From Entophlyctis helioformis (lineage: Eukaryota; Chytridiomycota; Chytridiomycetes; Chytridiales; Chytriomycetaceae), in NCBI GenBank assembly GCA_025526915.1, contig JAHLKH010000005.1, forward strand, positions 223,211 through 287,210: 64,000 nucleotides of DNA, read 5' to 3'. Every line of letters begins with the position of its first letter. Within the stretch, counting starts at the first letter, position 1. Both the position numbers and the translations under genes were made by a program. This document shows positions 1-64,000 of this stretch, in pieces. Below the pieces are notes generated by a model that saw only the letters and a program-made list of their open reading frames with translations, was not told where the DNA came from and did not search any database.

Positions 1-3000
1 AGCTTCCTTGTGACAGGCGGACGCGACAAAATCATGTGTGCTCCTGCCCGTTCTGCACCGTTCATTTCATTGCTACTGCGCTAATCGTATCAACCCTGCA
101 CTCTGATGCCTAATGGCCACCAACTGCAGCCGTCTGTGGAACCCGTACGTCCTATCCAAGCCTGCAGGGAGCTTGCAGGGTCACAACGCCAGTATCGTGA
201 GCATTGTCATCAACCACGAGGATGGCCATATCATCAGCCTCTCGGAGGACAAGATTGTGAAAATGTGGAATGCGCGCAACCTAAACTGTCTCCAGACAAT
301 CATTGACAAGATTCCGCACCGACCGGAAAACATCATTTCGTCCATCTTCTACGATGCGCAATCCAGGCAGATCATCAAAGGCAGCGATGCACTCGAGACT
401 TGGCCGGTGAGCTGCTGCTCATCTAAGCATGGTGTTGATATGCTGATTTGGCTTGGACATTGCTGCATCACAAGGCGAGCGTCAACAGTAACTCATTCCC
501 CTTGGCATTACCTTGCGTGCTGGCAGTTGTACACGGACACGAAGCAAACAGCATCGAAGAGTCACGATGCACCAGTCGTTGGCGCAATGTTCAACTCCAA
601 CTTCCACCAGGTTCGAATCTACTGCAACCTGGCGTTGTATCCCAAGCGTTGGCACTTGACTCGGCTATGCTTACGTTGACGCCGTGCAGGTTGTCAGTGG
701 ATGCCAAGCAGGCACAATCACACTTTGGGATCCTACCTGTGGCGAGAGGATTTTCCAGTTCCACAAGGCTCATGGAGTATGTCGATTATCGTGCAGGACT
801 GCATCTGCCAGTGCCCTGATTGCGGTGACGTTGATCATGCTCATAAAGGCAGGACCGCTGACATGAACTGACTGTGCACGCGACGCATCCGTGTATGTGC
901 CAAACGGCCATCAGAATCTGGAAATTACAGCCATGTGCTTTGACAAGTCCGGACGCCGCCTCATCACAGGCAGCCGAGATGGTGCTATAAAGGTGAGTGC
1001 ATCCATCGTCGCGTGACGCTGCCATTGCGCTGCACGCGTGGTTGATGGAGCATGCCGTTCCGCTTTGCATTTACTTATGACCATGACAGATGTGGAATTT
1101 CAACAATGGACAGATCCTTCGAAGGCTGCTGAAAGACACGGTCATGGAAACAACAGACATTTGCTTTGTAGAAATGGTGAGAGTCCGGCGCAAGCAAGAC
1201 GTGTTCATGCCTCGGGAAACGTGCACACATGCATGCACCCAAGCCAGTGTCTCTTTGTGTTATTCACGACCCGTTTTTGGTAGGGTATCAATCGTTTCAT
1301 TATTGCGGTCGGATGGGACCGCAAAATATCCATCTTCTTGGACGACCCCAGCCATTTTGACTCAAGACCCGTCCGCGTACTCAATGGAAAGGGATCGGGA
1401 GCACACAAAGGGTAAGCACTCATTCGTCACGGGTCTTCTCATTTTGATGAATAGCCCCCATCAAGGCGCGCTCGATGGCAGCCCATCACCTTGGCGTTGA
1501 CACTGACTGGCAGGGCGATTGGTTTCTGGGAGTGGACAGTCACGAGGACGACATTTCGGCAGTTGCGTTCTGTCCGCCAAACATGCTCGCTACCAGCAGT
1601 GTTGATGGGACGATCGGTGCGTTGGGCGGTTTCACCAATGTTTGTCGGAAATGCTGTGCTGACAACTGCAAGCCCGACAGTCATCTGGAATCTAGAATCT
1701 GGATACATCAAGCTGTCCATGCGCGAACCGTTTCTAGACTTGCGGAGCAAAGAAGAGAAGCCCGTGGAGAAGGTCCGCATTTGGCTGGCGCACTTCAACC
1801 AGACTCGTTTGCCTGCTCTTGACATCCTCACCGGATGCATGGCGATTACTAATTGGGCGAGAGTTTGCCGGTGTAGATTGTCTTTGTATACAATGCGGAC
1901 AGACCAAACGTGAGAGCCTCGCAGATCCCTCTGCTCTCCTGCCATGCAGATGGCTGCGTCCGGGTCTGGGACATCTTTGATGGCGTTATGATCAATGAGG
2001 TATTTTGGCAAATGCGTCAACGCTGTGCTGTCCACTCTCTCGCAACACACCATGGCTTGCCCGCAGCTCATACACGCATGGCTCCTGCCGGATACGATTT
2101 TGGGTGTTCCAATGCACACAGTACAATTGCCAAGTGATGGACGATGAGGGCTTGACAACCATGTCATGCGACGACGAGTGCACCATCCTTATGGTTGGTG
2201 GATCAAAGGGACATGCGCGGATCATTGATCTCAAGGCGCTGCTGACCGACATGCACGATCGGCAAGCGAGTCTTGTCGTTACGCACCTTTGGAGAGCGCA
2301 TATGCAGAGCATAACAAGGTATTCTCTCCTGTGGTGCCGTCCCTTCAATAGGACGTGCTATGCTTGTTTGGCAATGCCGCGAATTGGTCCGTGGCAGAAC
2401 CAGTGTATTCACGGCTGCTTGAATCACGTGGCACTACAGCATAAGCTATGTAAACGGATATGACATGATCCTGACATCTTCTAAGGATGCGACTGTGCGA
2501 ATATGGTCTATGGATGGTAAACATTGGTGATGGGCTGGCTACTGGATGAGGCGTCGACTGACATTCTCGCTGATGCTGAGCAGGAAGCCACATTGGCACA
2601 TTTGGAGATCGGCCGTGGGTGTTTGGAGATGACTCTACGTACTGCCCGCTGCCGCCCGACCTCAAGCAGGACCATGACCTCGAGATAAAGAAGGCGGACA
2701 TGGCAAACAAAAAGGAGGCTCTCATCAAAAAGAACGTCATTGACACATGGCGTGGCGTTTTTACGCTGGATACCATCAGCGAGCCAGGTTTGTCGCTGTT
2801 GACAGATGCACTTCATCCACCGCGGCGTATGACTTGCTGGCACAGGACTGAATGCAAAAGCACGGCTTGGTGGTGCACGTGTTTCTAGAGCCAAGCACTG
2901 GAGAAGAAGCGGACTACTCGAAGCGATTGCAGCGCCTCAGAGAAAAAGCAATGCTGGTAACGTGTCTTGCCGAGCATGTGCATATGCATCTGGCTGCCAC

Positions 3001-3500
3001 TAAATGGCAAACGTCCATGTACTGGCGACTATTGCTGCATTGCGCTGCCATCAATCTGTAGGCGCACATCACCAAGAAATGGAAAGGTAGCTGCTTGCTT
3101 ACTTGTCTGGAAACCTTGTGTGGAACTGCCAGGATGACTGCATAGTTAACGAGACTGATAATGGCGCGATGCAGAGTATTGGTCAAGACGCAAGAATGTC
3201 GACGACTGGACGCTTACACCTGATCTGATCACAGTGAAAAGCACAAAGGTTCGTTGATGTTTTTTGCCGAGCAGCGTGCACGCAGCCTGGGCACTGACGG
3301 CATCTGCCGATTGGGCACACGCAGCAGTTCTTCTCCTTTGACATCCAGCAGCGGCACCGACCCACCAAGCCTTTGATGAATGTCAAGTATGACTCGGTGT
3401 ATCACATGCTGCAGATCCACACCATGGATGATGCACAGGCTCCCATTCCACATCCTCTCAAATCAGCCAAAGCCGGGAAAACGGCTCTGCCATCTATCTG
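1..3500 (+). CDS. WD40-repeat protein, WDR49/WDR64-like, 5' truncated
   Basis: The window opens inside an exon reading SFLVTGGRDKI, a WD-repeat strand, so the start lies to the left. Spliced segments show a series of WD repeats: GHNASIVSIVINHEDGHI (about 181-235), SGRRLITGSRDGAIKMWN (945-1100), GINRFIIAVGWDRKISIF (about 1285-1345), HEDDISAVAFCPPNMLATSS (1540-1600) and SCHADGCVRVWDIFDG (1930-1985). These are broken by introns with GT-AG ends. The long run of non-canonical WD repeats resembles the WDR49/WDR64 group, which is mostly found in flagellated lineages; this family call is from recall. The part after 2600 is helical and charged with no domain I recognise. The final segment NVKYDSVYHMLQIHTMDD leads to a TGA at 3498-3500, but the exon chain between 2700 and 3380 is not secure. 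Confidence 0.7.
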
Positions 3501-3599
3501 AAATAGACTCATTACCTGGCCCTCGAGCTTGCTCAGCCGAGCGCGTCCACGTTTTGGCCCGATATTCACTTGCTTCGAGTGTGTCCATGTTGGTGGTTG

Positions 3600-5794
3600 G
3601 TGACAAGGCAGCAGCCTATGGGACGCACTAACAAGCGACATGTGTCCCAGTGCACGAGCAAATGCTGCAGGCAGTGAGATACGTCGAGTCGGCTGCCAGG
3701 GCAGTCTCGCAGGGCACACACCATGGTCTGTCTGCTGTCTGCTGTCTGGGCCGAGGCTGCGTGATGACTGACGCTGGTTCATCACTCGGCAGACTTCAAG
3801 CGGCAGACAGACGCTCCATGGGAGGTTCGACAATGGGCGAGCGGACTTGAACGGCAGGCTCAGCAGGCATGGTTCGAATGGCTGCACTGTGAGTCTCTTG
3901 GCAAGCAGCCTTTGTTGGTGCCTCTGACGTTGGCACAACCGCCAACTCATTCAATCTCCGTCAACATCCAAAGCATACCTGTGCCGGAGGCTTGCCATTG
4001 AGCTGGATCGGTCGTTCACCGTTTACCAGACGCTTGCGAGATCAGCTGTACAACGCCAGACTGGACCAGGTCTTGAGCCAATCGAGCAGATCTTGTCGCA
4101 GTGCATCGCTGTGCGCAGCAGCCTCGAGAGAATCGTCGAGGACGTTGTTGTGTCGCCAGATAAAAGGTTAGCATCGTCAGATCAGCTGTGCGCATTCGTG
4201 CTCCGCCCATTCGGACGAGAGTGTGTCCAGTGCTTGCCCATTCAACTCATCTTTGGACTGCTCGACACTGTGATCAACCCCACACACACACACACACCAG
4301 GCTGTACCAATTGCTTCGCTTTCGCGCAGAAAGTACCGCGCAGATCCAATATCGCGCATCGGTCGCTGGGTCACTCGCGGTGGATGTCTCCGATGCTCTC
4401 TCGACACTTGTTCGTTCGGCTGTCCATGCTCATCCTCAAGACGACACACAAGACCAACAGAGCTTTCACGATCTAAACCTGCACCAGAGTCAGACTGATG
4501 ACGCCAGCCAAGATGGAGGCGCGATGCACGTCGACATGGAGCATCCAGGTACAGCGGCGCAGAGCCTACATCGTATCTTTGGCTTGGTGAAGCAGGCTGG
4601 CCTGGCTCCAATTGTGGAGGGAGCATTCATTGGCGTTTTTTACGAGATTGTTCAAGAGCATGTCGAGCAGCAGACGCGCCACGAGTTTGACAAGACGGTT
4701 GCCGACAAGCTGCCGGCGTGGCTGGACAAGGCTGTCTTTTGCCTGTCGTCTCTCATGCACGACCAGCAACCAAGCCCAACTGCAGATGATCCGGCAACAA
4801 ATCCAAGCTTGTCCAGCAATATGTTAGTGCGCGCTGGCATCAATGGAACACCCGCTTTGCTTGATAGCCATGAGCTGCCTTGCAGCTCGCAGCTTGCAAA
4901 AGATGCTTGCATCCGAAAGCGTTGCGACTGACATTCTGGCATACCAGGCTCAAGGCTAAACTTGAGTTTCATGCGTTCCGAACTCTGTGCAATTCACGGT
5001 ATGCCACTGTACATCGCCTGTCTGACTCGAGGCGTTGGGGCCAAGAGCTCCACCGTTACGCATTGATCGGCGCCACCATTACAGGTCGATTGGATGTCCG
5101 TCTTTCTGACACTGTTTGACCTGTTTATCTGTTGGGCGGAGACACGTTAGGATCCGTGACGCCTTTGAGATCGTTCGAGACTTTCCAAGCTCTGTTCCAG
5201 CAATCATTGATCTCCAGGTATAAACGATCCGGCCCGTTGCCTGTCTCTTTGCATTGTCGCCTCACACTGGCTCCTTGCAACCAACAGAAAGCGCTTCAGC
5301 AGTACAATAATTCAGACGAGCTACTGCGCGTGCTGGAGCAATGGTAAGCCGTAATGACACATCTCCAATTGTGCCCTGTGGCGTTTAGCTTACCTACATG
5401 GACTCTCTTCATAGCATTGCGTCTCGATTGCTGCATTGCGGTGTTAACACGAAAGATATTCTCGAGTACTATGTGTCAACAGCACAGTTTATGGCGATTC
5501 TAAAGCTGCCAGATGGAGCCACCGAGACAATGCTTGATCCGATCCGCGTGTATCTTCGGTATGTACGGTTGTGCTGATGGATACTCTCGACGAGCATCAC
5601 AGAGTGAGGAGGCTGACGGGCAAGATTCGCTATAATAGACATCGGGAGGATGCACTGCGTCAGGTTGTTCTTCGTCTCATCGGCGAAAGCGATGACTTTG
5701 AAACCCCCCATGATCTTGATGGCACTCTCCAATCACTCACGCAAGGTAAATTGGGCATGATTCTCTCTCTCTCTAGCCATGTTGTTGTTGTTGG

Positions 5795-5841
<47 letters not shown>

Positions 5842-7258
5842 GCTACTGCTTTGCAAGCTGCACTGCATCTCTAGTAGATTTTGGCCGCTGGCTAACTCGT
5901 TCGCACGCACATTAATGGGCTGGCCTTAATAGTCGAGACAGATCAGCTGATGAGCATCTTCCCGGGACACGAGCTCTACGCCAAAGATTTCCAGGAGCTG
6001 CTCGCCGCCAAACTTCTGCAGATGACCGACTTTAACATTGATAGCGAGGTTGGTCTTAATGACGCCACCTTGCTGCTTACCCTTGAGTGTTTGATGCTGG
6101 CGAAACTGACTTGTGTCTGGTGCACAACGCAAAGGTTCGCAGCCTGGAGATTCTGAAATCTCGGATTGGCGATCATCATCTCGGCCTCGCTCAAGTAATG
6201 ATGCACGATGTGCAAGATTCTCGGCGCATCTCTTCAAACTACGAGCAACAAGCCATGATCGAGCACAGATTTCTCGATGCACTGGTTGTGTCGCGGCTGT
6301 TTTGGCCAAAGGACGCGCTTTCTAGCCAGCCCCAGCTCAAGCTGCCGCCTATCCTTCAAGAGTAAGCGCGCATGTATCCTCGAACTCGTGCTCAGGATGG
6401 CCACTTCAAGGCCGGCCTGTGTGCTGTACTGACTGTCATGGCGCCTTGCCGATCCTATCAGAGCCTTGGCCGCATACGAAAAGGCATATGCGGCAACCAA
6501 GGCGACGCGCAAGCTCAAATGGCACACATTCCAGGGCATTGTGGACCTGGAGCTGGAGTGTGGCGACACCCGGATACGGGTTGGTGCAACTCCGGCGCAG
6601 GCCGCAGTTGTAATGCTGTTCGAGTCGCGAGGTAAGGGCCATGGCGCAGCGTTCTGCCAAGCGATTGCGTGCATAGCAAGGAACAAAAGCGTCACACGTT
6701 TGCGGTGCTGACACGACCAGCCCTTCAGACTCTATCCCAATCGACTCTGTGATTGCCGAAAGTGGGCTGAGCAAGAGCCAGGTTGTGCGCGTGGTTGACT
6801 TTTGGCACTCAAAGGGCATGCTTTCCATTGACGGCGGCCACGTTATCAACCTCCCAGCTCGTGATGCACAGCGAGCATCAGACGCTGAACTCCAAGTATC
6901 GCTCGATAGGAGAACGGGCACAGATGTGACAAACGAGACAAGCGTCAGCTTGATTGACGTTCACGGACATCAACCTGATCATGACCACGGACACGGACAC
7001 GGACACGGACACGGCATGGCTGCTGGCGATTATGAGGAGGAAGAGCGGCGCGCACGTTTTGTTGAGCAGCAAGAGTCAACATGGCCGTTTGTGCAGAGCA
7101 TGCTTGTTAATCTCGGGCCGCAGTCGCTTGATTCGATCCACCAGAAGCTGGGAATGTTTGGCGTGGCTGTCGGCGAGACAGATCTGCGGATGCTGCTGCA
7201 GTGGGCTGCCGAGTCTGGGCTTGCCGACTTTGAAGGAGGGCAATATTCGGCGAAATGA
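3600..7258 (+). CDS. APC2: Anaphase-promoting complex subunit 2 (cullin-like)
   Basis: APC2 is the cullin-type scaffold of the APC/C ubiquitin ligase, which holds the RING subunit APC11. Diagnostic segments in order: cullin-repeat helices at 4600-4760; SRLLHCGVNTKDILEYYVST (about 5410-5480), matching the N-terminal/cullin junction of APC2; REDALRQVVLRLIGESDDF (5645-5703); the cullin-homology stretch HELYAKDFQELLAAKLLQ (about 5970-6025); DVQDSRRISSN (6210-6240); LFWPKDALSSQPQLKLP (6300-6350); KLKWHTFQGIVDLEL (6510-6555). The C-terminal winged-helix domain of APC2 ends GETDLRMLLQWAAESGLADF, with TGA at 7256-7258. An unusual His/Gly/Asp-rich insert is at about 6960-7015. At least eight introns are present. 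The N-terminal exons before about 4000 are weakly supported, so the start is approximate. The next gene, a LIM-RhoGAP, follows in the same direction after about 135 bases. Confidence 0.85.
5781..5843 (+). repeat. (GTT)n microsatellite in an APC2 intron
   Basis: About twenty GTT units with one interruption lie inside the intron between the exons ending near 5746 and starting near 5930. They replace most of the intron body, and no open reading function is needed to explain them. Confidence 0.9.
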
Positions 7259-7393
7259 ATTGTTTTCAAATCGATCAGCAACACGACTTTGGCCACGACG
7301 ACCACGACGACGACGACCTCGACGACAGACAGCCGCAGCACCACCGCCACCACGACAAACGGCAGTGCCATCAACAGCAGCAGCAATAGCGCC

Positions 7394-10300
7394 ATGCCTG
7401 GCAGTCATGCGCAGCCGGGATCCGCCGCTGGATTGATCCCCAGGCCAGCCGTGGCATCCGCACTCGCAGACACCCCGGCTGGCATTCCATCGGCAAATGG
7501 TCTTGCGTCTGCTGAGCCTGGCTCAGGCAGCGCTTCGGCGGCCGCGGCAGCCACTGCCTCTGGCCCAGCCCACTCGGCGCATCCGCACGGCTCGTTGGCC
7601 ACATCTGCTCCTGCAACCAGTGCAGGTGCCCAAGGCGCTGCTAGTCCTAACGGCGGCGGCATCGGCGGCATCGGCGGCGGCGGCGGTGGCGGAAGTGGTA
7701 GCGCAGCAGCCCCGCCGGGAGCAGTTGCTGCGCTGAGACCCTCGACCCACAAGCCGCACAAACAGCCCAAAATATGCGCCACATGCGGGAAGCGGATCGA
7801 GGGCGGCCAGTTTGTGCGGGCTGTCGGCTCGCACTACCATCTGGAGTGCTTTCGCTGCCAGGCAAGTGGCACTCTGTCTGCCTTGCTTCCCATGTCTGTC
7901 GCCGTCGCCGCAGCCCAGTGCTTTGGAGTCTTGCGAGTGCGGACCGCGACGATGTGCGGTGGAACAATATGCCCTGCCACGCCGGCCACGACTGTATCTC
8001 TGCAGCGGATCTGCGATGGGCCGCACTCCAACAGCCCCGACAGAGCGCTGCTGCAAGCAGGGACTGTCGCTGTATTTGCCCGATCGGTGTCCCATGCGCA
8101 AGACATGCTGTCTGTATCGTGGCTGACCCTGCTTTGACTGGCGGCCGGCCAACATGCGCATCGCTCTGGATTGCAACAACAACCTTTGCAGGAGTGCAAC
8201 GAAGTCGTCGCCGACAAGTTCTTCCCAGTGGCTGCCGATGGCGTCACCAAGATCTTCTGCGAAACAGACTATTTCAAGCGGCTTGATCTGATTTGCGCTA
8301 GATGTGGCTTGGCCCTTCGCGGACCATACATCAATGCCCTCAATCGCAAATACCACATGGACCATTTTACGTATGCTTGCAGATTGCCTGTTTTATTGCC
8401 GGACAACGGCCTTGATGCCTGTCTGGCCATTGGAAACGTGCGCTAACGCTGCTCGTTCTGGCTGTTTCTGTTGTGGCAGATGCTCCGTGTGCCCGACCGT
8501 CTTTCGCCAACACGATTCATACTACGAGCGCGATGGACAGGTGTTTTGCGGCTATCACTACTCCATCTTCCATGCGGCCAAATGCGGTGGTTGCAACACC
8601 GCCGTTCTGAAAAACTTTGTTGAGATCAACAAAGACCAGGTTCCGAAGCAGTGGCATCCCCCTTGCTACATGATTTTCAAGGTGCGCACAACATGCAACA
8701 ACGCGGCATGCTGCTGCTGTTTTGCTGGCAACCCCCGTCTAATGCGCTGTCTTGACTTGATTGCGGTTCTGTTTGACATGGCAGCTGTGGAATGCCCAGC
8801 TGAGCCTACCAGAGCAACGCGCAGAGGATACATTTGCTCGGGATCCCGAGGGTATGTTGGCTCGTCAAAATGGCTTGCCGTCCAGAAGCCTTTGTTCGTT
8901 CTTTTCCTTGCTGGTGAGCTGACGATATGCGGCATGGCAATGGCTCTGCCGGTGCGTTGGCCAGTCGAGGTCCAAAAACAGCAGGTCATGGTGGAGCGTG
9001 CGGAACGCATCCTCCAAGTATTGTCAGCGTTTGAGGAGTCTGCGGCGGCCTGCATTTCAGAGATGCTCTTGCACTTCTCAAACGAGAGCAACCTGCTCTG
9101 CGTCTTGCAGGCGGCCCGGTTCATTCAGCACGTCGACATTCTCTTTTCAACCATCGAAAACATCAACCACCGCCTTCTGCTGCTGAACGACAGCTCTGCT
9201 CTGCAACAGACAAAGGAGCCGAAGCAACTCGTCAAGAAGATCTTTTACTTTTTCACCAACCTGTCAGGCAAGGACACATCTGTGCGGCAACGTGCCACCC
9301 TCGGCCTGATCCAGCAAGTCACAAGCCTCGCACATACGCTCAAGAAAGTCATCCGCACTGCTTTTGCGGGCTCGTTGCGCCTGGTGCGTCCTGTTGCATG
9401 TTTTGTTCGTTTGGCCTTTAGAGACTGTCCACGATCGTCTGGCTGGTGACGGACTGCTGATTCGCTTTTTTCGTTGGCGGCGACGGTGGTGGCGGTGGTG
9501 TGCACTCACAGGAGCAAGTCCACGGCGAAATGGAGGCTGTGAACCAGTTTCTTGCCGAACTGTCAAGCATCCACGTACGGCAGGGAGAGCACCCGACGCG
9601 GCTCTTGCCGAACAACACGGATGCTCCTTGCGCGGTATGCCAACAGGTGTTTGATGACGACAGCATCAAGTTTGACCAGGTCCAGTGGCACGCACACTGC
9701 TTCAACTGCACTGCATGCAACATAAATCTGGGAAGCGACCCAGCACAAGCTTTGTGCGATCCCCAGGGCTGGTTGCCATACTGCCACGTCCACGCGCCAG
9801 CAGGCGCTGTTGCTGGCGCAGAAAAGTTTACCAGATTCCAAAGGTAAGCCATGCCCAGTCCTTGTTCACGGAGAAAGTGTCTATGTAACCCGGCACTGAC
9901 CCCTCCTATAATGGACTCGGTTGGTACGCTTTCGGCTCCCTAGATTCATCAGCCTGCTCTGGTGCACATGGAGTCGCCTGTGCTTGTGGCTCAAGATCGA
10001 AGAGAGACGTAAGCTGGCTATTGTCTGCATTGGCTTGATGGCGATGTGGCATTCTGGCGCGTTTGTTTTTTGTTGTGCGTGGGTCTCATATAGCATGCAC
10101 ATGGTTGGCTCGTTGCATAGATCTCATTCCGACTACGCCACTCGATGATTCTGACGCGTACCGCGACCAAAACAGCAGCGACGACGAGCACCGGCATGCT
10201 GACCAAGAGGAGGAATTCTTTGACGAAGACGAGCCATACACGCCTGCAGCAGCCCCAGCCAACAATTCTGACCAGGCTAAGGCCAAGTACACTTCATGGC

Positions 10301-11714
10301 AAGTTGCCAACGACCCATCCAGCGACTCTGACGTGTACTTGTCGGAGCTCTCTGGACTGCAGCACCTTGCTGTTCGCCAGCTCGCCTCGTTGGCTTTGCA
10401 TCCGCTTCTCGAGCGATACGTTAATCTCAACCAGCTGTTGGAGATTGTCGAGGCTCCCAAGCCGTCGTCTGTGTGGTCCAAGATGGTTGATGTTATGAAA
10501 CCCGCCAAGCGCAGACGGAAGGGTATGGATGCTTGCTGCTTGCTGCTGGATGCTCTGTATGTTGGTCGATATCTCGCTCGGGCTGATCTTGACTGACTTG
10601 CTGGCATTGCAACCGTGTAAATGCAGGCACATTTGGTGTTCCACTCGAAGACCTTGTTGAAAGCTCTGGCGTGGATTCGGAAATGGGCGTGGGCACTGGC
10701 ACTGTTCGAATCCCTTTGATCATGGAGCACTGTGTCCGTACTCTGCAGCGCAGTGGTAAGCGGCTCTCTTGCTCTTGCTTTTGCTGGGGATCCTGGTCGT
10801 GCTGAGCTGGAGAGTTGCTCATTTATCCTCTGGCATGATCGCGTGGATTGGCCGAGCTTAGATTTGGCCACCGAGGGTATATTCCGCAAGAACGGTAACA
10901 TTAGACGACTCAAGGAGGTCTGCGAGCGTATTGACAACGACCCCAAGGACATTGATCTCTCCAACGACAACCCGATCCAGATTGCGGCCCTCATGAAAAA
11001 GTTTCTTCGTGAGATGCCCGACCCGCTTTTGACATTCAAGCTCAAGGACCTGTTTGTGATTGCGCAAAGTAAGCTGCGCGTTCCTTTGTCGCCTCGAGCC
11101 TGTCCTAACGCCTTTCTGACCGCTCTCTTGCTCTCACCTTTTGGAACTCTCGCGTTGACACAGAGCTTGAGAGTGAGGCAGATCGTCTGTTGGCCGTGCG
11201 GCTTCTTTGCTGCCTGCTGCCCAAGCCCAACCTGGAACTGCTGAGTGTGCTGGCCCAATTCTTCCACGAGGTTGCAAGCTATTGCGGCGCAGACGGCCAG
11301 CCAGGCAACAGGATGCACATGGAGAATATTGCTACAGTTATTGCACCCAACATTTTGTATTCCAAGACTGGCGCGAGTCCTGAAGACTCTGTGTATTGTG
11401 TTCGAGCGGTCCACCTGATCTTGGAGAACATGCCCGATGTGTTCAAGGTGCGTGCCTTGGTGGCCATGCCGCGTCTAGTGGCTTGCCACTGACCAGCTGG
11501 GAGTGTTTCCACTGACCATAATGGGCCACCACAGGTTCCAAGCATCATCGTCGAGGGACTCAAGGAAGACGGGGCCGATTTCAACCCAACGTCCAAGTTT
11601 GAGCTTCGCAAAAAGTACGAGGATGTGGCGAGCAAGGTGCGAAACTTGCAAGTGAGCCAAAACACAGGGCCAGAGGCCGAGCAGGCTTTGATTGATGATG
11701 TGGAGAGGGATTGA
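7394..11714 (+). CDS. LIM-domain RhoGAP (Lrg1/Rga-like)
   Basis: This is a Rho-family GTPase-activating protein. In fungi this architecture controls Rho1/Cdc42 at sites of polar growth and wall synthesis. The first in-frame ATG is at 7394 and opens a low-complexity Ala/Gly/Ser N-terminus. LIM1 starts at KICATCGKRIEGGQFVRAVG (about 7770) and continues ECNEVVADKFF. LIM2 is ICARCGLALRGPYI. LIM3 is KCGGCNTAVLKNFVEI (about 8583). A fourth LIM-like unit, CAVCQQVFDDDSIKFDQVQW, lies near 9635-9690. The RhoGAP domain runs from VPLEDLVESSGVDSE (10640) through the arginine-finger loop EGIFRKNGNIRRLKE (about 10876-10920), KKFLREMPDPLLTF and MENIATVIAPNIL (about 11320). Stop TGA at 11712-11714. The gene is cut by numerous short introns. 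Three or four LIM domains before a RhoGAP point to Lrg1 rather than plain Rga1, but I assign no symbol. It converges with the next gene with only 18 bases between the stops. Confidence 0.87.
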
Positions 11715-11732
11715 ATAAACAAGTGTGCTTTA

Positions 11733-12890
11733 TCACAGCTTGAGTTTGCCAAGAAGCTGTGTGATCTGCGTTGTGCAGAGATCCAGCCATGCATCGTCCT
11801 TTTTCGGCTGCGATGCCTGAGCCGGAGCTGCCTCCTCTGCAATGCCTTTATCGGCACCACAGTCGCGTCGCTGGACACGATACCAGACGCGGGCGGCTTG
11901 CAGCAATCTGCTTTCGGCCTCGGCAAGTTCATCAACTGCTTTGCCGACTTGTTCGCTGGCCGCGTCAATGGGCGGATCCATGTTGCCCACAAGATCGTCT
12001 GCGGCCTCGACACACTTGGCGGCCAGATCCACAAGATCATCCAAGGCAAGGTTTGCGTCTGCCGAGCGGCCTGCGTTTTCGGGCCGGGCCACAGCAATGG
12101 CGAGCTTCTTAACCGACAGCTTGACAGTCTTGATCATGGTTTGGGCGTTGCGGATCCACACCTTGTCGTGCTCGGTCAGCGTTGCCGCGCCGCCACCTTC
12201 GTCGTCGTCGTCGTCGTCGTCGTCATCCAGAAGCTCGCCCCAACCGTCTGCAGCATTCTTGTCGTCATGGCCGCGTTCGAGCATGTCTTGGCACTCGTCA
12301 ACGGCGTCCGTGAGTTGGTCCGAGATGGCGCTCAGCTTGAGAGTGGCGATGGCGCTGTTGGACACGGGCAGCTGCTCGATTGCCTCGCACGCAGCCCACA
12401 CACCGCCTGTAGCCGCCTTGGCATCCAGCTTGGCGAGCGACTTGGGCTGCGTCAGGGCGGTTGTGAGAAGCAGCGACAGGCTGGAGAGGAGGTTGTGCAC
12501 CTTGACGTGCAGCAGACGGCTGAGCATGCGGCCCAGAGACGCTGGAAGCGTCAATGCACTGTCGACAAGCATGCGGCTGCACTCTGCGAGCTTGCCACTT
12601 GCGCTGCGAGCCTCTTTGACGTCCGAGGCTTGGGCAGCAATGGTCAGCAGTGTCACCTGGTGCGAGACCATTTTGGCAAGGGCCGTCAACCGAGGCTGCG
12701 AATCGGTCAAGTCGGTGATGGTGTTGCCCAGCAGGCCTGCAACAGCCTGGCTCGAGGGCTCTGAGCCAGCGCGGCCCGACGCTGATGCCGTCTGCGATGC
12801 CTGCGATGCCTGCGATGCCTGCGATGCCTGCAGTCGGTCCAGGCATGCCTTGAGAGCAACGTCCAGTTCGGCAATGATTGTCTCGACCAT
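11733..12890 (-). CDS. Cyclin-D1-binding protein 1 (GCIP/CCNDBP1)-like
   Basis: An uninterrupted 385-residue reading frame opens at ATG (12890) and closes at 11733. Features are an all-helical, Ala/Leu-rich protein starting MVETIIAELDVALKACLDRL, repeated Ser-Gln-Ala units (about residues 22-34, from a GCCTGCGAT-type DNA repeat at 12790-12830), WAACEAIEQLPVSNSAIATL in the middle, an acidic stretch of Asp residues near residues 225-235, and helices ending TTQITQLLGKLKL. The layout of two helical bundles joined by an acidic linker matches the CCNDBP1/GCIP family. The family call rests on general pattern and is moderate. It is one of the few intron-free genes in the window. Its ATG is 10 bases from the ALG14 ATG on the other strand. 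Confidence 0.6.
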   Translation of the reverse strand: MVETIIAELDVALKACLDRLQASQASQASQASQTASASGRAGSEPSSQAVAGLLGNTITDLTDSQPRLTALAKMVSHQVTLLTIAAQASDVKEARSASGKLAECSRMLVDSALTLPASLGRMLSRLLHVKVHNLLSSLSLLLTTALTQPKSLAKLDAKAATGGVWAACEAIEQLPVSNSAIATLKLSAISDQLTDAVDECQDMLERGHDDKNAADGWGELLDDDDDDDDDEGGGAATLTEHDKVWIRNAQTMIKTVKLSVKKLAIAVARPENAGRSADANLALDDLVDLAAKCVEAADDLVGNMDPPIDAASEQVGKAVDELAEAESRLLQAARVWYRVQRRDCGADKGIAEEAAPAQASQPKKDDAWLDLCTTQITQLLGKLKL

Positions 12891-12900
12891 GTTTCCAAAA

Positions 12901-13862
12901 ATGCCGCCAACCGCCGCTGTTGCCTCGATCGCCTTGGCCGTTCTGGCGCTTCTTGCCGTGGTTGCGGCGCTTGCAGCCAGACAACGACGACGACGGGCCC
13001 AGGCACGAACAGCGCATCCAAACAGACGCAGCCTTTGCGTTGTGCTTGGCTCGGGTAGACCTGTGCTGGTTGGCGGCGGCCATGTGAGGTGACTGCATAC
13101 TTATTGCTGGCTTCTGCGCCGCCAGGTGGCCACACGTTTGAGATGATGCGCTTGTTGCGCCAGATCCCGCAAGCCACGTTCACTCCGCGCACATACGTCG
13201 TGGCCGCAACGGACGCAGGCAGCGAGTCCAAGGCGCTTGCGCTTGAGCGTGAACTGGCAGGCAACCCATCTGCGGCCCATGATCAGCATGTGAGCGCTAC
13301 TGGTTACCAATCTGCTCATTCTGTCAACGCTCATTTTGAGCATGGTGCTGGACCTTGTGCGATCAAGCCATGAACTGATCTGAAAGTCGCAGAATGGGCA
13401 GGATCCGACATTTGCAATTGTCAAGATCCCCCGCAGCCGCGAGGTGAAGCAATCGTGGGTGTCGACCCTGTTCACAACCCTGTATGCTGCAACGGTCTCA
13501 CTTGGCGTGCTGCTCAAGATCCAGCCTGACATGGCAAGTGCACACCGTTTTCAGACGCAAGACCTTGTGCATGGGCATGGGCATGAGCATGGGCATGAGC
13601 ACGAGGAATGGACTGACACCAAGGAATGCAGCTTGTCTGCAATGGGCCTGGCACATGTGTGCCAATTGCACTCCTGGCGCGGCTGTTGCGCTTTCTAGGC
13701 GTGCTGGACACCCGCGTTGTCTTTGTCGAGTCGCTTGCGCGTGTCCATAAGCTGTCGCTCTCTGGCCGCATCCTGTACCCCTTTGCAGACCAGCTGATCG
13801 TCCAATGGCCCGAGCTCGCTGCCAAATATCCAAAAGCCGTCTATCAAGGACGGCTTGTGTAG
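12901..13862 (+). CDS. ALG14: UDP-GlcNAc transferase membrane subunit ALG14
   Basis: ALG14 anchors ALG13 to the ER membrane; together they add the second GlcNAc to dolichol-linked oligosaccharide in N-glycosylation. ATG at 12901 opens a hydrophobic anchor, AVASIALAVLALLAVVAALA. After the intron (about 13051-13123) the Rossmann loop reads VVLGSGGHTFEMMRLL, the family signature. It is followed by PRTYVVAATDAGSES, FAIVKIPRSREVKQSW (about 13405-13455), the C-terminal nucleotide-binding region CNGPGTCVPIALLARLL (about 13635-13700) and VVFVESLARVHKLSLSGRI. The end is YQGRLV with TAG at 13860-13862. Four exons. An alternative ATG 12 bases upstream (12889) would overlap the start codon of the divergent neighbour. 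Confidence 0.92.
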
Positions 13863-13982
13863 TTCTTTCTGGCATCGGTACAGCAGCAATCCTGCCAGGC
13901 CGCACTTCGCATGGGACACACGCCTCAATTGCAGGGATTTCATCTGTCGACAATACCATTCATTCCCTTGACGCCGAGCAGT

Positions 13983-14859
13983 CTACAATGCCTGTGCCTC
14001 TCTGTTCTTTCTGCGCATGCGCTCAAGCTCGTTCATGAACGGCGACGGGAAAGGGCACTTTGTGATGTCGGGCTTCCACGTGACCTGGGAAACAAGGTTT
14101 GCCTTTGTGTCGTTGGCACCCTCTGTCGACGTTGGCGCGATGGTGCAGATGGGTCAGGACGGCGCTGTGTAAAAGGAGCGAGTTCAGAAGAAAATGATCA
14201 TGCACAGCCCCTCACCAGCAAGCTTCTTGAACTTGCTCTCGGGCTCGGGAACGGGAATGAGCGTCTGGGTGGCAAGAGACAGACGCTGCATCTCCTTGCG
14301 GTGGGTAAGCGGGTTCATGGTCCAGTGCAACTCTGTCTTTGTGGGCATTCTGAGCCGGCAGTGTCAGCAGAGATGCTCGCCGTGCACGAACACAGCAACG
14401 GGGTCATTCCGTCAAGGCCGTCGCCCCAGCAGCAGCAGCAGCAGCAGCACTCACCCAATAGTCGGATCGACAAGCTCGACGTGGGAGTGGTGGATGGGCA
14501 TTTCCTTTTGAATGCGGCCGCCCTTGGGATACAGGGGGTTTGGCTTGATGTGCTTGATGCCCTGCACAGTTTAAGAGCAGTGCGACAGTGGTCAGCAACA
14601 CTGCACACGGACTGGGCTTGCCCTACACATGCACTGCACACGGCTGCACACAGGCTGCACACACCAACTTGCAGTCCTCCACGACGACACTGTTGAGCTC
14701 CGTGATCACTTCGAGCACTCTGCCCTGCTTGCCAACGTCCTTGTTGCCGCCGACAATCTGCACAAGGTCGCCCTTGAACAGCGTCCACTGCTTGATTTGG
14801 TTCTTGGGGTGGATGTTGGGCTGGATGCGGCGCATCATGTTGGACCCTCTGAACTTCAT
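13983..14859 (-). CDS. MRPL24: Mitochondrial ribosomal protein L24 (uL24m)
   Basis: This is a large-subunit protein of the mitochondrial ribosome with a KOW RNA-binding motif. Start ATG at 14859: MKFRGSNMMRR, then LFKGDLVQIVGGNKDVGKQG and RVLEVITELNSVVVEDCKL, the KOW core. After an intron the conserved HIKPNPLYPKGGRIQKE and PIHHSHVELVDPTIG follow (14440-14560). The third exon gives KTELHWTMNPLTHRKEMQRL (about 14265-14345). The last exon gives VTWKPDITKCPFPSPFMNEL, ending REAQAL with TAG at 13983-13985. The order KOW, HVELVDP, P-x-P tail fits uL24m. A non-ATG extension upstream exists but has no ATG. It is divergent from the mL54 gene, so two mitoribosomal genes probably share the 270-base region between them. 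Confidence 0.88.
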
Positions 14860-15129
14860 GGCTGCTGGCTGGTCGCTTGGTGTTGGTCGCTGGTCTTTGT
14901 GTGAAAGGTGGTCCAAAGGAGATCTGACCAAACGGGCAAAGTTGGCCACAAAAACTCTGAGGTGTGCATTGCTCGCGGCTTGACCGAGAACAGGTCTGGC
15001 TGCTTGCCTGCCTGCTTGCCTGCTTGCGTGCCTGTCTGTCTGCCTGCCGCCTGCCTGCTTGCATGTGTGCAGGCCGGCTCCGTCATGGCCGCATGGCTAA
15101 CCAACCAGCCTGTTCTGTCTAGCACCAGG
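14860..15129. promoter_or_regulatory. Shared upstream region of MRPL24 and MRPL54
   Basis: This 270-base interval separates two diverging mitoribosomal protein genes. It contains an imperfect array of CTGC/TTGC/CTGT units at about 14998-15066. No TATA-like motif was recognised. Shared regulation is inferred from the layout only. Confidence 0.45.
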
Positions 15130-15744
15130 ATGATGACGGCCAGCCGACGGACAATCGCCCTTGCATCGACGTTCTTGCGAAGGAGCAGCAGCACCACAAC
15201 CGCAGCCGCAGCCGCAGCAGCACCCGCCAGCGCCGCTGCCTCTGTGGCGTCCGCGTCCACCACTCCAGCAGGCATGTAGCACCGTCTCTCCTTGCCGAGC
15301 ACATGTTGTCGGCCTGCACCCTTGGACGCAACGGCGTTGCTGATCGTCCATTCGTCAGCGAATCGCCGTGTTGCCACGCCGACGAGCACTGTTGGTGTTG
15401 GCAACATGGCATTCGCATGGTATTCGCATGCTTGCTAGCCGTATTCGTCCTTGGCTGGATGGTGGAAACGGGACTGACACGGCATATTGGATACCGGCGT
15501 GGTGTGGCAACCGACAGTCGTTTCGTCGGTCAAGGAAGGCACCGTTCTGAAGGGCATCAACATCCTCAAGGACGGCAAGGATCCCGTTGCAATGGCCGAT
15601 GCAGAGTACCCAGCCTGGCTCTGGACGCTGCTCGAGCCAAAGAAGCTGGAGTGGTCTGCAGAGGAAAAGATGTCCATTCGCTATCTCCGCACGCTCTCTG
15701 GCGCCAAGATCCAGGCCTTTGCACTCTCCAAACGCACCAAATAG
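15130..15744 (+). CDS. MRPL54: Mitochondrial ribosomal protein L54 (mL54)
   Basis: The second exon (about 15518-15744) carries the family core SSVKEGTVLKGINILKDGKD followed by PVAMADAEYPAWLWTLLEPK and ends FALSKRTK with TAG at 15742-15744. This matches mL54/yeast Mrpl37 over the EGT..NI..DG and D-EYP-WLW motifs. The presumed first exon (ATG 15130 or 15133) encodes a typical mitochondrial presequence, MMTASRRTIALASTFLRRSS, then an Ala/Ser-rich stretch to about 15276. The intron between has a clear branch site (ACTGAC near 15473) and acceptor CGACAG at 15517. The donor could not be fixed because the obvious GTAG donor gives the wrong phase, so the exon 1 end is uncertain. Confidence 0.8.
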
Positions 15745-15985
15745 GAGGCTAGTAGCCCCAATGAACAAACTGTGGCTCATGCATCTTCCCAGAAACAACA
15801 AGACAGCTCCAATGGATCTAGACCGTGGATGGTATTCATGCACAATCCAGACAGGAGGTTTGGCCGCGATCGTTTTCTTATTGCTCGCTTCAGGACGTTT
15901 GATCGGCATTGATGCAGCGAACCAAGCCTACTTGCCTGCCTCAAGATGCCATGCCGACCATATCACTTGTGGGAGCAACGCATCC

Positions 15986-18641
15986 TCAGTATGCATCCGC
16001 TTCAAGCAAAGTTATGATGGATCGTGCCAGCGACAGCCCAACCCCGCGACGTCCCTCGCCAATGGACCGCAGTAGCGTCTCTTTGGATGCCTGATCCCGT
16101 GCTTCTGCGAGTGCCTGAAGCAGTGCGCGCGACGTGGGGTACTTTGCTGCAATCGCCAATGCCTTTTCCGAGCTGACGCCGCGAATGCACATGAGCTGGC
16201 GGAGCCATATGTCTCCTAGTGTAAACCCGTTTGACTTGCCGTTGATCCCGCTAAATGCTTCGTATGTGAGCAAAATGGATTGCTTTCCATGGCTCTGGCC
16301 AGCCGCGCTGCTGTGTGATCGCATCCTCAACTCGTGTTCGCACGCTCGCCGGAGATCGGGCAGGGACTCTTTTGTGACATCTGCAGCCCGAAGCGCGTAC
16401 AAGTCTTGTGTCTATCGCAAGTGTGAGTAAGTGCACCAGGTAATACAGTCAGTAACCACGGCCAGTGTGCAATGCCCGTCAGTGTGTGTGCGGCATGTAT
16501 GTGAGCACCAGAGCAATCAAAATCTATGCTGCTGCTTCTGATCAGCAAACATACCCGATACATGCTCTGGATGGCGCAGGTCAGATTGTGCAGGTATGTG
16601 ACCGTTTCGTTTGGAGAGTATGTGTGCTTGAGGAAAAAGCCATCGAGGATCTGTGTCTGCGTGATGGCCGTCATAATCTTGTCCATGCCAAATCCTTCGG
16701 CATCTGCCGTCGAGACCTCTTCAATGAGGTATATAAGGTTGCTCATGCCGCAACTTCCGAGTCGAAACTGTTCATGCACACGTTCGCACATCAGGCAGGA
16801 CATTGAAAAGAGCATTAATCCAGAGCGTGCCGTCATGCGTTTTGACAAGACATGCAACAAGGATGCCAGCGACAACGCCTGGAAACACAGGCGCACACAC
16901 TTTTTGCTCTTTGAAGCGATCGTCTTTGATGCTGGCAACTAAGTCGTCGAGCAGCTTGCGCTCAATGATAAAGTCCAGTGCGATCTCGTCGTCGTGGTGC
17001 AAGCCAAGACCCGACTGTTGATACACGCCACTGGATCCAGGCTTGCGTTTTGCAATCCACATCACATCGCCAAGTGGAAGCGCTCTTGTAATCACAGACA
17101 CTTTCAGCTGCTCAAGCTCCTTTTGGAAAAACTGCCGGTTGGTGCCGCGTACAATCTCTCGAGAGTCCAGAAGGAGATGGATGTCGAATGTTCCCGCCTG
17201 CATGCACACGAGCCTCGCATTCATGTTGGCAGCATTTGCCGGCGCTGTCCGGGATCCAAGATGCGGGGTGTTTGGTTCTCGCGGCATGTGTGGAGCAGCA
17301 CCGGGACAAGCAGGCTGTCCATTATCACCCGGCTGTGATGGCACTCTCGATCCAGTGGGCAATGCCACTGCTGGGATCGTTCGGGGAATGAACGTTGTAC
17401 GCTGTGAAGACCCCTGTGGTTCCAACAGGAAAGCGCCTAGTGCACCAGACAAAGCGTCGCGTGTGGCAGACCCGCCAGCCAAGGCTTGACCGCCATGTGC
17501 CTGCATGCCCATGCCTGGAATTCCGTATCCAGAGTACTCATCCAGCTCGCTGTATGCGTCGTCCGAAGTCTCGGAAGCCAGCTCCAGGCTGGCAGTGTTG
17601 GGATGGCTGGCAGCCGAGGCTTGAAGAGTCCGTGCAAGCTCTGCAAGTTGGCGCGCGAGATCGCGGCCCTCTTCGGTCAGCGTGAAGCGGTGGGGCATGC
17701 CGGTGCGGAAGACAAGGTCTTTGGCCACGAGCGTAGACATGGAGCTCCAGGCCGTGTGGTTGGCACCCTTGTTGGCATTGGGGATGGTAAAAGACGAATC
17801 CGAATATGCCTCGCCTGCCGTTATGATTTCGTGTTTGGACATGAAGTTGGACACTGGCGCGTGGAGGTGAAGGGCCAGCAATATAGCGTACGCGCCGGAT
17901 CTGTATCTTGGAACGTAGACACGCTCAGCAGCCGACTTGGCGTATGCTCGTTTTGGTGGTTGCCGTGGTGATGCATGCGCGACTGAAGCAGCAGGTGCAC
18001 TGTGCGCAGACGGGCGTGATGCACAGACGCTGCGGTCCAAGTCTTGGTCCACAGCGGCAGCTTGCGACTGTGTCTGCGGCCTCTGCCAGTCTGCTGCTGC
18101 TTGTGGGTTGCTCTGGATGTGCTTTTGCAGACGACGCTCGAGGCGCTCGGCGATCTTGGGGCCAACGTACTTGACTTTGGATGCCTCGGTGCCGGACCAA
18201 AGGCGCTGTGGGTGCTGCCGCAGCTGTCCATTGCCTACCACAGCAGCATGAGCCACGCCGGCAGCTGACGGCATTGGAAGGCAGCGGGCGGCACTCGTCC
18301 GGACAGGACGGCACTTGCCTTCTTGAACGTGAACGGCAGCTTCGACGCAGCCCCGTTCACAAGCGCATCGGCCCTTGCTGCCTCGTACCCTGTCCAGGCA
18401 CCGAACAGGCACCGCACAGGCACTGCACGATCAGACTCGTTGTAGGCAGGTGCACGGCAGGCAGGCGGACAGGCAGGCAGGCGGACAGGCAGGCAGGGCA
18501 GGCGGACAGGGCAGGCGGAGCGCACGCACATTCAGACAGCCACTGCACAAACAGCGGATTGGCCGGCGTCTCTGATCCAGCACGCCCAATCTTGGCCGCG
18601 GCCTCTGGCGCTGCTGCTCCTGCTGCGGCCACTGCCGCCAT
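15986..18641 (-). CDS. MUS81: Structure-specific endonuclease subunit MUS81
   Basis: MUS81 is the catalytic subunit that, with an EME1-type partner, cuts branched DNA at stalled forks and recombination intermediates. ATG at 18641 opens an Ala-rich leader, then NPLFVQWLSE, the usual MUS81 N-terminus, followed by an intron. The helix-hairpin-helix is seen in VKYVGPKIAERLERRLQKHI. The winged-helix region is YVPRYRSGAYAILLALHLHA (about 17885). The ERCC4-type nuclease core is DIHLLLDSREIVRGTNRQFF (about 17100-17180), LPLGDVMWIAKR and IIERKLLDDLVASIKDDRF (about 16920-16970), which holds the ERKxxxD active-site motif. C-terminal exons include YLIEEV and LRQLMCIRGVSSEKALAIA, a second HhH, ending LLEADAY at 15986. 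All hallmark residues are present, so the gene is likely functional. Divergent from U2AF2. Confidence 0.92.
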
Positions 18642-18970
18642 GCTGCACCCACGGCCGCGTCCTCGGCCTCGACCACGACCTCGCCCTCGCCCTCGCCCGT
18701 GTCGTGTCCATGCTCGTGTTCCATGAGATCTGGTTGCCGCAAACACTTTCCCTCGAACGGATCAGGTTCGTCTGTCGCTGCTGTGTGCTGCCTGTGTGAG
18801 CCTGTGTGCTGCCTGTGCTGCACCAGTGGATGGCACGCACGGCGGCCAGCCAACTGAGCCAACTGAGCCAGCTGAGCCAACTGACACTGGCCCTTGGCGC
18901 TCTCTGCACGCTCGGCACCCAGGCCATGATGCATCACCCGCAACCGTCGGGCGACCTGCGTGCAACCATC
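18642..18970. promoter_or_regulatory. Divergent intergenic region MUS81/U2AF2
   Basis: This 329-base gap between two diverging starts contains a CTCGCC-rich imperfect repeat (about 18658-18700) and four tandem copies of an ACTGAGCC-type 9-10-mer at about 18845-18885. No gene was recognised. Confidence 0.4.
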
Positions 18971-21521
18971 ATGGACGACTCCGCCAGCGCCTTTCTGAAC
19001 GGCCTGCTCTCTGGCTCTCAGGACGACCCGCAGTCCCTTCCCAACGAAGGCGCCGTGCTGGACCAGGCAGGAGGTCTTGTCGACGGCAACGGTAAGCTGC
19101 ACCTTGGTCACCTGCCTGCTTGCCCATCTACCTGCTTGTCATCGTGCCACCAGTCGTGCCTGTCTGCACAGTCCCCGTACTGACTTGGCCATGGCATGCT
19201 TGCGGATCTGCCCACGTTCTGGCCGGGCCCTCCTGTGCTCATCCTGCATCCGGCCTGCCTGCCGTGATCAGGCGACTTTGAGCGCAGCCGTGTCGACAGA
19301 AAGAGGGACAGGGACTATGGCAGGGACTACAACAGGGATCGTGGCGACAGAGACCACCGTGATCGCGATCGTGACAGGCGGCGTCGTAGTCGCTCTCGCA
19401 GCCTGAGCGGGAGCCGTGCCCGCAGTCGCAGCCGCAGCCGTGACCGTGGTGACCGACGCGACCGCGACCGCAAGCGCGACAGAGACAGCCGCCGCTCTCG
19501 CAGCCCAGAGTACAGCCGCAGAAAGAGATCGCGCAGTCGCGAGCATCGCTCGTCGAGACGCAGCAGCTCGAGCCCTGGCGCAGAGATTGCACCTCTTCAT
19601 CTCCGTCCTCGCAAGCTGGCCAACTGGGACGTCCCTCCGTCTGGCTTTGAGACCGTGTCCGCCATGGACGCCAAGGCAACAGGTAACCCTTTGCCGCGGT
19701 CTTGAATGGAGCAGAAGCAGTCTGCTTCGTCCTGCATTGCCCTGCTTGCTTGTTTATCCCGTTGGCTCTGTGGATCTTGCCTACTCACCGTTGGCCATCT
19801 TGCATCGCCTCAAAGGCCGCTTTCCTCTGCCCAGCCATCTGCTGAGAGGACCTCCTCAGCCAGGTGCCTCGCACCACTACGATCCCTCGTCTGCAGGAGG
19901 GCTGCACATGCAGCAGCCTCAGGCTCAATGGGATATGCCTCCTCCTGGCCAGCGGCCTGGATTCAATGGCCGCCAGGCATCTGCAGGCGGACCTCGCGAC
20001 TTTGCCGGTGCACCATTCCCTGGCCGTGACGACAACAACCCCCTCAACTCAACATTGGTGCGCCAAGCCAAGCGTCTCTATGTTGGAAACATTCCCCCTA
20101 CCTGTTCAGAAGTACGTCTTTCCCCATTCGGTTTGGTTCCTCTCACCACGCGTCCACCTTCACCGAGAGATGCTGGTTCTAATCTGATGCTTACAACCCC
20201 ATTTTTGCAAACTATTCGCCTGCAGGATCGCATCGTGGCGTTTATGAGCGCTAGCTATGAGCAGCTGCCTGTTCCAAAGGACCCTGGAGATGCCGCTGTC
20301 AATGCCCACGTCAAGGCCGATCGCGGCTATGCTTTTGTAGAGGTATTTTTCCATGACTGTTTGCCGAGCCAGTTTCGCTCATTTGGCATCCCACTTGAGA
20401 CTGATCCCGATCTTGCCCTGCATGCTGTATAGTTCCGTACTCCAGAAGAGGCTGCCCGTGCTTTGGCGCTCGATGGCGTTGTGTTTGAGGGCCAGACGCT
20501 GCGTGTTCGTCGTCCAAAGGACTTCAATCCAGACATTCTCAAGGGCATCCTGCCTCCACCATCCATCACGCCGCCGTCCATCATCGAGTCGCCTGACAAG
20601 ATTTTCATTGGTGCCATTCCCATATACCTCACAGACGACCAGCTGCAGGATCTTCTTCGCGCATTCGGCGAACTCAAGTCGTTTAGTCTGATTCGCGATT
20701 CCCAGACAGGCGTGTCCAAGGTAGTTTCCCTTTTGGCATGGGTTGTGTTTGCTGAGCCTTTTTGTTCTGCCAATTGCGATGCTAAACCCACTGTGCTTGT
20801 TTAGGGCTTTGCGTTCTGCGAGTATACTGACAGCGAAGTCACCGATGTGGCTTGCTCTGGCTTGAATGGCATGGAGCTCGGAGAAAAGAAACTGGTCGTG
20901 CAACGGGCCAATGCTGGTGGCCATCGCGCTGCTCGTGCTGCGATGGGTGCGTCGGGCGATGGCGGCATGACTGGATATGGCTCGGCCGGAGCCATGTCAG
21001 GGTCTCTGACCGGAGATATTCTCTCGAGGATCAGCAGTGCTCCAGCCTCGGATCCCACGCGCATTCTGCTGCTCCTCAACATGGTCACCATTGATGAGCT
21101 GATCTCAAAAACCGAGTATGAAGGTATGTCTCGAGTCTTGCTCGTGCCAGCACAGCATGGCGTTGGCAGCATTGCTTACGTTGCGCTCTTTGGCATTGCC
21201 CAGATATCCTCCTGGATGTCCAGGATGAAGCTGCCAAGTTTGGCAAGGTGGAGCGCATTGTTATTCCACGGCCAATTGATGGCCGCGATGGCCCTGGTGT
21301 GGGCAAGGTAAGGCACTATGAGAGGGCGGGGCCTACTCTGCTTGCCGCCTACACGCTACTGACGCAGTTGCTTGGCAATCGCTCGTCAGATCTTTGTCAA
21401 GTACAGCGAAGCGGACGAAGCCGCCGCTGCTCAGCGCGCACTGGCCGGTCGCAAGTTTGCAGAGCGGACGGTTGTGGCGTCGTTCTTTGACGAGGAGAAG
21501 TTTGAGAGAAGCGAGTTTTGA
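18971..21521 (+). CDS. U2AF2: Splicing factor U2AF large subunit (U2AF65)
   Basis: U2AF65 binds the polypyrimidine tract and SF1/SF3B1 in 3' splice-site recognition. ATG at 18971 (MDDSASAFLNGLLSG). Exon 2 is an RS domain full of Arg-Asp and Arg-Ser dipeptides (about 19275-19600). It is followed by LANWDVPPSGFE, the conserved W-containing linker. RRM1 begins KRLYVGNIPPTCSE (about 20068) and has DRGYAFVEFRTPEEAARAL across an intron. RRM2 is KIFIGAIPIYLTDDQLQDL to GFAFCEYTD (about 20600-20835). The C-terminal UHM-type RRM3 reads TRILLLLNMVTIDEL, then VERIVIPRPIDGRDGPGVGK, IFVKYSEADEAAAAQRALAG and the UHM loop GRKFAERTVVASFFDEEKF, ending SEF with TGA at 21519-21521. The domain set and order are complete. 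Confidence 0.95.
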
Positions 21522-21762
21522 AGCGTGCCGTCGGCGTGCTCGTTGTGGTGTCTCTGGACGAGGCTGGCAGATGGTGTCTGAACGATCAGGAATGGATGAT
21601 GGAAGGATCTGGAATGAAGAATGCATAAGAGTGTTCATGGTGGTTGTCTGGCGCGAGTGCGCGAGTGCATTCGTGCGTGTGTGCGTGTGTGCATGCGTGC
21701 GTGCGTGCCCACCAGCAGCCCAGCACGCGGTCCGAGCCATCAGGCGCCAGCGTCGCGCGCCG

Positions 21763-24621
21763 CTACTGGCGGAGCTCTGTGTGGGATGCAGGTGAGCCAG
21801 CCAGCCGGCATGTGGCGAGCCAAACACATGCGGTGCACGACGGCAAGACTCACCGGCCGCAATAGCGTCCACGTCAAGCGAGTCCAGAAAGTCATCGTCC
21901 AACACATCTGCAACAGCTGCACTGCGCGACGAAGGCGTTTTAGGGAGCCCGCCAGAGAGCGACGATCGCGTGCCGCTCAGGATACCGCCCTGCAGGGGCT
22001 TTGCCACGCGCATTGGCGTTGGGGATGCAGACGCCCCCTTATCGTCCTGCTTCGGTTTGGCGTCCGGCTCCTCCGTGATGCTTGGCGCACAGGGTCAGTG
22101 CCAGCCTTGGCCATGACAGCCAGCCGTCGACCGGCTTACCCGTTGATGACGTGGATCGGCGCTGTGCGGCGCCGTGCAAACGGGTCATACTCGACGGCGC
22201 CTAAGCAAGACAAAGACTTGCCTGTTAGCACATGAAACTGCAACGCAATCAACAAGCCATCGAGACCAGAGCGGCAACCTTACCCTTTGTCTTCTTCTGC
22301 TCAATCACGCTCCGCTCGGCTTCGCGGCCCTCGATAAAGTTGGACTTGCGATTGCGCTCATTGATCTTGGCAAACTTGTCCTCGCTCGATGCGGCAGATT
22401 GCTTCTGGTCGACCAGCGTACCAAGCTCGTCCAGCCGGCTCTGCAGCTCGCTGGCCCGCTTCCTGTCGCCTCGCTCATTGGCCTTGTCTATTTCAAGGCG
22501 CAGACGAAGTCGCTCGGCCGGAAGGTTGACTGGCACGTTGCTGAATGCCTGTTTGCGCTTGATCATCTCATTGATCTCGTCCTGGGCAGGGTCGTGAGTC
22601 ACTGAGCGTGTCGTGCCATGCTACTCCCATGTGCACCTACGTTGCTGAAAATGTGCTCGCGAGCCTTTTTCAGATCGGCCTGCTTGCGCTTGATGTGATC
22701 AAGGCTTGGCATGACCTGCTTCTCAATCTGCATGGTTTGCTCGTATCTACGCCACTCGGCCTTGTACGTGTTGTCGACCAGTGCGCCATGCCATATCAAT
22801 CAGTCTGTCCGCTTGGCCAGTAGAGCCAGAATGGATCACGACAAACCTCGGTAATGGGCCGGTTGGAAATAATGTCCATCAGAAACGGCTTCTGGGCCCG
22901 GCCGTGCGCAAGAACAAGAGCCGTGTTGGTCTTGGCGCCTCCAAACTGGTACGCTCTGTGATACTGCGTCGCCTCTGTGCAGCGATGCCAAGATTAGCCA
23001 GCAATGCGTGTGGGTCCAAAACAGCATCGGATGCGATGAAAAGCAATCCATCGCACTGACCAACAACATAGGTTGCGCGGTAGACCTGCTCTCTTGTGGC
23101 AGGATCGCTGCCAACTCCAAGCCGGACAAAGCAGCCTGCGCACAGCATGCCACGTGAGCCGCCATCCCATCCATTTTTCAGGCATTCATCAATGCTTGAA
23201 TGGTGCGTGCATACCCTTGACGGTGGACGCAAAGAAGGATGCATGTGCCCATTTCTCCAGCTCCTCGCGTGTGATTTGGATGGAAGTGATGTGCTCATGG
23301 CCGAGAACAACCTGGAAAATGAGTGGAATATAATGAGCTGGACTGGAATGCATCGTTGCCATTCTGTTTGATCCACCATCGGCTCCATGTACAAACCTTG
23401 GCTTCGGATGTGCGCTCCTTGACGTCATCGTCGCTGTCTCTGCTACTGACATCTGACTCATAGCGGTTCTTGCGCCAGCGATCGTCTGCTTGGTCGGCAT
23501 CTGCATCAATGTCGTCCTCGTCCTCTTCGTCCTCATCGCTATAACTACGCGTGCGTCGCTCTTTTTCGCGGTTCTCTCGCTTGCGTCTCAGGCTCTCAAA
23601 GCTTTTGCCCTTGCGCTCTCGCTCAGACAGACGAACCGACGATCCTTCGCCTGCGATACCGGCCATGCAGACGTTCGACGCCTGTTAGATCCCGCTGCAC
23701 TCTTTGATCGTGCCGCGCATGGCGACACCAACCAGCGTCTTGCTTTGCCCTCTTGAGTCCAGTCTGCCTGTTTATGCGGCTCTTGAGGATCATGCGTTCT
23801 TGCAATGCATCAACCTGTTGAAAACAGGCTCGTCAGCATGCTTGCGGCGTGTACGTCGAAGCATCGCCTGCATGTCCCTTGCCTTTTTCTGGCGCTCCGC
23901 AAGCAGCAGCTCACGATCCAGTTCAGACATTGCCATGAGACTGACGGCAGCGGAATGTGAGCGTTTGTCAGTCGGATCGGCGTGTGTGTGTGTGTGTGTG
24001 TATGCATGGGCGATCTCGCCGCCAGACAGCCACGCACTCACCGTCTGCGGTCCTCCTTGTCGCCCATCAGGTCCGTGCGATCCCACGAGTCGGCCTCGGC
24101 CCACTCCGGGTCCGACAGCTCGCCGTCCTCGTCCACGCGGTTGTCGCTGTCGTCGTCGAGGTCACTGTCTCCACTGCCAGCCAACGACCAACGGCCGCCA
24201 GCGTAGCGTCCACGGATCCATACATGTGTGTGTGTGTGCGTGTGTGTGTGCGTGTGTGTGTGCAGATGCCCAGCCAAGCGTCAGTGCATATGCCGTACAG
24301 CATGTGTGCCAGCAGATGCGCAGTGGCCGCTCCAGCAGCAGGTGTGCCAGCACAACGCTGCGTCTTGCTGAGCAACGATGCTCAAGTGTCCGCGTGCCTC
24401 TAAAGCCGCCCGCACCTTCGTCTCTTTCTGCTCGAGGAGCTTGACTTGGCCTGCTGGCCTGCATGCTGCGAGCCCTGCCGCCCTCCAGACGCATACTGCT
24501 GGCCCTGCTGGCCCGCTTGCGACTGCTGCTGTGACTGCTTCTGGGGCTGCTGCTGCTCGTCCTGGCCCTCCTCGGGGTCAATCAGCGCGAGGATTTCGTC
24601 GTCCAGATCCTGGTCGGCCAT
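21763..24621 (-). CDS. RTF1: RNA polymerase II Paf1-complex subunit RTF1 (Plus3 domain)
   Basis: RTF1 recruits Chd1 and supports H2B ubiquitination during transcription elongation. ATG at 24621: MADQDLDDEILALID, then a Gln/Ser-rich stretch. Acidic exon with DLMGDKEDRRR (about 24045-24080), the RTF1 signature before the helical segment SELDRELLLAERQKKARDM (about 23860-23930). Next come basic repeats SERERKGKSFESLRRKRENR and acidic DEDEEDEDD (23500-23665). The Plus3 domain comprises ITSIQITREELEKWAHASFF (near 23290), then exons near 22860-23060 including VGRAQKPFLMDIISNRPITE. The C-terminal coiled coil is RLRLRLEIDKANERGDRKRA (about 22460-22510). A final 14-base exon after an intron (donor at 21853, acceptor near 21777) would end the protein AIAAGELRQ with TAG at 21763-21765. 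The short last exon is my reading of splice signals. Confidence 0.9.
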
Positions 24622-24713
24622 TCGTGTTTGCAGGGCAACGTCGGACGAGGCAGAGATGCCATGGCGGTCGCCAGAGGCAGCAATTGAAAGCAAGGCCAGA
24701 GACAGATCTTCAA

Positions 24714-26561
24714 TCAGACTTGAAAGACAAGGGCCATGCCGTCGTCTGATCCACTCAGGACAACGTTGCCGTCGCTGCGAACACAAACGTCGAGCACAGG
24801 GTCCTGGTGGCCCTGCCATTTCTTAACGCATTCGCCCGTCCTGCTGTCCCAAGATCGCACCGTCATGTCGGTCGAGCAGGTGGTCAGCAGATGAGATGCC
24901 TGGTGCCACTTGAGCTTGGTGACAGCATCCTGGAAGCGCGAGGAGAGCACGGTGAGGTGTGGGCTGTCAGATGCTGCATTCGTCGAAATAAACTTGGCGG
25001 TCTGCGCTTATATTGCAACAGCACTGCACAAACCTCGTGGCTGACCGTGTGGCGCAGGCGCATCGTGGTAGTGTCCCAGATGCACACTTTGCCATCCACA
25101 GCTCCAGTGGCGGCGAATGACGATCTGTTGAAAAATGCCATGTCAGCACCTCCACGGCATACGCGAGTCCAAGTACAAAACGCGCTGTCCCTACACGTTG
25201 GAAAAGCCGACGGCTTCGACTGATCCCTCGTGGGAATCAAAAGACGCGAGGATCTTGCCCGTGCCAGAGTGAACAATTCGCGCAGTGCCGTCCTGCGCAC
25301 CAGTCAGAACAAGCGACGAGTCGCGGTTGACTGCGATGGACGTGATGCCACTCTGGTGGAACCGGCCGTCATCAGGTGTGATGCGGTGCACTGCAGTGGC
25401 GTTCTTGGGGTCCCAGATAATAAGAGATCCGTCGGCTGAACCCGAGACGATTGCCTTGCCTGCGAAAGCGTGAACCATCGTTGCAAGTCAATGAGAACCG
25501 ATGAATGGTTGTAAATGGCGCAACTGACGCATAAGGGAGCAAAGTAAAAAGGCAGCCAATCGGCATAAAAGACATACCATCGGGAGTGAACTGTCCGCAA
25601 GTGACAGACTCCACGTGGCCCGTAAAGACGTTCATGCACTTTCCAGACGGAACCTGCCACATCCACAGGGTGCCGTCTTCGCCTCCAGCCAAGAGGACAT
25701 TGCCCTTTGGGTGCCAGCACAACCACTATGGTCCGTTATGCAGCGTGTCAGTACAAGGTCCATGTTGGCCAGCGTGCGACCACACGCACGCGCGCTTACC
25801 GTGACTTCAGTAGGGCCTTCGAGCGCGCAGACCTGGCGACCGTCGGTGATCTGAAAGACAAACACCTTTCCATCCATTCCACCGCTAGCAACGTACTGGC
25901 CGTCATTGCTGAATGCGACCGACACAACAGAGTCTGTGTGCACGCCGAGATCAAACACCTTTTCGCCCGTGTCGACTCTCCAGAGGTAGCTGCGATCGTC
26001 ACCGCCGCCCGTGGCAGCCAGAGTCGGATCGGTCGGATGCAACGCAACCGTGTACACCGGCTCTGTGAAGCAGCGTCAGTTGGTCTGCCGGACCGTGCGT
26101 CGCATGCACTTTTGCCGTGGCGAGTGCGCTCACCTTTGTGGTCAAAGAAGCCCTGCACAGAGTCGTCGACAAAGTCGGCGTTGCCCTGGCCTGCATGCAT
26201 GCATGCATGCATGCATACATGCACAGATGCATGTCCAGCGGTATCGGCATGGCAGCACGGTGCCGCCGAAGCAGGAGCAGCGGTCGTACATCAGCTCAGC
26301 GTCAGACGACTCACAATAGTCACTCGCCTGCCTGCCTGCCCGCAGCCTGGCGTGGTTTCAGGCCGCAGCAGTGCACAGCAGGCAGCGCTCTTGCCCACAC
26401 GCACCTTGTTCGCCCTCGGCGTCAGCGTCGGCCTCGTCAAAAGCCTCTCCGTCTCCGCTCTCATTGTCGTCCTCGTCGTCGCTCATGGGCACATCGTCGT
26501 CCTCGTCGACAACCTGCGCAACGTCGGCCTGGTCGATGAATTCCTCCTCGTTGTCGTTCAT
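24714..26561 (-). CDS. AAMP: AAMP/Sqt1-like WD40 protein
   Basis: The acidic N-terminus MNDNEEEFIDQADVAQVV (ATG 26561), with many Asp/Glu to about 26405, precedes eight or so WD repeats, the layout of AAMP and its yeast counterpart Sqt1 (a chaperone for ribosomal protein uL16). Repeats seen: PTDPTLAATGGGDDRSYLWR (about 26000-26040), VALHPTDP, HTDSVVSVAFSNDGQYVASG (about 25890-25945), LLAGGEDGTLWMWQVPSGK (about 25640-25695), KAIVSGSADGSLIIWDPKNA (25395-25460), LVLTGAQDGTARIVHSGTGK, and the last KWQGHQDPVLDVCVRSDGN to LVFQV with stop at 24714. Introns contain ATGC-type and other short repeats. It is followed on the same strand by RTF1 after 92 bases. A Fanzor relic sits directly before the start codon. 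Confidence 0.85.
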
Positions 26562-26603
26562 CGTGTAGTTTTGCGGTAAAACTCCAAAAACGGTTGCAAG
26601 GCG

Positions 26604-26865
26604 GTTCTCGTATGGGATCCGCTGCTTGCACTGCGGGCACATCTGGCTGGTCAGGTTCTCGTTGCAGCGGTAGATCTGTGTGTGTGTGCGTTCATGATCA
26701 TGTGTCAGTTGGTTCACAGACGGATGGATGGATGGATAGTTGGCATCAGACGCACATAGGCATATCCAGACGACCGCAGATGCCTGATGAGAAACCTCTC
26801 AAACACAGCATGCCGGCCACATTGGCCTGTAAAGTCGATGCCAAATGCCCAGACAGCGGGAATGC
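26604..26865 (-). pseudogene. Fanzor nuclease fragment in AAMP/Ste50-like promoter
   Basis: This 262-base stretch is nearly the same as 32794-33053 of the large Fanzor gene. On the minus strand it holds part of the RuvC-II region exon (AFGIDF, then the FLIRHLRSSGYAY coding sequence), the following intron with its GGATGGAT repeat and GT-rich 3' end, and the next exon IYRCNENLTSQMCPQC, ending just after the first Cys pair of the zinc ribbon. Both ends are abrupt: the second Cys pair and RuvC-III are missing, as is everything before RuvC-II. It lies wholly inside the 371-base region between the AAMP and Ste50-like start codons. The retained exon remains open and in frame with the AAMP ATG (26561). 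Retention of the intron indicates a DNA-level copy, not a reverse-transcribed one. Confidence 0.9.
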
Positions 26866-26932
26866 CGCCTCGTGCCATGCTGCCGACGTTGCATTCAGGC
26901 GCGACTTATCGGGCTTTCCTTTGCAGCCACCA

Positions 26933-29900
26933 ATGGAGAATTGGACGGTCGACCAAGTTGCGGCCTGGCTGGCGTCTCTCGGTCTCGCAAACCACGAAAG
27001 CGCCTTCCGCGGTGGGTTGCGTGTGGCTCTGGCCTGTCCAGCATGTCCATGCAGGTCTATGCAGGTCCATGCAGGTCCATGCAGGTTCATGCCGTTCCCT
27101 TGGTCCCGGCTTGCCCAAAGGACGAGACGGCTTCAGATAGATAGAACATTGGCGCTGTGCCACAGCATCTGCCTCCAGCAAGCCGGCTCTGTCCGACCAG
27201 ACTACTCTTGTCTCTTGCGCTACATATTGGCGTGCATCTGGCAGGCAGACATGCCGCCAACCGTTTCTGGCAGCCAGCTGTTGGCGGCCAAAGACGGAGC
27301 GGCAGCGCCTTCGTCGTCTCTCGTGCCTGCTTGAATCGCCCTCTTCACCAAGCAGCCCCTTCCCTCACAGTTCAAGGCCGTCGAAACTCCGACGGCGCGC
27401 ACTCCGACACCAAAGCTAATTCCCGCCGGCATGCCCCACTTCATCATGGACAGAAAACAACATAACAGGTGACCTGCTGGTCCACGCCGACCATGACATG
27501 CTGAAAGAGCTGGACATTGCTACGGTTGGCGAACGCATTGCCCTGCTCAAGGCTGTCTACAACATCAAAGTCAAGAGCGGGATTCCAATCGAGGAAGACG
27601 ACTACGTGCCAGAGAGTAGGATCAACGCCATGCTGCTTTGTCTCGAAATCTGCTTGCACATCCTGACTTTGGCCTCGATGCGTTGCTGTCAATCCAGGTG
27701 CAACTCCCCCGTCTGCCAGCATCGTAAGCTGCGACGCATCTGCCGCTCGGGTGTCTGCCAAACTGGCGTGCACGCTCGACTGCCTGTGCAGAGCCACTGC
27801 CAAACAGCTAACCCAAACACTTCTCGGCTGGCGGCAGGAAATCTGGCATACCCCTGCACTGGAGGGCCTTGTTCACGTCCCGGTTGCAGAGGATGGATCG
27901 AGATTTGAGCTAATGATCAGCGAGCAAGGTGGGTGCTGCTCCTGATCGGCACGAATTGGAACGCCTTGTCGACCAACACTCACTGATCTGGCACGCATTC
28001 TCAACTGTCGCGTTCGTGAACGCATATATGCACAATAGCGCGCACAATCGAGCGGCTGAATGCCGAGGTTGCAATGCTGTCCACCGAGCTTCGCACACTT
28101 AAAGACGATCTCCGCCCTGTCTGGATGCTCGTGGCAGAATACAAGGTGCGCACCCCTGCAATGCCAAGCAGTGATTGTGGCTGCCTTCTGCTCCTTTTGA
28201 GAATGGCGCAGTATGAGATGCACACAATGCTTACAAAATGCATGCAAACAGACGTTTCAGGAAAGACTCGATATCGCTGCCAGCGCAGTCGCAACCCCTG
28301 CAACAGCCGCATCGATCTCGCAACGAGAAAGGGATCTTCCTGCTGGCATATCGGCTGCAGCATCGCCCGTATCTGCAACCACATTTGCTCCCTTTGGCAT
28401 CTTGCTGCAGGAAAGCGCGGCTCCTTCGGGGACACTTGGCTCACAGGGCTCTCTTGGTCTGGCAGGCAACCCCTCCACATTATCAGCAGCCTCAGCACTG
28501 CCATCGGCAATCTCTGGACAACAGATGCAACCAGTTGCTGTCAACCATCAGAAGAATGCCAAAACGACCACAGCCACCGCGACTGTTGCAAGTGCTTCAT
28601 CGACGTCTTCCGCGAATGCCGCTCCCTCTACCACATCGTCCATCTTTGCATCGATCACCGGTCATGGCGGCTTGTCAGCATTGTCGACATCATCCGCTGG
28701 AAAGACGTCTACAAAGTCCCCAGCCAAGTCTTCTCAGCAAGCACCATTCTCCATGTCTCTGAACACCACCAAAGGCAGCAAAGCTGCTCATGGAGACGAC
28801 CTTGTGTCGCCAGTTTCTGCCAGGCCGGCTGTTTCGCCTGGAAGTGTGGTGCGTATCAAGGTGTTTTCTTCACAGGCATTCGCCACACCAAAAGCTGACT
28901 CTTTCTGTTCGGCGGTGCCGTCCCTGGGCATACCGTCTACTGCACTTCAGCTCAAGTCGCCTGATCCTGACAATGGAACCATCCGCGTGTATGGCCATCG
29001 CCTTCCAAATCGAGAAAACGAGTCGTACAAGAGCTTTCGTGTCAACATCATGGACAACTGCATGAAGATCATTCCCGAGGTGCTGAAAAAGTACAAGGTG
29101 AACGAGAACTGGCAAAACTACGCGCTTTTTGTTCAGTTCCGTGGAAAGGGTAAGCTGGATCGAGTGCTGCACGAACATGCCAAATGCTGGTCATTCTCGA
29201 GGTTGCGTTTTGGCAACCGCCACTGGCATGTGTGTCCTGCTCCGTCTTGCTGACTCGTGCAAATGCGTGTACTTGCGTGCCATCCGGCAGAGAGATGCCT
29301 GAGCTTCAATGAGCGTCCCTTGGTGCTGGTCAACAAGATGCGCGACGGCGATGAGCTGCCAGAGTTTTACATCAAGCACATCAAGCAGGTTCATGCGCCA
29401 GGTGTGCGTGTTTCGGCATTGCCGTCGGATGTCTCTGCCCACAGCACGCAGCATGGCTCGGCACTAGCGCCTGGCATCATTTTGCCCTTACCCGCGAGTT
29501 CGGTCGCCATCCCTACGGTCGAAAGTGTAGCGCCAAAGACCGAGGAACACGCAATGGCCGTTGCCGTCTACGAATACAGCGCACAGCGCGACGACGAGAT
29601 GAATGTCGAGATTGGCGACATGTTTGTGATCGTCTCGCGTGAAACAGGCTGGTTTGTCGTGGAGAAGAACGGACGCCGAGGCTGGGTTCCCGCAGGCTGC
29701 CTGCTTGAAAGCAACGTCGTCGGAAATGCAGACGCCTTTGAGGACAACGATGTTGCGCAGACAGGCACGGTGCTCCATGACTATGAAAAGATGTCGCCCA
29801 ACGAGCTTACGATCCACAAGGGCGATGCACTTGCAATCCACCGCAAGTTTCAGCACTGGCTCCTTGTCGACTGCCGCGGCGATCATGGCTGGGTCCCGTC

Positions 29901-32120
29901 TTGCTACGTGTCCATTGTGTCGGGCGACGGTAAGCCTGTTTCTGTGCCGCTTCCCTGACTCTGATGATGCGTTCCTATCTCTGCTTCTCACGTGCCCTCT
30001 CTCTTCTTCTCCCATGGAAACTTGAATCTTCATGGCTTGACAGACGCAGCATCACGGCAAGTCAGTATGAAGGTATACATCCAGACATTACCGTCTATGC
30101 CAATGCCATGAGCATCCAACTAACGCGCCTTTCTGGTGGATCACGGCCACCGTATAAAATCGGGTGATCCAGTCAGCAGCCAGCGCCGCGCCGCCCAACT
30201 TTTCTGATCTGCCCGACTTTGCAGGGGTTGTGGTCCGCCTGGATGAGTCCAACCCTGCAGTGTCGGTGTGTGCGCAGCTTGAACGGCTTCACTTTGCTGT
30301 CAAGTCTTCCCACTGATTTGTCCATGCAATGCACGGCGTGGTTGGCTTACACAGAGCAAGGCCACAACCAGCACCAGCACGCCTGCTGCATCACGAACCG
30401 TAACAGCCAATGGAGCGTCTGCCGCCAACCCGAACATCGCTGTTTCCACCATCAACACGGCCATGGCAGCATCTGTTGCAGCTCCATTATCGGCACCCCT
30501 AATGGCTGGCCGAGCAACAACGTTTCCAGGAGCTCGCGAAGTGCGCGAACAAGAAACGCAGCAGCAAGGGCCGCAGTCACAGCAGGAGCAACAGCAATCG
30601 CGGCACGGACGGTCTGCCTCGGACGGTTCAAAGTCCATTGCAAACAAAGCCGGTCTGCCCAGCACAACGCCAACTGGCAGCAACACGGCTCTCTCCAAGC
30701 TTAGCACACTGCTCGATTCCATCAACCCTTACCTGAGCGACATTGCAAGTTCGAATCCATCCATGGCGTCGCTCAATGACCAGTTGGACGCCGTCAACGC
30801 GTCACAGCAGGGGCTCGGCCAACCGACCAACGCAGCGTCGCAGTCACTGATACCAGCGCCAGAAAGTGCACCACCTCAACCGCCACCCCAGTCAGGAGTG
30901 CGTGGTTCTCAACCGAGTTTGGCGGTTGCAGGCGGTCCAGGCCGATCCCAACATTTCGAAGCACCAGCCGCACTTGGATCTGCTGGTCTGCAGCCGGTTT
31001 CCTCTCAAGGTGCCCATAGTCTCCAGCCATTGAGCACATCTAGCACAGCTCCATTGTCGGCACCGCTTGTCGGCAGCCAGATGACTGGATTTTCGGGTAA
31101 AGCCGCAGCAGATGACGAGCTGAGCCATCTTGGTCAACTTTTGCAGCAAACCGACAGGCTTCTCTCGGAACTCCAAGGCGAGGTGCTTCACGACACATCT
31201 AGCATGAGTGCGTCCAGCGCGCGCGGCGGGAGCGAGAGTATCAACAAAAACACGCCACTCAGTCTGCTCGTGTCTGCCAGGGAGATGGTCAACGTGCTAC
31301 TGAACCGCCTTTGCGTGCACGGCAGCCACGTCATCTCGTCACCAGTGTACCAGAGCGTTGTGCAGGCGCTTGACAAGCTGATCCAGAGAGGCCAAAAACG
31401 AGTCGCGGAGCTTCGGCAGGATCGTGGCCTTGTTGTGCAGGGCGGCTCGCTTGTGCAGCGTAGCGACACTGGCTCGAGGACGGTTGGGAGCAGCGATCGC
31501 GACGGCATGATCAAGGAGGCAATCGACCAGACATACAATGCCCTTGCAAAGATTGTTGCACTGCTTCTGGAAGATGTCAAGACTGGATCAAGGGCATTTG
31601 CAGCATCGGCTGGCGGCGTTGGTGGCCATGCAGAGGTTCGAGAGCTCGAGTACTTTGGGGTCGGATCTGCACACCAGCAGCAAGGGCAGCAGCCTCTATA
31701 TGTTAGTACAACAACAGTCGATTGGCGGGCACAGCGGCATCAGCATCAGCATCAGGGTCAGGGTCAGGATCGGGCTTGGGCGGGGCTGTCCGTGCAAGGC
31801 AAGACGGCAATGCGTCTCCATCTGGTTCTGCAGCCAAGGCCGCGTCCCAAAGCAGCACGGGCGATGCATCGTCGACAGACATCCATCGCGAGCTGCAAGC
31901 CAAGATGCGCGCCATCCAAGGTGCCCGTCGCGTTGCTGCACCGCAAGGGCTGCCGAGCGACGATGGCGCATCGTCTGCACCAACAGCAGCACCGACGGCA
32001 GGCAACGCATCGCCAATCACCGCATCCGGCAGTCCCTTGCCGCCGCCCAAGCGCACTGTCGGCCTGGTGTCGTCAAGCAGCGTCCCTCCGCCGCCCCCTC
32101 CCCAACCGCAAAGTCGCTGA
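26933..32120 (+). CDS. Ste50/Ubc2-like SAM-RA-SH3-SH3 adaptor
   Basis: ATG at 26933 starts a SAM domain: MENWTVDQVAAWLASLGLAN, then after introns LLVHADHDMLKELDIATVGE and RIALLKAVYNIK (about 27480-27570). A coiled coil follows (TIERLNAEVAMLSTELRTLK, 28045-28105) and a Ser/Ala-rich linker. The Ras-association domain is GTIRVYGHRLPNRENE to YALFVQFRGK (28975-29148) plus LSFNERPLVLVNKMRDGDEL (about 29300-29355). Two SH3 domains follow: AVAVYEYSAQRDDEMNVEIG with GRRGWVPAGCLLE (29555-29710), and GTVLHDYEKMSPNELTIHKG with DHGWVPSCYVS (29765-29920). A long Ser/Gln/Pro-rich tail with a helical region (AADDELSHLGQLLQQTDRLL) runs to TGA at 32118-32120. SAM-RA plus SH3s is the Ubc2 arrangement of the Ste11-Ste7-MAPK pathway adaptor; yeast Ste50 lacks SH3 domains. 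The tail exon structure after 30020 is less certain. Confidence 0.82.
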
Positions 32121-32145
32121 TTAAAGGTGCTGGTTTTGGTGTTTC

Positions 32146-32161
32146 AACCGGCCTGGAAAAG
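32146..32161 (+). repeat. Putative target-site duplication, Ste50-like side
   Basis: AACCGGCCTGGAAAAG, 26 bases after the Ste50-like stop codon, matches 41185-41201 with a single extra G there. Direct orientation and position at both borders of the Fanzor island suggest a duplication made on insertion. Confidence 0.5.
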
Positions 32162-32171
32162 GGCCCGATAT

Positions 32172-32184
32172 TCATACCATTACC
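32172..32184 (+). repeat. Terminal inverted repeat, Fanzor 3' side
   Basis: TCATACCATTACC is the exact reverse complement of 41171-41183. With a few mismatches the similarity extends outward over about ten further bases (GGCCCG). The inner flank is the conserved 3' hairpin of the Fanzor non-coding segment. Confidence 0.55.
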
Positions 32185-32404
32185 AAGAAGTATTGAATAC
32201 AATTCATCGCAAGAGGCGACGAATGCAAGCCAGCACATCACACGATGGAAGGTTCGAGTCAGCAACGAGCATGCAATGACAAGCGGGCGAGGCACATCCA
32301 ACGAGATGCTTACCTTGCACCATTGTTTGAACAATGATGTGATAAGTGACCCGTTAGGTCGATCGGGAGGTCCCCCGATTCAAAGTGTTGGTAGTCAAAC
32401 AAGT
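32185..32404 (-). ncRNA. Candidate Fanzor guide RNA scaffold (fRNA), copy A
   Basis: The 200-odd bases after the Fanzor stop are non-coding yet strongly conserved with 63446-63630 in the same position after another Fanzor gene, while the protein tails of the two copies differ. Read on the minus strand there is a hairpin with stem ATCGGG/CCCGAT and 6-base loop (32362-32379), then GGTAAG, then GGATGTGCCTCGCCCGC, GCTGACTCGAACC, and near the element end a 9-pair hairpin (32202-32224) whose stem shows a T-A to A-T exchange in the other copy. TnpB and Fanzor loci usually encode their guide RNA in exactly this 3' position, with the guide read from the flank beyond the element end. The function is inferred; conservation and pairing are seen. 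Confidence 0.6.
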
Positions 32405-35400
32405 CACTGTGGGATGCAGGTCAAGTGACTTGAGGCAGGCTGTCCGCGTGTTGGTCGCAGCTGGTCGACACGTCTTGCACGATCCTGGACAACAGGCCGA
32501 TCAGATGGTGTTGGAGGCTGCTGGATGACTGGCGGATCGAGTGGTGCCAGAGGCTGCTGGTCGACAGGCGGAGCACGTATTGCACGCAGCTGGATGGAGA
32601 TATGCATTGCCGCGATGCTGTTGAGGTGCGCTTGCGTGGCTGGATTGCTGTCGGCTTTGGTGTGCGTCAAGTAGAGCGGCCGGTGTCCAAAGAGCAGATG
32701 CCACAGTGCGACCATCCCGATGTTGGTGGCTCCAAGCACGTCGCGGTGGTAGACGGTCTTGCAGTCTGTGCACTCGTAGCGTCGCAGGTTGGTGCGGTTC
32801 TTGTCTGGGATCCGCTGCTTGCACTGCGGGCACATCTGGCTGGTCAGGTTCTCGTTGCAGCGGTAGATCTGTGTGTGTGTGCATGATCGTGTGGTCAGTT
32901 GGTGCACAGATGGATGGATGGATGGCATGGCATCAGACGCACATAGGCATATCCAGACGACCGCAGATGCCTGATGAGAAACTTCTCAAACACAGCGTGC
33001 CGGCCACCTTGGCCTGTAAAGTCGATGCCAAATGCCCACACAACGGGAATGTCCTTCTCTGTTGGCTTGTCACAGCGGCCTTGAGATGCACAAGATGCAC
33101 GCTCTCCAGTCTTTGATCCTGCCAGATTCATGATGCCCTCAAGAGCGTTTCCGCGAATAGATGTGCGGTTGCTGCACATGGTGAACCGCTTGGCCTTGAC
33201 CTTCTGTGGAATGCCATGCCATGCCATGCCATCCAGTGTGATCAGCAGGCGATCAAGCAGCATGGCGGCCGTGGCAATGGGCATCCAGAACCAGAGAAAA
33301 CATACCTTGCATTCAGGAATGGCGAGCAGTACGCCAAGCAGCGCAGATCCCAAAAGGCTCTCTCGCCAGGCTTGACGTTTGGATCGGCATGCTTTGCTGT
33401 CTTGAATGCAATAACCTCGTGGACGTCGGCTGCCTTGGCATATGATTGTTGAGCCTGGCACAAGAGACAGGCACTGTGAGTTGATCTGGTCAAGAATGCG
33501 CGTGGCAGAGTCATTGCATACATACCACCGCTGAAAGATGCCCTCAGCATGTGCCATGCCAGAGGAGAGCACGTAGTTGGACTCGAGCGTATACGAAAAG
33601 TCTCTGAGGTCGACCAAGATGCTGGACGCGCCATACAGGTACCGCTTGCCCCAATCAATGCCGACAATACGCACAAACCGGTAGCCCTTGTTGGTGAACA
33701 GCTTGTTGGCTTTGAGGATGTTGGGCAATCGCTGCGAGGCGAAAAAGTTGCGCTGGGCCTGTCATGACATGGCATGAGTGAGGAATGTGCAATGCATGTG
33801 CACCAATGCGCGAGGTTGGCATGCAAGTGGCTTACAGGATTGGGCGTGTATGACTTGGCGGCTGATGGGTCGGCTGGATCGGCGGCTGTGGATGGCATGT
33901 CAGTCGGTGTGGACAACAAGAACGCGTCTGGATTGGCACAGCAACTCACATGTGACGTCCATGTGATCATGCCCATCATGCCCATCATCATGAGCATCAC
34001 CAGCAAGACTGAGCTGCTCGCCTGAAGACGCCGGATCAGAACCTGCAGATCGAGGCGGCAGTCAGAACCAATGTGTGCACCATCGCATTCAAGCACGCCA
34101 CATACTGCGTGGTGACTCTGGACGGTCTGTGCGAAAGTCCAGAGTCAGCTGAGAGACGCTGTATCCATCAGTCTTGATGCTGCCTAGTCTGACAGCCTTG
34201 GTTGGTCGCGCTGGGGGCAGGGCTTTGATCGCAGCCTGGATGTAATCCTCGCGCTCCTTGCCATCCAGACTCTGCTTGTTGGCCTCTTGCGTCGCCTTGG
34301 CTTTGGCCGCATTCTTTGCCTTGGCGTTGGCCGCGTCCATATCTGCTTGGGCCTCTGCCGGCGTTTGATACCGTCGTGTATCCGAGGCAAGTCCAGGGAG
34401 GAGGATGTCGAGAACGCAATCCTCGCGGCTTGAGCTGAAAGCGGTTTGTATGTCCTTGCTGGATGACACAAGAGTCAAGGCTTGCAAGCCAGGCTCTTTG
34501 AGAAGAGTGGTTTGTAAGTATCAAATCATGTAAACATGGCATAACCAAGTGCGACCTACTGCTGATCGCAGCCAAGAGACGCTCTTGCAAAGCCTGCAAT
34601 GCCGCGTTGTTCTTGGTTGGCTTGCGATCCTTCAGGTTCCCTATCACCGACCAAAACAGAATGGTCTCGGTGATATGGACAAACGGGTCCCGATTCGCCG
34701 CCTCAGGGCATAACTTGATCACTGTTTCGCCGGCCAGCTTGCGCAGCCGGTAGAACTTGCCTATTTCCGACAGCGATTTGTTGAGCAAGATCGCCGCAAG
34801 CCTGACCAGCTGTCGGGGGATCCCAGCAATGGCTATTCCCTCCGTGTCTGAAGGTGTGCTGGATGCCGCGTCTGTGGTGGCCTCGTCCCTCTCGCCACAT
34901 GGCTTCTTGGTCGCGGTGCAATCGGTGGGCGACGAAGAGCTAGACAGGGCCCTCTTGCGACCTGCCGCAGGAGGTGCAGCATCCAGAGTGGCTTGTGGTG
35001 CAGCGTCAAGATCGGCCAGCGATGGGGCATCCTCAGCGACCAGCGGCATGGCGTCCTCAGCGACCTGTGGTGTGGCATCCTCAGCGGCCAGTGGTGTGGC
35101 GTCCTCAATGGCTTTGGTCATGGCCGCGACTGATGCCACGACCTCCTCCTTTGATGCACCGGGCATCAGCTGGTGGGCAGCAGCAAGCACGAGCATCGAC
35201 TGGTTCGAGATGACATGCACTGCCAGCATGGTGCAGATATCTCGGGCCAAGTAGTTGTAGATGTCATTGGTCGCTTTCCCACACAGACCAACAGCCAGCT
35301 TGCATGGCAGGACTGCCTTGTCCAAATCTGTCTGGATCGCGCTTGTCTGGATCGCGTCCATCTTGTCAGCATCCATCATATCCATGCCCATCATGTCAGC

Positions 35401-37498
35401 ATCAGCCATGTCTGCACGCACCTTGCCTGCATTGGCGTGCACCATGCGCCGCGTCCAGTTACGGTGAACAATCAGTTGCATGACGGTGACCAACCATGCG
35501 TTGGTGGTGTCCATGTTTGATCGCGGCTTTGCCATGCGACCATTGCCAACAATCGTGACAATGTGGCGTAGGAGACATGCCACAGACGTCTCGCCGCCGG
35601 ATCTGCTGCTGGTCAGTGCTGTGAGGAGTTGATTGGCAGTTGGAATGACTGCTGCTGCTTCTGCTGCTTCTGCTTGCTGCTCGTGCTGCTCATGCTGCTC
35701 GTCATCCTCGTGATTCTCATGCTGCTCATCGTCCTCGTGATCCTCATGATCGTCATCGTCCTCGTGGTCATCATGATCATCATCATCCTCGTGGTCGCGA
35801 TCATCCTCATGGCTGTCAGGACCGTCAGGGTTGTTGGGGCCATTGGGCTGCTTGGGCTTCTTGACGCGTCCGAGCAAACAGAGCTCAAGCACTGTGCCCT
35901 TTGAGAGGATCACAGAATCCCCATAGAAAGGGATTTTGCCCTTGCGACCATGTGGACCAACGCCGTACATAAACCGGACCATGGTGTCCTTTTCCAGCAC
36001 ACAGTATCCTGCCAAGAGCGCAGCCTCCGTCTTGCGGTCAAGTTTCTCGCGATCAAGAAAGCAGTAGTTGGTCTTTCCATCACGGGTCCACTTGAAAACG
36101 CGATAATCAAGTGGCAGCGGCTCATCTGACTCGAGCTTGAGCAGTACTTCGAGAACAGCGCCGAGCATCACAATCCCGACATGCCGAGCGCCGACGATGA
36201 ACGTGTAAACCTTGGCAATGCAGGCTAGGACGACCATGGCGATGGTTTGCTCTGCTGATGGTGGTTTGGCTGGAGGGCCCAACAACTTTGCGCTTGCTGG
36301 ATTGTCTGAAACCATCTCCTGCACACCTGTCAGCACACACAAAGCCGAGCATGCAGAGCAGCATGGCGATCAACTCCCATACCTTCAGATCCACAATCAT
36401 ATTGGGGCGATGTTGCTGCGTGTTTGTCTGAGCCTTTGGTGCTTTGGGATGCTGCTGTGCCTCCTGCTCGCGCTCGTCCTCGTCCTTCTCCTTGTCTTTC
36501 TCCGTGCCCTCCTCTGTTGGTGCTTTGAAATTGGCGGCTGCAGGAAGAGTCTGGCAGGCCCCTTGTTTGAAGTCGCCCATCCGGACAAGCTCATTGTGCC
36601 AGGCGCGTCGGTCATGAAATGCGTATCTGCCAGCAGAATGCATGTCAGCAAGCACAATCAAGGCACGCGACGTGCCATATGCCACTTACGCCCGTGTCTC
36701 GTCCTCAGATTGAGCCTGGCGGGCTTGCTTGCTCGCATCCTTCTTGTTCTCCTTGACGATCTCATCTGCCTTGGCCTTCTCTGCACGCTCTGCCCTCTCC
36801 TTCTCACGTGCAGCCAGCATTGCCGGCGTGCAATGGCGTGGCTCCTGTCGCGGTTGGATCCAGTATCAGGTGTCCATTCCGCGTGCACAAGATGCTCACA
36901 ATCACAAGCCTGCAGTTCCACTCACAGTTGTCTTTGTGTCATCAAACACACCAAGAGGGAATCTCTTAAGGCATGCTTGGTTGGCGCGATCGTTCTCAGA
37001 TGACCTGGGCAGCTTTTCTGGCGGTGGAGGAGGGCCAGCCTGTCAAGCAAAAGGATGAGCAATCGTGCCAAATCACTGCGGCACACACAGACAATGGAAG
37101 ATGAGACGCACTGCAGCTTGCTCAATGACTTTCTGCAGCAGAGTAATGGCCTTTAGACGCTGATTGACAAGTGTGATTGAATGGCCCCTGCCCTTGCCCT
37201 TGCCCATGCTGATGCGTCGATTCTTGAGGCCGTTCAGGGCGTCCAGCAGGTCTGTGGCTTCCGCATGGATAACTTCAAACGTGTCTGCCGGTGCCACTCT
37301 TGTACTGATCCGTCTGCGGTGCTTGATCGGCTGTGTGTCTTGCTGCGTTTGTGGATCTGCAATGACGCGTTCCACAATGATGGCATTGTGAGTGGATGAT
37401 ATCAAGTCATCGCAAAGCAAGCAGCACATACTGGGAGTGGATACATTGCAGAATGAGGCGCGTTTGGGATGCGCGATCTTGTACAGCCGATCGCGCAT
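32404..37498 (-). CDS. Fanzor (eukaryotic TnpB-like) RNA-guided nuclease
   Basis: The C-terminal half has the RuvC-like nuclease plan. SIKTDGYSVSQLTLDFR (about 34140-34190) precedes RuvC-I, IVGIDWGKRYLYGAS, with its Asp at 33654-33656. The RuvC-II region is IPVVWAFGIDFTGQGGRH (about 33010-33060). A zinc ribbon CPQC...YECTDC follows (32755-32850), and RuvC-III is YHRDVLGATNIG (about 32715-32750). The usual RuvC-II Glu is absent from the VVWAFG strand, and a Glu sits in NENLTSQMC just before the ribbon, as described for Fanzors (from recall). Upstream is one 2.1-kb open stretch (34168-36315) with an Asp/His/Glu-rich linker. Splice joints that keep frame (KVIEQAA to AGPPPPPEK, VFDDTKTT to EPRHCTP, DLK to EMVSDNP) carry the reading frame up to 37498. 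The true start is unresolved, and the exon pattern between RuvC-I and RuvC-II is uncertain. Confidence 0.8.
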
Positions 37499-37536
37499 TC
37501 TTGGAGCAACAGTCTGTGCAGGAGCAATGGATCGAG

Positions 37537-39539
37537 TCAGTCACATTCAAGATCAACAACCACACATGGTGCAAGAGCAACAGCATGCATCCAAGCCATG
37601 CAGCAACTTACAAAGGCGTGCAAAATGAGCTTATCTTGTTTGCTGAGACCTGCATACTCATCCGGCTCAATAGATTGCTCCCTGACGGTCTGCAGAAGCT
37701 GGGTACTAGCTGTCCTGCAAATGGCAGACAGGATATTACGGCGTGTGACGGCATTGTAGTTGTCGGCAAGGAGCTCAACCGCATGCCTGTTGATGGCACC
37801 CATCGCCACGCGGCATCCCTTGACTTCCCTGAATGCAGCGTCCAGCTGCCCACTGATGACAATGGTGATGGCAAGCTGCTCAACAGCACTGCGTGTAAGA
37901 TGAACAGCTGCAGGGATGGGCTCGCCATTCTTTGCCTTGGGATGATTCAAGCAGCATCCAGGCGACAAGCACCTGGAGAATGATCAGAGAATGGCATCAA
38001 CACAGACAGGCGGTGTCAGTTTTTCCAGAAACGCCACAGATGGCATGCATGCATACTTGGTCTCAGCTGAGGCAGCCGTGTCAACATCCATGCTGTTGGC
38101 ATCGCCTGATTGATGCTCAGAACTGGCAAGGCATTCAAACGGGTCAATGCCAGTATGTCTGCAACCGCACTTAATCAAGAAGCTTGCCTGGTTGCAATCA
38201 CGCCAGTTGGTGCACTGGGCTCAGTCTGGTTGACAAAGATGTCAAATGCATTCTGGAATGAGTGCACAAGGCTCCCATCGCCAATCTCAGCCAACTCTTT
38301 GATGTACGCGTCCTTGACAGCATGCATGAATATGCTGGCCTCAAATGGAGTTTGAAGGATGGCACAGAGCTCGGATTTCTCAATCCCCAGCTCAACAGCC
38401 TTGGCGTTGAACTGCGTGTTGGTGAATTCAGTGGCAGCCGCGATTCCTGGCAGGGAATGCAAGCAGAATCGTGCACAAAGACAAAGAATGGCGTGAGTGA
38501 TGACAGATACAACAAAACAGGCGTGGCAACTCACCGTAGCCATGGCGGGCAAAGAAATCTGTATGAGAAAGTGAAGCAATCAGCTTGCACACACCGCGAA
38601 AATCCCACACACCAAAGGCGGATGCCATGGTGGCAATCCCACCATGGTTGTAGGATCGCATTGGTGCGATCCGCCCATGCTGCATGTGCGTCAAAATGAC
38701 AGCACAATGCCCAGCAGCATGGGCAACAAGGTCGGAGTCATTTCCAACAACAATCATTGGCTTTGGACTGCCACTCAATGCATACTGTGAGCCATCAACT
38801 AGAACAGAAGAACGCCACAATGATCTCTTACCTTGACTTGCAAACATGGCGGGCGATGCAACAGTCTGCCTCGTAGTCACAATGGCAGACCGTGCATCCC
38901 TTCTTTTTGCCAACAAGCTCGTTGAGGGCTTCAACGATGTGCCGCTTATCCATCTGGTCAATGTGAAGAACCTCTTGAGAGCGTGTTTCTCTTCCCTGAT
39001 CGCCAGAAGCAGAAGATGGTTAGTAAGGCAGACACACAGTATAGAGAAGCAAGCCTACTTGGTCATCGACCCCGCCTGCTTGTATTCTTGACGCTGGTAG
39101 GTGTGCTGCTGGACTGTGGCGGCTGCTTCGAGCATCTTGAGTGTGCGGCTGTGGTGGACCAGCTTGACCTCCGAGTCGCCGAGACGCCCGTCAACATGGA
39201 ACCAGACGTCGTGGCCGTCGCCAAGCGACGCCATGAAGACCTCCAAGGCCGGCTGGATAATGGCCTTCCAGCCGGCCTTGGAGTCTGGCTGGCTGATGGC
39301 GGCTGTTGCAACCAAGGCCGAAAAGAAGAAGCTGAGAAAGTCGACATGTATAGTGCTGCTGATGAAGCTGCTGGCGGCTGTTGTTGTGCGGCTGTTGCTG
39401 TTGCTGTTGTTGCGGCTTGCTGTTGCGGCAGTGTGCTATGGAGCACAACCTGCACGACCTGGCCCAGGGCCCAGGCAGCGGTGTGGACAAGGACGGCGCC
39501 ATGCGACTCAGCCACTTTCAGCAGGCCTACGAAAGTCAT
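37537..39539 (-). CDS. XPG/FEN1-like (PIN-fold) nuclease, possibly fused to Fanzor
   Basis: Motifs of the FEN1/XPG fold lie in order. AWKAIIQPALEVFMASLG with HDVWFHVDGRLGDSEVKL (about 39130-39270) resembles the strand-Asp-Gly-K part of the N-domain. CHCDYEADCCIARHVC (38848-38900) resembles the I-domain E-A-D motif. KPMIVVGNDSDLVAHAAGH (38705-38765) resembles the SNDSDLL motif. Helical exons to about 37984 follow, then SAVEQLAITIVISGQLD and SKQDKLILHAF, which splices in frame (donor GTAAGT, acceptor TGCACAG) to TVAPRMRDRLYKIAHPK of the next entry. The frame continuity suggests one long fusion gene, but two tandem genes cannot be excluded. A possible ATG is at 39539 (MTFVGLLKVAESHGAVL). I do not see the classical GI-xx-L-WxxL start. 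It probably acts on DNA; role inferred. Confidence 0.55.
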
Positions 39540-41001
39540 GTTGGTGCTGCTGCTGCTGTGTGGTGTGTGTGTGGTGCTGTGTGGTGTGTGTGTGTGGTAC
39601 GTGCTGCTGCTGCGTCTGTATCTGTGTTTACGAGAAAAGAATCGGAGCGTCTGGCGGAGTTGAACTTTCATTGCCGACAAACAGAGAGCGAGTGGATAGA
39701 GAGCGAGCATCTGGCACTCGCCGCCCACTGTCCAACAGCCATAGAGGGAGCAGCGAGCACAGCCAACAGCCAGGCGTTCAAGATGCGTTCTTGTGTTGCT
39801 GGCACAGTCATTGATGTGATGCCACTCAGTGCGCAGCTTGATATGCACCATGCAGCATCACTCTGCGTGTCATGAGCTGCATTGCAGCAAGCCTCTCTCC
39901 GAGTGTCGTCTTCTCAGTCAATGTCCCACTGCATCCAACAATCGCCCTGATATGTGTCTGCATTGTGACCCAGTGTGATGCAGTTGGTGTTGCCTGACTG
40001 GCCAGCTGGTCCATGGACAGGTTGGCCGTTGGCGCACTCCCCTCTGCTCTGGATTGTCCTTGTCAACAAACACAGTGCATGCAAGACTGGGATCGTCAGG
40101 ACCATCATCATCATCATCCTTGTTGTGGTTGTTGAATGAATGGAGAGTGCTTGGTCTGTCTGTCTGGCCACTCCAGTTGCTGCTCAGTGGATCGCATCCA
40201 AGATGCCATCGCACCAAGTGCAATGTGGCCAGACACACCTGCCAGCACTCGCGTCCTCCTCACCAATCTCGTCTGGATCAGTGTCGTCGAGTGTGCTGCT
40301 CGCCGAGTGTGCTGCCACTGCCTAGTTTGGCATCCAAGTCGGCATGCCGATCCAGCTGTTCAGCAAGCAGTTCCTGCAGCCAACTCCAAGGATCGGCCCA
40401 TTGAGCACGTCTCAGTGGCTGCTCATCACTGCTGCTGCATCCCATGTCGCAGTCGGAATGCACCAGGCAGCTCAGTCCTGCGATGCCAACGCTCTCGCTG
40501 TCCTCTTGAACAACAACCAGATCGCCCTGCTCACGGCCGTCTTGCCGACGTCCCTTGCTGTTTGGAGCCATCAGACATGCACACAGTCAGTGCCAAGACC
40601 ACACAGACACGGTCGTCAGACTGCTGTGCCATCGTCATCAAGTGGCAATGCACATCCCTGAACAGACAGCGAGTCAACGCACCTGCTTGCCTGTCTGCAG
40701 CCTGCCTTCTGTCCCCCGCCTTGTTGGGCACGCCTCTCAGACGGCCACGACCATGCTGCTCTGCTGCATGGCCTGCTGCATGCCACCTTGAGCAGTGAGC
40801 CTCGCCCTCTCCCCTGAAGGACTCGACCAGCAAGCGAGCGCTGTCCCATATCCGTGCTGTCGCCTGCGTTGCCGTCGTTGTCGTTTGGCTCGTTGTTGTT
40901 TGTGTGCAGTTGGGCGGCAAGTGCAGCAGCGTCTGGATCTGGCATGGCGCGTTGCTGCTGTGCTCGCATCGCGCAGTGTCAGCACTTCGCAAGGGCTCTC
41001 T
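39540..41001. other. Element interior without a confident gene
   Basis: About 1.46 kb inside the Fanzor island lies between the possible XPG-like start and the 28-base repeat array. Short minus-strand reading frames exist (for example MPDPDAAALAAQLHTNNN near 40890-40945, and an acidic helical stretch near 40300-40560) and could be further 5' exons, but none shows a recognisable domain. CTG/CAG-rich and GTGTG-rich stretches occur at 39360-39620. Confidence 0.4.
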
Positions 41002-41169
41002 AGATCGACCAATCACAGCGATTCCACCAACCCAGCCAATCGCAGCGATTCCACCAGGATCGACCAATCAGGAATAGTCCACCAGGATTGACCAATCACA
41101 GCGATTCCACCAGGATTGACCAATCACAGCGATTCCACCAGGATTGACCAATCACAGCGATTCCACCAG
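41002..41169 (+). repeat. 28-base tandem repeats with CCAAT boxes at element end
   Basis: Six copies of a 28-base unit lie at 41002-41030, 41031-41057, 41058-41085, 41086-41113, 41114-41141 and 41142-41169. The last three are identical and begin GATTGACCAATCACAG and end CCACCAG. The first three are diverged. Each unit holds CCAATCR, the NF-Y/HAP binding core. The array stops two bases before the terminal inverted repeat at 41171. It could be subterminal transposon repeats or promoter elements for either flank. Confidence 0.9.
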
Positions 41170-41170
41170 G

Positions 41171-41183
41171 GGTAATGGTATGA
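41171..41183 (+). repeat. Terminal inverted repeat, WNK side
   Basis: GGTAATGGTATGA is the inverted partner of 32172-32184. The same 13 bases in a 22/23 match (CACCAGrGGTAATGGTATGAGAA) also occur upstream of ATP4 at 49988-50010. Confidence 0.55.
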
Positions 41184-41184
41184 G

Positions 41185-41201
41185 AACCGGGCCTGGAAAA
41201 G
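41185..41201 (+). repeat. Putative target-site duplication, WNK side
   Basis: AACCGGGCCTGGAAAAG, a direct repeat of 32146-32161 with one extra G, lies immediately outside the inverted repeat and 20 bases before the WNK ATG. Confidence 0.5.
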
Positions 41202-41221
41202 CGACCTTCTCGCTGACCGCC

Positions 41222-41885
41222 ATGCATCCAGGGGGCTCCGCATACCAGGCATCGGCACACACAGGCGCAGCATCAGCACAGGGAGCAGCAGGAGCATCGG
41301 CTATGCCCGCTGCCAACGACCCAACGCAGCTGCTGCTTTCTCCGCAAGAGGCAAACGTCGACCGGTCTGACACGGAGCGGGTCGTTGAAGAGAGCCCGAA
41401 CCGACGATACGCAAAGGTGTGTGCGGATGCGGGTGTCGGTGCAGATGTCGCCATGCTCCACACCACGCCTCCCCACTCGCTGCCTGCTGGCTCGCTGGCC
41501 GCTTGGCTGGCTCGCTGGCGTGCGAGCGTTGTGCGTGTGTCTGTTCTGCGTCGTGCTGGACAGCATGCCAGCCGCCTCGGTGACTGTCGTGGTCGCACGG
41601 CTCGGCTGTGGCAGGACTGGTCTGCGAGGAACAGACGAGAGCCCGTGGCACAGACGCTTGCATGGATGCGGATGCGTCGCCGGCCAGCTAGCTCGAGTAT
41701 GGCACCCGATGCAACGGCGATGCAGCCTCGCTGCCAGCCCATCCATCCATCTGCCCGTCCGTCCGTCTGTCCATCTGTGTGTGGCGTCGAGGATGATTCA
41801 TGCCACTGCCAATCGGGTGTCCTCTGTCGCATGGACAACCATGTCTAACAGCCCGTTGCCATGTCCGCCTGCCTGCCTGTCTGCC

Positions 41886-41926
<41 letters not shown>

Positions 41927-44559
41927 GCCGGCCTGTCTGCCTGTCTGCTTCCCTGCTTGCAGCTGAACCAGATCTTGGGCAAAGGCGCCTACAAGGTTGT
42001 CTACAAGGCCATCGATAGAGAAGAGGGCTACGAGGTTGCCTGGAACACCTGCCAGGTGCGTTGCCTGTGTCCAAAAATCTGCCATGGACCAAGCCATCTG
42101 CGTACTGCAAAGCAGAACAACGCTTCCATAGAGCCTCTGTCAGGATCGGGACGGCTGCGGTACTCACGCTGCATGCACTCGGCTGCGGATCGTTTGACAG
42201 ACAACCAAGGCAGAGTTCATGGAGCTCAGTGACGAAATCGAGATCCTCAAGCGTGTGCGGCATCCAAACATCATCCAGTTCCATGACTGCTGGTTCCAAA
42301 ACTCCGAGTTTGTCTTTATTACCGAGCTCATGACCTCGGGCACACTCCGAGAGTAGGTTTGCACGTCGCTGCGTCTTGCTGCCACGCGCACTGACAGCCA
42401 TGATGCATCAACCTGCCGTGGCTTGCTCTGCAACGGCATTGGGAACAGGTATATCCGGAAACTGCAAATCCCGAACCTCAAGATTGTCAAGAGATGGTCC
42501 AGACAGATCCTCAAAGGGCTGTCCTATCTACACTCACACGATCCTCCCATTATCCATCGCGACATCAAGGTAACGTGAACCCATCTCCATCTGCGATGGC
42601 ATCTGGACGGTCATTGACCCGTTGAGCGGCACATCTTCCAGTGTGACAACATTTTTATCAACGGAGCACACGGCGAGGTCAAGATCGGAGACATGGGAAC
42701 AGCCAAGATGAAACTCGGCAAGAAATATACCTTGATTGGAACGCCAGAGTTTATGGCGCCAGTACGTGAAGATGCGCGTTCGACGCGCATGTGTCCGACC
42801 CTGCGATTATGGCTGACCGCTTGCATGTCCCGTCGCACAACTATACAGGAAATGTACGAAGACAAGGGATACAGTGAAAAGGTTGACATTTACGCGTTTG
42901 GCATGGCGCTGCTTGAAATGGTACGTCGTACTGTCGTGGAATGCCATCATGGGTCGCATGCCAATCAATGCTGATTGGTGCTGGCAGGTTACGGGAGAGT
43001 ATCCGTATTCCGAGTGCAAGAACGCAGCACAGATCTACAAAAAGGTCATTCAGGTATGTAGCGTGTCGCCTTTCTCCAGTGCTACTCGTGTGCCTGCTTT
43101 GCTCTTGTGTGGTGTTTTTACAAACTGACAACTGCACACCCACCAATCTTGGCATGGCCATGCGAGCAGGGTGTCAAGCCCGAGTGTTTGATGAGTGTCA
43201 CGGATCCAGAAGTGCGGGATTTGATAACAAGCTGCATTGGAAACGAAAACGATCGGTACGTGATTCAAAGTGGCTGCCATGGCCTCCGCAGTGGCTGTCT
43301 AACAGTCATGCTTGCTTGCTGCGTGTAAATGCAGGCTGAATGCCCAACAGATTGTCGAGCATTCATTCTTGGCTGTTGAACCCGAGGTTGTGCTGGTTTC
43401 TGCAGACAGCAAACCGCTTTTGGTCATGCAGGTCGTCTTCAAGGGCATGGACCGGCTTTCCGTCAAGTTTGAGTTCAACGGTGCGTGCTTGCTCCCCTAG
43501 ATCGTCCGCTCATATCGCCGCTCGTGTTGGATTGTTTTCTTGTGGCCTGTTGCTGCACACGGCTGAACCGTGCTTCATGGACGATTCGGTGGTATCTCTC
43601 ATGGGCCACAGTGGACACGGACACAGCCGAGGCGGTTGTCAACGAAATGGTTTGTTCCGATGTGGCTATGCCTGCCTCGTTTACATTGGCGGACTTGCCT
43701 TCTAACCAAGCATGCGACAGATTCTCGAGCAAGTGCTTCCGGCCAAGTATCAGCATCTGATCACGGGTGAGATCAATCGCATCCTGCGAGAGATGAGCCG
43801 TCCAGCCGCCAACGAAGACAAGAACCGCGAGGAGAACCGGCAGCCGGGCTGGAACAGCCTTCCACGGACAGGGACGGGATTGCAGGAGATGCGAGCGGCA
43901 GCAGATATGACGGGGATTGAGCCTCACTATTCTCTGTCGCGCAAGGGATCTCATGTGGATGTGACCGAACTCGAGGATCTTCCAGTCAAAGGTAAAGTGA
44001 CCGCTGCTGATGCCACTCACAAACCAGGCAGACATGTGTGCATGTAGACGAGAGCAACTCTAGGGCAATCAGATTGTCAGTCGGCTGACCATCGGCCGTG
44101 CTGTCGTGTCCTGACAGAGTACGCGGACGACAAGGCCATTGAGGAGCTGGTCCGCGATGTTGCATTTACCACCAAGCGTGGGTTTGACAAGGCGTCCGAG
44201 TGGCTGAGTAAACTCAAGGATCAAGACATCATGACTGTTGGAGACTTGCGCGATTTGCAAGAGGAAGACTGGGCGAGTCTGTGAGTTTTTCATGATGGCG
44301 TGTCGGTGCAGGGTTGATGACTGATGCTGTGTCTGCTGCAATGCGTTATAGCGGCTTGACGGTGTTTGCAAGCCGCGCACTCAAGAATGCCATTCACGGC
44401 AAGCCGGCAAGGCCAGCAATCCAGAGCCCCAAGATTGGGGGATCGCAAAACCAGCAAGGCGTGCCTGCACATGCATCTCTCGTGGCCAGCCAGTTGGGCT
44501 CCGGTGGCGGCGGCAGCAGCAGCAGCAGCAACCTGAGTGCAGGTTTGTCAAGCAAGTGA
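41222..44559 (+). CDS. WNK-like serine/threonine kinase
   Basis: The kinase domain starts [20 protein letters not shown] (about 41960-42020). The beta-3 position that holds Lys in other kinases is Asn (YEVAWNTCQ), and a Lys lies in the Gly-rich loop (GAYKVVY), the WNK hallmark. Next are [57 protein letters not shown] (a DMG in place of DFG) and [20 protein letters not shown] across introns, then [13 protein letters not shown]. After the kinase, [20 protein letters not shown] (about 43415-43480) resembles the WNK/OSR1-type C-terminal domain. A C-terminal SAM-like helical domain follows ([20 protein letters not shown], 44150-44210), ending TGA 44557-44559. The start is taken at the ATG of MHPGGSAYQ; an ATG at 41180 lies within the element repeat. 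WNKs control ion transport and osmotic stress in animals. Confidence 0.85.
41867..41958 (+). repeat. (CTGT)n/(CCTG)n tract at a WNK intron 3' end
   Basis: About twenty tetranucleotide units of CTGT and CCTG run straight into the acceptor TTGCAG at 41960, so the repeat itself forms the pyrimidine-rich tract. The intron, about 540 bases, is the longest clear one in this gene. Confidence 0.85.
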
Positions 44560-45071
44560 TTGCCAGCCTGCTGGATCGGGATCTGGGTCGGCTGGAGCGC
44601 GGCGCCTGTGCACCAGACCGCCTGTACACTCCCGCCCTCCTGTCGTCCGCCATGCCTGGATGCAGGCGGCCTACCCCATCCGCCTGTCCGCCCATGCACC
44701 CACACATCCATCTGTATCTGCACTCCACCCTTGGCCCCTACTCAACAATACAACCTCACTGCTGCACGGCATCCCAGGCATCCGTTGCCACTTTCACGTT
44801 GCCGTCTGCAGCGCAGCGAGCCACAGATACGAACCCGCATCATCATTGTCGCGCATTGCAAGCGACCACGCAGGCCTGCCATGTGCGTGCCATGTGCGTG
44901 CCATGTGCGCGACTGGCTCGCAGCGTCGCATCATCCGGCACGGCCCTAATTGCCCGCCCGCTTCCAATCGCGCCGCCCGCCTTTGCACGGCAGTGGCACG
45001 GCCATCTTGGCCTTGAACCTCGACACCATCGCAGCCAACAGCAACAACGACAAACCAACTCTTACTCCCCA
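44560..45071 (+). other. Upstream region / missing first exon of RING-CH gene
   Basis: 512 bases follow the WNK stop. The downstream RING-CH reading frame has no ATG at its 5' end, but an acceptor-like CCCCAG ends at 45072, so a first exon and intron must lie here. I could not pick it confidently. Repeats of GCCATGTGCGT occur at 44878-44912. Confidence 0.4.
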
Positions 45072-47521
45072 GCGTGTCGGCCCCGGCCGGCACTGCAAAG
45101 CCATCCGTGACCTTGCCCCCGTCCACATCCCCGTCCACATCCCCGTCCACATCGCCGTCCACGGCACTGCCTGGCAGCAGCAGCAGCAGCAGCAGTGTCG
45201 GCGCGGCCCCGACAGCATTGGCCGCCCGAGTCGATCTGGGCAGCTCCGACACAGACAGCAGCGGCACCACTTGCTCTGATGCCCATGTCGCAGGTGCTGC
45301 AGGTGCTGCAGGTGCTGCCAATGCCTTGCTGGCTTACAAGACGCACCCCTCGGACCTCGCCTGTTCGGATCCGAGCATCCAGCAGCAGCCTGCACACTCC
45401 GCCATCACATCAGCAACCAACACCACCTCATTGACGTCACCAACGACACCAGCGACACCAACCAAAACCTCATCTTCAGCACATTCAGCAGCGGCCGGGC
45501 ATCCGACTGCAGCGCAGTCTGCCAGCCGCTTGCTCCTCCCACTCCCGCCGAGTCAGCCGCACGCAACCTTTGCAAGCCAAGATCCGTCTGATCCTTGCCA
45601 CGACCTCGGCGATCTCGACTTTGAGCGCGACCTTCAAGCCTTCATGGACATGGCCCAGCCAGCCGCTGCTGGTCCAGGACCCACCGACAGCCAAGCTCCA
45701 ACAGCCACACTATCCATGCACCTCAAGGAGCAATCTATGGCATATTCTGCGTCGATATCGTCATCGCCGCAATCAAGTGCCAGCCGATCCGATCCACGTC
45801 ATCAACTCCGCACTTTGCACAGGACGCGATCGCAACTTCTCCGCCGGCTCCGCGCCGCCATCGATAGGGAGCAAGCAGGGTCTCCACATCGAGAGCTGCT
45901 GTACACGGCCGCATTGACCATTTCGGCCATTGACGACTCGTTGCATAAAACACAGCTGCCTGCAGGTTCGCCTCCTCAAACGTCGACATCGTCATCGGCA
46001 TTGCCATCGTCATCGTCATCGTCATCGCCATCGTCGTCGTCGCCTGTACCCGCGTCTGCAACACCAGCAGCAGCCTCTGCATCGCCATCTGCGCCGGTCC
46101 TTGAACGTGCATCTTCAGCCGCAGCTGACGCGCAAAGAGCCGCTGGTTTCTCTACCTCGGCGCGTGTGCCATCCATGGACGCAGATGACCATGCCGCGGA
46201 CCATCGGCTAGATGCGGCGTCTGCGGTGCAGCTGACGGACGACGATGATGCCTCCGACTATGGATTTGACTCGATCCCAGAGCCCGTCTCGAGCCTGTCG
46301 CTCATGTCTGACGTTGGTTTCCACAACATGATGCTTGCGTCGCCAGCATTAGGGGACGCGTCTGCATCGGCCGTGATCTCGCTCGCCCTCGGCTTCCCAT
46401 CGCTGCTTCATACAGCCGGTGCGCCAACACCGACGCCGGAATCGGCACCACGGCAGGCCTCGGACTTTTCATCCAACCTGCTTGCATCGGCACTTCCCCT
46501 GCCCTTGGCGATTGCAGCATCGCCTGTTTCAGCAAATGGCAGTGGCCGCTCACCAGCCCCTGGAACAACGACACAGGCAGCCCAGCCAAGCATGGCCAAT
46601 GCTGCACCATCATCAACTGCCCCTGTTCAAGCCAGTACATCGACGCGCCTGGTTGCATTGGATGAGCCGGCAGCCTCGAAGAAAGCGAATCTTGACAAGT
46701 ACGACGCGTATGCCGCCCAAGACACCCAGTTCTACACTCGCACGTGTCGGTTCTGTCTGGACGACGAGAGCAACGGCATCCTCATATCGCCGTGCCTGTG
46801 CAGCGGTTCGGCCAAGTACGTGCACGTTCACTGCTTGCAGCAATGGCGCAAGATGGCCATCAATCCGTACAGCCGCATCCGCTGCGAGATTTGCCATGCG
46901 TACTATCCAATCAAGTACCCGTTCTCCGGGCTGGTCACCATCAGTATGTCGAGGGGGGCAAATCGCCTGGATGCCTGCTATAGCTTACCGCAGCCTTGAC
47001 ACTAACCAACATCTGCCACTGCTTGTCCATTGCGTGCCGCTGCAGCATCTGCCCGTGTGGTGTGCGGACTCACCTACCTGACGTACTCGATCATGATGCT
47101 CTTCATGTTCCGGTGGATGTTCAGCGCCGTCGGCGTCTCGTTCCACGGCTCGCGGTGGAACCCTGGATACCTCGCCGAAATGGACGCGCTCACGTTCGGG
47201 TTTGCCTCGTGGCAGCAGAACCTGATTGCCATCTTGGCGCCGATCGGCCCCTGCATCCTTCTTGTCGGCGCCTACCATCCGACGGCTGGAGTCAGCGCTG
47301 CAGCGCGGCACGTTGAGCTGGTGATGTGGTGGATCGTCATGAGCCTCATTAGCAATTTCCAAGTGACGATGATGTGCCTGACGGCCGACTTTCTGTTTCT
47401 GTTTTGCACGCTCTATGGGTCGGCTATGGTGGTGGCCAGGACCATGTATTGGGCAGATAATGCGGCACCTCGTCTGCTCATTCTGCTGTCTGATGTGTAC
47501 GGCAACGACGTCCCCATTTGA
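45072..47521 (+). CDS. MARCH-type RING-CH membrane E3 ligase
   Basis: A long Ser/Thr/Pro/Ala-rich N-terminal region (exon from 45072) leads to a RING-CH (RINGv) domain: RTCRFCLDDESNGILISPC, then LCSGSAKYVHVHCLQQW, then CEICHAYYPIKYPF (46740-46925). It has the Cys4-His-Cys3 spacing of MARCH/Doa10-type ubiquitin ligases. After an intron (about 46945-47047) the last exon encodes hydrophobic segments GLTYLTYSIMMLFMFRWMF, LIAILAPIGPCILLVGAYH, VELVMWWIVMSLISNF and TADFLFLFCTLYGSAMVV, so the protein is a multispan membrane ligase. Stop TGA 47519-47521. The true 5' end is not resolved because the frame lacks an early ATG. The substrate is unknown. Confidence 0.82.
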
Positions 47522-47839
47522 CTCGCAGTCTGCTACCTCGTGGCTCTTTGTCCCTTGTCCCTTATCCTTGCTCGGCTTGTCTGGTTTGCCATCTGCACTC
47601 GGACACGCCGATAAGTAGCCCCTCTTACTTGCCTCCAACAACACGATCTCATTTATCTCGCTCGCTTTCAATTGCACTTGAATTGGCCGTGCACTCGAAG
47701 CCCAACAGCACGTGAATGGGAGCGAGTTGCGTGGTGATAGATACGGCTTCAATGCATTACACGGGACAGACACGGCGGGACAGGATGTACGGTGCACGGT
47801 GCAAGGAAACGAGAGCTGGATGGCTGGATGAAAGTGGTT
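47522..47839. other. Intergenic region, convergent
   Basis: 318 bases separate the RING-CH stop from the uridine phosphorylase stop on the other strand. It would hold both 3' UTRs. I see no gene or structured repeat. Confidence 0.6.
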
Positions 47840-49245
47840 TTACAGAGAGCAGCCCACCACAGCCTCCATGATGGCCAGGCCGGCCGTCGACTCGATCTTT
47901 TCAATCTGCTCGGGGGTGATGAAGCCGCCCGTGGCGCGGTCGGCAAAGATCATGGCGCAGGCAGCTGCACGCACCGATCCGCCGTGGCGGCTGTTGCCGT
48001 TGGTGGACTCGGCAGCTGCGTGCGCGTCGGCCTGTGCCGCGCGGTACGTGCAGCAGCGAGCCAGGTGGAGCAGCGTAAACGTCTCCATCTCGAGCGTCTC
48101 GCAGTTGGGGTACCGCTTGCGGATGGTGTCGATGAGGTCCTGGTTGTGGTCGAGCAGCGACGGGTCGAGACGGCCCTGCGAGCTGTAGAACGAGTCGGCC
48201 GTGGCGTTGGCGCCCGAGATGACGGCGTCCGGGCCGAGGTGCTTGGACAGGTTCTGGATGATCGCGTCCGAGAGCTCGGCGTCGGCCGGGCACAGCTGCG
48301 AGATGGTGTACGGCGCCATGGCGGCCGACGGCTCGGGAGCGCGGCCGGCGTACATGGGCTCGAAGTAGTCGTAGTTGCGCGACACCATGGCGGCGCCGTC
48401 CTTGGCCACGGAGATCAGGCCGACGGACGAGCGGGAGCCGATGCCGCCGCACGAGCCGAAGCGCGCCATGAGCATCGGGCCTTCGACCATGGCGCGGACC
48501 TCGCGCACCATCATGTCGGCCATGGGCGTGCCCTGCTCACGCCGACGCGCAGATCATAAAGATGGCACGGATGGCAGAGGGGCGTGTGAGTGATCGAGTG
48601 AGTGATCGAGTGAGTTGGCGGGCAACAAGGTGTGCACACACGGCCCAGTGAGCAGCCAGTGAGCGGCCAGTGAGGCGCAGCCGTCGCTGAGCAAGAGTCA
48701 CGCCGATGAGCAGGTGACGTGCACAAACACAAACAGCGGACACGACACAGGCGGCACTTGCACGGGACGCTAAAGGCAGGCGGGCACACAGCCAAGAGAA
48801 CAGACAGAGCAGACAGAGCAGACAGGCGGCCAAGACGACGCACCATGCCAATGGCGATGATGGACAGCGGCACGCCGTGCAGCGTGCCCGTGATGGTCGT
48901 GAAGCCGCGCTTGGATTCGTGGCGGAACGTGACGGCGTCCAAGTGGGCGGCCAGCTTGTTGGCACGGTGGGGATCGCCGACCGTCACAATGCGGTTGGCG
49001 ACTGCCGATGCAGAGGCAGGCGAGTTGTCAGTCGGTCAGCCAGTCGGTCAGTCGGTCGGTTGGCATGCATGCGTTGCTCAGTTGCGCAGTTGCTGGCGGC
49101 CGTCCAAGCGAGCGGCAGAGCAGCGCATGAGCAGCCAGGTGCACAGGGCCAGGAGAGGGGGCGAACCTTGGCCAAGAGTGACTCCGACGTGGTAGGTAGC
49201 GCCCTCGGCATCGACAGGGAAGTTGGCGTTGGTGATCGCAGTCAT
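47840..49245 (-). CDS. Uridine phosphorylase
   Basis: The enzyme splits uridine into uracil and ribose-1-phosphate in pyrimidine salvage. Exon 1 starts at ATG 49245 (MTAITNANFPVDAEGATYHV). Exon 2 gives VANRIVTVGDPHRANKLAAH and FTTITGTLHGVPLSIIAIGM (about 48845-49005). Exon 3 (48533-47840) has GTPMADMMVREVRAMVEG, the phosphorylase signature FGSCGGIG, VISGANATADSFYSSQGR and CETLEMETFTLLHLARCC, the last containing the MET substrate-binding motif. It ends IMEAVVGCSL. This is the PNP/UDP family; the order GDP-R, FGSCGG, METF fits the uridine-specific eukaryotic form. The third codon position is very GC-rich. Intron 2 (about 310 bases) carries direct repeats of GTGAGTGATCGA and AGACAGAGC. Confidence 0.9.
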
Positions 49246-49436
49246 GGCAGGCAGAGGATGTGCAGGTGCGGGTTCAGGAGGAACGGCTGCAGAGTCGGAA
49301 AGGGCGGGCTCGCTGGGTTTTAAAGCCTTGGCAAGGCGTCATGTGATTGCCAACGGTCGCCGCCATGTCAAAGCCGCCATGTCAGGCTGACACAGCGACG
49401 GAGAGCACAGCACAGCGATGGAGAGCACAGACGGTT

Positions 49437-49881
49437 TTATTGTTGTTGTGACGATGATGCTGGAGGCGGCGGCGGTGGTGGTGGTGCCGACGATTGCTGC
49501 TCGCGGTACGACTTGGTCGACACGGCCTGCTCCATCTGCAGCTGCTGCCTGAGCTCCTCCTGGCGCAGGTACTCGAGCTCGTTTGCGATGCGCTTTTCGC
49601 TGCGACGCTCGTCAAGCTTGCTGATGCCGATGCGTCGCACCTTGGCGCATTCAAGCGTGTCCGTGTCAGTGCATGCTCTGTTCTGTCCAGCTCTGCCCAG
49701 TCCAGCCGAGTCCAGCCCAGCCGTCGGCCATCACACGGCCATCACACGGCCAGTCCCGCACGGATCATCACACACACACACACACCTTGGAGTCCAGCTC
49801 CTGCATGTAGTGAACACCCAGAATGGTTGCTGTTGTGAAGACGAGCGAGCCCAGCAGGGTCAGTTTGGATGCGCGGCTCAT
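49437..49881 (-). CDS. PET117: Cytochrome c oxidase assembly protein PET117
   Basis: This small inner-membrane mitochondrial protein works with the heme A synthase COX15. Exon 1 (49786-49881) encodes MSRASKLTLLGSLVFTTATI and LGVHYMQELDSK, nearly the canonical PET117 start with its single membrane helix. The donor GTGTGTG begins a CA/GT-rich intron. Exon 2 (about 49437-49644) encodes VRRIGISKLDERRSEKRIAN, ELEYLRQEELRQQL and a Pro/Gln tail. The length is about 100 residues, normal for the family. It is divergent from ATP4, another mitochondrial gene, across 171 bases. Confidence 0.88.
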
Positions 49882-49987
49882 GGCTTGTGGGTGTGTGCCT
49901 GGTGGGGTGTGTGCCTGGCAGGACAGACAGGCAAGGCAGCAGCGTTAGTCGGCAAGCAAGCAAGACAGGCAGGCAAGCGGGCTGACA

Positions 49988-50010
49988 CCAGAGGTAATGG
50001 TATGAGAAGT
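49988..50010 (+). repeat. Copy of Fanzor element terminal sequence upstream of ATP4
   Basis: CACCAGAGGTAATGGTATGA followed by GAA matches 41166-41188 at 22 of 23 positions and includes the 13-base inverted repeat. It sits 43 bases before the ATP4 ATG. It may be a solo element end or a shared promoter motif, since the WNK copy also lies just before an ATG. Confidence 0.55.
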
Positions 50011-50052
50011 GCAGGAAGGATCTTCGCTTTCCCAACACCACGCAAACCGCTC

Positions 50053-51894
50053 ATGGCCTCCCGCTTCCTGTCGTCCCGGGCCTTTGCCTCTGCTGGTGAG
50101 CTGGCCGCCCTTGCCCGCCTGGGCGCTTGCAGACGCAGACGCACACGCCAGACGCAGACGCAGACGCAGACGCACCGGCCGCGGGCAGTCTGCGCAGCCC
50201 CCGCACACCTCCCCGCCTCAGCTGCGCACGTCGCCCCACGCCAGCCAGCACGCCGGCCAAATCAGCGATGACCAGCCAGCAGGCCTGCTCGTCACGATGA
50301 AGAGAATCGGCCGCTGCTGCTGCTGCTGCTGCCGTGGTTGCTGCGCTGGCTACGCTGGCTGGGCGGCCGGGGGGGCTGCGAGGCGGGCCAGCGTCTCTTG
50401 CCTGACCAGCCGCTGGCTGCCTGCAGCCTCGCTGGCCCTCGTCGGCCTGCCGCTGCTCTCCAGCACGCTCTCCGGCTCGCTCGCTAACCCTGCGCCTTGG
50501 CCGTTCTTCTTCTGCAGCTCTCAAGCCCACGTTTGCTCGCCAGCAGATCGTTCCCCAGCTCGCCAGGTGCGTGCAGCAGGCGTGCAACTCTGCCGCAGGC
50601 TGGCTGGCCGCATGCGCTGGCTGCCTGCTGCCAGCTCGGCGCTCTCGTGTGCATGCCAGGCTGCTGCCATACTGACTACACTCCGTCCTGCATGTGCGTC
50701 TCCTGTCCGTCTGCCGTCCGCGCCGTGCTTCAACATGGTTGGCATGCGTCCGTCACTACACAGCATCTCGGCTCTCCAGGCCCAGCTGCGCGTGCAGAGC
50801 ACTGGTGCGTCTGTTTGCCCTTGTCTTGTGTGGCTCGGAGCGGCCATGCAAACAGCACCACGTCTCTTGTGTGCCTTGCGCTAACATGCACTCGGCCACT
50901 CCTGCAATAGCTGCCCAGCGCACTGACCCCAAGGTCGCTGCCCAGAACATCATCAGCATCTTCCCTGGTGGCTCGCTCGCTGCCAAGTCGAGCTCGATCC
51001 TTGTGACCGCCTCGATCGCCGCTTACCTTGTGTCCAAGGAGATCTACATTGTCGACTTTGAGTTCTTTGAGATGCTCTGTCTCTTTGGTGCCTACTACGT
51101 CTGGTACTCGAACGGCAAGGAGGGTGCTCTTGCCTACTTTGAGGGCAAGAAGCAGGTGCGTTCTCTTGCCGTGTCCGTTCAACGCTTGCACCTTGGCAGT
51201 GCCACAACGACTGACGTCTGCTGCGCATACGCGCTTTGCGACCCACACAATCAACAGACCATCAAGAACGTCCTGACCCAGGCCCGTGCCAACCACAAGG
51301 CCGTCGTCCAGGAGCGCATGACCCACATTGGCAAGCTCTCTGATGCCGTCGAGGTTACCCAGGGTCTCTTTGAGATCTCCAAGGTTTGTCTGTTTTGGTC
51401 TTGGGCAGCATGGGCGGCCCTGAGCCTGGGCTCGTCTGAACACAGAGCCTGACGCTTCATCATCGAACAGGACATTGCCAAGCTCGAGGCTGAGGCTTAC
51501 GAGCTCAAGCAGAAGGTGGCTTCAACACTGAGGTCAAGACCGTCCTTGACTCGTGGGTCCGCCACGAGGCCAACGTCCGTGACCAGGAGCAGAAGAGACT
51601 CGCCACGCACGTCATTGAGAAGATCAAGGCCGACCTCGCCGACCCCAAGCTTGTACGTTTAGCTGTGTTTGTTTGTTTGTCTGGAACGACCCCGTCGTTG
51701 CGGCGTCCTTTGCAGAGCACTGACAATATTATGACTTTGCCTTGAATTCTTTTGTGCGTCAACAGCAACAAACCATTCTCCAGCAGACCATCGCCGACGT
51801 TGAGAGTGAGTCTGCCTTGGCGTTCCTTGCCGGTGGTGCCATTCATAGGGACTGACCCATGTTGCCGTGTGCAGAGCTTGTTGCCTCGCGTTAA
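50053..51894 (+). CDS. ATP4: ATP synthase subunit 4 (b), mitochondrial
   Basis: Subunit b forms the peripheral stalk of the F1Fo ATP synthase. Exon 1 (ATG 50053) is a presequence, MASRFLSSRAFASAG. Exon 2 gives ALKPTFARQQIVPQLA (about 50516-50567). Later exons give PKVAAQNIISIFPGGS, SSSILVTASIAAYLVSKEIY (membrane hairpin), FEMLCLFGAYYVWYSNGKEG, LTQARANHKAVVQERM and LEAEAYELKQK. The last exons give TVLDSWVRHEANVRDQEQKR, QQTILQQTIADVEKLVASR and TAA at 51892-51894. Odd: between KLEAEAYELKQK and TEVKTVLDSW the frame shifts by one base at about 51515-51525 with no possible intron. Restoring the conserved length needs one extra base, so a sequence error or a broken gene is possible. It is the only obvious ATP4 here. 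Confidence 0.88.
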
Positions 51895-52232
51895 GTGCCT
51901 TCTCCCACGAGCATCTGACGTGCATCTCGACCGTTCATCTGCCGTCCAAGAAGCAGTGTCTTGTCCCATCCCGCTGCGGCATTGTTCTCAGCCACGCTTT
52001 GAATGAACTGCAGCTGCATTCTTCTTGTCGTGCCCCAGCCATTGTGAGTGAGGCAAGGTGGAGTGCAAGCACATCCCCAGACAGCACCGATCGCTGCTCA
52101 ATGGATCATGTGCAGCACGCCACGACACTCGTGGAGTGAATCGCGGCCGCGTCGCGTCGCGTTTGGATGCCGTGCCGTTGCCAACCTGCACCTTTCACAG
52201 CAAACAACAAACCGTGACAAGACCGATACAGC
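51895..52232 (+). other. Intergenic region between ATP4 and DYNLT2B
   Basis: 338 bases hold the ATP4 3' UTR and the DYNLT2B upstream region. No gene, repeat or RNA feature was recognised. Confidence 0.5.
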
Positions 52233-53081
52233 ATGGGCGAAGAGGATGATGGAAAGAATACCGATGTAGACGCTACTAGCAATGCCGGCAACGGCGGCGG
52301 CTCCAAGGCCGGGTCCCGCAGCAACCTTGCTGGATCCAAGTTCAACTTGGCAGGGTCCAAAGGCAACCTCGCTGGCTCCAAGGGCAACCTTGCTGGCTCG
52401 CACGGCAACCTCGCCGGCTCTCGTGTCGGCTCCATACGCAACCTCGCTGCTCCCAAAGCTGGAGGCGGTGGTGGTGGCGGCGGCGGCGGCGGGGGTGGAG
52501 GTGGGGGTGGTGGCATGAGCGGCGACGGCCCAGCCAACGCCGTCGTGTTTGAGAACACATACAAGCTCAAGCCAGACAAAAAGTGTGTCTTGTGTGGAGG
52601 CTTTGCGAGTGGAGAGTGTGCGGCTGACAGGCGTTGCGCAGGTTCGCAAGCGGTGCTGTCAAGGCCATTATCGAGGAGACGCTTGCCAAGCACCTCACCA
52701 AAGTCAAGTACGATGCTGACAAGGTGCCCGACCTCTGCAAAACCATCTCCAACGACATTGTCGCGGCCATCAAGAGTGAGTTCTGCTTTGCGGTTGCGAT
52801 GCGCAGACCGTGACTGATGCGCACGGTGGGCAGAGCTCGAGCTGGATCGGTACAAGATTGTGGTGGATGTCCACATTGGCGAGTTCAAGGGCCAGGGCAT
52901 CAAAGTCGCCTCGAGAGCCGTTTGGGACACAAGCACAGACAGTTACGCGTCCGCGTCGTTCAAGAATGTGAGTTTCTGGCGATGGCTGTCGGTGTGGCTG
53001 TGTGTGGATGGGCATGCTGACTGTTTTGGCTAGGCAACCATGTTTGCCGTTGCGATGGCGTTTGGGTGCTACTACGAGTAG
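52233..53081 (+). CDS. Tctex1-type dynein light chain, DYNLT2B/TCTEX1D2-like
   Basis: ATG at 52233 (MGEEDDGKNTDVDATSNAGN) leads into a repetitive segment with LAGSK/LAGSR units and poly-Gly (52310-52510). The conserved core then follows: ENTYKLKPDKK, after an intron AVKAIIEETLAKHLTKVKYD, after the next LELDRYKIVVDVHIGEFKGQ, GIKVASRAVWDTSTDSYASA, and the end ATMFAVAMAFGCYYE with TAG at 53079-53081. The ENTY and RYK-VV-V-IGE-G motifs and the W-D-TD-Y end are those of the Tctex1 family, closest in my reading to DYNLT2B. That protein belongs to the dynein-2 motor of intraflagellar transport and to cytoplasmic dynein. It supports a flagellated life stage. Confidence 0.85.
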
Positions 53082-53197
53082 CGCATGTGCTGCTGGCCGT
53101 GCATTGAGTCCACACCGAATGAAGTGATCCCAGCGATCCAAGTCGCCCAGATTCGATCGTGTTTGGGTTTGTCCGCAAACGGCCATCGAGGCGTCGA

Positions 53198-54335
53198 ATG
53201 ACAACAAGGACACACACGCTGCCGCAGCTCAGGGACGGCGCTCGCAGGCTGCACGACTTTCTGCTGCGCACCAACGGCCGCACAGCCGTCCTCACAGGTG
53301 CTTGCCTGCCACCGCCACACGCTGGCCACCGCTGGCAGCAGCGCCAACCAGCGAGCGCCTCTGACCCATGTCAACGACGCTGCACGTTGCAGGTGCAGGA
53401 GTTTCGACCGACTCGGGCATCCCCGACTACCGAGGCCCGCAAGGCGTCTACATCCGCAACAAGGACTACAACCCATCCAGTACCAGGAATTCATCGGCCC
53501 GCACTCGTTCCGGCAGCGCTACTGGGCCCGCTCCTTTCTCGGCTGGCCGCGCATCTGTCGCGCCTCTCCGAACTCATCGCACGAGTCGCTGGCCACGCTC
53601 GAGACCCACGCCAACCTGATCTCTGGCCTGGTGACCCAGAACGTCGACGGGCTGCATGCCATGGCCGGATCGCCAGCCGCGCTCGAGATCCATGGCACGC
53701 TGCACAAGGTCAACTGTGTCTCGTGCGGGCATGTTATTGACCGGCAAGAGTTCCAGAGCACACTGGCAGCCATGAACCCGGTCGTTGTGGAATGGGCACG
53801 GATGAATCCCGACCGCATCGATGGAGATGTGTCGTCCAGCGTCAATCCCGACGGCGATGTTGATGTGCGCGACCCCGTCATTGGCCGGGAGCAGATACAC
53901 CTTTGCTGACCATGGCTGGGGACAGGTTACCTGGGACTACAGCATGTTCAATTACCCCGCGTGTCCGTCGTGCAAGACGGGACTGCTCAAGCCAAAGTAC
54001 GTGCACAGACCCCACTCGCCCACCGCGCGTGTTCTTGGTCGACTCACACGGCATGCACCCTCCCATCCAGTGTCGTCTTCTTTGGCGAAAACATGCCTGC
54101 CCGTGTCCGAGACGCGTCCTTCAAGATCATTGATGACGCACAGGGACTGCTTGTGGTGGGCAGCTCGCTCCACGTGTACTCGGCCATGCGGCTGGCCAAA
54201 CGCGCGGTGGATGCCGGCAAGCCGTTAGCGATTCTGAACCTTGGGCCGACACGTGCCGACGGCTCATTACCCGTTGATTTGCGGCTGGATCTCCCCTGTT
54301 CGGCCGTTCTTGAAGAGCTCGGTGGGATGACTTGA
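53198..54335 (+). CDS. Sirtuin, SIRT4-like (class II), with a frame break
   Basis: This is an NAD-dependent protein deacylase. ATG at 53198 (MTTRTHTLPQLRDGARRLHD). After intron 1, TGAGVSTDSGIPDYRGPQGV holds the GAGxSxxxGIPDYR NAD motif. Then come QRYWARSFLGWP, LVTQNVDGLHAMAGSP (NVD plus substrate loop) and EIHGTLHKVNCVSCGHVIDR with the catalytic His and first zinc Cys. A short intron, about 53866-53927 (GTGCGC to GGGACAG), joins NPDGDVD to VTWDYSMFNYPACPSC. After the next intron, VVFFGENMPARV and LLVVGSSLHVYSAMRLAKRA follow. WAR-F-GWP plus VVFFGE fits SIRT4. The end GGMT has TGA at 54333-54335. Odd: at about 53472-53476 (ACAACCCATCC) the frame changes by one base without an intron. One more C would restore NPIQYQEFIGPHSF. 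Confidence 0.87.
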
Positions 54336-54436
54336 CTCCATACACTAATACACTTGCAGATAGCGTGCACCGCATCATGCCACAATCCGTTCATTCAATC
54401 AGCCGGCTGGTCGGCCCTGCCCCGAGCCCGGCACAT

Positions 54437-55804
54437 CTACTTCTTGGACTTTTTCGGTCCTTGTCTGTGTGCAGGCGTCTTCTTCTTTGCCGACGGCTTC
54501 TTGGCAGGGGACGGCTGCTCGTCGGCATCCGTGTCCTGGCCAGCAGCCGTCTCGTCGTCCTCCTGGTCATCGTCCTCGCCAGCCTTGCGCTTGAGGCCCT
54601 TCATCTTACGCGTCTGCAGGCCGCTCATGTCCTGCTTGTCCAGCCAGACACGGCCCACGCGCTCGCCAAACTCGTTCTTCTCCACATTCTTCTCCTTCTT
54701 GACCTATGCCATCACGCCAGACAATCGTCAGACACTGGATCGGCATCCGCTCAGCGGCAGAGGTTCACGCAGCCTTACCTTGAGCTCCTTGGGAATCTTT
54801 CTGGCAATCTTCATGACCTCGGCATCCGCCACATGCACGCGGCGCACGTCAAAGTTAAAGTGGGGACCCATGTCCTTCAGCTCGACGCGCGGCAGCTTGA
54901 CGCCGCTCTTCATGAGCTGCGTCGTGTACACGCGCATGTACACCTTGACGGGGCCGCCAACGACAGGGACAGACGACGTGAACGAGACAATGTGCGAGAG
55001 GCCGCGGAGATCAATCTGGTCGACGGACTTGTCGCCCGTGTACATGTCGAGGAGGATCGACTTGACGGTGCGCATCTCGTCTGACGATTCCCAGTGCTCG
55101 CCGCTGAAGAGAACGAGGGGTCTGTTGCCGAGTGCGACGGACGAGTTCTGTCCCATGATGCACGGCAGTCTCGTCAGTCTTGCATCGTCCCCACTTTGGG
55201 ACAGACCTGGGCGGCGATCCATGGACCAACCTTGAATTCCTCGAGAAGCGCCATGTTGGTGATGCCCAGCTCGACCATGTCGAGCATCTGGTGGTCAAAC
55301 ATGCGCACAAAGACCAGGTTGTGCGGCCGCTTCTTGGAGTGTGTGGCCAGCACAAAGAGGGCGGCATCGTTCTTGGCCGACAGAAACTCGAACGGCTTCG
55401 GATCGTCAAACGGATGGATGTCGTTGCGTCGTTGGAATGCGACTGCATCGGGCTTCTTGAGTGCTGTCTGTGACGGCAGATGGTCGGAAACGGGAGGGGG
55501 TTAGGCGGCAGCGAGGCATCAGAGTCTGCAAGCGAGATGCCCAAGACGTACGAGGTCCTTGAGGGCATCCGAGACGACCTGGCTGGTCGTTGTGCCCTTG
55601 AGGAAAACGGCCGTCTTGGCGCCTTCGATGAGCGTCGGCTCGCGCTTCTTGAGAATGCGGGCTCCTGCTGCTGTCTTTGCCTTGCTGCTCAATCACTCGA
55701 GTCAGCATCCGGCGTCACACCTGCAATGGCCAGCCGCTCGCTGCCGAGGATGCATCGCACACCAAGGCCAGCCCGCAGCCTCTGTCCACGTACATGCGGA
55801 TCAT
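54437..55804 (-). CDS. RPF2: Ribosome production factor 2 (Brix domain)
   Basis: RPF2 and RRS1 load the 5S RNP onto pre-60S particles. The first exon is read as only 11 bases (55804-55794), joined to the exon starting at 55684. This gives MIRIKAKTAAGARILKKREP, the expected RPF2 N-terminus. Next are TAVFLKGTTTSQVVSDALKD, LKKPDAVAFQRRND, PFEFLSAKNDAALFVLATHS, KKRPHNLVFVRMFDHQMLDM, then GNRPLVLFSGEHWESSDEMR (about 55060-55120), VDQIDLRGLSHIVSFTSSVP, VELKDMGPHFNFDVRRVHVA (about 54835-54895) and RVWLDKQDMSGLQTRKMKGL (54600-54660). The last is the RPF2 C-terminal signature before a Lys-rich tail ending KKSKK at 54437. Confidence 0.93.
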
Positions 55805-55919
55805 GCTGGAATGTATGTGAAAGCTGGGAAAAAGAAAAAAAAAATCTTGGCATAAATCGTGAATGTGGACCGTGTGGGATTCAATGGCATGGGCGATCGT
55901 TGGAAGCTTCAGGCCATCT

Positions 55920-57336
55920 TCAGGGGTTCGAGGCAGCCAGACGGGTCTTGTGGTAGTCGTACAGACGCAGCAGGTTGCGCTCCAGCATGGCCACGGTGAC
56001 CTTGCCCACAGACGGCACGAAGATGGATGCCTTTTGCTTGATCGCGTCATGGTCGAGGTTCTTGAATGTGGAAAAGTTGATGGCAATGACGCCGTCCTTG
56101 AGCAAGCTCGTGTCCAGCTTGTACTTGGGCGACGGCACGCCTGTGATCACCACGTCGGACTTGGCGAGGGCCTCGGCGAGCGTGGCCTTGGTCTCAAACA
56201 CCTGTCCAGCACGGCGCGCTCGAGCGTCAGCATTTATGCACCACCAATGTTTGACGCAACAGCGCAGAGCTTGTGGACGAACCTCGTGCTTCTTGAGCTG
56301 GATGCCCTCTCCGCGATGAAACTCCATGATGCCAAACTCGTCCACCGAGAACACCTTGGCGCCATCGTTGGCGAGGAGACACGCCAGTGGACGGCCGACC
56401 ACCTCGCTGCGGTTGACAATCGTGATGATGCGGCCGTGCAGACGGTTGCCGTACGGCAGGATGGAGTTGTACACGCCAATGTACTCGAGGATCTTGACCA
56501 TGGCGAGCGGCGTGCATGGGATGATGCATTTCTGAGTCTCGGCCTTGTCGAGGTAGCGCACGTTGTGGTACATGTTGTATCTGTACTTGTGGCAGAGACC
56601 CTATCCATCCGGCCAGATCATGTGAATGTTAGCCGTGGCGGATCGCAGCGATGCGAAAGCGTGCACAAGACATTGCGGCCATGCCCACCTCGACGTCCTT
56701 TGTGAGCGAGACGGTGTTCTGGATGTACTGGTCCTGAGTGCCGTTGAAGACGGGGTAGTAGACCATGATGCCGTGCACCTTGTCGTCGTCGTTGGCCTCG
56801 ACGATGCGGTCTTCGAGCTCGGTTCGCTTGCACTCGCGCAGCTCGAACTGAATGCCCGTCTCCTGGCACGTTTTTGCGGTCCACTCGGCGTATTTTCTTG
56901 CGGCGGGGTCGTCGTTGGCGAGGAAGCCGACGAGCAGCGGCTTGACGGGCAGCAGCTCGATGTTCTTTGTGAGCTCGTTGCTGCCGTTGCCGAGACGATG
57001 GGCGGCATGGCAGAGGGATCAGAGACGGTGCATGCGCAGTGTCAGTTGCCATGCTATCGGACGCTGGGGATGCCACTGGATGCCACTGGATGCCACTGGA
57101 TGGTACAGGATTCTGCGTGTGCGCAGTTGCTGGCATGTGCACCGCTCGTGCCTGATCGGCAGCAGCAGGAGCAGCAGCATCGACACCACAGCCATGTGAT
57201 GCCATGTGATGCCATGACAAGCCATGGCATGCCCTGCGCAGCACGCAGAGCACCGAGCGCATCGCACAGAGCCACGCAGCGGCACTTGCATGAAGCTGGT
57301 GGCGACCTCGGACGCCTGGACCACTTTGCACGCCAT
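55920..57336 (-). CDS. MTD1: Methylenetetrahydrofolate dehydrogenase (NAD+)
   Basis: This cytosolic enzyme of one-carbon metabolism is the monofunctional NAD form typical of fungi. Exon 1 (ATG 57336) reads MACKVVQASEVATSFMQV. Exon 2 (about 56690-56985) includes NIELLPVKPLLVGFLANDDP, KYAEWTAKTCQETGIQFELR and HGIMVYYPVFNGTQDQYIQN, ending TVSLTKDVE. Exon 3 includes YNMYHNVRYLDKAETQKCII, PCTPLAMVKILEYIGVYNS and VNRSEVVGRPLACLLANDGA (NAD-binding), up to GEGIQLKKHE. The last exon reads LAKSDVVITGVPSPKYKLDT, VIAINFSTFKN and GKVTVAMLERNLLRLYDYH, ending at 55920. YYPVFN and NVRYLDK match MTD1 rather than the trifunctional enzyme. It shares a 61-base upstream region with MMS19. Confidence 0.92.
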
Positions 57337-57397
57337 TGTTTGTTGTTGCTGTTGTTGCTGTTGGTTGTTGTTGTTGGTTGTGCCAAGATCTCTTCAA
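57337..57397. promoter_or_regulatory. Compact bidirectional promoter MTD1/MMS19
   Basis: Only 61 bases separate the two diverging ATGs. The interval is mostly TTGTTGCTG-type triplet repeat. Both core promoters and both 5' UTRs must fit here or extend into the coding regions. Confidence 0.6.
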
Positions 57398-60300
57398 ATG
57401 TCGCTCGCAGCGTTTGTCGAGCGTGCGCTGCGGCCCGTGGCTGCGGCTGCGGCTGCGTCGTTGTCGTCGTCGCCGCCGCCGTCGCTGGCCGACAGCCTGC
57501 CCGCAGACTCGATCGGCGACATCGTGCTGGGTGCGTGGGCCGAGTGCTCTCTCTCTCACACACACACACACTCACTCACAGACACACTCACACTCACACT
57601 CACACCACTGGCTACACACAGAAATCAACGCTGCCCGCTCAACGCTGCTCAAGCTTGTCGAGTGCCTTGGCCCTGCGCTGACCGACCTCGACCCGTTCAA
57701 GCGAGCCCAGGGTGCGCTCTCTGCGGTCTCTGCGTCTCTGGCCGTGTCCCGCTGTGCTCTACTGACTCTGCTGGCTCGCTTGCCGCTGCCACAGGCGTGT
57801 CGCTGCTCGCAAGCGTCATTGCAAAGACGGACCGCAGCCAGATATCCGCCCAGTCCGGTGCGTTCCTTTGGTGCACTCGCAAGCTGGCTGGCCATGCCTT
57901 GTGCACGATCGCTGCACAATCGCACGGCCTACTCACCCATACATTCCCCTCCTTCTAGCCACCGTCCTCTCGCAGTTCTTCCTGAGCCGTCTGGACGACC
58001 AGCCCAGCGTCGAGTACGCCCTCCTCGCCCTCCTGTCGCTGCTCGAGTCCAACGCTCTGCTCAAGACAGACCAGATCAGCATCCCAACCAGGCACGTCCG
58101 GCCCTGCCCTGCCCTTCTTGCCATCGTGCCGCTAACACCGTTGCTTTGCACAGGATCTTTGCAGAGCTGAATGTGCAGACATTCCAGCAGTCGGTCCGCA
58201 TGACCGTCTTCCGCATCTTTGGCCATCTCTTCGACACCAACCTCGAAGGCCTCAAGCGTCTCGGCACAGACTTTGTCTTTGGCTTCATCCACGTCATGGA
58301 CGGAGAAAAGGACCCGCGCAACCTCATGCTTGCCTTCCGTCTGGTTCGCCGCATCGTCGCCCATCTCGACTTTGCCAAACACGCTGAGGACCTGTTCGAA
58401 GTCGTGTTCTGCTACTTTCCCATCACATTCAGGCCGCTGCCCAACGATCCGTACGGCATCACGGCCGAGGATCTCAAAGGCGCGCTGCGCGATGCTGTTG
58501 CGAGCACGCCTGCCTTTGCTGGATACGCCGTGCCGCTGCTGCTGGAGAAACTGTCGTCGGATTCTGCGGCTGCCAAGCGCGATGCCATGGACGCCGTTGC
58601 CGCCTGTGCACCCGTCTATGGCGGCCAAGTGTTTCTGCCAAAGCTCAATCTGTTCTGGGATGCTCTTCGCAAAGAGGCAAGTGCAAGTGCAGGCAAACTG
58701 CGCACCTGGCTTCTCGTCCAAGCTGACCATGGTTGACTCATCCATCCGTGACACAGATGGCCCAACCCATGGATCCGGCCAACGAGCTTGCTGCCGCCAA
58801 AGCCATTCGCGAGATCACAAAGGCGCTCTCGACGACCGTGTCCATGTCCAGCAAACGCGACACGCCGCTCGAAGCGTTCATCACCATGATCCTTGACGAC
58901 AGCATCAAAAGCCTCGAAGACGTCGAGCTCAAGTTTGCCAAACCGTGCGGCAAGATCATGCTGGCTGCTGCCTCGGCTTCGGAGCCGTCTTGCAACATGA
59001 TCGTGGCCAAGGCGCTGCCTGTCGTGCTGAATGTCATGGACAAGGAAGACGCGCCGTCAAAGCGCAAGATCCTTGTTGACATTGTGGGCGACTTTTTGGT
59101 CGCCAGTCGTCTCGTGTACGGTGCTCCCAAGTCTGGCGGCGATGAAGGTGCATCCTTGCTGTGCTGCAGCTCCCACTGCCTGCTGTGCCCGATATTGACC
59201 TGATGGACGCATTCACAGACCTTGTTGGTACGCCGCTGCAGCCTTTCAAGGACAGACTGTTTGAGCTGTTCATGCCGATCTGTCTGTCGGACGGATACGT
59301 CCCGCTCAAGCTGGCTGCCCTCCGCGGTCTGACTGAGATGGTGCTGTCGTGGAGTCTGCTGTCGGATGCCGAAGACAAGGTCGTGCTGGAGCTGGTCCAG
59401 ATGTGGCTGCTGTCCGAGCCTGAAACGCAGCTGCACGACAAGGCACTCGAGACCATCCAGACGCTTGCCGACAGCAAAACCGAAGCCGTGCTGAACATCA
59501 CGGTTCCTGCCATCCTCGGTGGTCTCCAAGAGGCTCGGTCGGACAACAACGTCGACAAGGTCACTGCGGCACTGCTCTCTTGCCGTGCACTCTCAAGATC
59601 CAAGCCCATGCTGCCTGTCATTGTCGGATCCCTTGCACAAATCGTCAATGCCGCTCTGGCTGCCCAAGTACTGGCATCGCGCGATGTGCTCCTCCAGATC
59701 CTGGACAGCCTGCTTGCCATCCTCAACGACGTGGCTGAGCCGAGCGCTGAGCTCAAGGACCAGACGCCCAAACTGCTGCTGAGTCTTGTGGATGCCGCCG
59801 TCACTGCTCACCGGTCGTCTGGGTCCAGTGTCGACAAGACGGTTGTGCACCAGGTCGCGCACAATGTTGCAGTGTTGACGCGTCTTGTGGATGTGGACAC
59901 GCAGAGTCTGCTAGTCGAGCAGCTGCATGCTACCCAGGGCACGTCACCAGAGATGTGGGTGCGCGGTGTGCCCGTCCAGCCGTGTCTGGCCTACTTGTAC
60001 GCAACCGTTGTTGCCAATGTATCCAACAAGGTCCGCTCCATCTGCAGCACCGTTTGGCTGTCGCTGCATGCTCGGTGACTAGACTGACTCTGTGGGGATT
60101 CACATGGTGCACAGGCTAGGCTGCCGATTCCAGGCTTTGCTGCGTTTGCAAACGACTTTGTGAGTGCTGCTCTTGGGGCCAGTGGCGACATGCTGCTTGT
60201 CGAGGCCGCTGCCAAGACCATTGGATCGCTCGTCAATAAGCAGCACGGCCTGCCTGGCATTGACGTATTTTTCAGCCACTTCCAAGCTGCCGTTGCCGAG

Positions 60301-61381
60301 CCGGTCTTGTTCAACGTCTCGTCTCCTGCCGGCCATCGCCTCGCTGTCCTTACTGTCTACAGCTGGGTTCGTCTGTCTATCATGCACTGTTCTCATTGCC
60401 AACACTCGCTCTGACACTGTCTGCTGCTGTGCTCAGATTGCAAAGGCGTTGGTGCTCAGGGCCAGCCCCCTCGGATACACCATGCTCACTCGCGTCCTGG
60501 GTCTCCTTGCTGAAACCCACGGGCTGAGTCTGGCGGCCGCGCAGGCTGTCCAAAGCATCATTGCAGATGATGCCGAGGGTGCTCTCACCAAGTCTGCCCA
60601 CGCCACTATCCGCATGCTGTTCAAGCAGCGCGTCTACAACCACTGCCTGCCGATTGTCGCCTCTGGCTTCAGGGATGCTGAAGACGGTAGGGCCAGAGAA
60701 TCGCTGTGCATGTCGTGTGTGTGTATGTGTAAGCTGACTGCTTCTTCCTGAGTAGCCAACAAGGCAGCATATCTCCATGCTCTGTCGCATCTCCTGCGCA
60801 ACGTGCCCAAAGGCGTTTTGCTCAATGAGCTTCCCAAAGTACGTGCGACTCTTGTTTGGATCGTCCCTTTGGCAGTCATGACATGCAGCACTCACAGTCT
60901 CTTTCGATGGCTGGACAGTTGCTGCCCATGCTGCTCTTCTCACTGTCGCTCCCCGAGGCCGATCTCAAGCTCGGCACGCTGCAGACCATCGAGCTGATGG
61001 TCACCGAAGCGCCTTCCGTTGTTGCTGAACAGATCTCGGCTATCGTGCCACCGCTTTTGTCCATGTCGCTGTATGCCAACCGATCGTTTGGCAACGATCC
61101 CGTATGTTGCTGGCGTTGCTGTTCCCCATACTTGCTCGTACTGTTGCACCGCCACCATCGCTCACGCCAACTTTCTGCATTGTCCTGTCCAGCGCGTGCG
61201 TGTGGCTGCACTCAAGGTCATCGGCCTCCTCGTCTCGCACGTTCCGTACACGGTGCTGCATCCGTACAAGCCGCGCGTCATCCGCGACCTGGCACCGGCA
61301 GCAGACGACCCCAAACGCGTCGTCCGTCGCGAGGCTGCCCAAACACGCAACATCTGGTTCATGCCGGCACCGACCAAGTAG
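57398..61381 (+). CDS. MMS19: MMS19, cytosolic Fe-S targeting HEAT protein
   Basis: MMS19 is the adaptor of the CIA targeting complex that delivers Fe-S clusters to nuclear DNA-repair and replication enzymes. ATG at 57398 ([20 protein letters not shown]). N-terminal exons: ALTDLDPFKRAQGVSLLASV, TVLSQFFLSRLDDQPSVEYA, QSVRMTVFRIFGHLFDTNLE and FGFIHVMDGEKDPRNLML. The key family segment is FCYFPITFRPLPNDPYGITA with EDLKGALRDA (58408-58495). HEAT-type helices follow. An intron at about 59147-59218 (GTGCATCC to TTCACAG) joins GGDE to DLVGTPLQPFKDRLFELF and explains an apparent frame change. The C-terminal exons carry TLLSMSLYANRS-like helices, KVIGLLVSHVPYTVLHPYKP (61214-61275) and RVVRREAAQTRNIWFMPAPT, ending with TAG at 61379-61381. 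The family-typical C-terminal ARxxRNxW end is seen. Confidence 0.92.
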
Positions 61382-61486
61382 CCCGTCTCCTCCGATCCAT
61401 CCCGCATCCATCCCACACCCACCACCTCCTGTTTCGGAATACACTCCACACACGCGCAGTTTATTCACTGGCAGCTCTCTACTTGT

Positions 61487-63326
61487 CTATGCAGCCGCCT
61501 GAACCGTGGGCCGGCTCGCAGCGTCAGAGGGCATCGAGGGCGGCATGGGTGTACCGCCCACGGACCGCGACTGTGCACGCCGGAGTGTGTCCTGTGCCAG
61601 TCCCCACGACGACCCTGTCTGCACGGATGCGAGCAGCGCATCGTCCTCCTGGATCTGCAACGCGTCCTTGGGGACGGGGTAGTGTCGCCGCTCACGGTAC
61701 ACGTACGCCTCGGCGTCGGGCACACCAGCAGCCGGCTCAGACGCCAGGTCCTCGAAAATCGACCGTCCAAAAGTGGATGGCTGTGTCTTGTGCGGCTTTG
61801 TTCGGCTCGGCGGCCGTGTGTCGATCTGCTGCTGTTGCCACGCAGGCACCGCCGTGGGCGGAGGGAACGTGGAGACGCGGTCCGATCTCGTGTGCTGCGG
61901 CCGCTGGAAGGCGGGGTCGCCGCTTGGCGGCTGTGCGCGCTGGCTGGTATCATGCACACGGGGCTCGGCGTCCACGAAATAGTCCTGTGGCGGTGGCGGT
62001 GGCTGCGGGGATGCCGACGCAAACACTGTTGATGGCACTGGCCGTTGTTTGCGCGGCGGCTGCGCTATATGCGACGACGGCAATCCAGCAGGTTCTTGTC
62101 TCCACGCTTCTGTCACGGTTTCTTTCCTCTCGCGTGCCTCGCCACCTGCCTCTGTGCCACCTGCATTGGTCTTGGCAGCCGTCGCCGCCGCCGGCCGCAC
62201 GACTTGACGCTCGTTTCCCCCAATCGATAAACGAGTCGCGGTATTCCGTGTGATACATGGCCTGCAGCTCTTGCACCTGCTTCCGTGCAGCCATGTACTG
62301 CTTTAAGACATTCTCTGGATCGGGAATACGAGGCCTGTCGACCACTGCCTCGCGTCCTCCTTGTGGTGACGGGCTGGACCCCACATCGTATGCATGCATT
62401 CGTTCTGTTCTGTCGAGCGTGTAAGGGTACACCTGTGCGTGACAGCCAGAGTCAGTCATGGCGGTCATGGCGGTCATCACGATGGAGGGCATGAAGAAGC
62501 AAGCACCTCGCGGGAAGGGGCGCGGATGTTGAACGTCTTGAGGTTGTTGGATGGGACGACTGGATGCGTGTTGCCTAAGCCGTACGGTAACAGGAGCGGC
62601 CGTTGCGAGTCTGGTTTTGACAGAGGGATGGCGGGCGTCTGAGAGATGGCTGCAATGGCATGATCGGCTCGGCTGGAATGCGACGATCCGATAACGGTTT
62701 TGAGGCAGGCGGCGCTGCCGATGCCGGCTGTTCAGTCGATATGGCGACATGGCGATCAGATCGTCTTGTGGAGGCCCGATCTGCCGGCAAGTGTGACTGT
62801 GCCTGTGGCGTGGCATCGGCAGTCTGCACTGCTTCAGACAGCGTGTGCGTGGGGCTCGTCTGTGGGCATGCGTTAGTCAGATCCGAGCCGCTTCCCACAG
62901 ACGGACGACAAGGAAGCTTTCACCTGCACAGACTCGTCGACCAACGCAGCCGGCAGCACCGACACCTGGACGGCCTCGCTCTTGAGGTCTTTGAACGCCG
63001 ATATGTGCGTGGGCGACTTCCATGTGAACTCTCGCTGGTGCGTGTATGTGTGCAAGTTGGTTGTCAGCAAGAGCGACCCGAGTGAGTGCGGCAGCAACGA
63101 ACGTCGCACCTGGTACTCGGACTGCCACGGTAACGGGTCTGTGATGAGCTTGAGGATGGACGGCCGCGCGGCTGTGCTTGGCGCTGCGTCGGGTGCCTCT
63201 GGCGCCAGTACTGGCTGCTGCTGCTGCTGCTGCTGCCGAGTCCGAGCTCCGGCGTGCTGCCACCGACTGCAGCTGGTCGTGGGTCGGCGCTGTTGGCGTG
63301 ACGAGTGGTGTTGTTGTCGCGCTCAT
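61487..63326 (-). CDS. Unrecognised Pro/Ser-rich protein with a conserved-looking core
   Basis: No family was recognised. A coherent segment reads SILKLITDPLPWQSEYQVRR, then SLLPHSLGSLLLTTNLHTYT, then FTWKSPTHISAFKDLKSEAV and QVSVLPAALVDESVQ (about 62920-63165), looking like a folded domain. Further exons give PENVLKQYMAARKQVQELQ and MYHTEYRDSFIDWGK (about 62235-62330), then a disordered Pro/Gln/Arg-rich region with QSTFGRSIFEDLASEP and YRERRHYPVPKDALQIQEDD (about 61640-61780), ending TVQAAA at 61487. The candidate start is ATG 63326 (MSATTTPLVTPTAPTHDQLQ), but its frame differs from the DPLPWQ segment across a CAG repeat (63216-63237). So either an unseen intron or a repeat-length change intervenes and the 5' end is doubtful. 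Confidence 0.5.
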
Positions 63327-63445
63327 CTCGCACAATCTCGCGTCGTGCTGTGTCAAGCCAAGTCGGCTGCATGAGAAGGTTGTGGCTGAGGGGTGGGCAA
63401 TAGGGCGAGGGAATGCCGGCAGTTGCCGGCAAAATGCCCGACATC

Positions 63446-63630
63446 CAAACAATTACCAAGAATCATTGAATTAAATTCGACCCAAGAGGCGTCGAATGTA
63501 AGGCAAGCATAACACACGATTGAAGGTTCGAGTCAGCAACCAGCATGGACGACAGGCGGGCGAGGCACATCCAACGAGGGTCTTACCTTCGTAAAGTGAC
63601 CCTATTGGTCGATCGGGAGGTGCCCCGATT
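63446..63630 (-). ncRNA. Candidate Fanzor guide RNA scaffold (fRNA), copy B
   Basis: This is the homologue of 32185-32404 after the stop codon of a second Fanzor gene. Shared blocks include the ATCGGG/CCCGAT hairpin (63612-63629), which abuts the TGA, then GGTAAG, GGATGTGCCTCGCCCGC, GCTGACTCGAACC and the terminal hairpin ATTCGAC/GTCGAAT (63475-63497), followed by CTTGGTAAT. The pattern of substitutions preserves pairing. Confidence 0.6.
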
Positions 63631-64000
63631 CATATTGTGCTGGAAGTCACAGCACGTGGAGTTGCATGTGCCTTGCTGGCTCGTGACCCGCGGACAGACC
63701 GTGTCCGTGGTGGAGGCGGCAGGACGATGGGCGGATCGGGTGGTCTTGGAGGCCGCTGGTTGACAGGCAGCTCAGGTACTGGAAGCTGCTGGACGACAGG
63801 CTGACTGGCCTTTGTGTGCGTCAAGTAGAGCGGCCGCTCTCCATCGAGCAAATGCCCCAGTGCGACCATTCCAATGTTGGTGGCTCCAAGCACGTCTCGG
63901 TGGTAGACGGCCTTGCATGCTGTGCACTCGTAGCGTCGCAGGTTGGTGCGGTTCTTGTATGGGATCCGCTGCTTGCACTGCGGGCACATCTGGCTGGTCA
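63630..64000 (-). CDS. Fanzor nuclease, 3' end only (cut by window edge)
   Basis: The zinc ribbon starts MCPQCKQRIPYKNRTNLRRY and continues ECTACKAVYHRDVLGATNIG with the RuvC-III Asp, then HLLDGERPLYLTHTK. After that the sequence departs from copy A into a Pro-rich tail (LPVNQRPPRPPDPPIVLPPP) ending with TGA at 63630-63632. The ribbon part matches copy A closely, so this is a related, probably recent family member; the rest of the gene lies to the right of the window. It is in the same orientation as the unrecognised gene before it. Confidence 0.85.
   Translation of the reverse strand, partial: TSQMCPQCKQRIPYKNRTNLRRYECTACKAVYHRDVLGATNIGMVALGHLLDGERPLYLTHTKASQPVVQQLPVPELPVNQRPPRPPDPPIVLPPPPRTRSVRGSRASKAHATPRAVTSSTI

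Follow-up and report, generated by a model that had tools for sequence, protein, structure and literature searches.

Does the 9-kb Fanzor-coding island in this part of the Entophlyctis helioformis genome make up one mobile element, and what does its gene encode? The island lies in a 64,000-nucleotide stretch of DNA, which was analysed whole and is called the window here. The insertion was found to be a real transposon copy of 9,032 bp, located at 32162-41193 with its gene on the minus strand, and it belongs to one of several subfamilies of a large family (subfamily A).

Element borders and the transposon family

The limits of the element are defined by terminal inverted repeats (TIRs), a target-site duplication (TSD), and copies that start at the same base. 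The TIRs, seen in repeat analysis and among the family tips, are 23 bp long with 87% identity and reach both tips (32162-32184 on the plus strand at the gene 3' end; 41171-41193 on the minus strand at the gene 5' end). The TSD is 8 bp, TGGAAAAG, with its left copy at 32154-32161 and its right copy at 41194-41201, in keeping with the TSDs of the family. Further evidence comes from sister copies in the genome, many of which were found when copies with the same ends were sought. Sisters start at window position 32161/32162, and with a query running 40 bases further left and 29 bases further right, no match in the genome list passed 32161 or 41193 except the window copy itself. The initial annotation of a bounded Fanzor-bearing transposon is thus borne out by the TIRs, the 8-bp TSD, the many sisters with the same tips, and a zinc ribbon (PF07282).

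Finer claims about the borders needed revision. The left start at 32162 was correct, but the right end is 41193, not 41201. The direct repeat of 16/17 bases was overlong: it took in AACCGGCC, which on the left side is host flank, and AACCGGGCC, which on the right side belongs to the tip of the element; the bases beyond the 8-bp TSD are a chance likeness. The 13-base inverted repeat exists, but it is only the inner part of the 23-bp TIR. When the joined flanks were searched in the same genome for an empty allele, only the two flanks matched, so this assembly contains no empty allele. Of the supposed flanking signalling genes, the downstream one shows a weak match to a protein kinase that stays below cut-off (PF00069, E 1.8e-6), and the upstream ORF has no match. 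Just inside the gene 5' end lie six units of an approximately 28-bp subterminal tandem repeat (41003-41168; repeat families D5 and D6), and similar repeats occur at the 5' end of subfamilies B and C.

The family consists of high-copy TIR DNA transposons with an 8-bp TSD. A 21-base pattern of the family tips, allowing up to one mismatch, matched 172 times in 29.57 Mb, and the reversed control matched 0 times. The XPG exon described below was found at 149 of 150 candidate places, a few of which are two pieces of one exon, and the Fanzor exon at no fewer than 150 places (150 scored of 269 candidates). Stops interrupt 2/149 and 2/150 of them, respectively. At least 69 of the 149 XPG places are followed, 5.1-7.9 kb downstream, by a Fanzor exon on the same strand; among the Fanzor places listed, none lies upstream of an XPG place or on its opposite strand within 8 kb. 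Whole elements range from 7.2 to 9.2 kb (n=7 elements). Both tips could be read in 31 elements, of which 16 carry the 8-bp TSD in register at 7/8 or better and two more match 8/8 at an offset of 2-3 bp; matching in or near register is absent in the remaining 13. In the control, 8 of 930 swapped pairs matched. A search for a target-adjacent motif at 15 sites gave none that was convincing, the strongest of 32 columns being G in 10/15 at -4. These 15 sites are independent according to the script, but the flanks on contigs C18 and C272 look alike by eye, so 14 is the safer count. The window holds two more pieces of the family on the minus strand, both recognised by sequence match: a second copy of which only the 3' end is present before it runs off the window end (63436-64000), and a solitary Fanzor C-terminal fragment (26601-26864; 92% to element positions 633-890).

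The XPG-like and Fanzor parts of the gene

In representatives of four subfamilies, the coding recognised is collinear: an XPG/FEN1-like part, a long middle, and a Fanzor RuvC/zinc-ribbon part. In the window copy, all features of the gene model lie on the minus strand. The XPG start (ATG at 39539, MTFVGLLKVAES...) and a CAG-rich linker occupy 39348-39539. Copy comparison revealed a net frameshift here relative to four sister copies (L009, L011, L012, and L021), so that the window copy can no longer be called intact-looking. The XPG/FEN1-like part (38535-39435; exons 39435-39059, 38990-38832, and 38767-38535) was assigned from the gene model, acidic residues, below-cut-off Pfam XPG_I_2 matches in relatives, and fold. 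The middle region (36383-38446), which is collinear in subfamilies A-D, was modelled as exons 38446-38202, 38115-38057 (doubtful), 37972-37612, 37513-37432, 37356-37112, 37039-36926, 36844-36690, and 36626-36383. It is followed by two large exons (36318-34560 and 34495-34106, spanning 34106-36318), which show codon-phased conservation. The Fanzor RuvC and zinc-ribbon exons with a variable C-terminal tail (32404-34042) were placed by PF07282 and a below-cut-off TnpB family match, with exon limits uncertain near 33455-33521 and 33172-33213.

Other gene models were set aside. Plus-strand models scored far below the minus-strand models (7.9 vs 164; 44.8 vs 275), and the 5' end of a second minus-strand model was rejected with its start outside the element. 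The 5' region (39600-41170) aligns between subfamilies A and D at 93-96% identity in 200-bp bins and is non-coding: only 19 of 100 indels in this 1.6 kb are multiples of three, and there is no codon phase.

The XPG part contains the motifs HVDF, HVDG, YEAD, NDSD, and TDFF. Across 12 sequences D11, D61, D149, and D172 are invariant, and E147, D170, and D230 are near-invariant. The putative catalytic carboxylates stand in XPG/FEN1/EXO1 order, as judged against the order in FEN1. Pfam XPG_I_2 matched 6/12 family members and 5/5 proteins, every match falling below cut-off; no XPG match above cut-off appeared in the profile searches of the family, and Pfam gave none for the window-type XPG sequence. 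A PDB profile search with this part returned no relevant match, and comparison with a host RAD2 profile gave a plausible register that was not significant. Structure models were poor (pLDDT 42.5 and 50.3). Structural matches of the first were discarded as meaningless. For the second, Foldseek ranked ExoIX first, and the VIA rows of the structural comparison include EXO1, FEN1, and XRN1, with unrelated folds ranking level with EXO1.

The Fanzor part matched the Pfam TNB zinc ribbon (PF07282) above cut-off (E 4.3e-10) and the NCBIfam TnpB models below cut-off. Its exons carry GIDWG, NENLTS, CPQC..CTDC, and HRDVLGATNI; a TnpB-type zinc ribbon and the last RuvC motif are present. At 17 loci, DWG was kept in 17/17, NENLTS in 15/17 (the piece was not recovered in L015 and L032), and HRDVLGATNI in 16/17 (broken in L033), with a stop between motifs in L009. 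The D, E, and D of these three motifs are presumably the RuvC catalytic acids. Alignment of the RuvC motifs to mimivirus L79 and to a designed nuclease reached only E 0.69 and 0.26, no significant alignment of the Fanzor part to SpuFz1 was found, and a PDB profile search with the RuvC part gave no relevant match. The two large exons, which include a low-complexity acidic stretch, are perhaps the REC/WED part of the Fanzor; neither domain was recognised in them by sequence. Fanzor1 proteins are described as 600-700 aa long with a REC, WED, RuvC, and TNB architecture (PMC11423790, available text). Set against this architecture, the TNB is present here and the model is about 1,900 aa long.

The XPG part (dN/dS 0.20-0.41 where at least 200 codons were compared) and the large exons (0.25-0.43) are under purifying selection, which is weaker in parts of the linker and the RuvC region. 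The RuvC exons as modelled contain 0-2 stops per copy, and the donor at 33521 is kept in 0/13 copies. The exon group 38446-37612 is a doubtful part of the model because 4/9 copies have one stop and one donor is kept in just 4/9.

Guide RNA candidate, exchange between copies, and mobility

The conserved 3' region of the element (32162-32385, minus strand) is a candidate guide RNA (reRNA/omega RNA) region. A hairpin at 32361-32381 is kept in 19/19 aligned copies when a variable loop base is allowed for, and the same hairpin lies at 63611-63631 in the second window copy. The fold z of the region was -2.45; a double change was seen in 0 of 42 pairs when covariation was sought, and Rfam returned chance-level miRNA matches only. 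A precedent exists for a guide RNA that extends about 15 nt past the TSD (PMC10711439, available text).

The subfamilies form a mosaic. A 2-kb module comprising the RuvC part and the 3' end is 82-96% identical among subfamilies A, C, and D, the variable tail left out, whereas their interiors are 45-80% identical. The module has therefore been exchanged or homogenised. How did it spread? The explanation is probably ectopic recombination of the ordinary kind, or a 3' end of recent common origin, rather than RNA-guided conversion. Multi-copy repeats recombine, several elements have mismatched flanks, and A and D have the 5' non-coding end in common as well (93-96%), so the RuvC side is not alone in being shared. 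Against this stands a boundary near 34,200 that recurs in the A-C and A-D comparisons, where dS drops from 0.66-0.92 (large exons) to 0.14-0.16 (RuvC exons), although this pattern is compatible with either reading.

What moves the elements? None of the element ORFs tested had a transposase match in Pfam or NCBIfam, and the nine tested in Pfam had no KDZ match. There is an even chance that the elements are non-autonomous passengers moved in trans by an unrelated transposase, such as KDZ/Zisupton or hAT, with XPG and Fanzor only aiding retention. The 8-bp TSD suits this reading, being known for Zisupton and usual for hAT (PMC12730594, available text), and the genome has KDZ matches at four places, spread over three contigs; stops interrupt three of them. 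However, no KDZ locus is tied to the family tips: neither contig C334 nor C271 appears in the exact tip lists, and C396 has a single exact tip, about 9.8 kb from the match. A hAT search (PF05699) found no match, but its controls were equally silent, so absence cannot be concluded. Alternatively, the middle region could hide a highly diverged DDE transposase, which would make the element autonomous and its product a transposase-XPG-Fanzor fusion. TIR/TSD mobility, the more than 1,000 aa of conserved sequence with no assigned family, and the lack of any other recognised coding in the four subfamily representatives favour this idea, and the silence of the transposase models over the ORFs tested counts against it; we regard it as rather unlikely.

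A probable fusion, its relatives, and a possible mechanism

Does the gene encode one protein or two? A single fused polypeptide of about 1,900 aa is probable, and what the initial annotation took for a partner gene most likely encodes the N-terminal portion of the protein that includes the Fanzor. The gene finder gives one gene over both parts in the window copy, and the four junction introns (37112 to 36318) have GT and AG in every aligned copy (9/9 + 9/9, 16/16 + 16/16, 16/16 + 13/13, and 11/11 + 11/11). The three linker exons (37039-36926, 36844-36690, and 36626-36383) have no stops in aligned copies, those of 114 and 155 nt are equal in length in subfamilies A, B, and D, and protein similarity extends over the linker between subfamilies. 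Subfamily B keeps the exon order, its junction exon ending DTKTT ahead of GTGAGT. Constraint on the linker is only moderate, with pooled dN/dS of 0.39, 0.70 (up to 0.92), and 0.53 in the three exons and 0.62 for 37513-37112. The kept splice sites and the weaker linker constraint pull in opposite directions. That constraint, together with substitution-rich bins of little codon phase at 36662-36812, the splitting of subfamily C into three genes by the finder, and NCBI automatic models (P0001-P0008) that are shorter proteins none of which spans both parts, would fit two adjacent same-direction genes, an XPG-like accessory nuclease and a Fanzor, joined by a finder skipping a stop and a start, but the conserved junctions, stop-free linker exons of identical length, and linker similarity make this unlikely.

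Relatives of the probable fusion are few. No fused relative appeared among about 8,000 best candidates with the fused protein or the Fanzor part as query, and a search with the XPG alignment found eight Entophlyctis proteins and one metagenome protein (P0009). Viral contigs gave 0 relatives of the XPG or RuvC alignment, each represented by two short peptide patterns. In the literature searched, which covered few subscription papers and included some judged by title and the start of the abstract, no Fanzor fused to an XPG/flap endonuclease was found.

Known systems share single features with the family, according to the available text of their sources. Spu-1/SpuFz1 of Spizellomyces punctatus is likewise a chytrid-lineage DNA element with TIRs, a TnpB-like nuclease, and no transposase found between its repeats. 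It spans about 2.1 kb, contains a single ORF of 633 aa, and has putative TA TSDs (PMC3627910, PMC10432273), in contrast to the 7.2-9.2 kb, modelled 1,900 aa, XPG-like N-terminal part, and 8-bp TSDs here. The IS4-type Fanzor1 elements of Ectocarpus and its virus (ESvi-1B) likewise have TIRs and 8-bp TSDs, and the paper describing them makes no mention of XPG (PMC3627910). The mariner element PGv-1 also carries a second nuclease, a GIY-YIG endonuclease beside Fanzor1, but as separate proteins that include a mariner transposase (PMC3627910), whereas here the XPG and Fanzor parts are apparently fused and no transposase was seen. PpFz1 also exceeds the usual 600-700 aa, through a cyclophilin-binding insertion in RuvC, about 100 aa in length (PMC11423790); the Entophlyctis protein instead has long middle regions and an N-terminal part that resembles a nuclease. 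The exonuclease editor Cas9-EXO1 similarly joins an RNA-guided nuclease to an EXO1-superfamily nuclease and raises HDR, but it is man-made, uses Cas9 rather than Fanzor, and has demonstrated activity (PMC11107001), where activity in this family is inferred.

Somewhat better than an even bet, as a whole, is a high-copy TIR transposon family whose fused XPG-Fanzor gene serves cut-and-process copy restoration. The element would be excised by a transposase that either acts in trans or lies hidden in the middle region; this model leaves the source of the transposase undecided and is compatible with movement in trans. A guide RNA that starts in the 3' end of the element and continues into the flank might then lead Fanzor to the re-closed empty site, which Fanzor would cut. 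The tethered XPG/FEN1-like nuclease could trim flaps or resect 5' ends, and homologous repair would restore the element at the site. Gene conversion between copies would be driven by this activity too, which could make the RuvC/guide-RNA module uniform among them. A stronger version, quite unlikely, joins two proposals: an RNA-guided nuclease fused in nature to its own EXO1/FEN1-like end processor, a machine that channels each empty-site cut to homologous copy-back, and a RuvC/guide-RNA module that spreads by conversion through diverged lineages as a selfish cassette inside a selfish element.

With XPG and Fanzor paired, the element could cut its target DNA and process it as well, and if the fusion is true, it would be a natural counterpart of the engineered Cas9-EXO1 editors. 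For the question of what Fanzor does in the elements that carry it, this family offers a testable system. It has some 150 copies or more with defined tips, its signature exons are almost free of stops, and past exchange is recorded in its mosaic structure. It also has a second nuclease, apparently fused, and the chemistry of that nuclease suggests one step, end processing.

Borders of the element and its copies

The whole element spans 32162-41193, as defined by its tips, an inverted repeat, and a duplication outside it. A 23-bp inverted repeat (87% identity) forms both tips of the window copy (32162 and 41193), and TGGAAAAG is present immediately outside each tip as an 8-bp duplication. A border repeat of 16/17 bp was claimed in the initial annotation but was rejected because the bases beyond the true 8 bp reflect a chance likeness between the left host flank and the right tip of the element. 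In the proposed search for other genome copies with the same ends, 32121-41222 gave 49 matches in the whole assembly, many of which begin at query base 41 or 42 (32161/32162). Furthermore, a 21-base tip pattern matched the assembly 172 times at ≤1 mismatch, and the reversed control 0 times; exact matches comprised 60 right-type and 64 left-type tips.

Both tips were read in 31 elements. Of these, 16 retained an in-register duplication matching at 7 or all 8 bases, and a recount with orientation made consistent again gave 16/31. Two further elements carried an 8/8 duplication offset by 2-3 bases, and a good duplication was absent in 13. Swapped pairs, as a control, reached 7 matching bases in 8/930. 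When the two flanks of the window copy were joined and searched against its own assembly for an empty allele, nothing matched except those flanks.

Some sister elements have flanks in common. Loci L087, L088, and L089 (contigs C10, C215, C166) have an identical ~400-bp 3' flank and differing 5' flanks, and L090 and L091 (C150, C67:108k) have a common 5' flank (>300 bp) and differing 3' flanks; these elements may be chimeras or may lie next to another repeat. Two pairs, C18 with C272 and C67:8k with C297, have both flanks in common as far as read and represent either segmental duplicates or unmerged haplotypes. In the window, a second, more diverged family copy (63436-64000) runs off the end, which is the contig end; its tip starts one base short of the consensus and differs from it. 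An isolated 264-bp fragment (26601-26864) matches the zinc-ribbon region of the Fanzor at 92% identity, with the rest of the element absent.

A predicted XPG-Fanzor gene

The Fanzor part matched PF07282 (E 4.3e-10), and its sequence alignments with PDB chains were weak and confined to C-terminal motifs. PMC11423790 gives D383, E541, and D606 as the catalytic residues of SpuFz1; no alignment of the element's RuvC residues to these was obtained. The alignment of the XPG/FEN1-like N-terminal (XPG) part had nine protein matches, eight of them named Entophlyctis helioformis, a chytrid species. P0009, a 417-aa metagenome protein from a 1,677-base contig, carries the XPG-like motifs, so this XPG-like family may extend beyond Entophlyctis.

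The XPG exon was found at 149 places from 150 candidates (stop in 2) and the zinc ribbon at at least 150 places among 269 candidates (stop in 2/150). A Fanzor exon lay 5.1-7.9 kb downstream on the same strand at at least 69/149 XPG places, and an XPG exon lay upstream at 67 of the 150 Fanzor places scored. Neither reversed order nor opposite strands occurred within 8 kb among the matches listed. At least 14 of the 80 unpaired XPG places had a Fanzor exon 8.6-18.7 kb downstream. The pairing used the 150 Fanzor places scored of 269 candidates, and C60 carries both parts yet was counted unpaired.

A basic splice-aware gene finder repeatedly predicted a single minus-strand gene in the window copy, although the model from one setting starts outside the element. 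Its training set was 11 long open reading frames of the window, the element's own 733-aa ORF among them. Similar stretches follow in the same order in representatives of subfamilies B (C7, C176), C (C150), and D (C60). One gene each was predicted for the window copy (subfamily A), the two B elements, and L012. The prediction for D comprised a long gene and a 44-aa one, that for L009 genes of 1,726 aa and 189 aa, and that for C three separate genes. Subfamilies A, B, and D have linker exons of equal length (114 and 155 nt); those of C measure 116 and 155 nt. The successive introns between 37112 and 36318 kept GT and AG in 9/9 and 9/9, 16/16 and 16/16, 16/16 and 13/13, and 11/11 and 11/11 aligned copies, and the three linker exons had no stops across aligned copies. 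Weaker spots are donors 38201 (kept in 4/9 copies) and 33521 (0/13). The element's coding sequence appears to be one gene, on the minus strand in the window copy.

The window copy had been described as intact-looking. However, its ATG at 39539 opens a frame other than that of the HVDF strand, so this copy probably does not make the whole protein; the same start reads through in frame in four sister copies (L009, L011, L012, L021).

Selection and mosaic structure

With the window copy as reference, dN/dS was 0.20-0.41 in the XPG part (comparisons of ≥200 codons), 0.25-0.43 in the large exons (36318-34106), and 0.45-0.72 in the RuvC-zinc ribbon exons (34042-32404). For the middle, values pooled from all alignable copies in each exon group were 0.36 (38446-37612), 0.62 (37513-37112), and, in its linker exons, 0.39 (37039-36926), 0.70 (36844-36690), and 0.53 (36626-36383); single middle-region comparisons reached 0.97. 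As modelled, the RuvC exons have 0-2 stops per copy, the middle has one stop in 4/16 copies, and L033 has one in the large exons. Some of these stops may come from uncertain exon limits.

Compared in 200-bp bins over 32200-34000, the window copy shares 82-96% identity with B, C, and D, except for the variable tail in bin 32400 (79% with B, 77% with C, 57% with D). Inward of these bins, identity fell to 53-80% for A-D and 45-78% for A-C, and A-B identity stayed at 80-100% as far as ~36,800 and was 47-69% beyond. A and B proteins are 28-46% identical in the XPG half and >80% over most of the Fanzor half. The 5' non-coding parts of A and D are 93-96% alike. For A-D and A-C, dS was 0.14-0.16 in the RuvC exons versus 0.66-0.92 in the large exons.

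The 3' end and a possible mode of action

The final ~250 nt contain long blocks without variation in 19 copies, including a hairpin that the second window copy (63436; 74% identical) also retains. In the gene models, some copies have this hairpin downstream of the stop, and other copies read it, in frames that vary. The region, a candidate guide RNA, folds moderately better than shuffles (z -2.45; 2/200 as good), and no covariation was found in it. Fanzor1 guide RNAs run ~15 nt past the target site duplication, according to PMC10711439.

How could such an element act? PMC10432273 reports no transposase between the repeats of Spu-1. In the present assembly, KDZ-type transposase matches occur at four places, on C334:6404-7253, C271:9823-10062, and C396:222-449, three of the four with stops; they are a possible source of transposase in trans. 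Homology-directed repair is raised by Cas9-EXO1, as stated in PMC11107001. In the proposed mechanism, the Fanzor would cut the site that the element has left, and processing of the break would fall to the XPG part.
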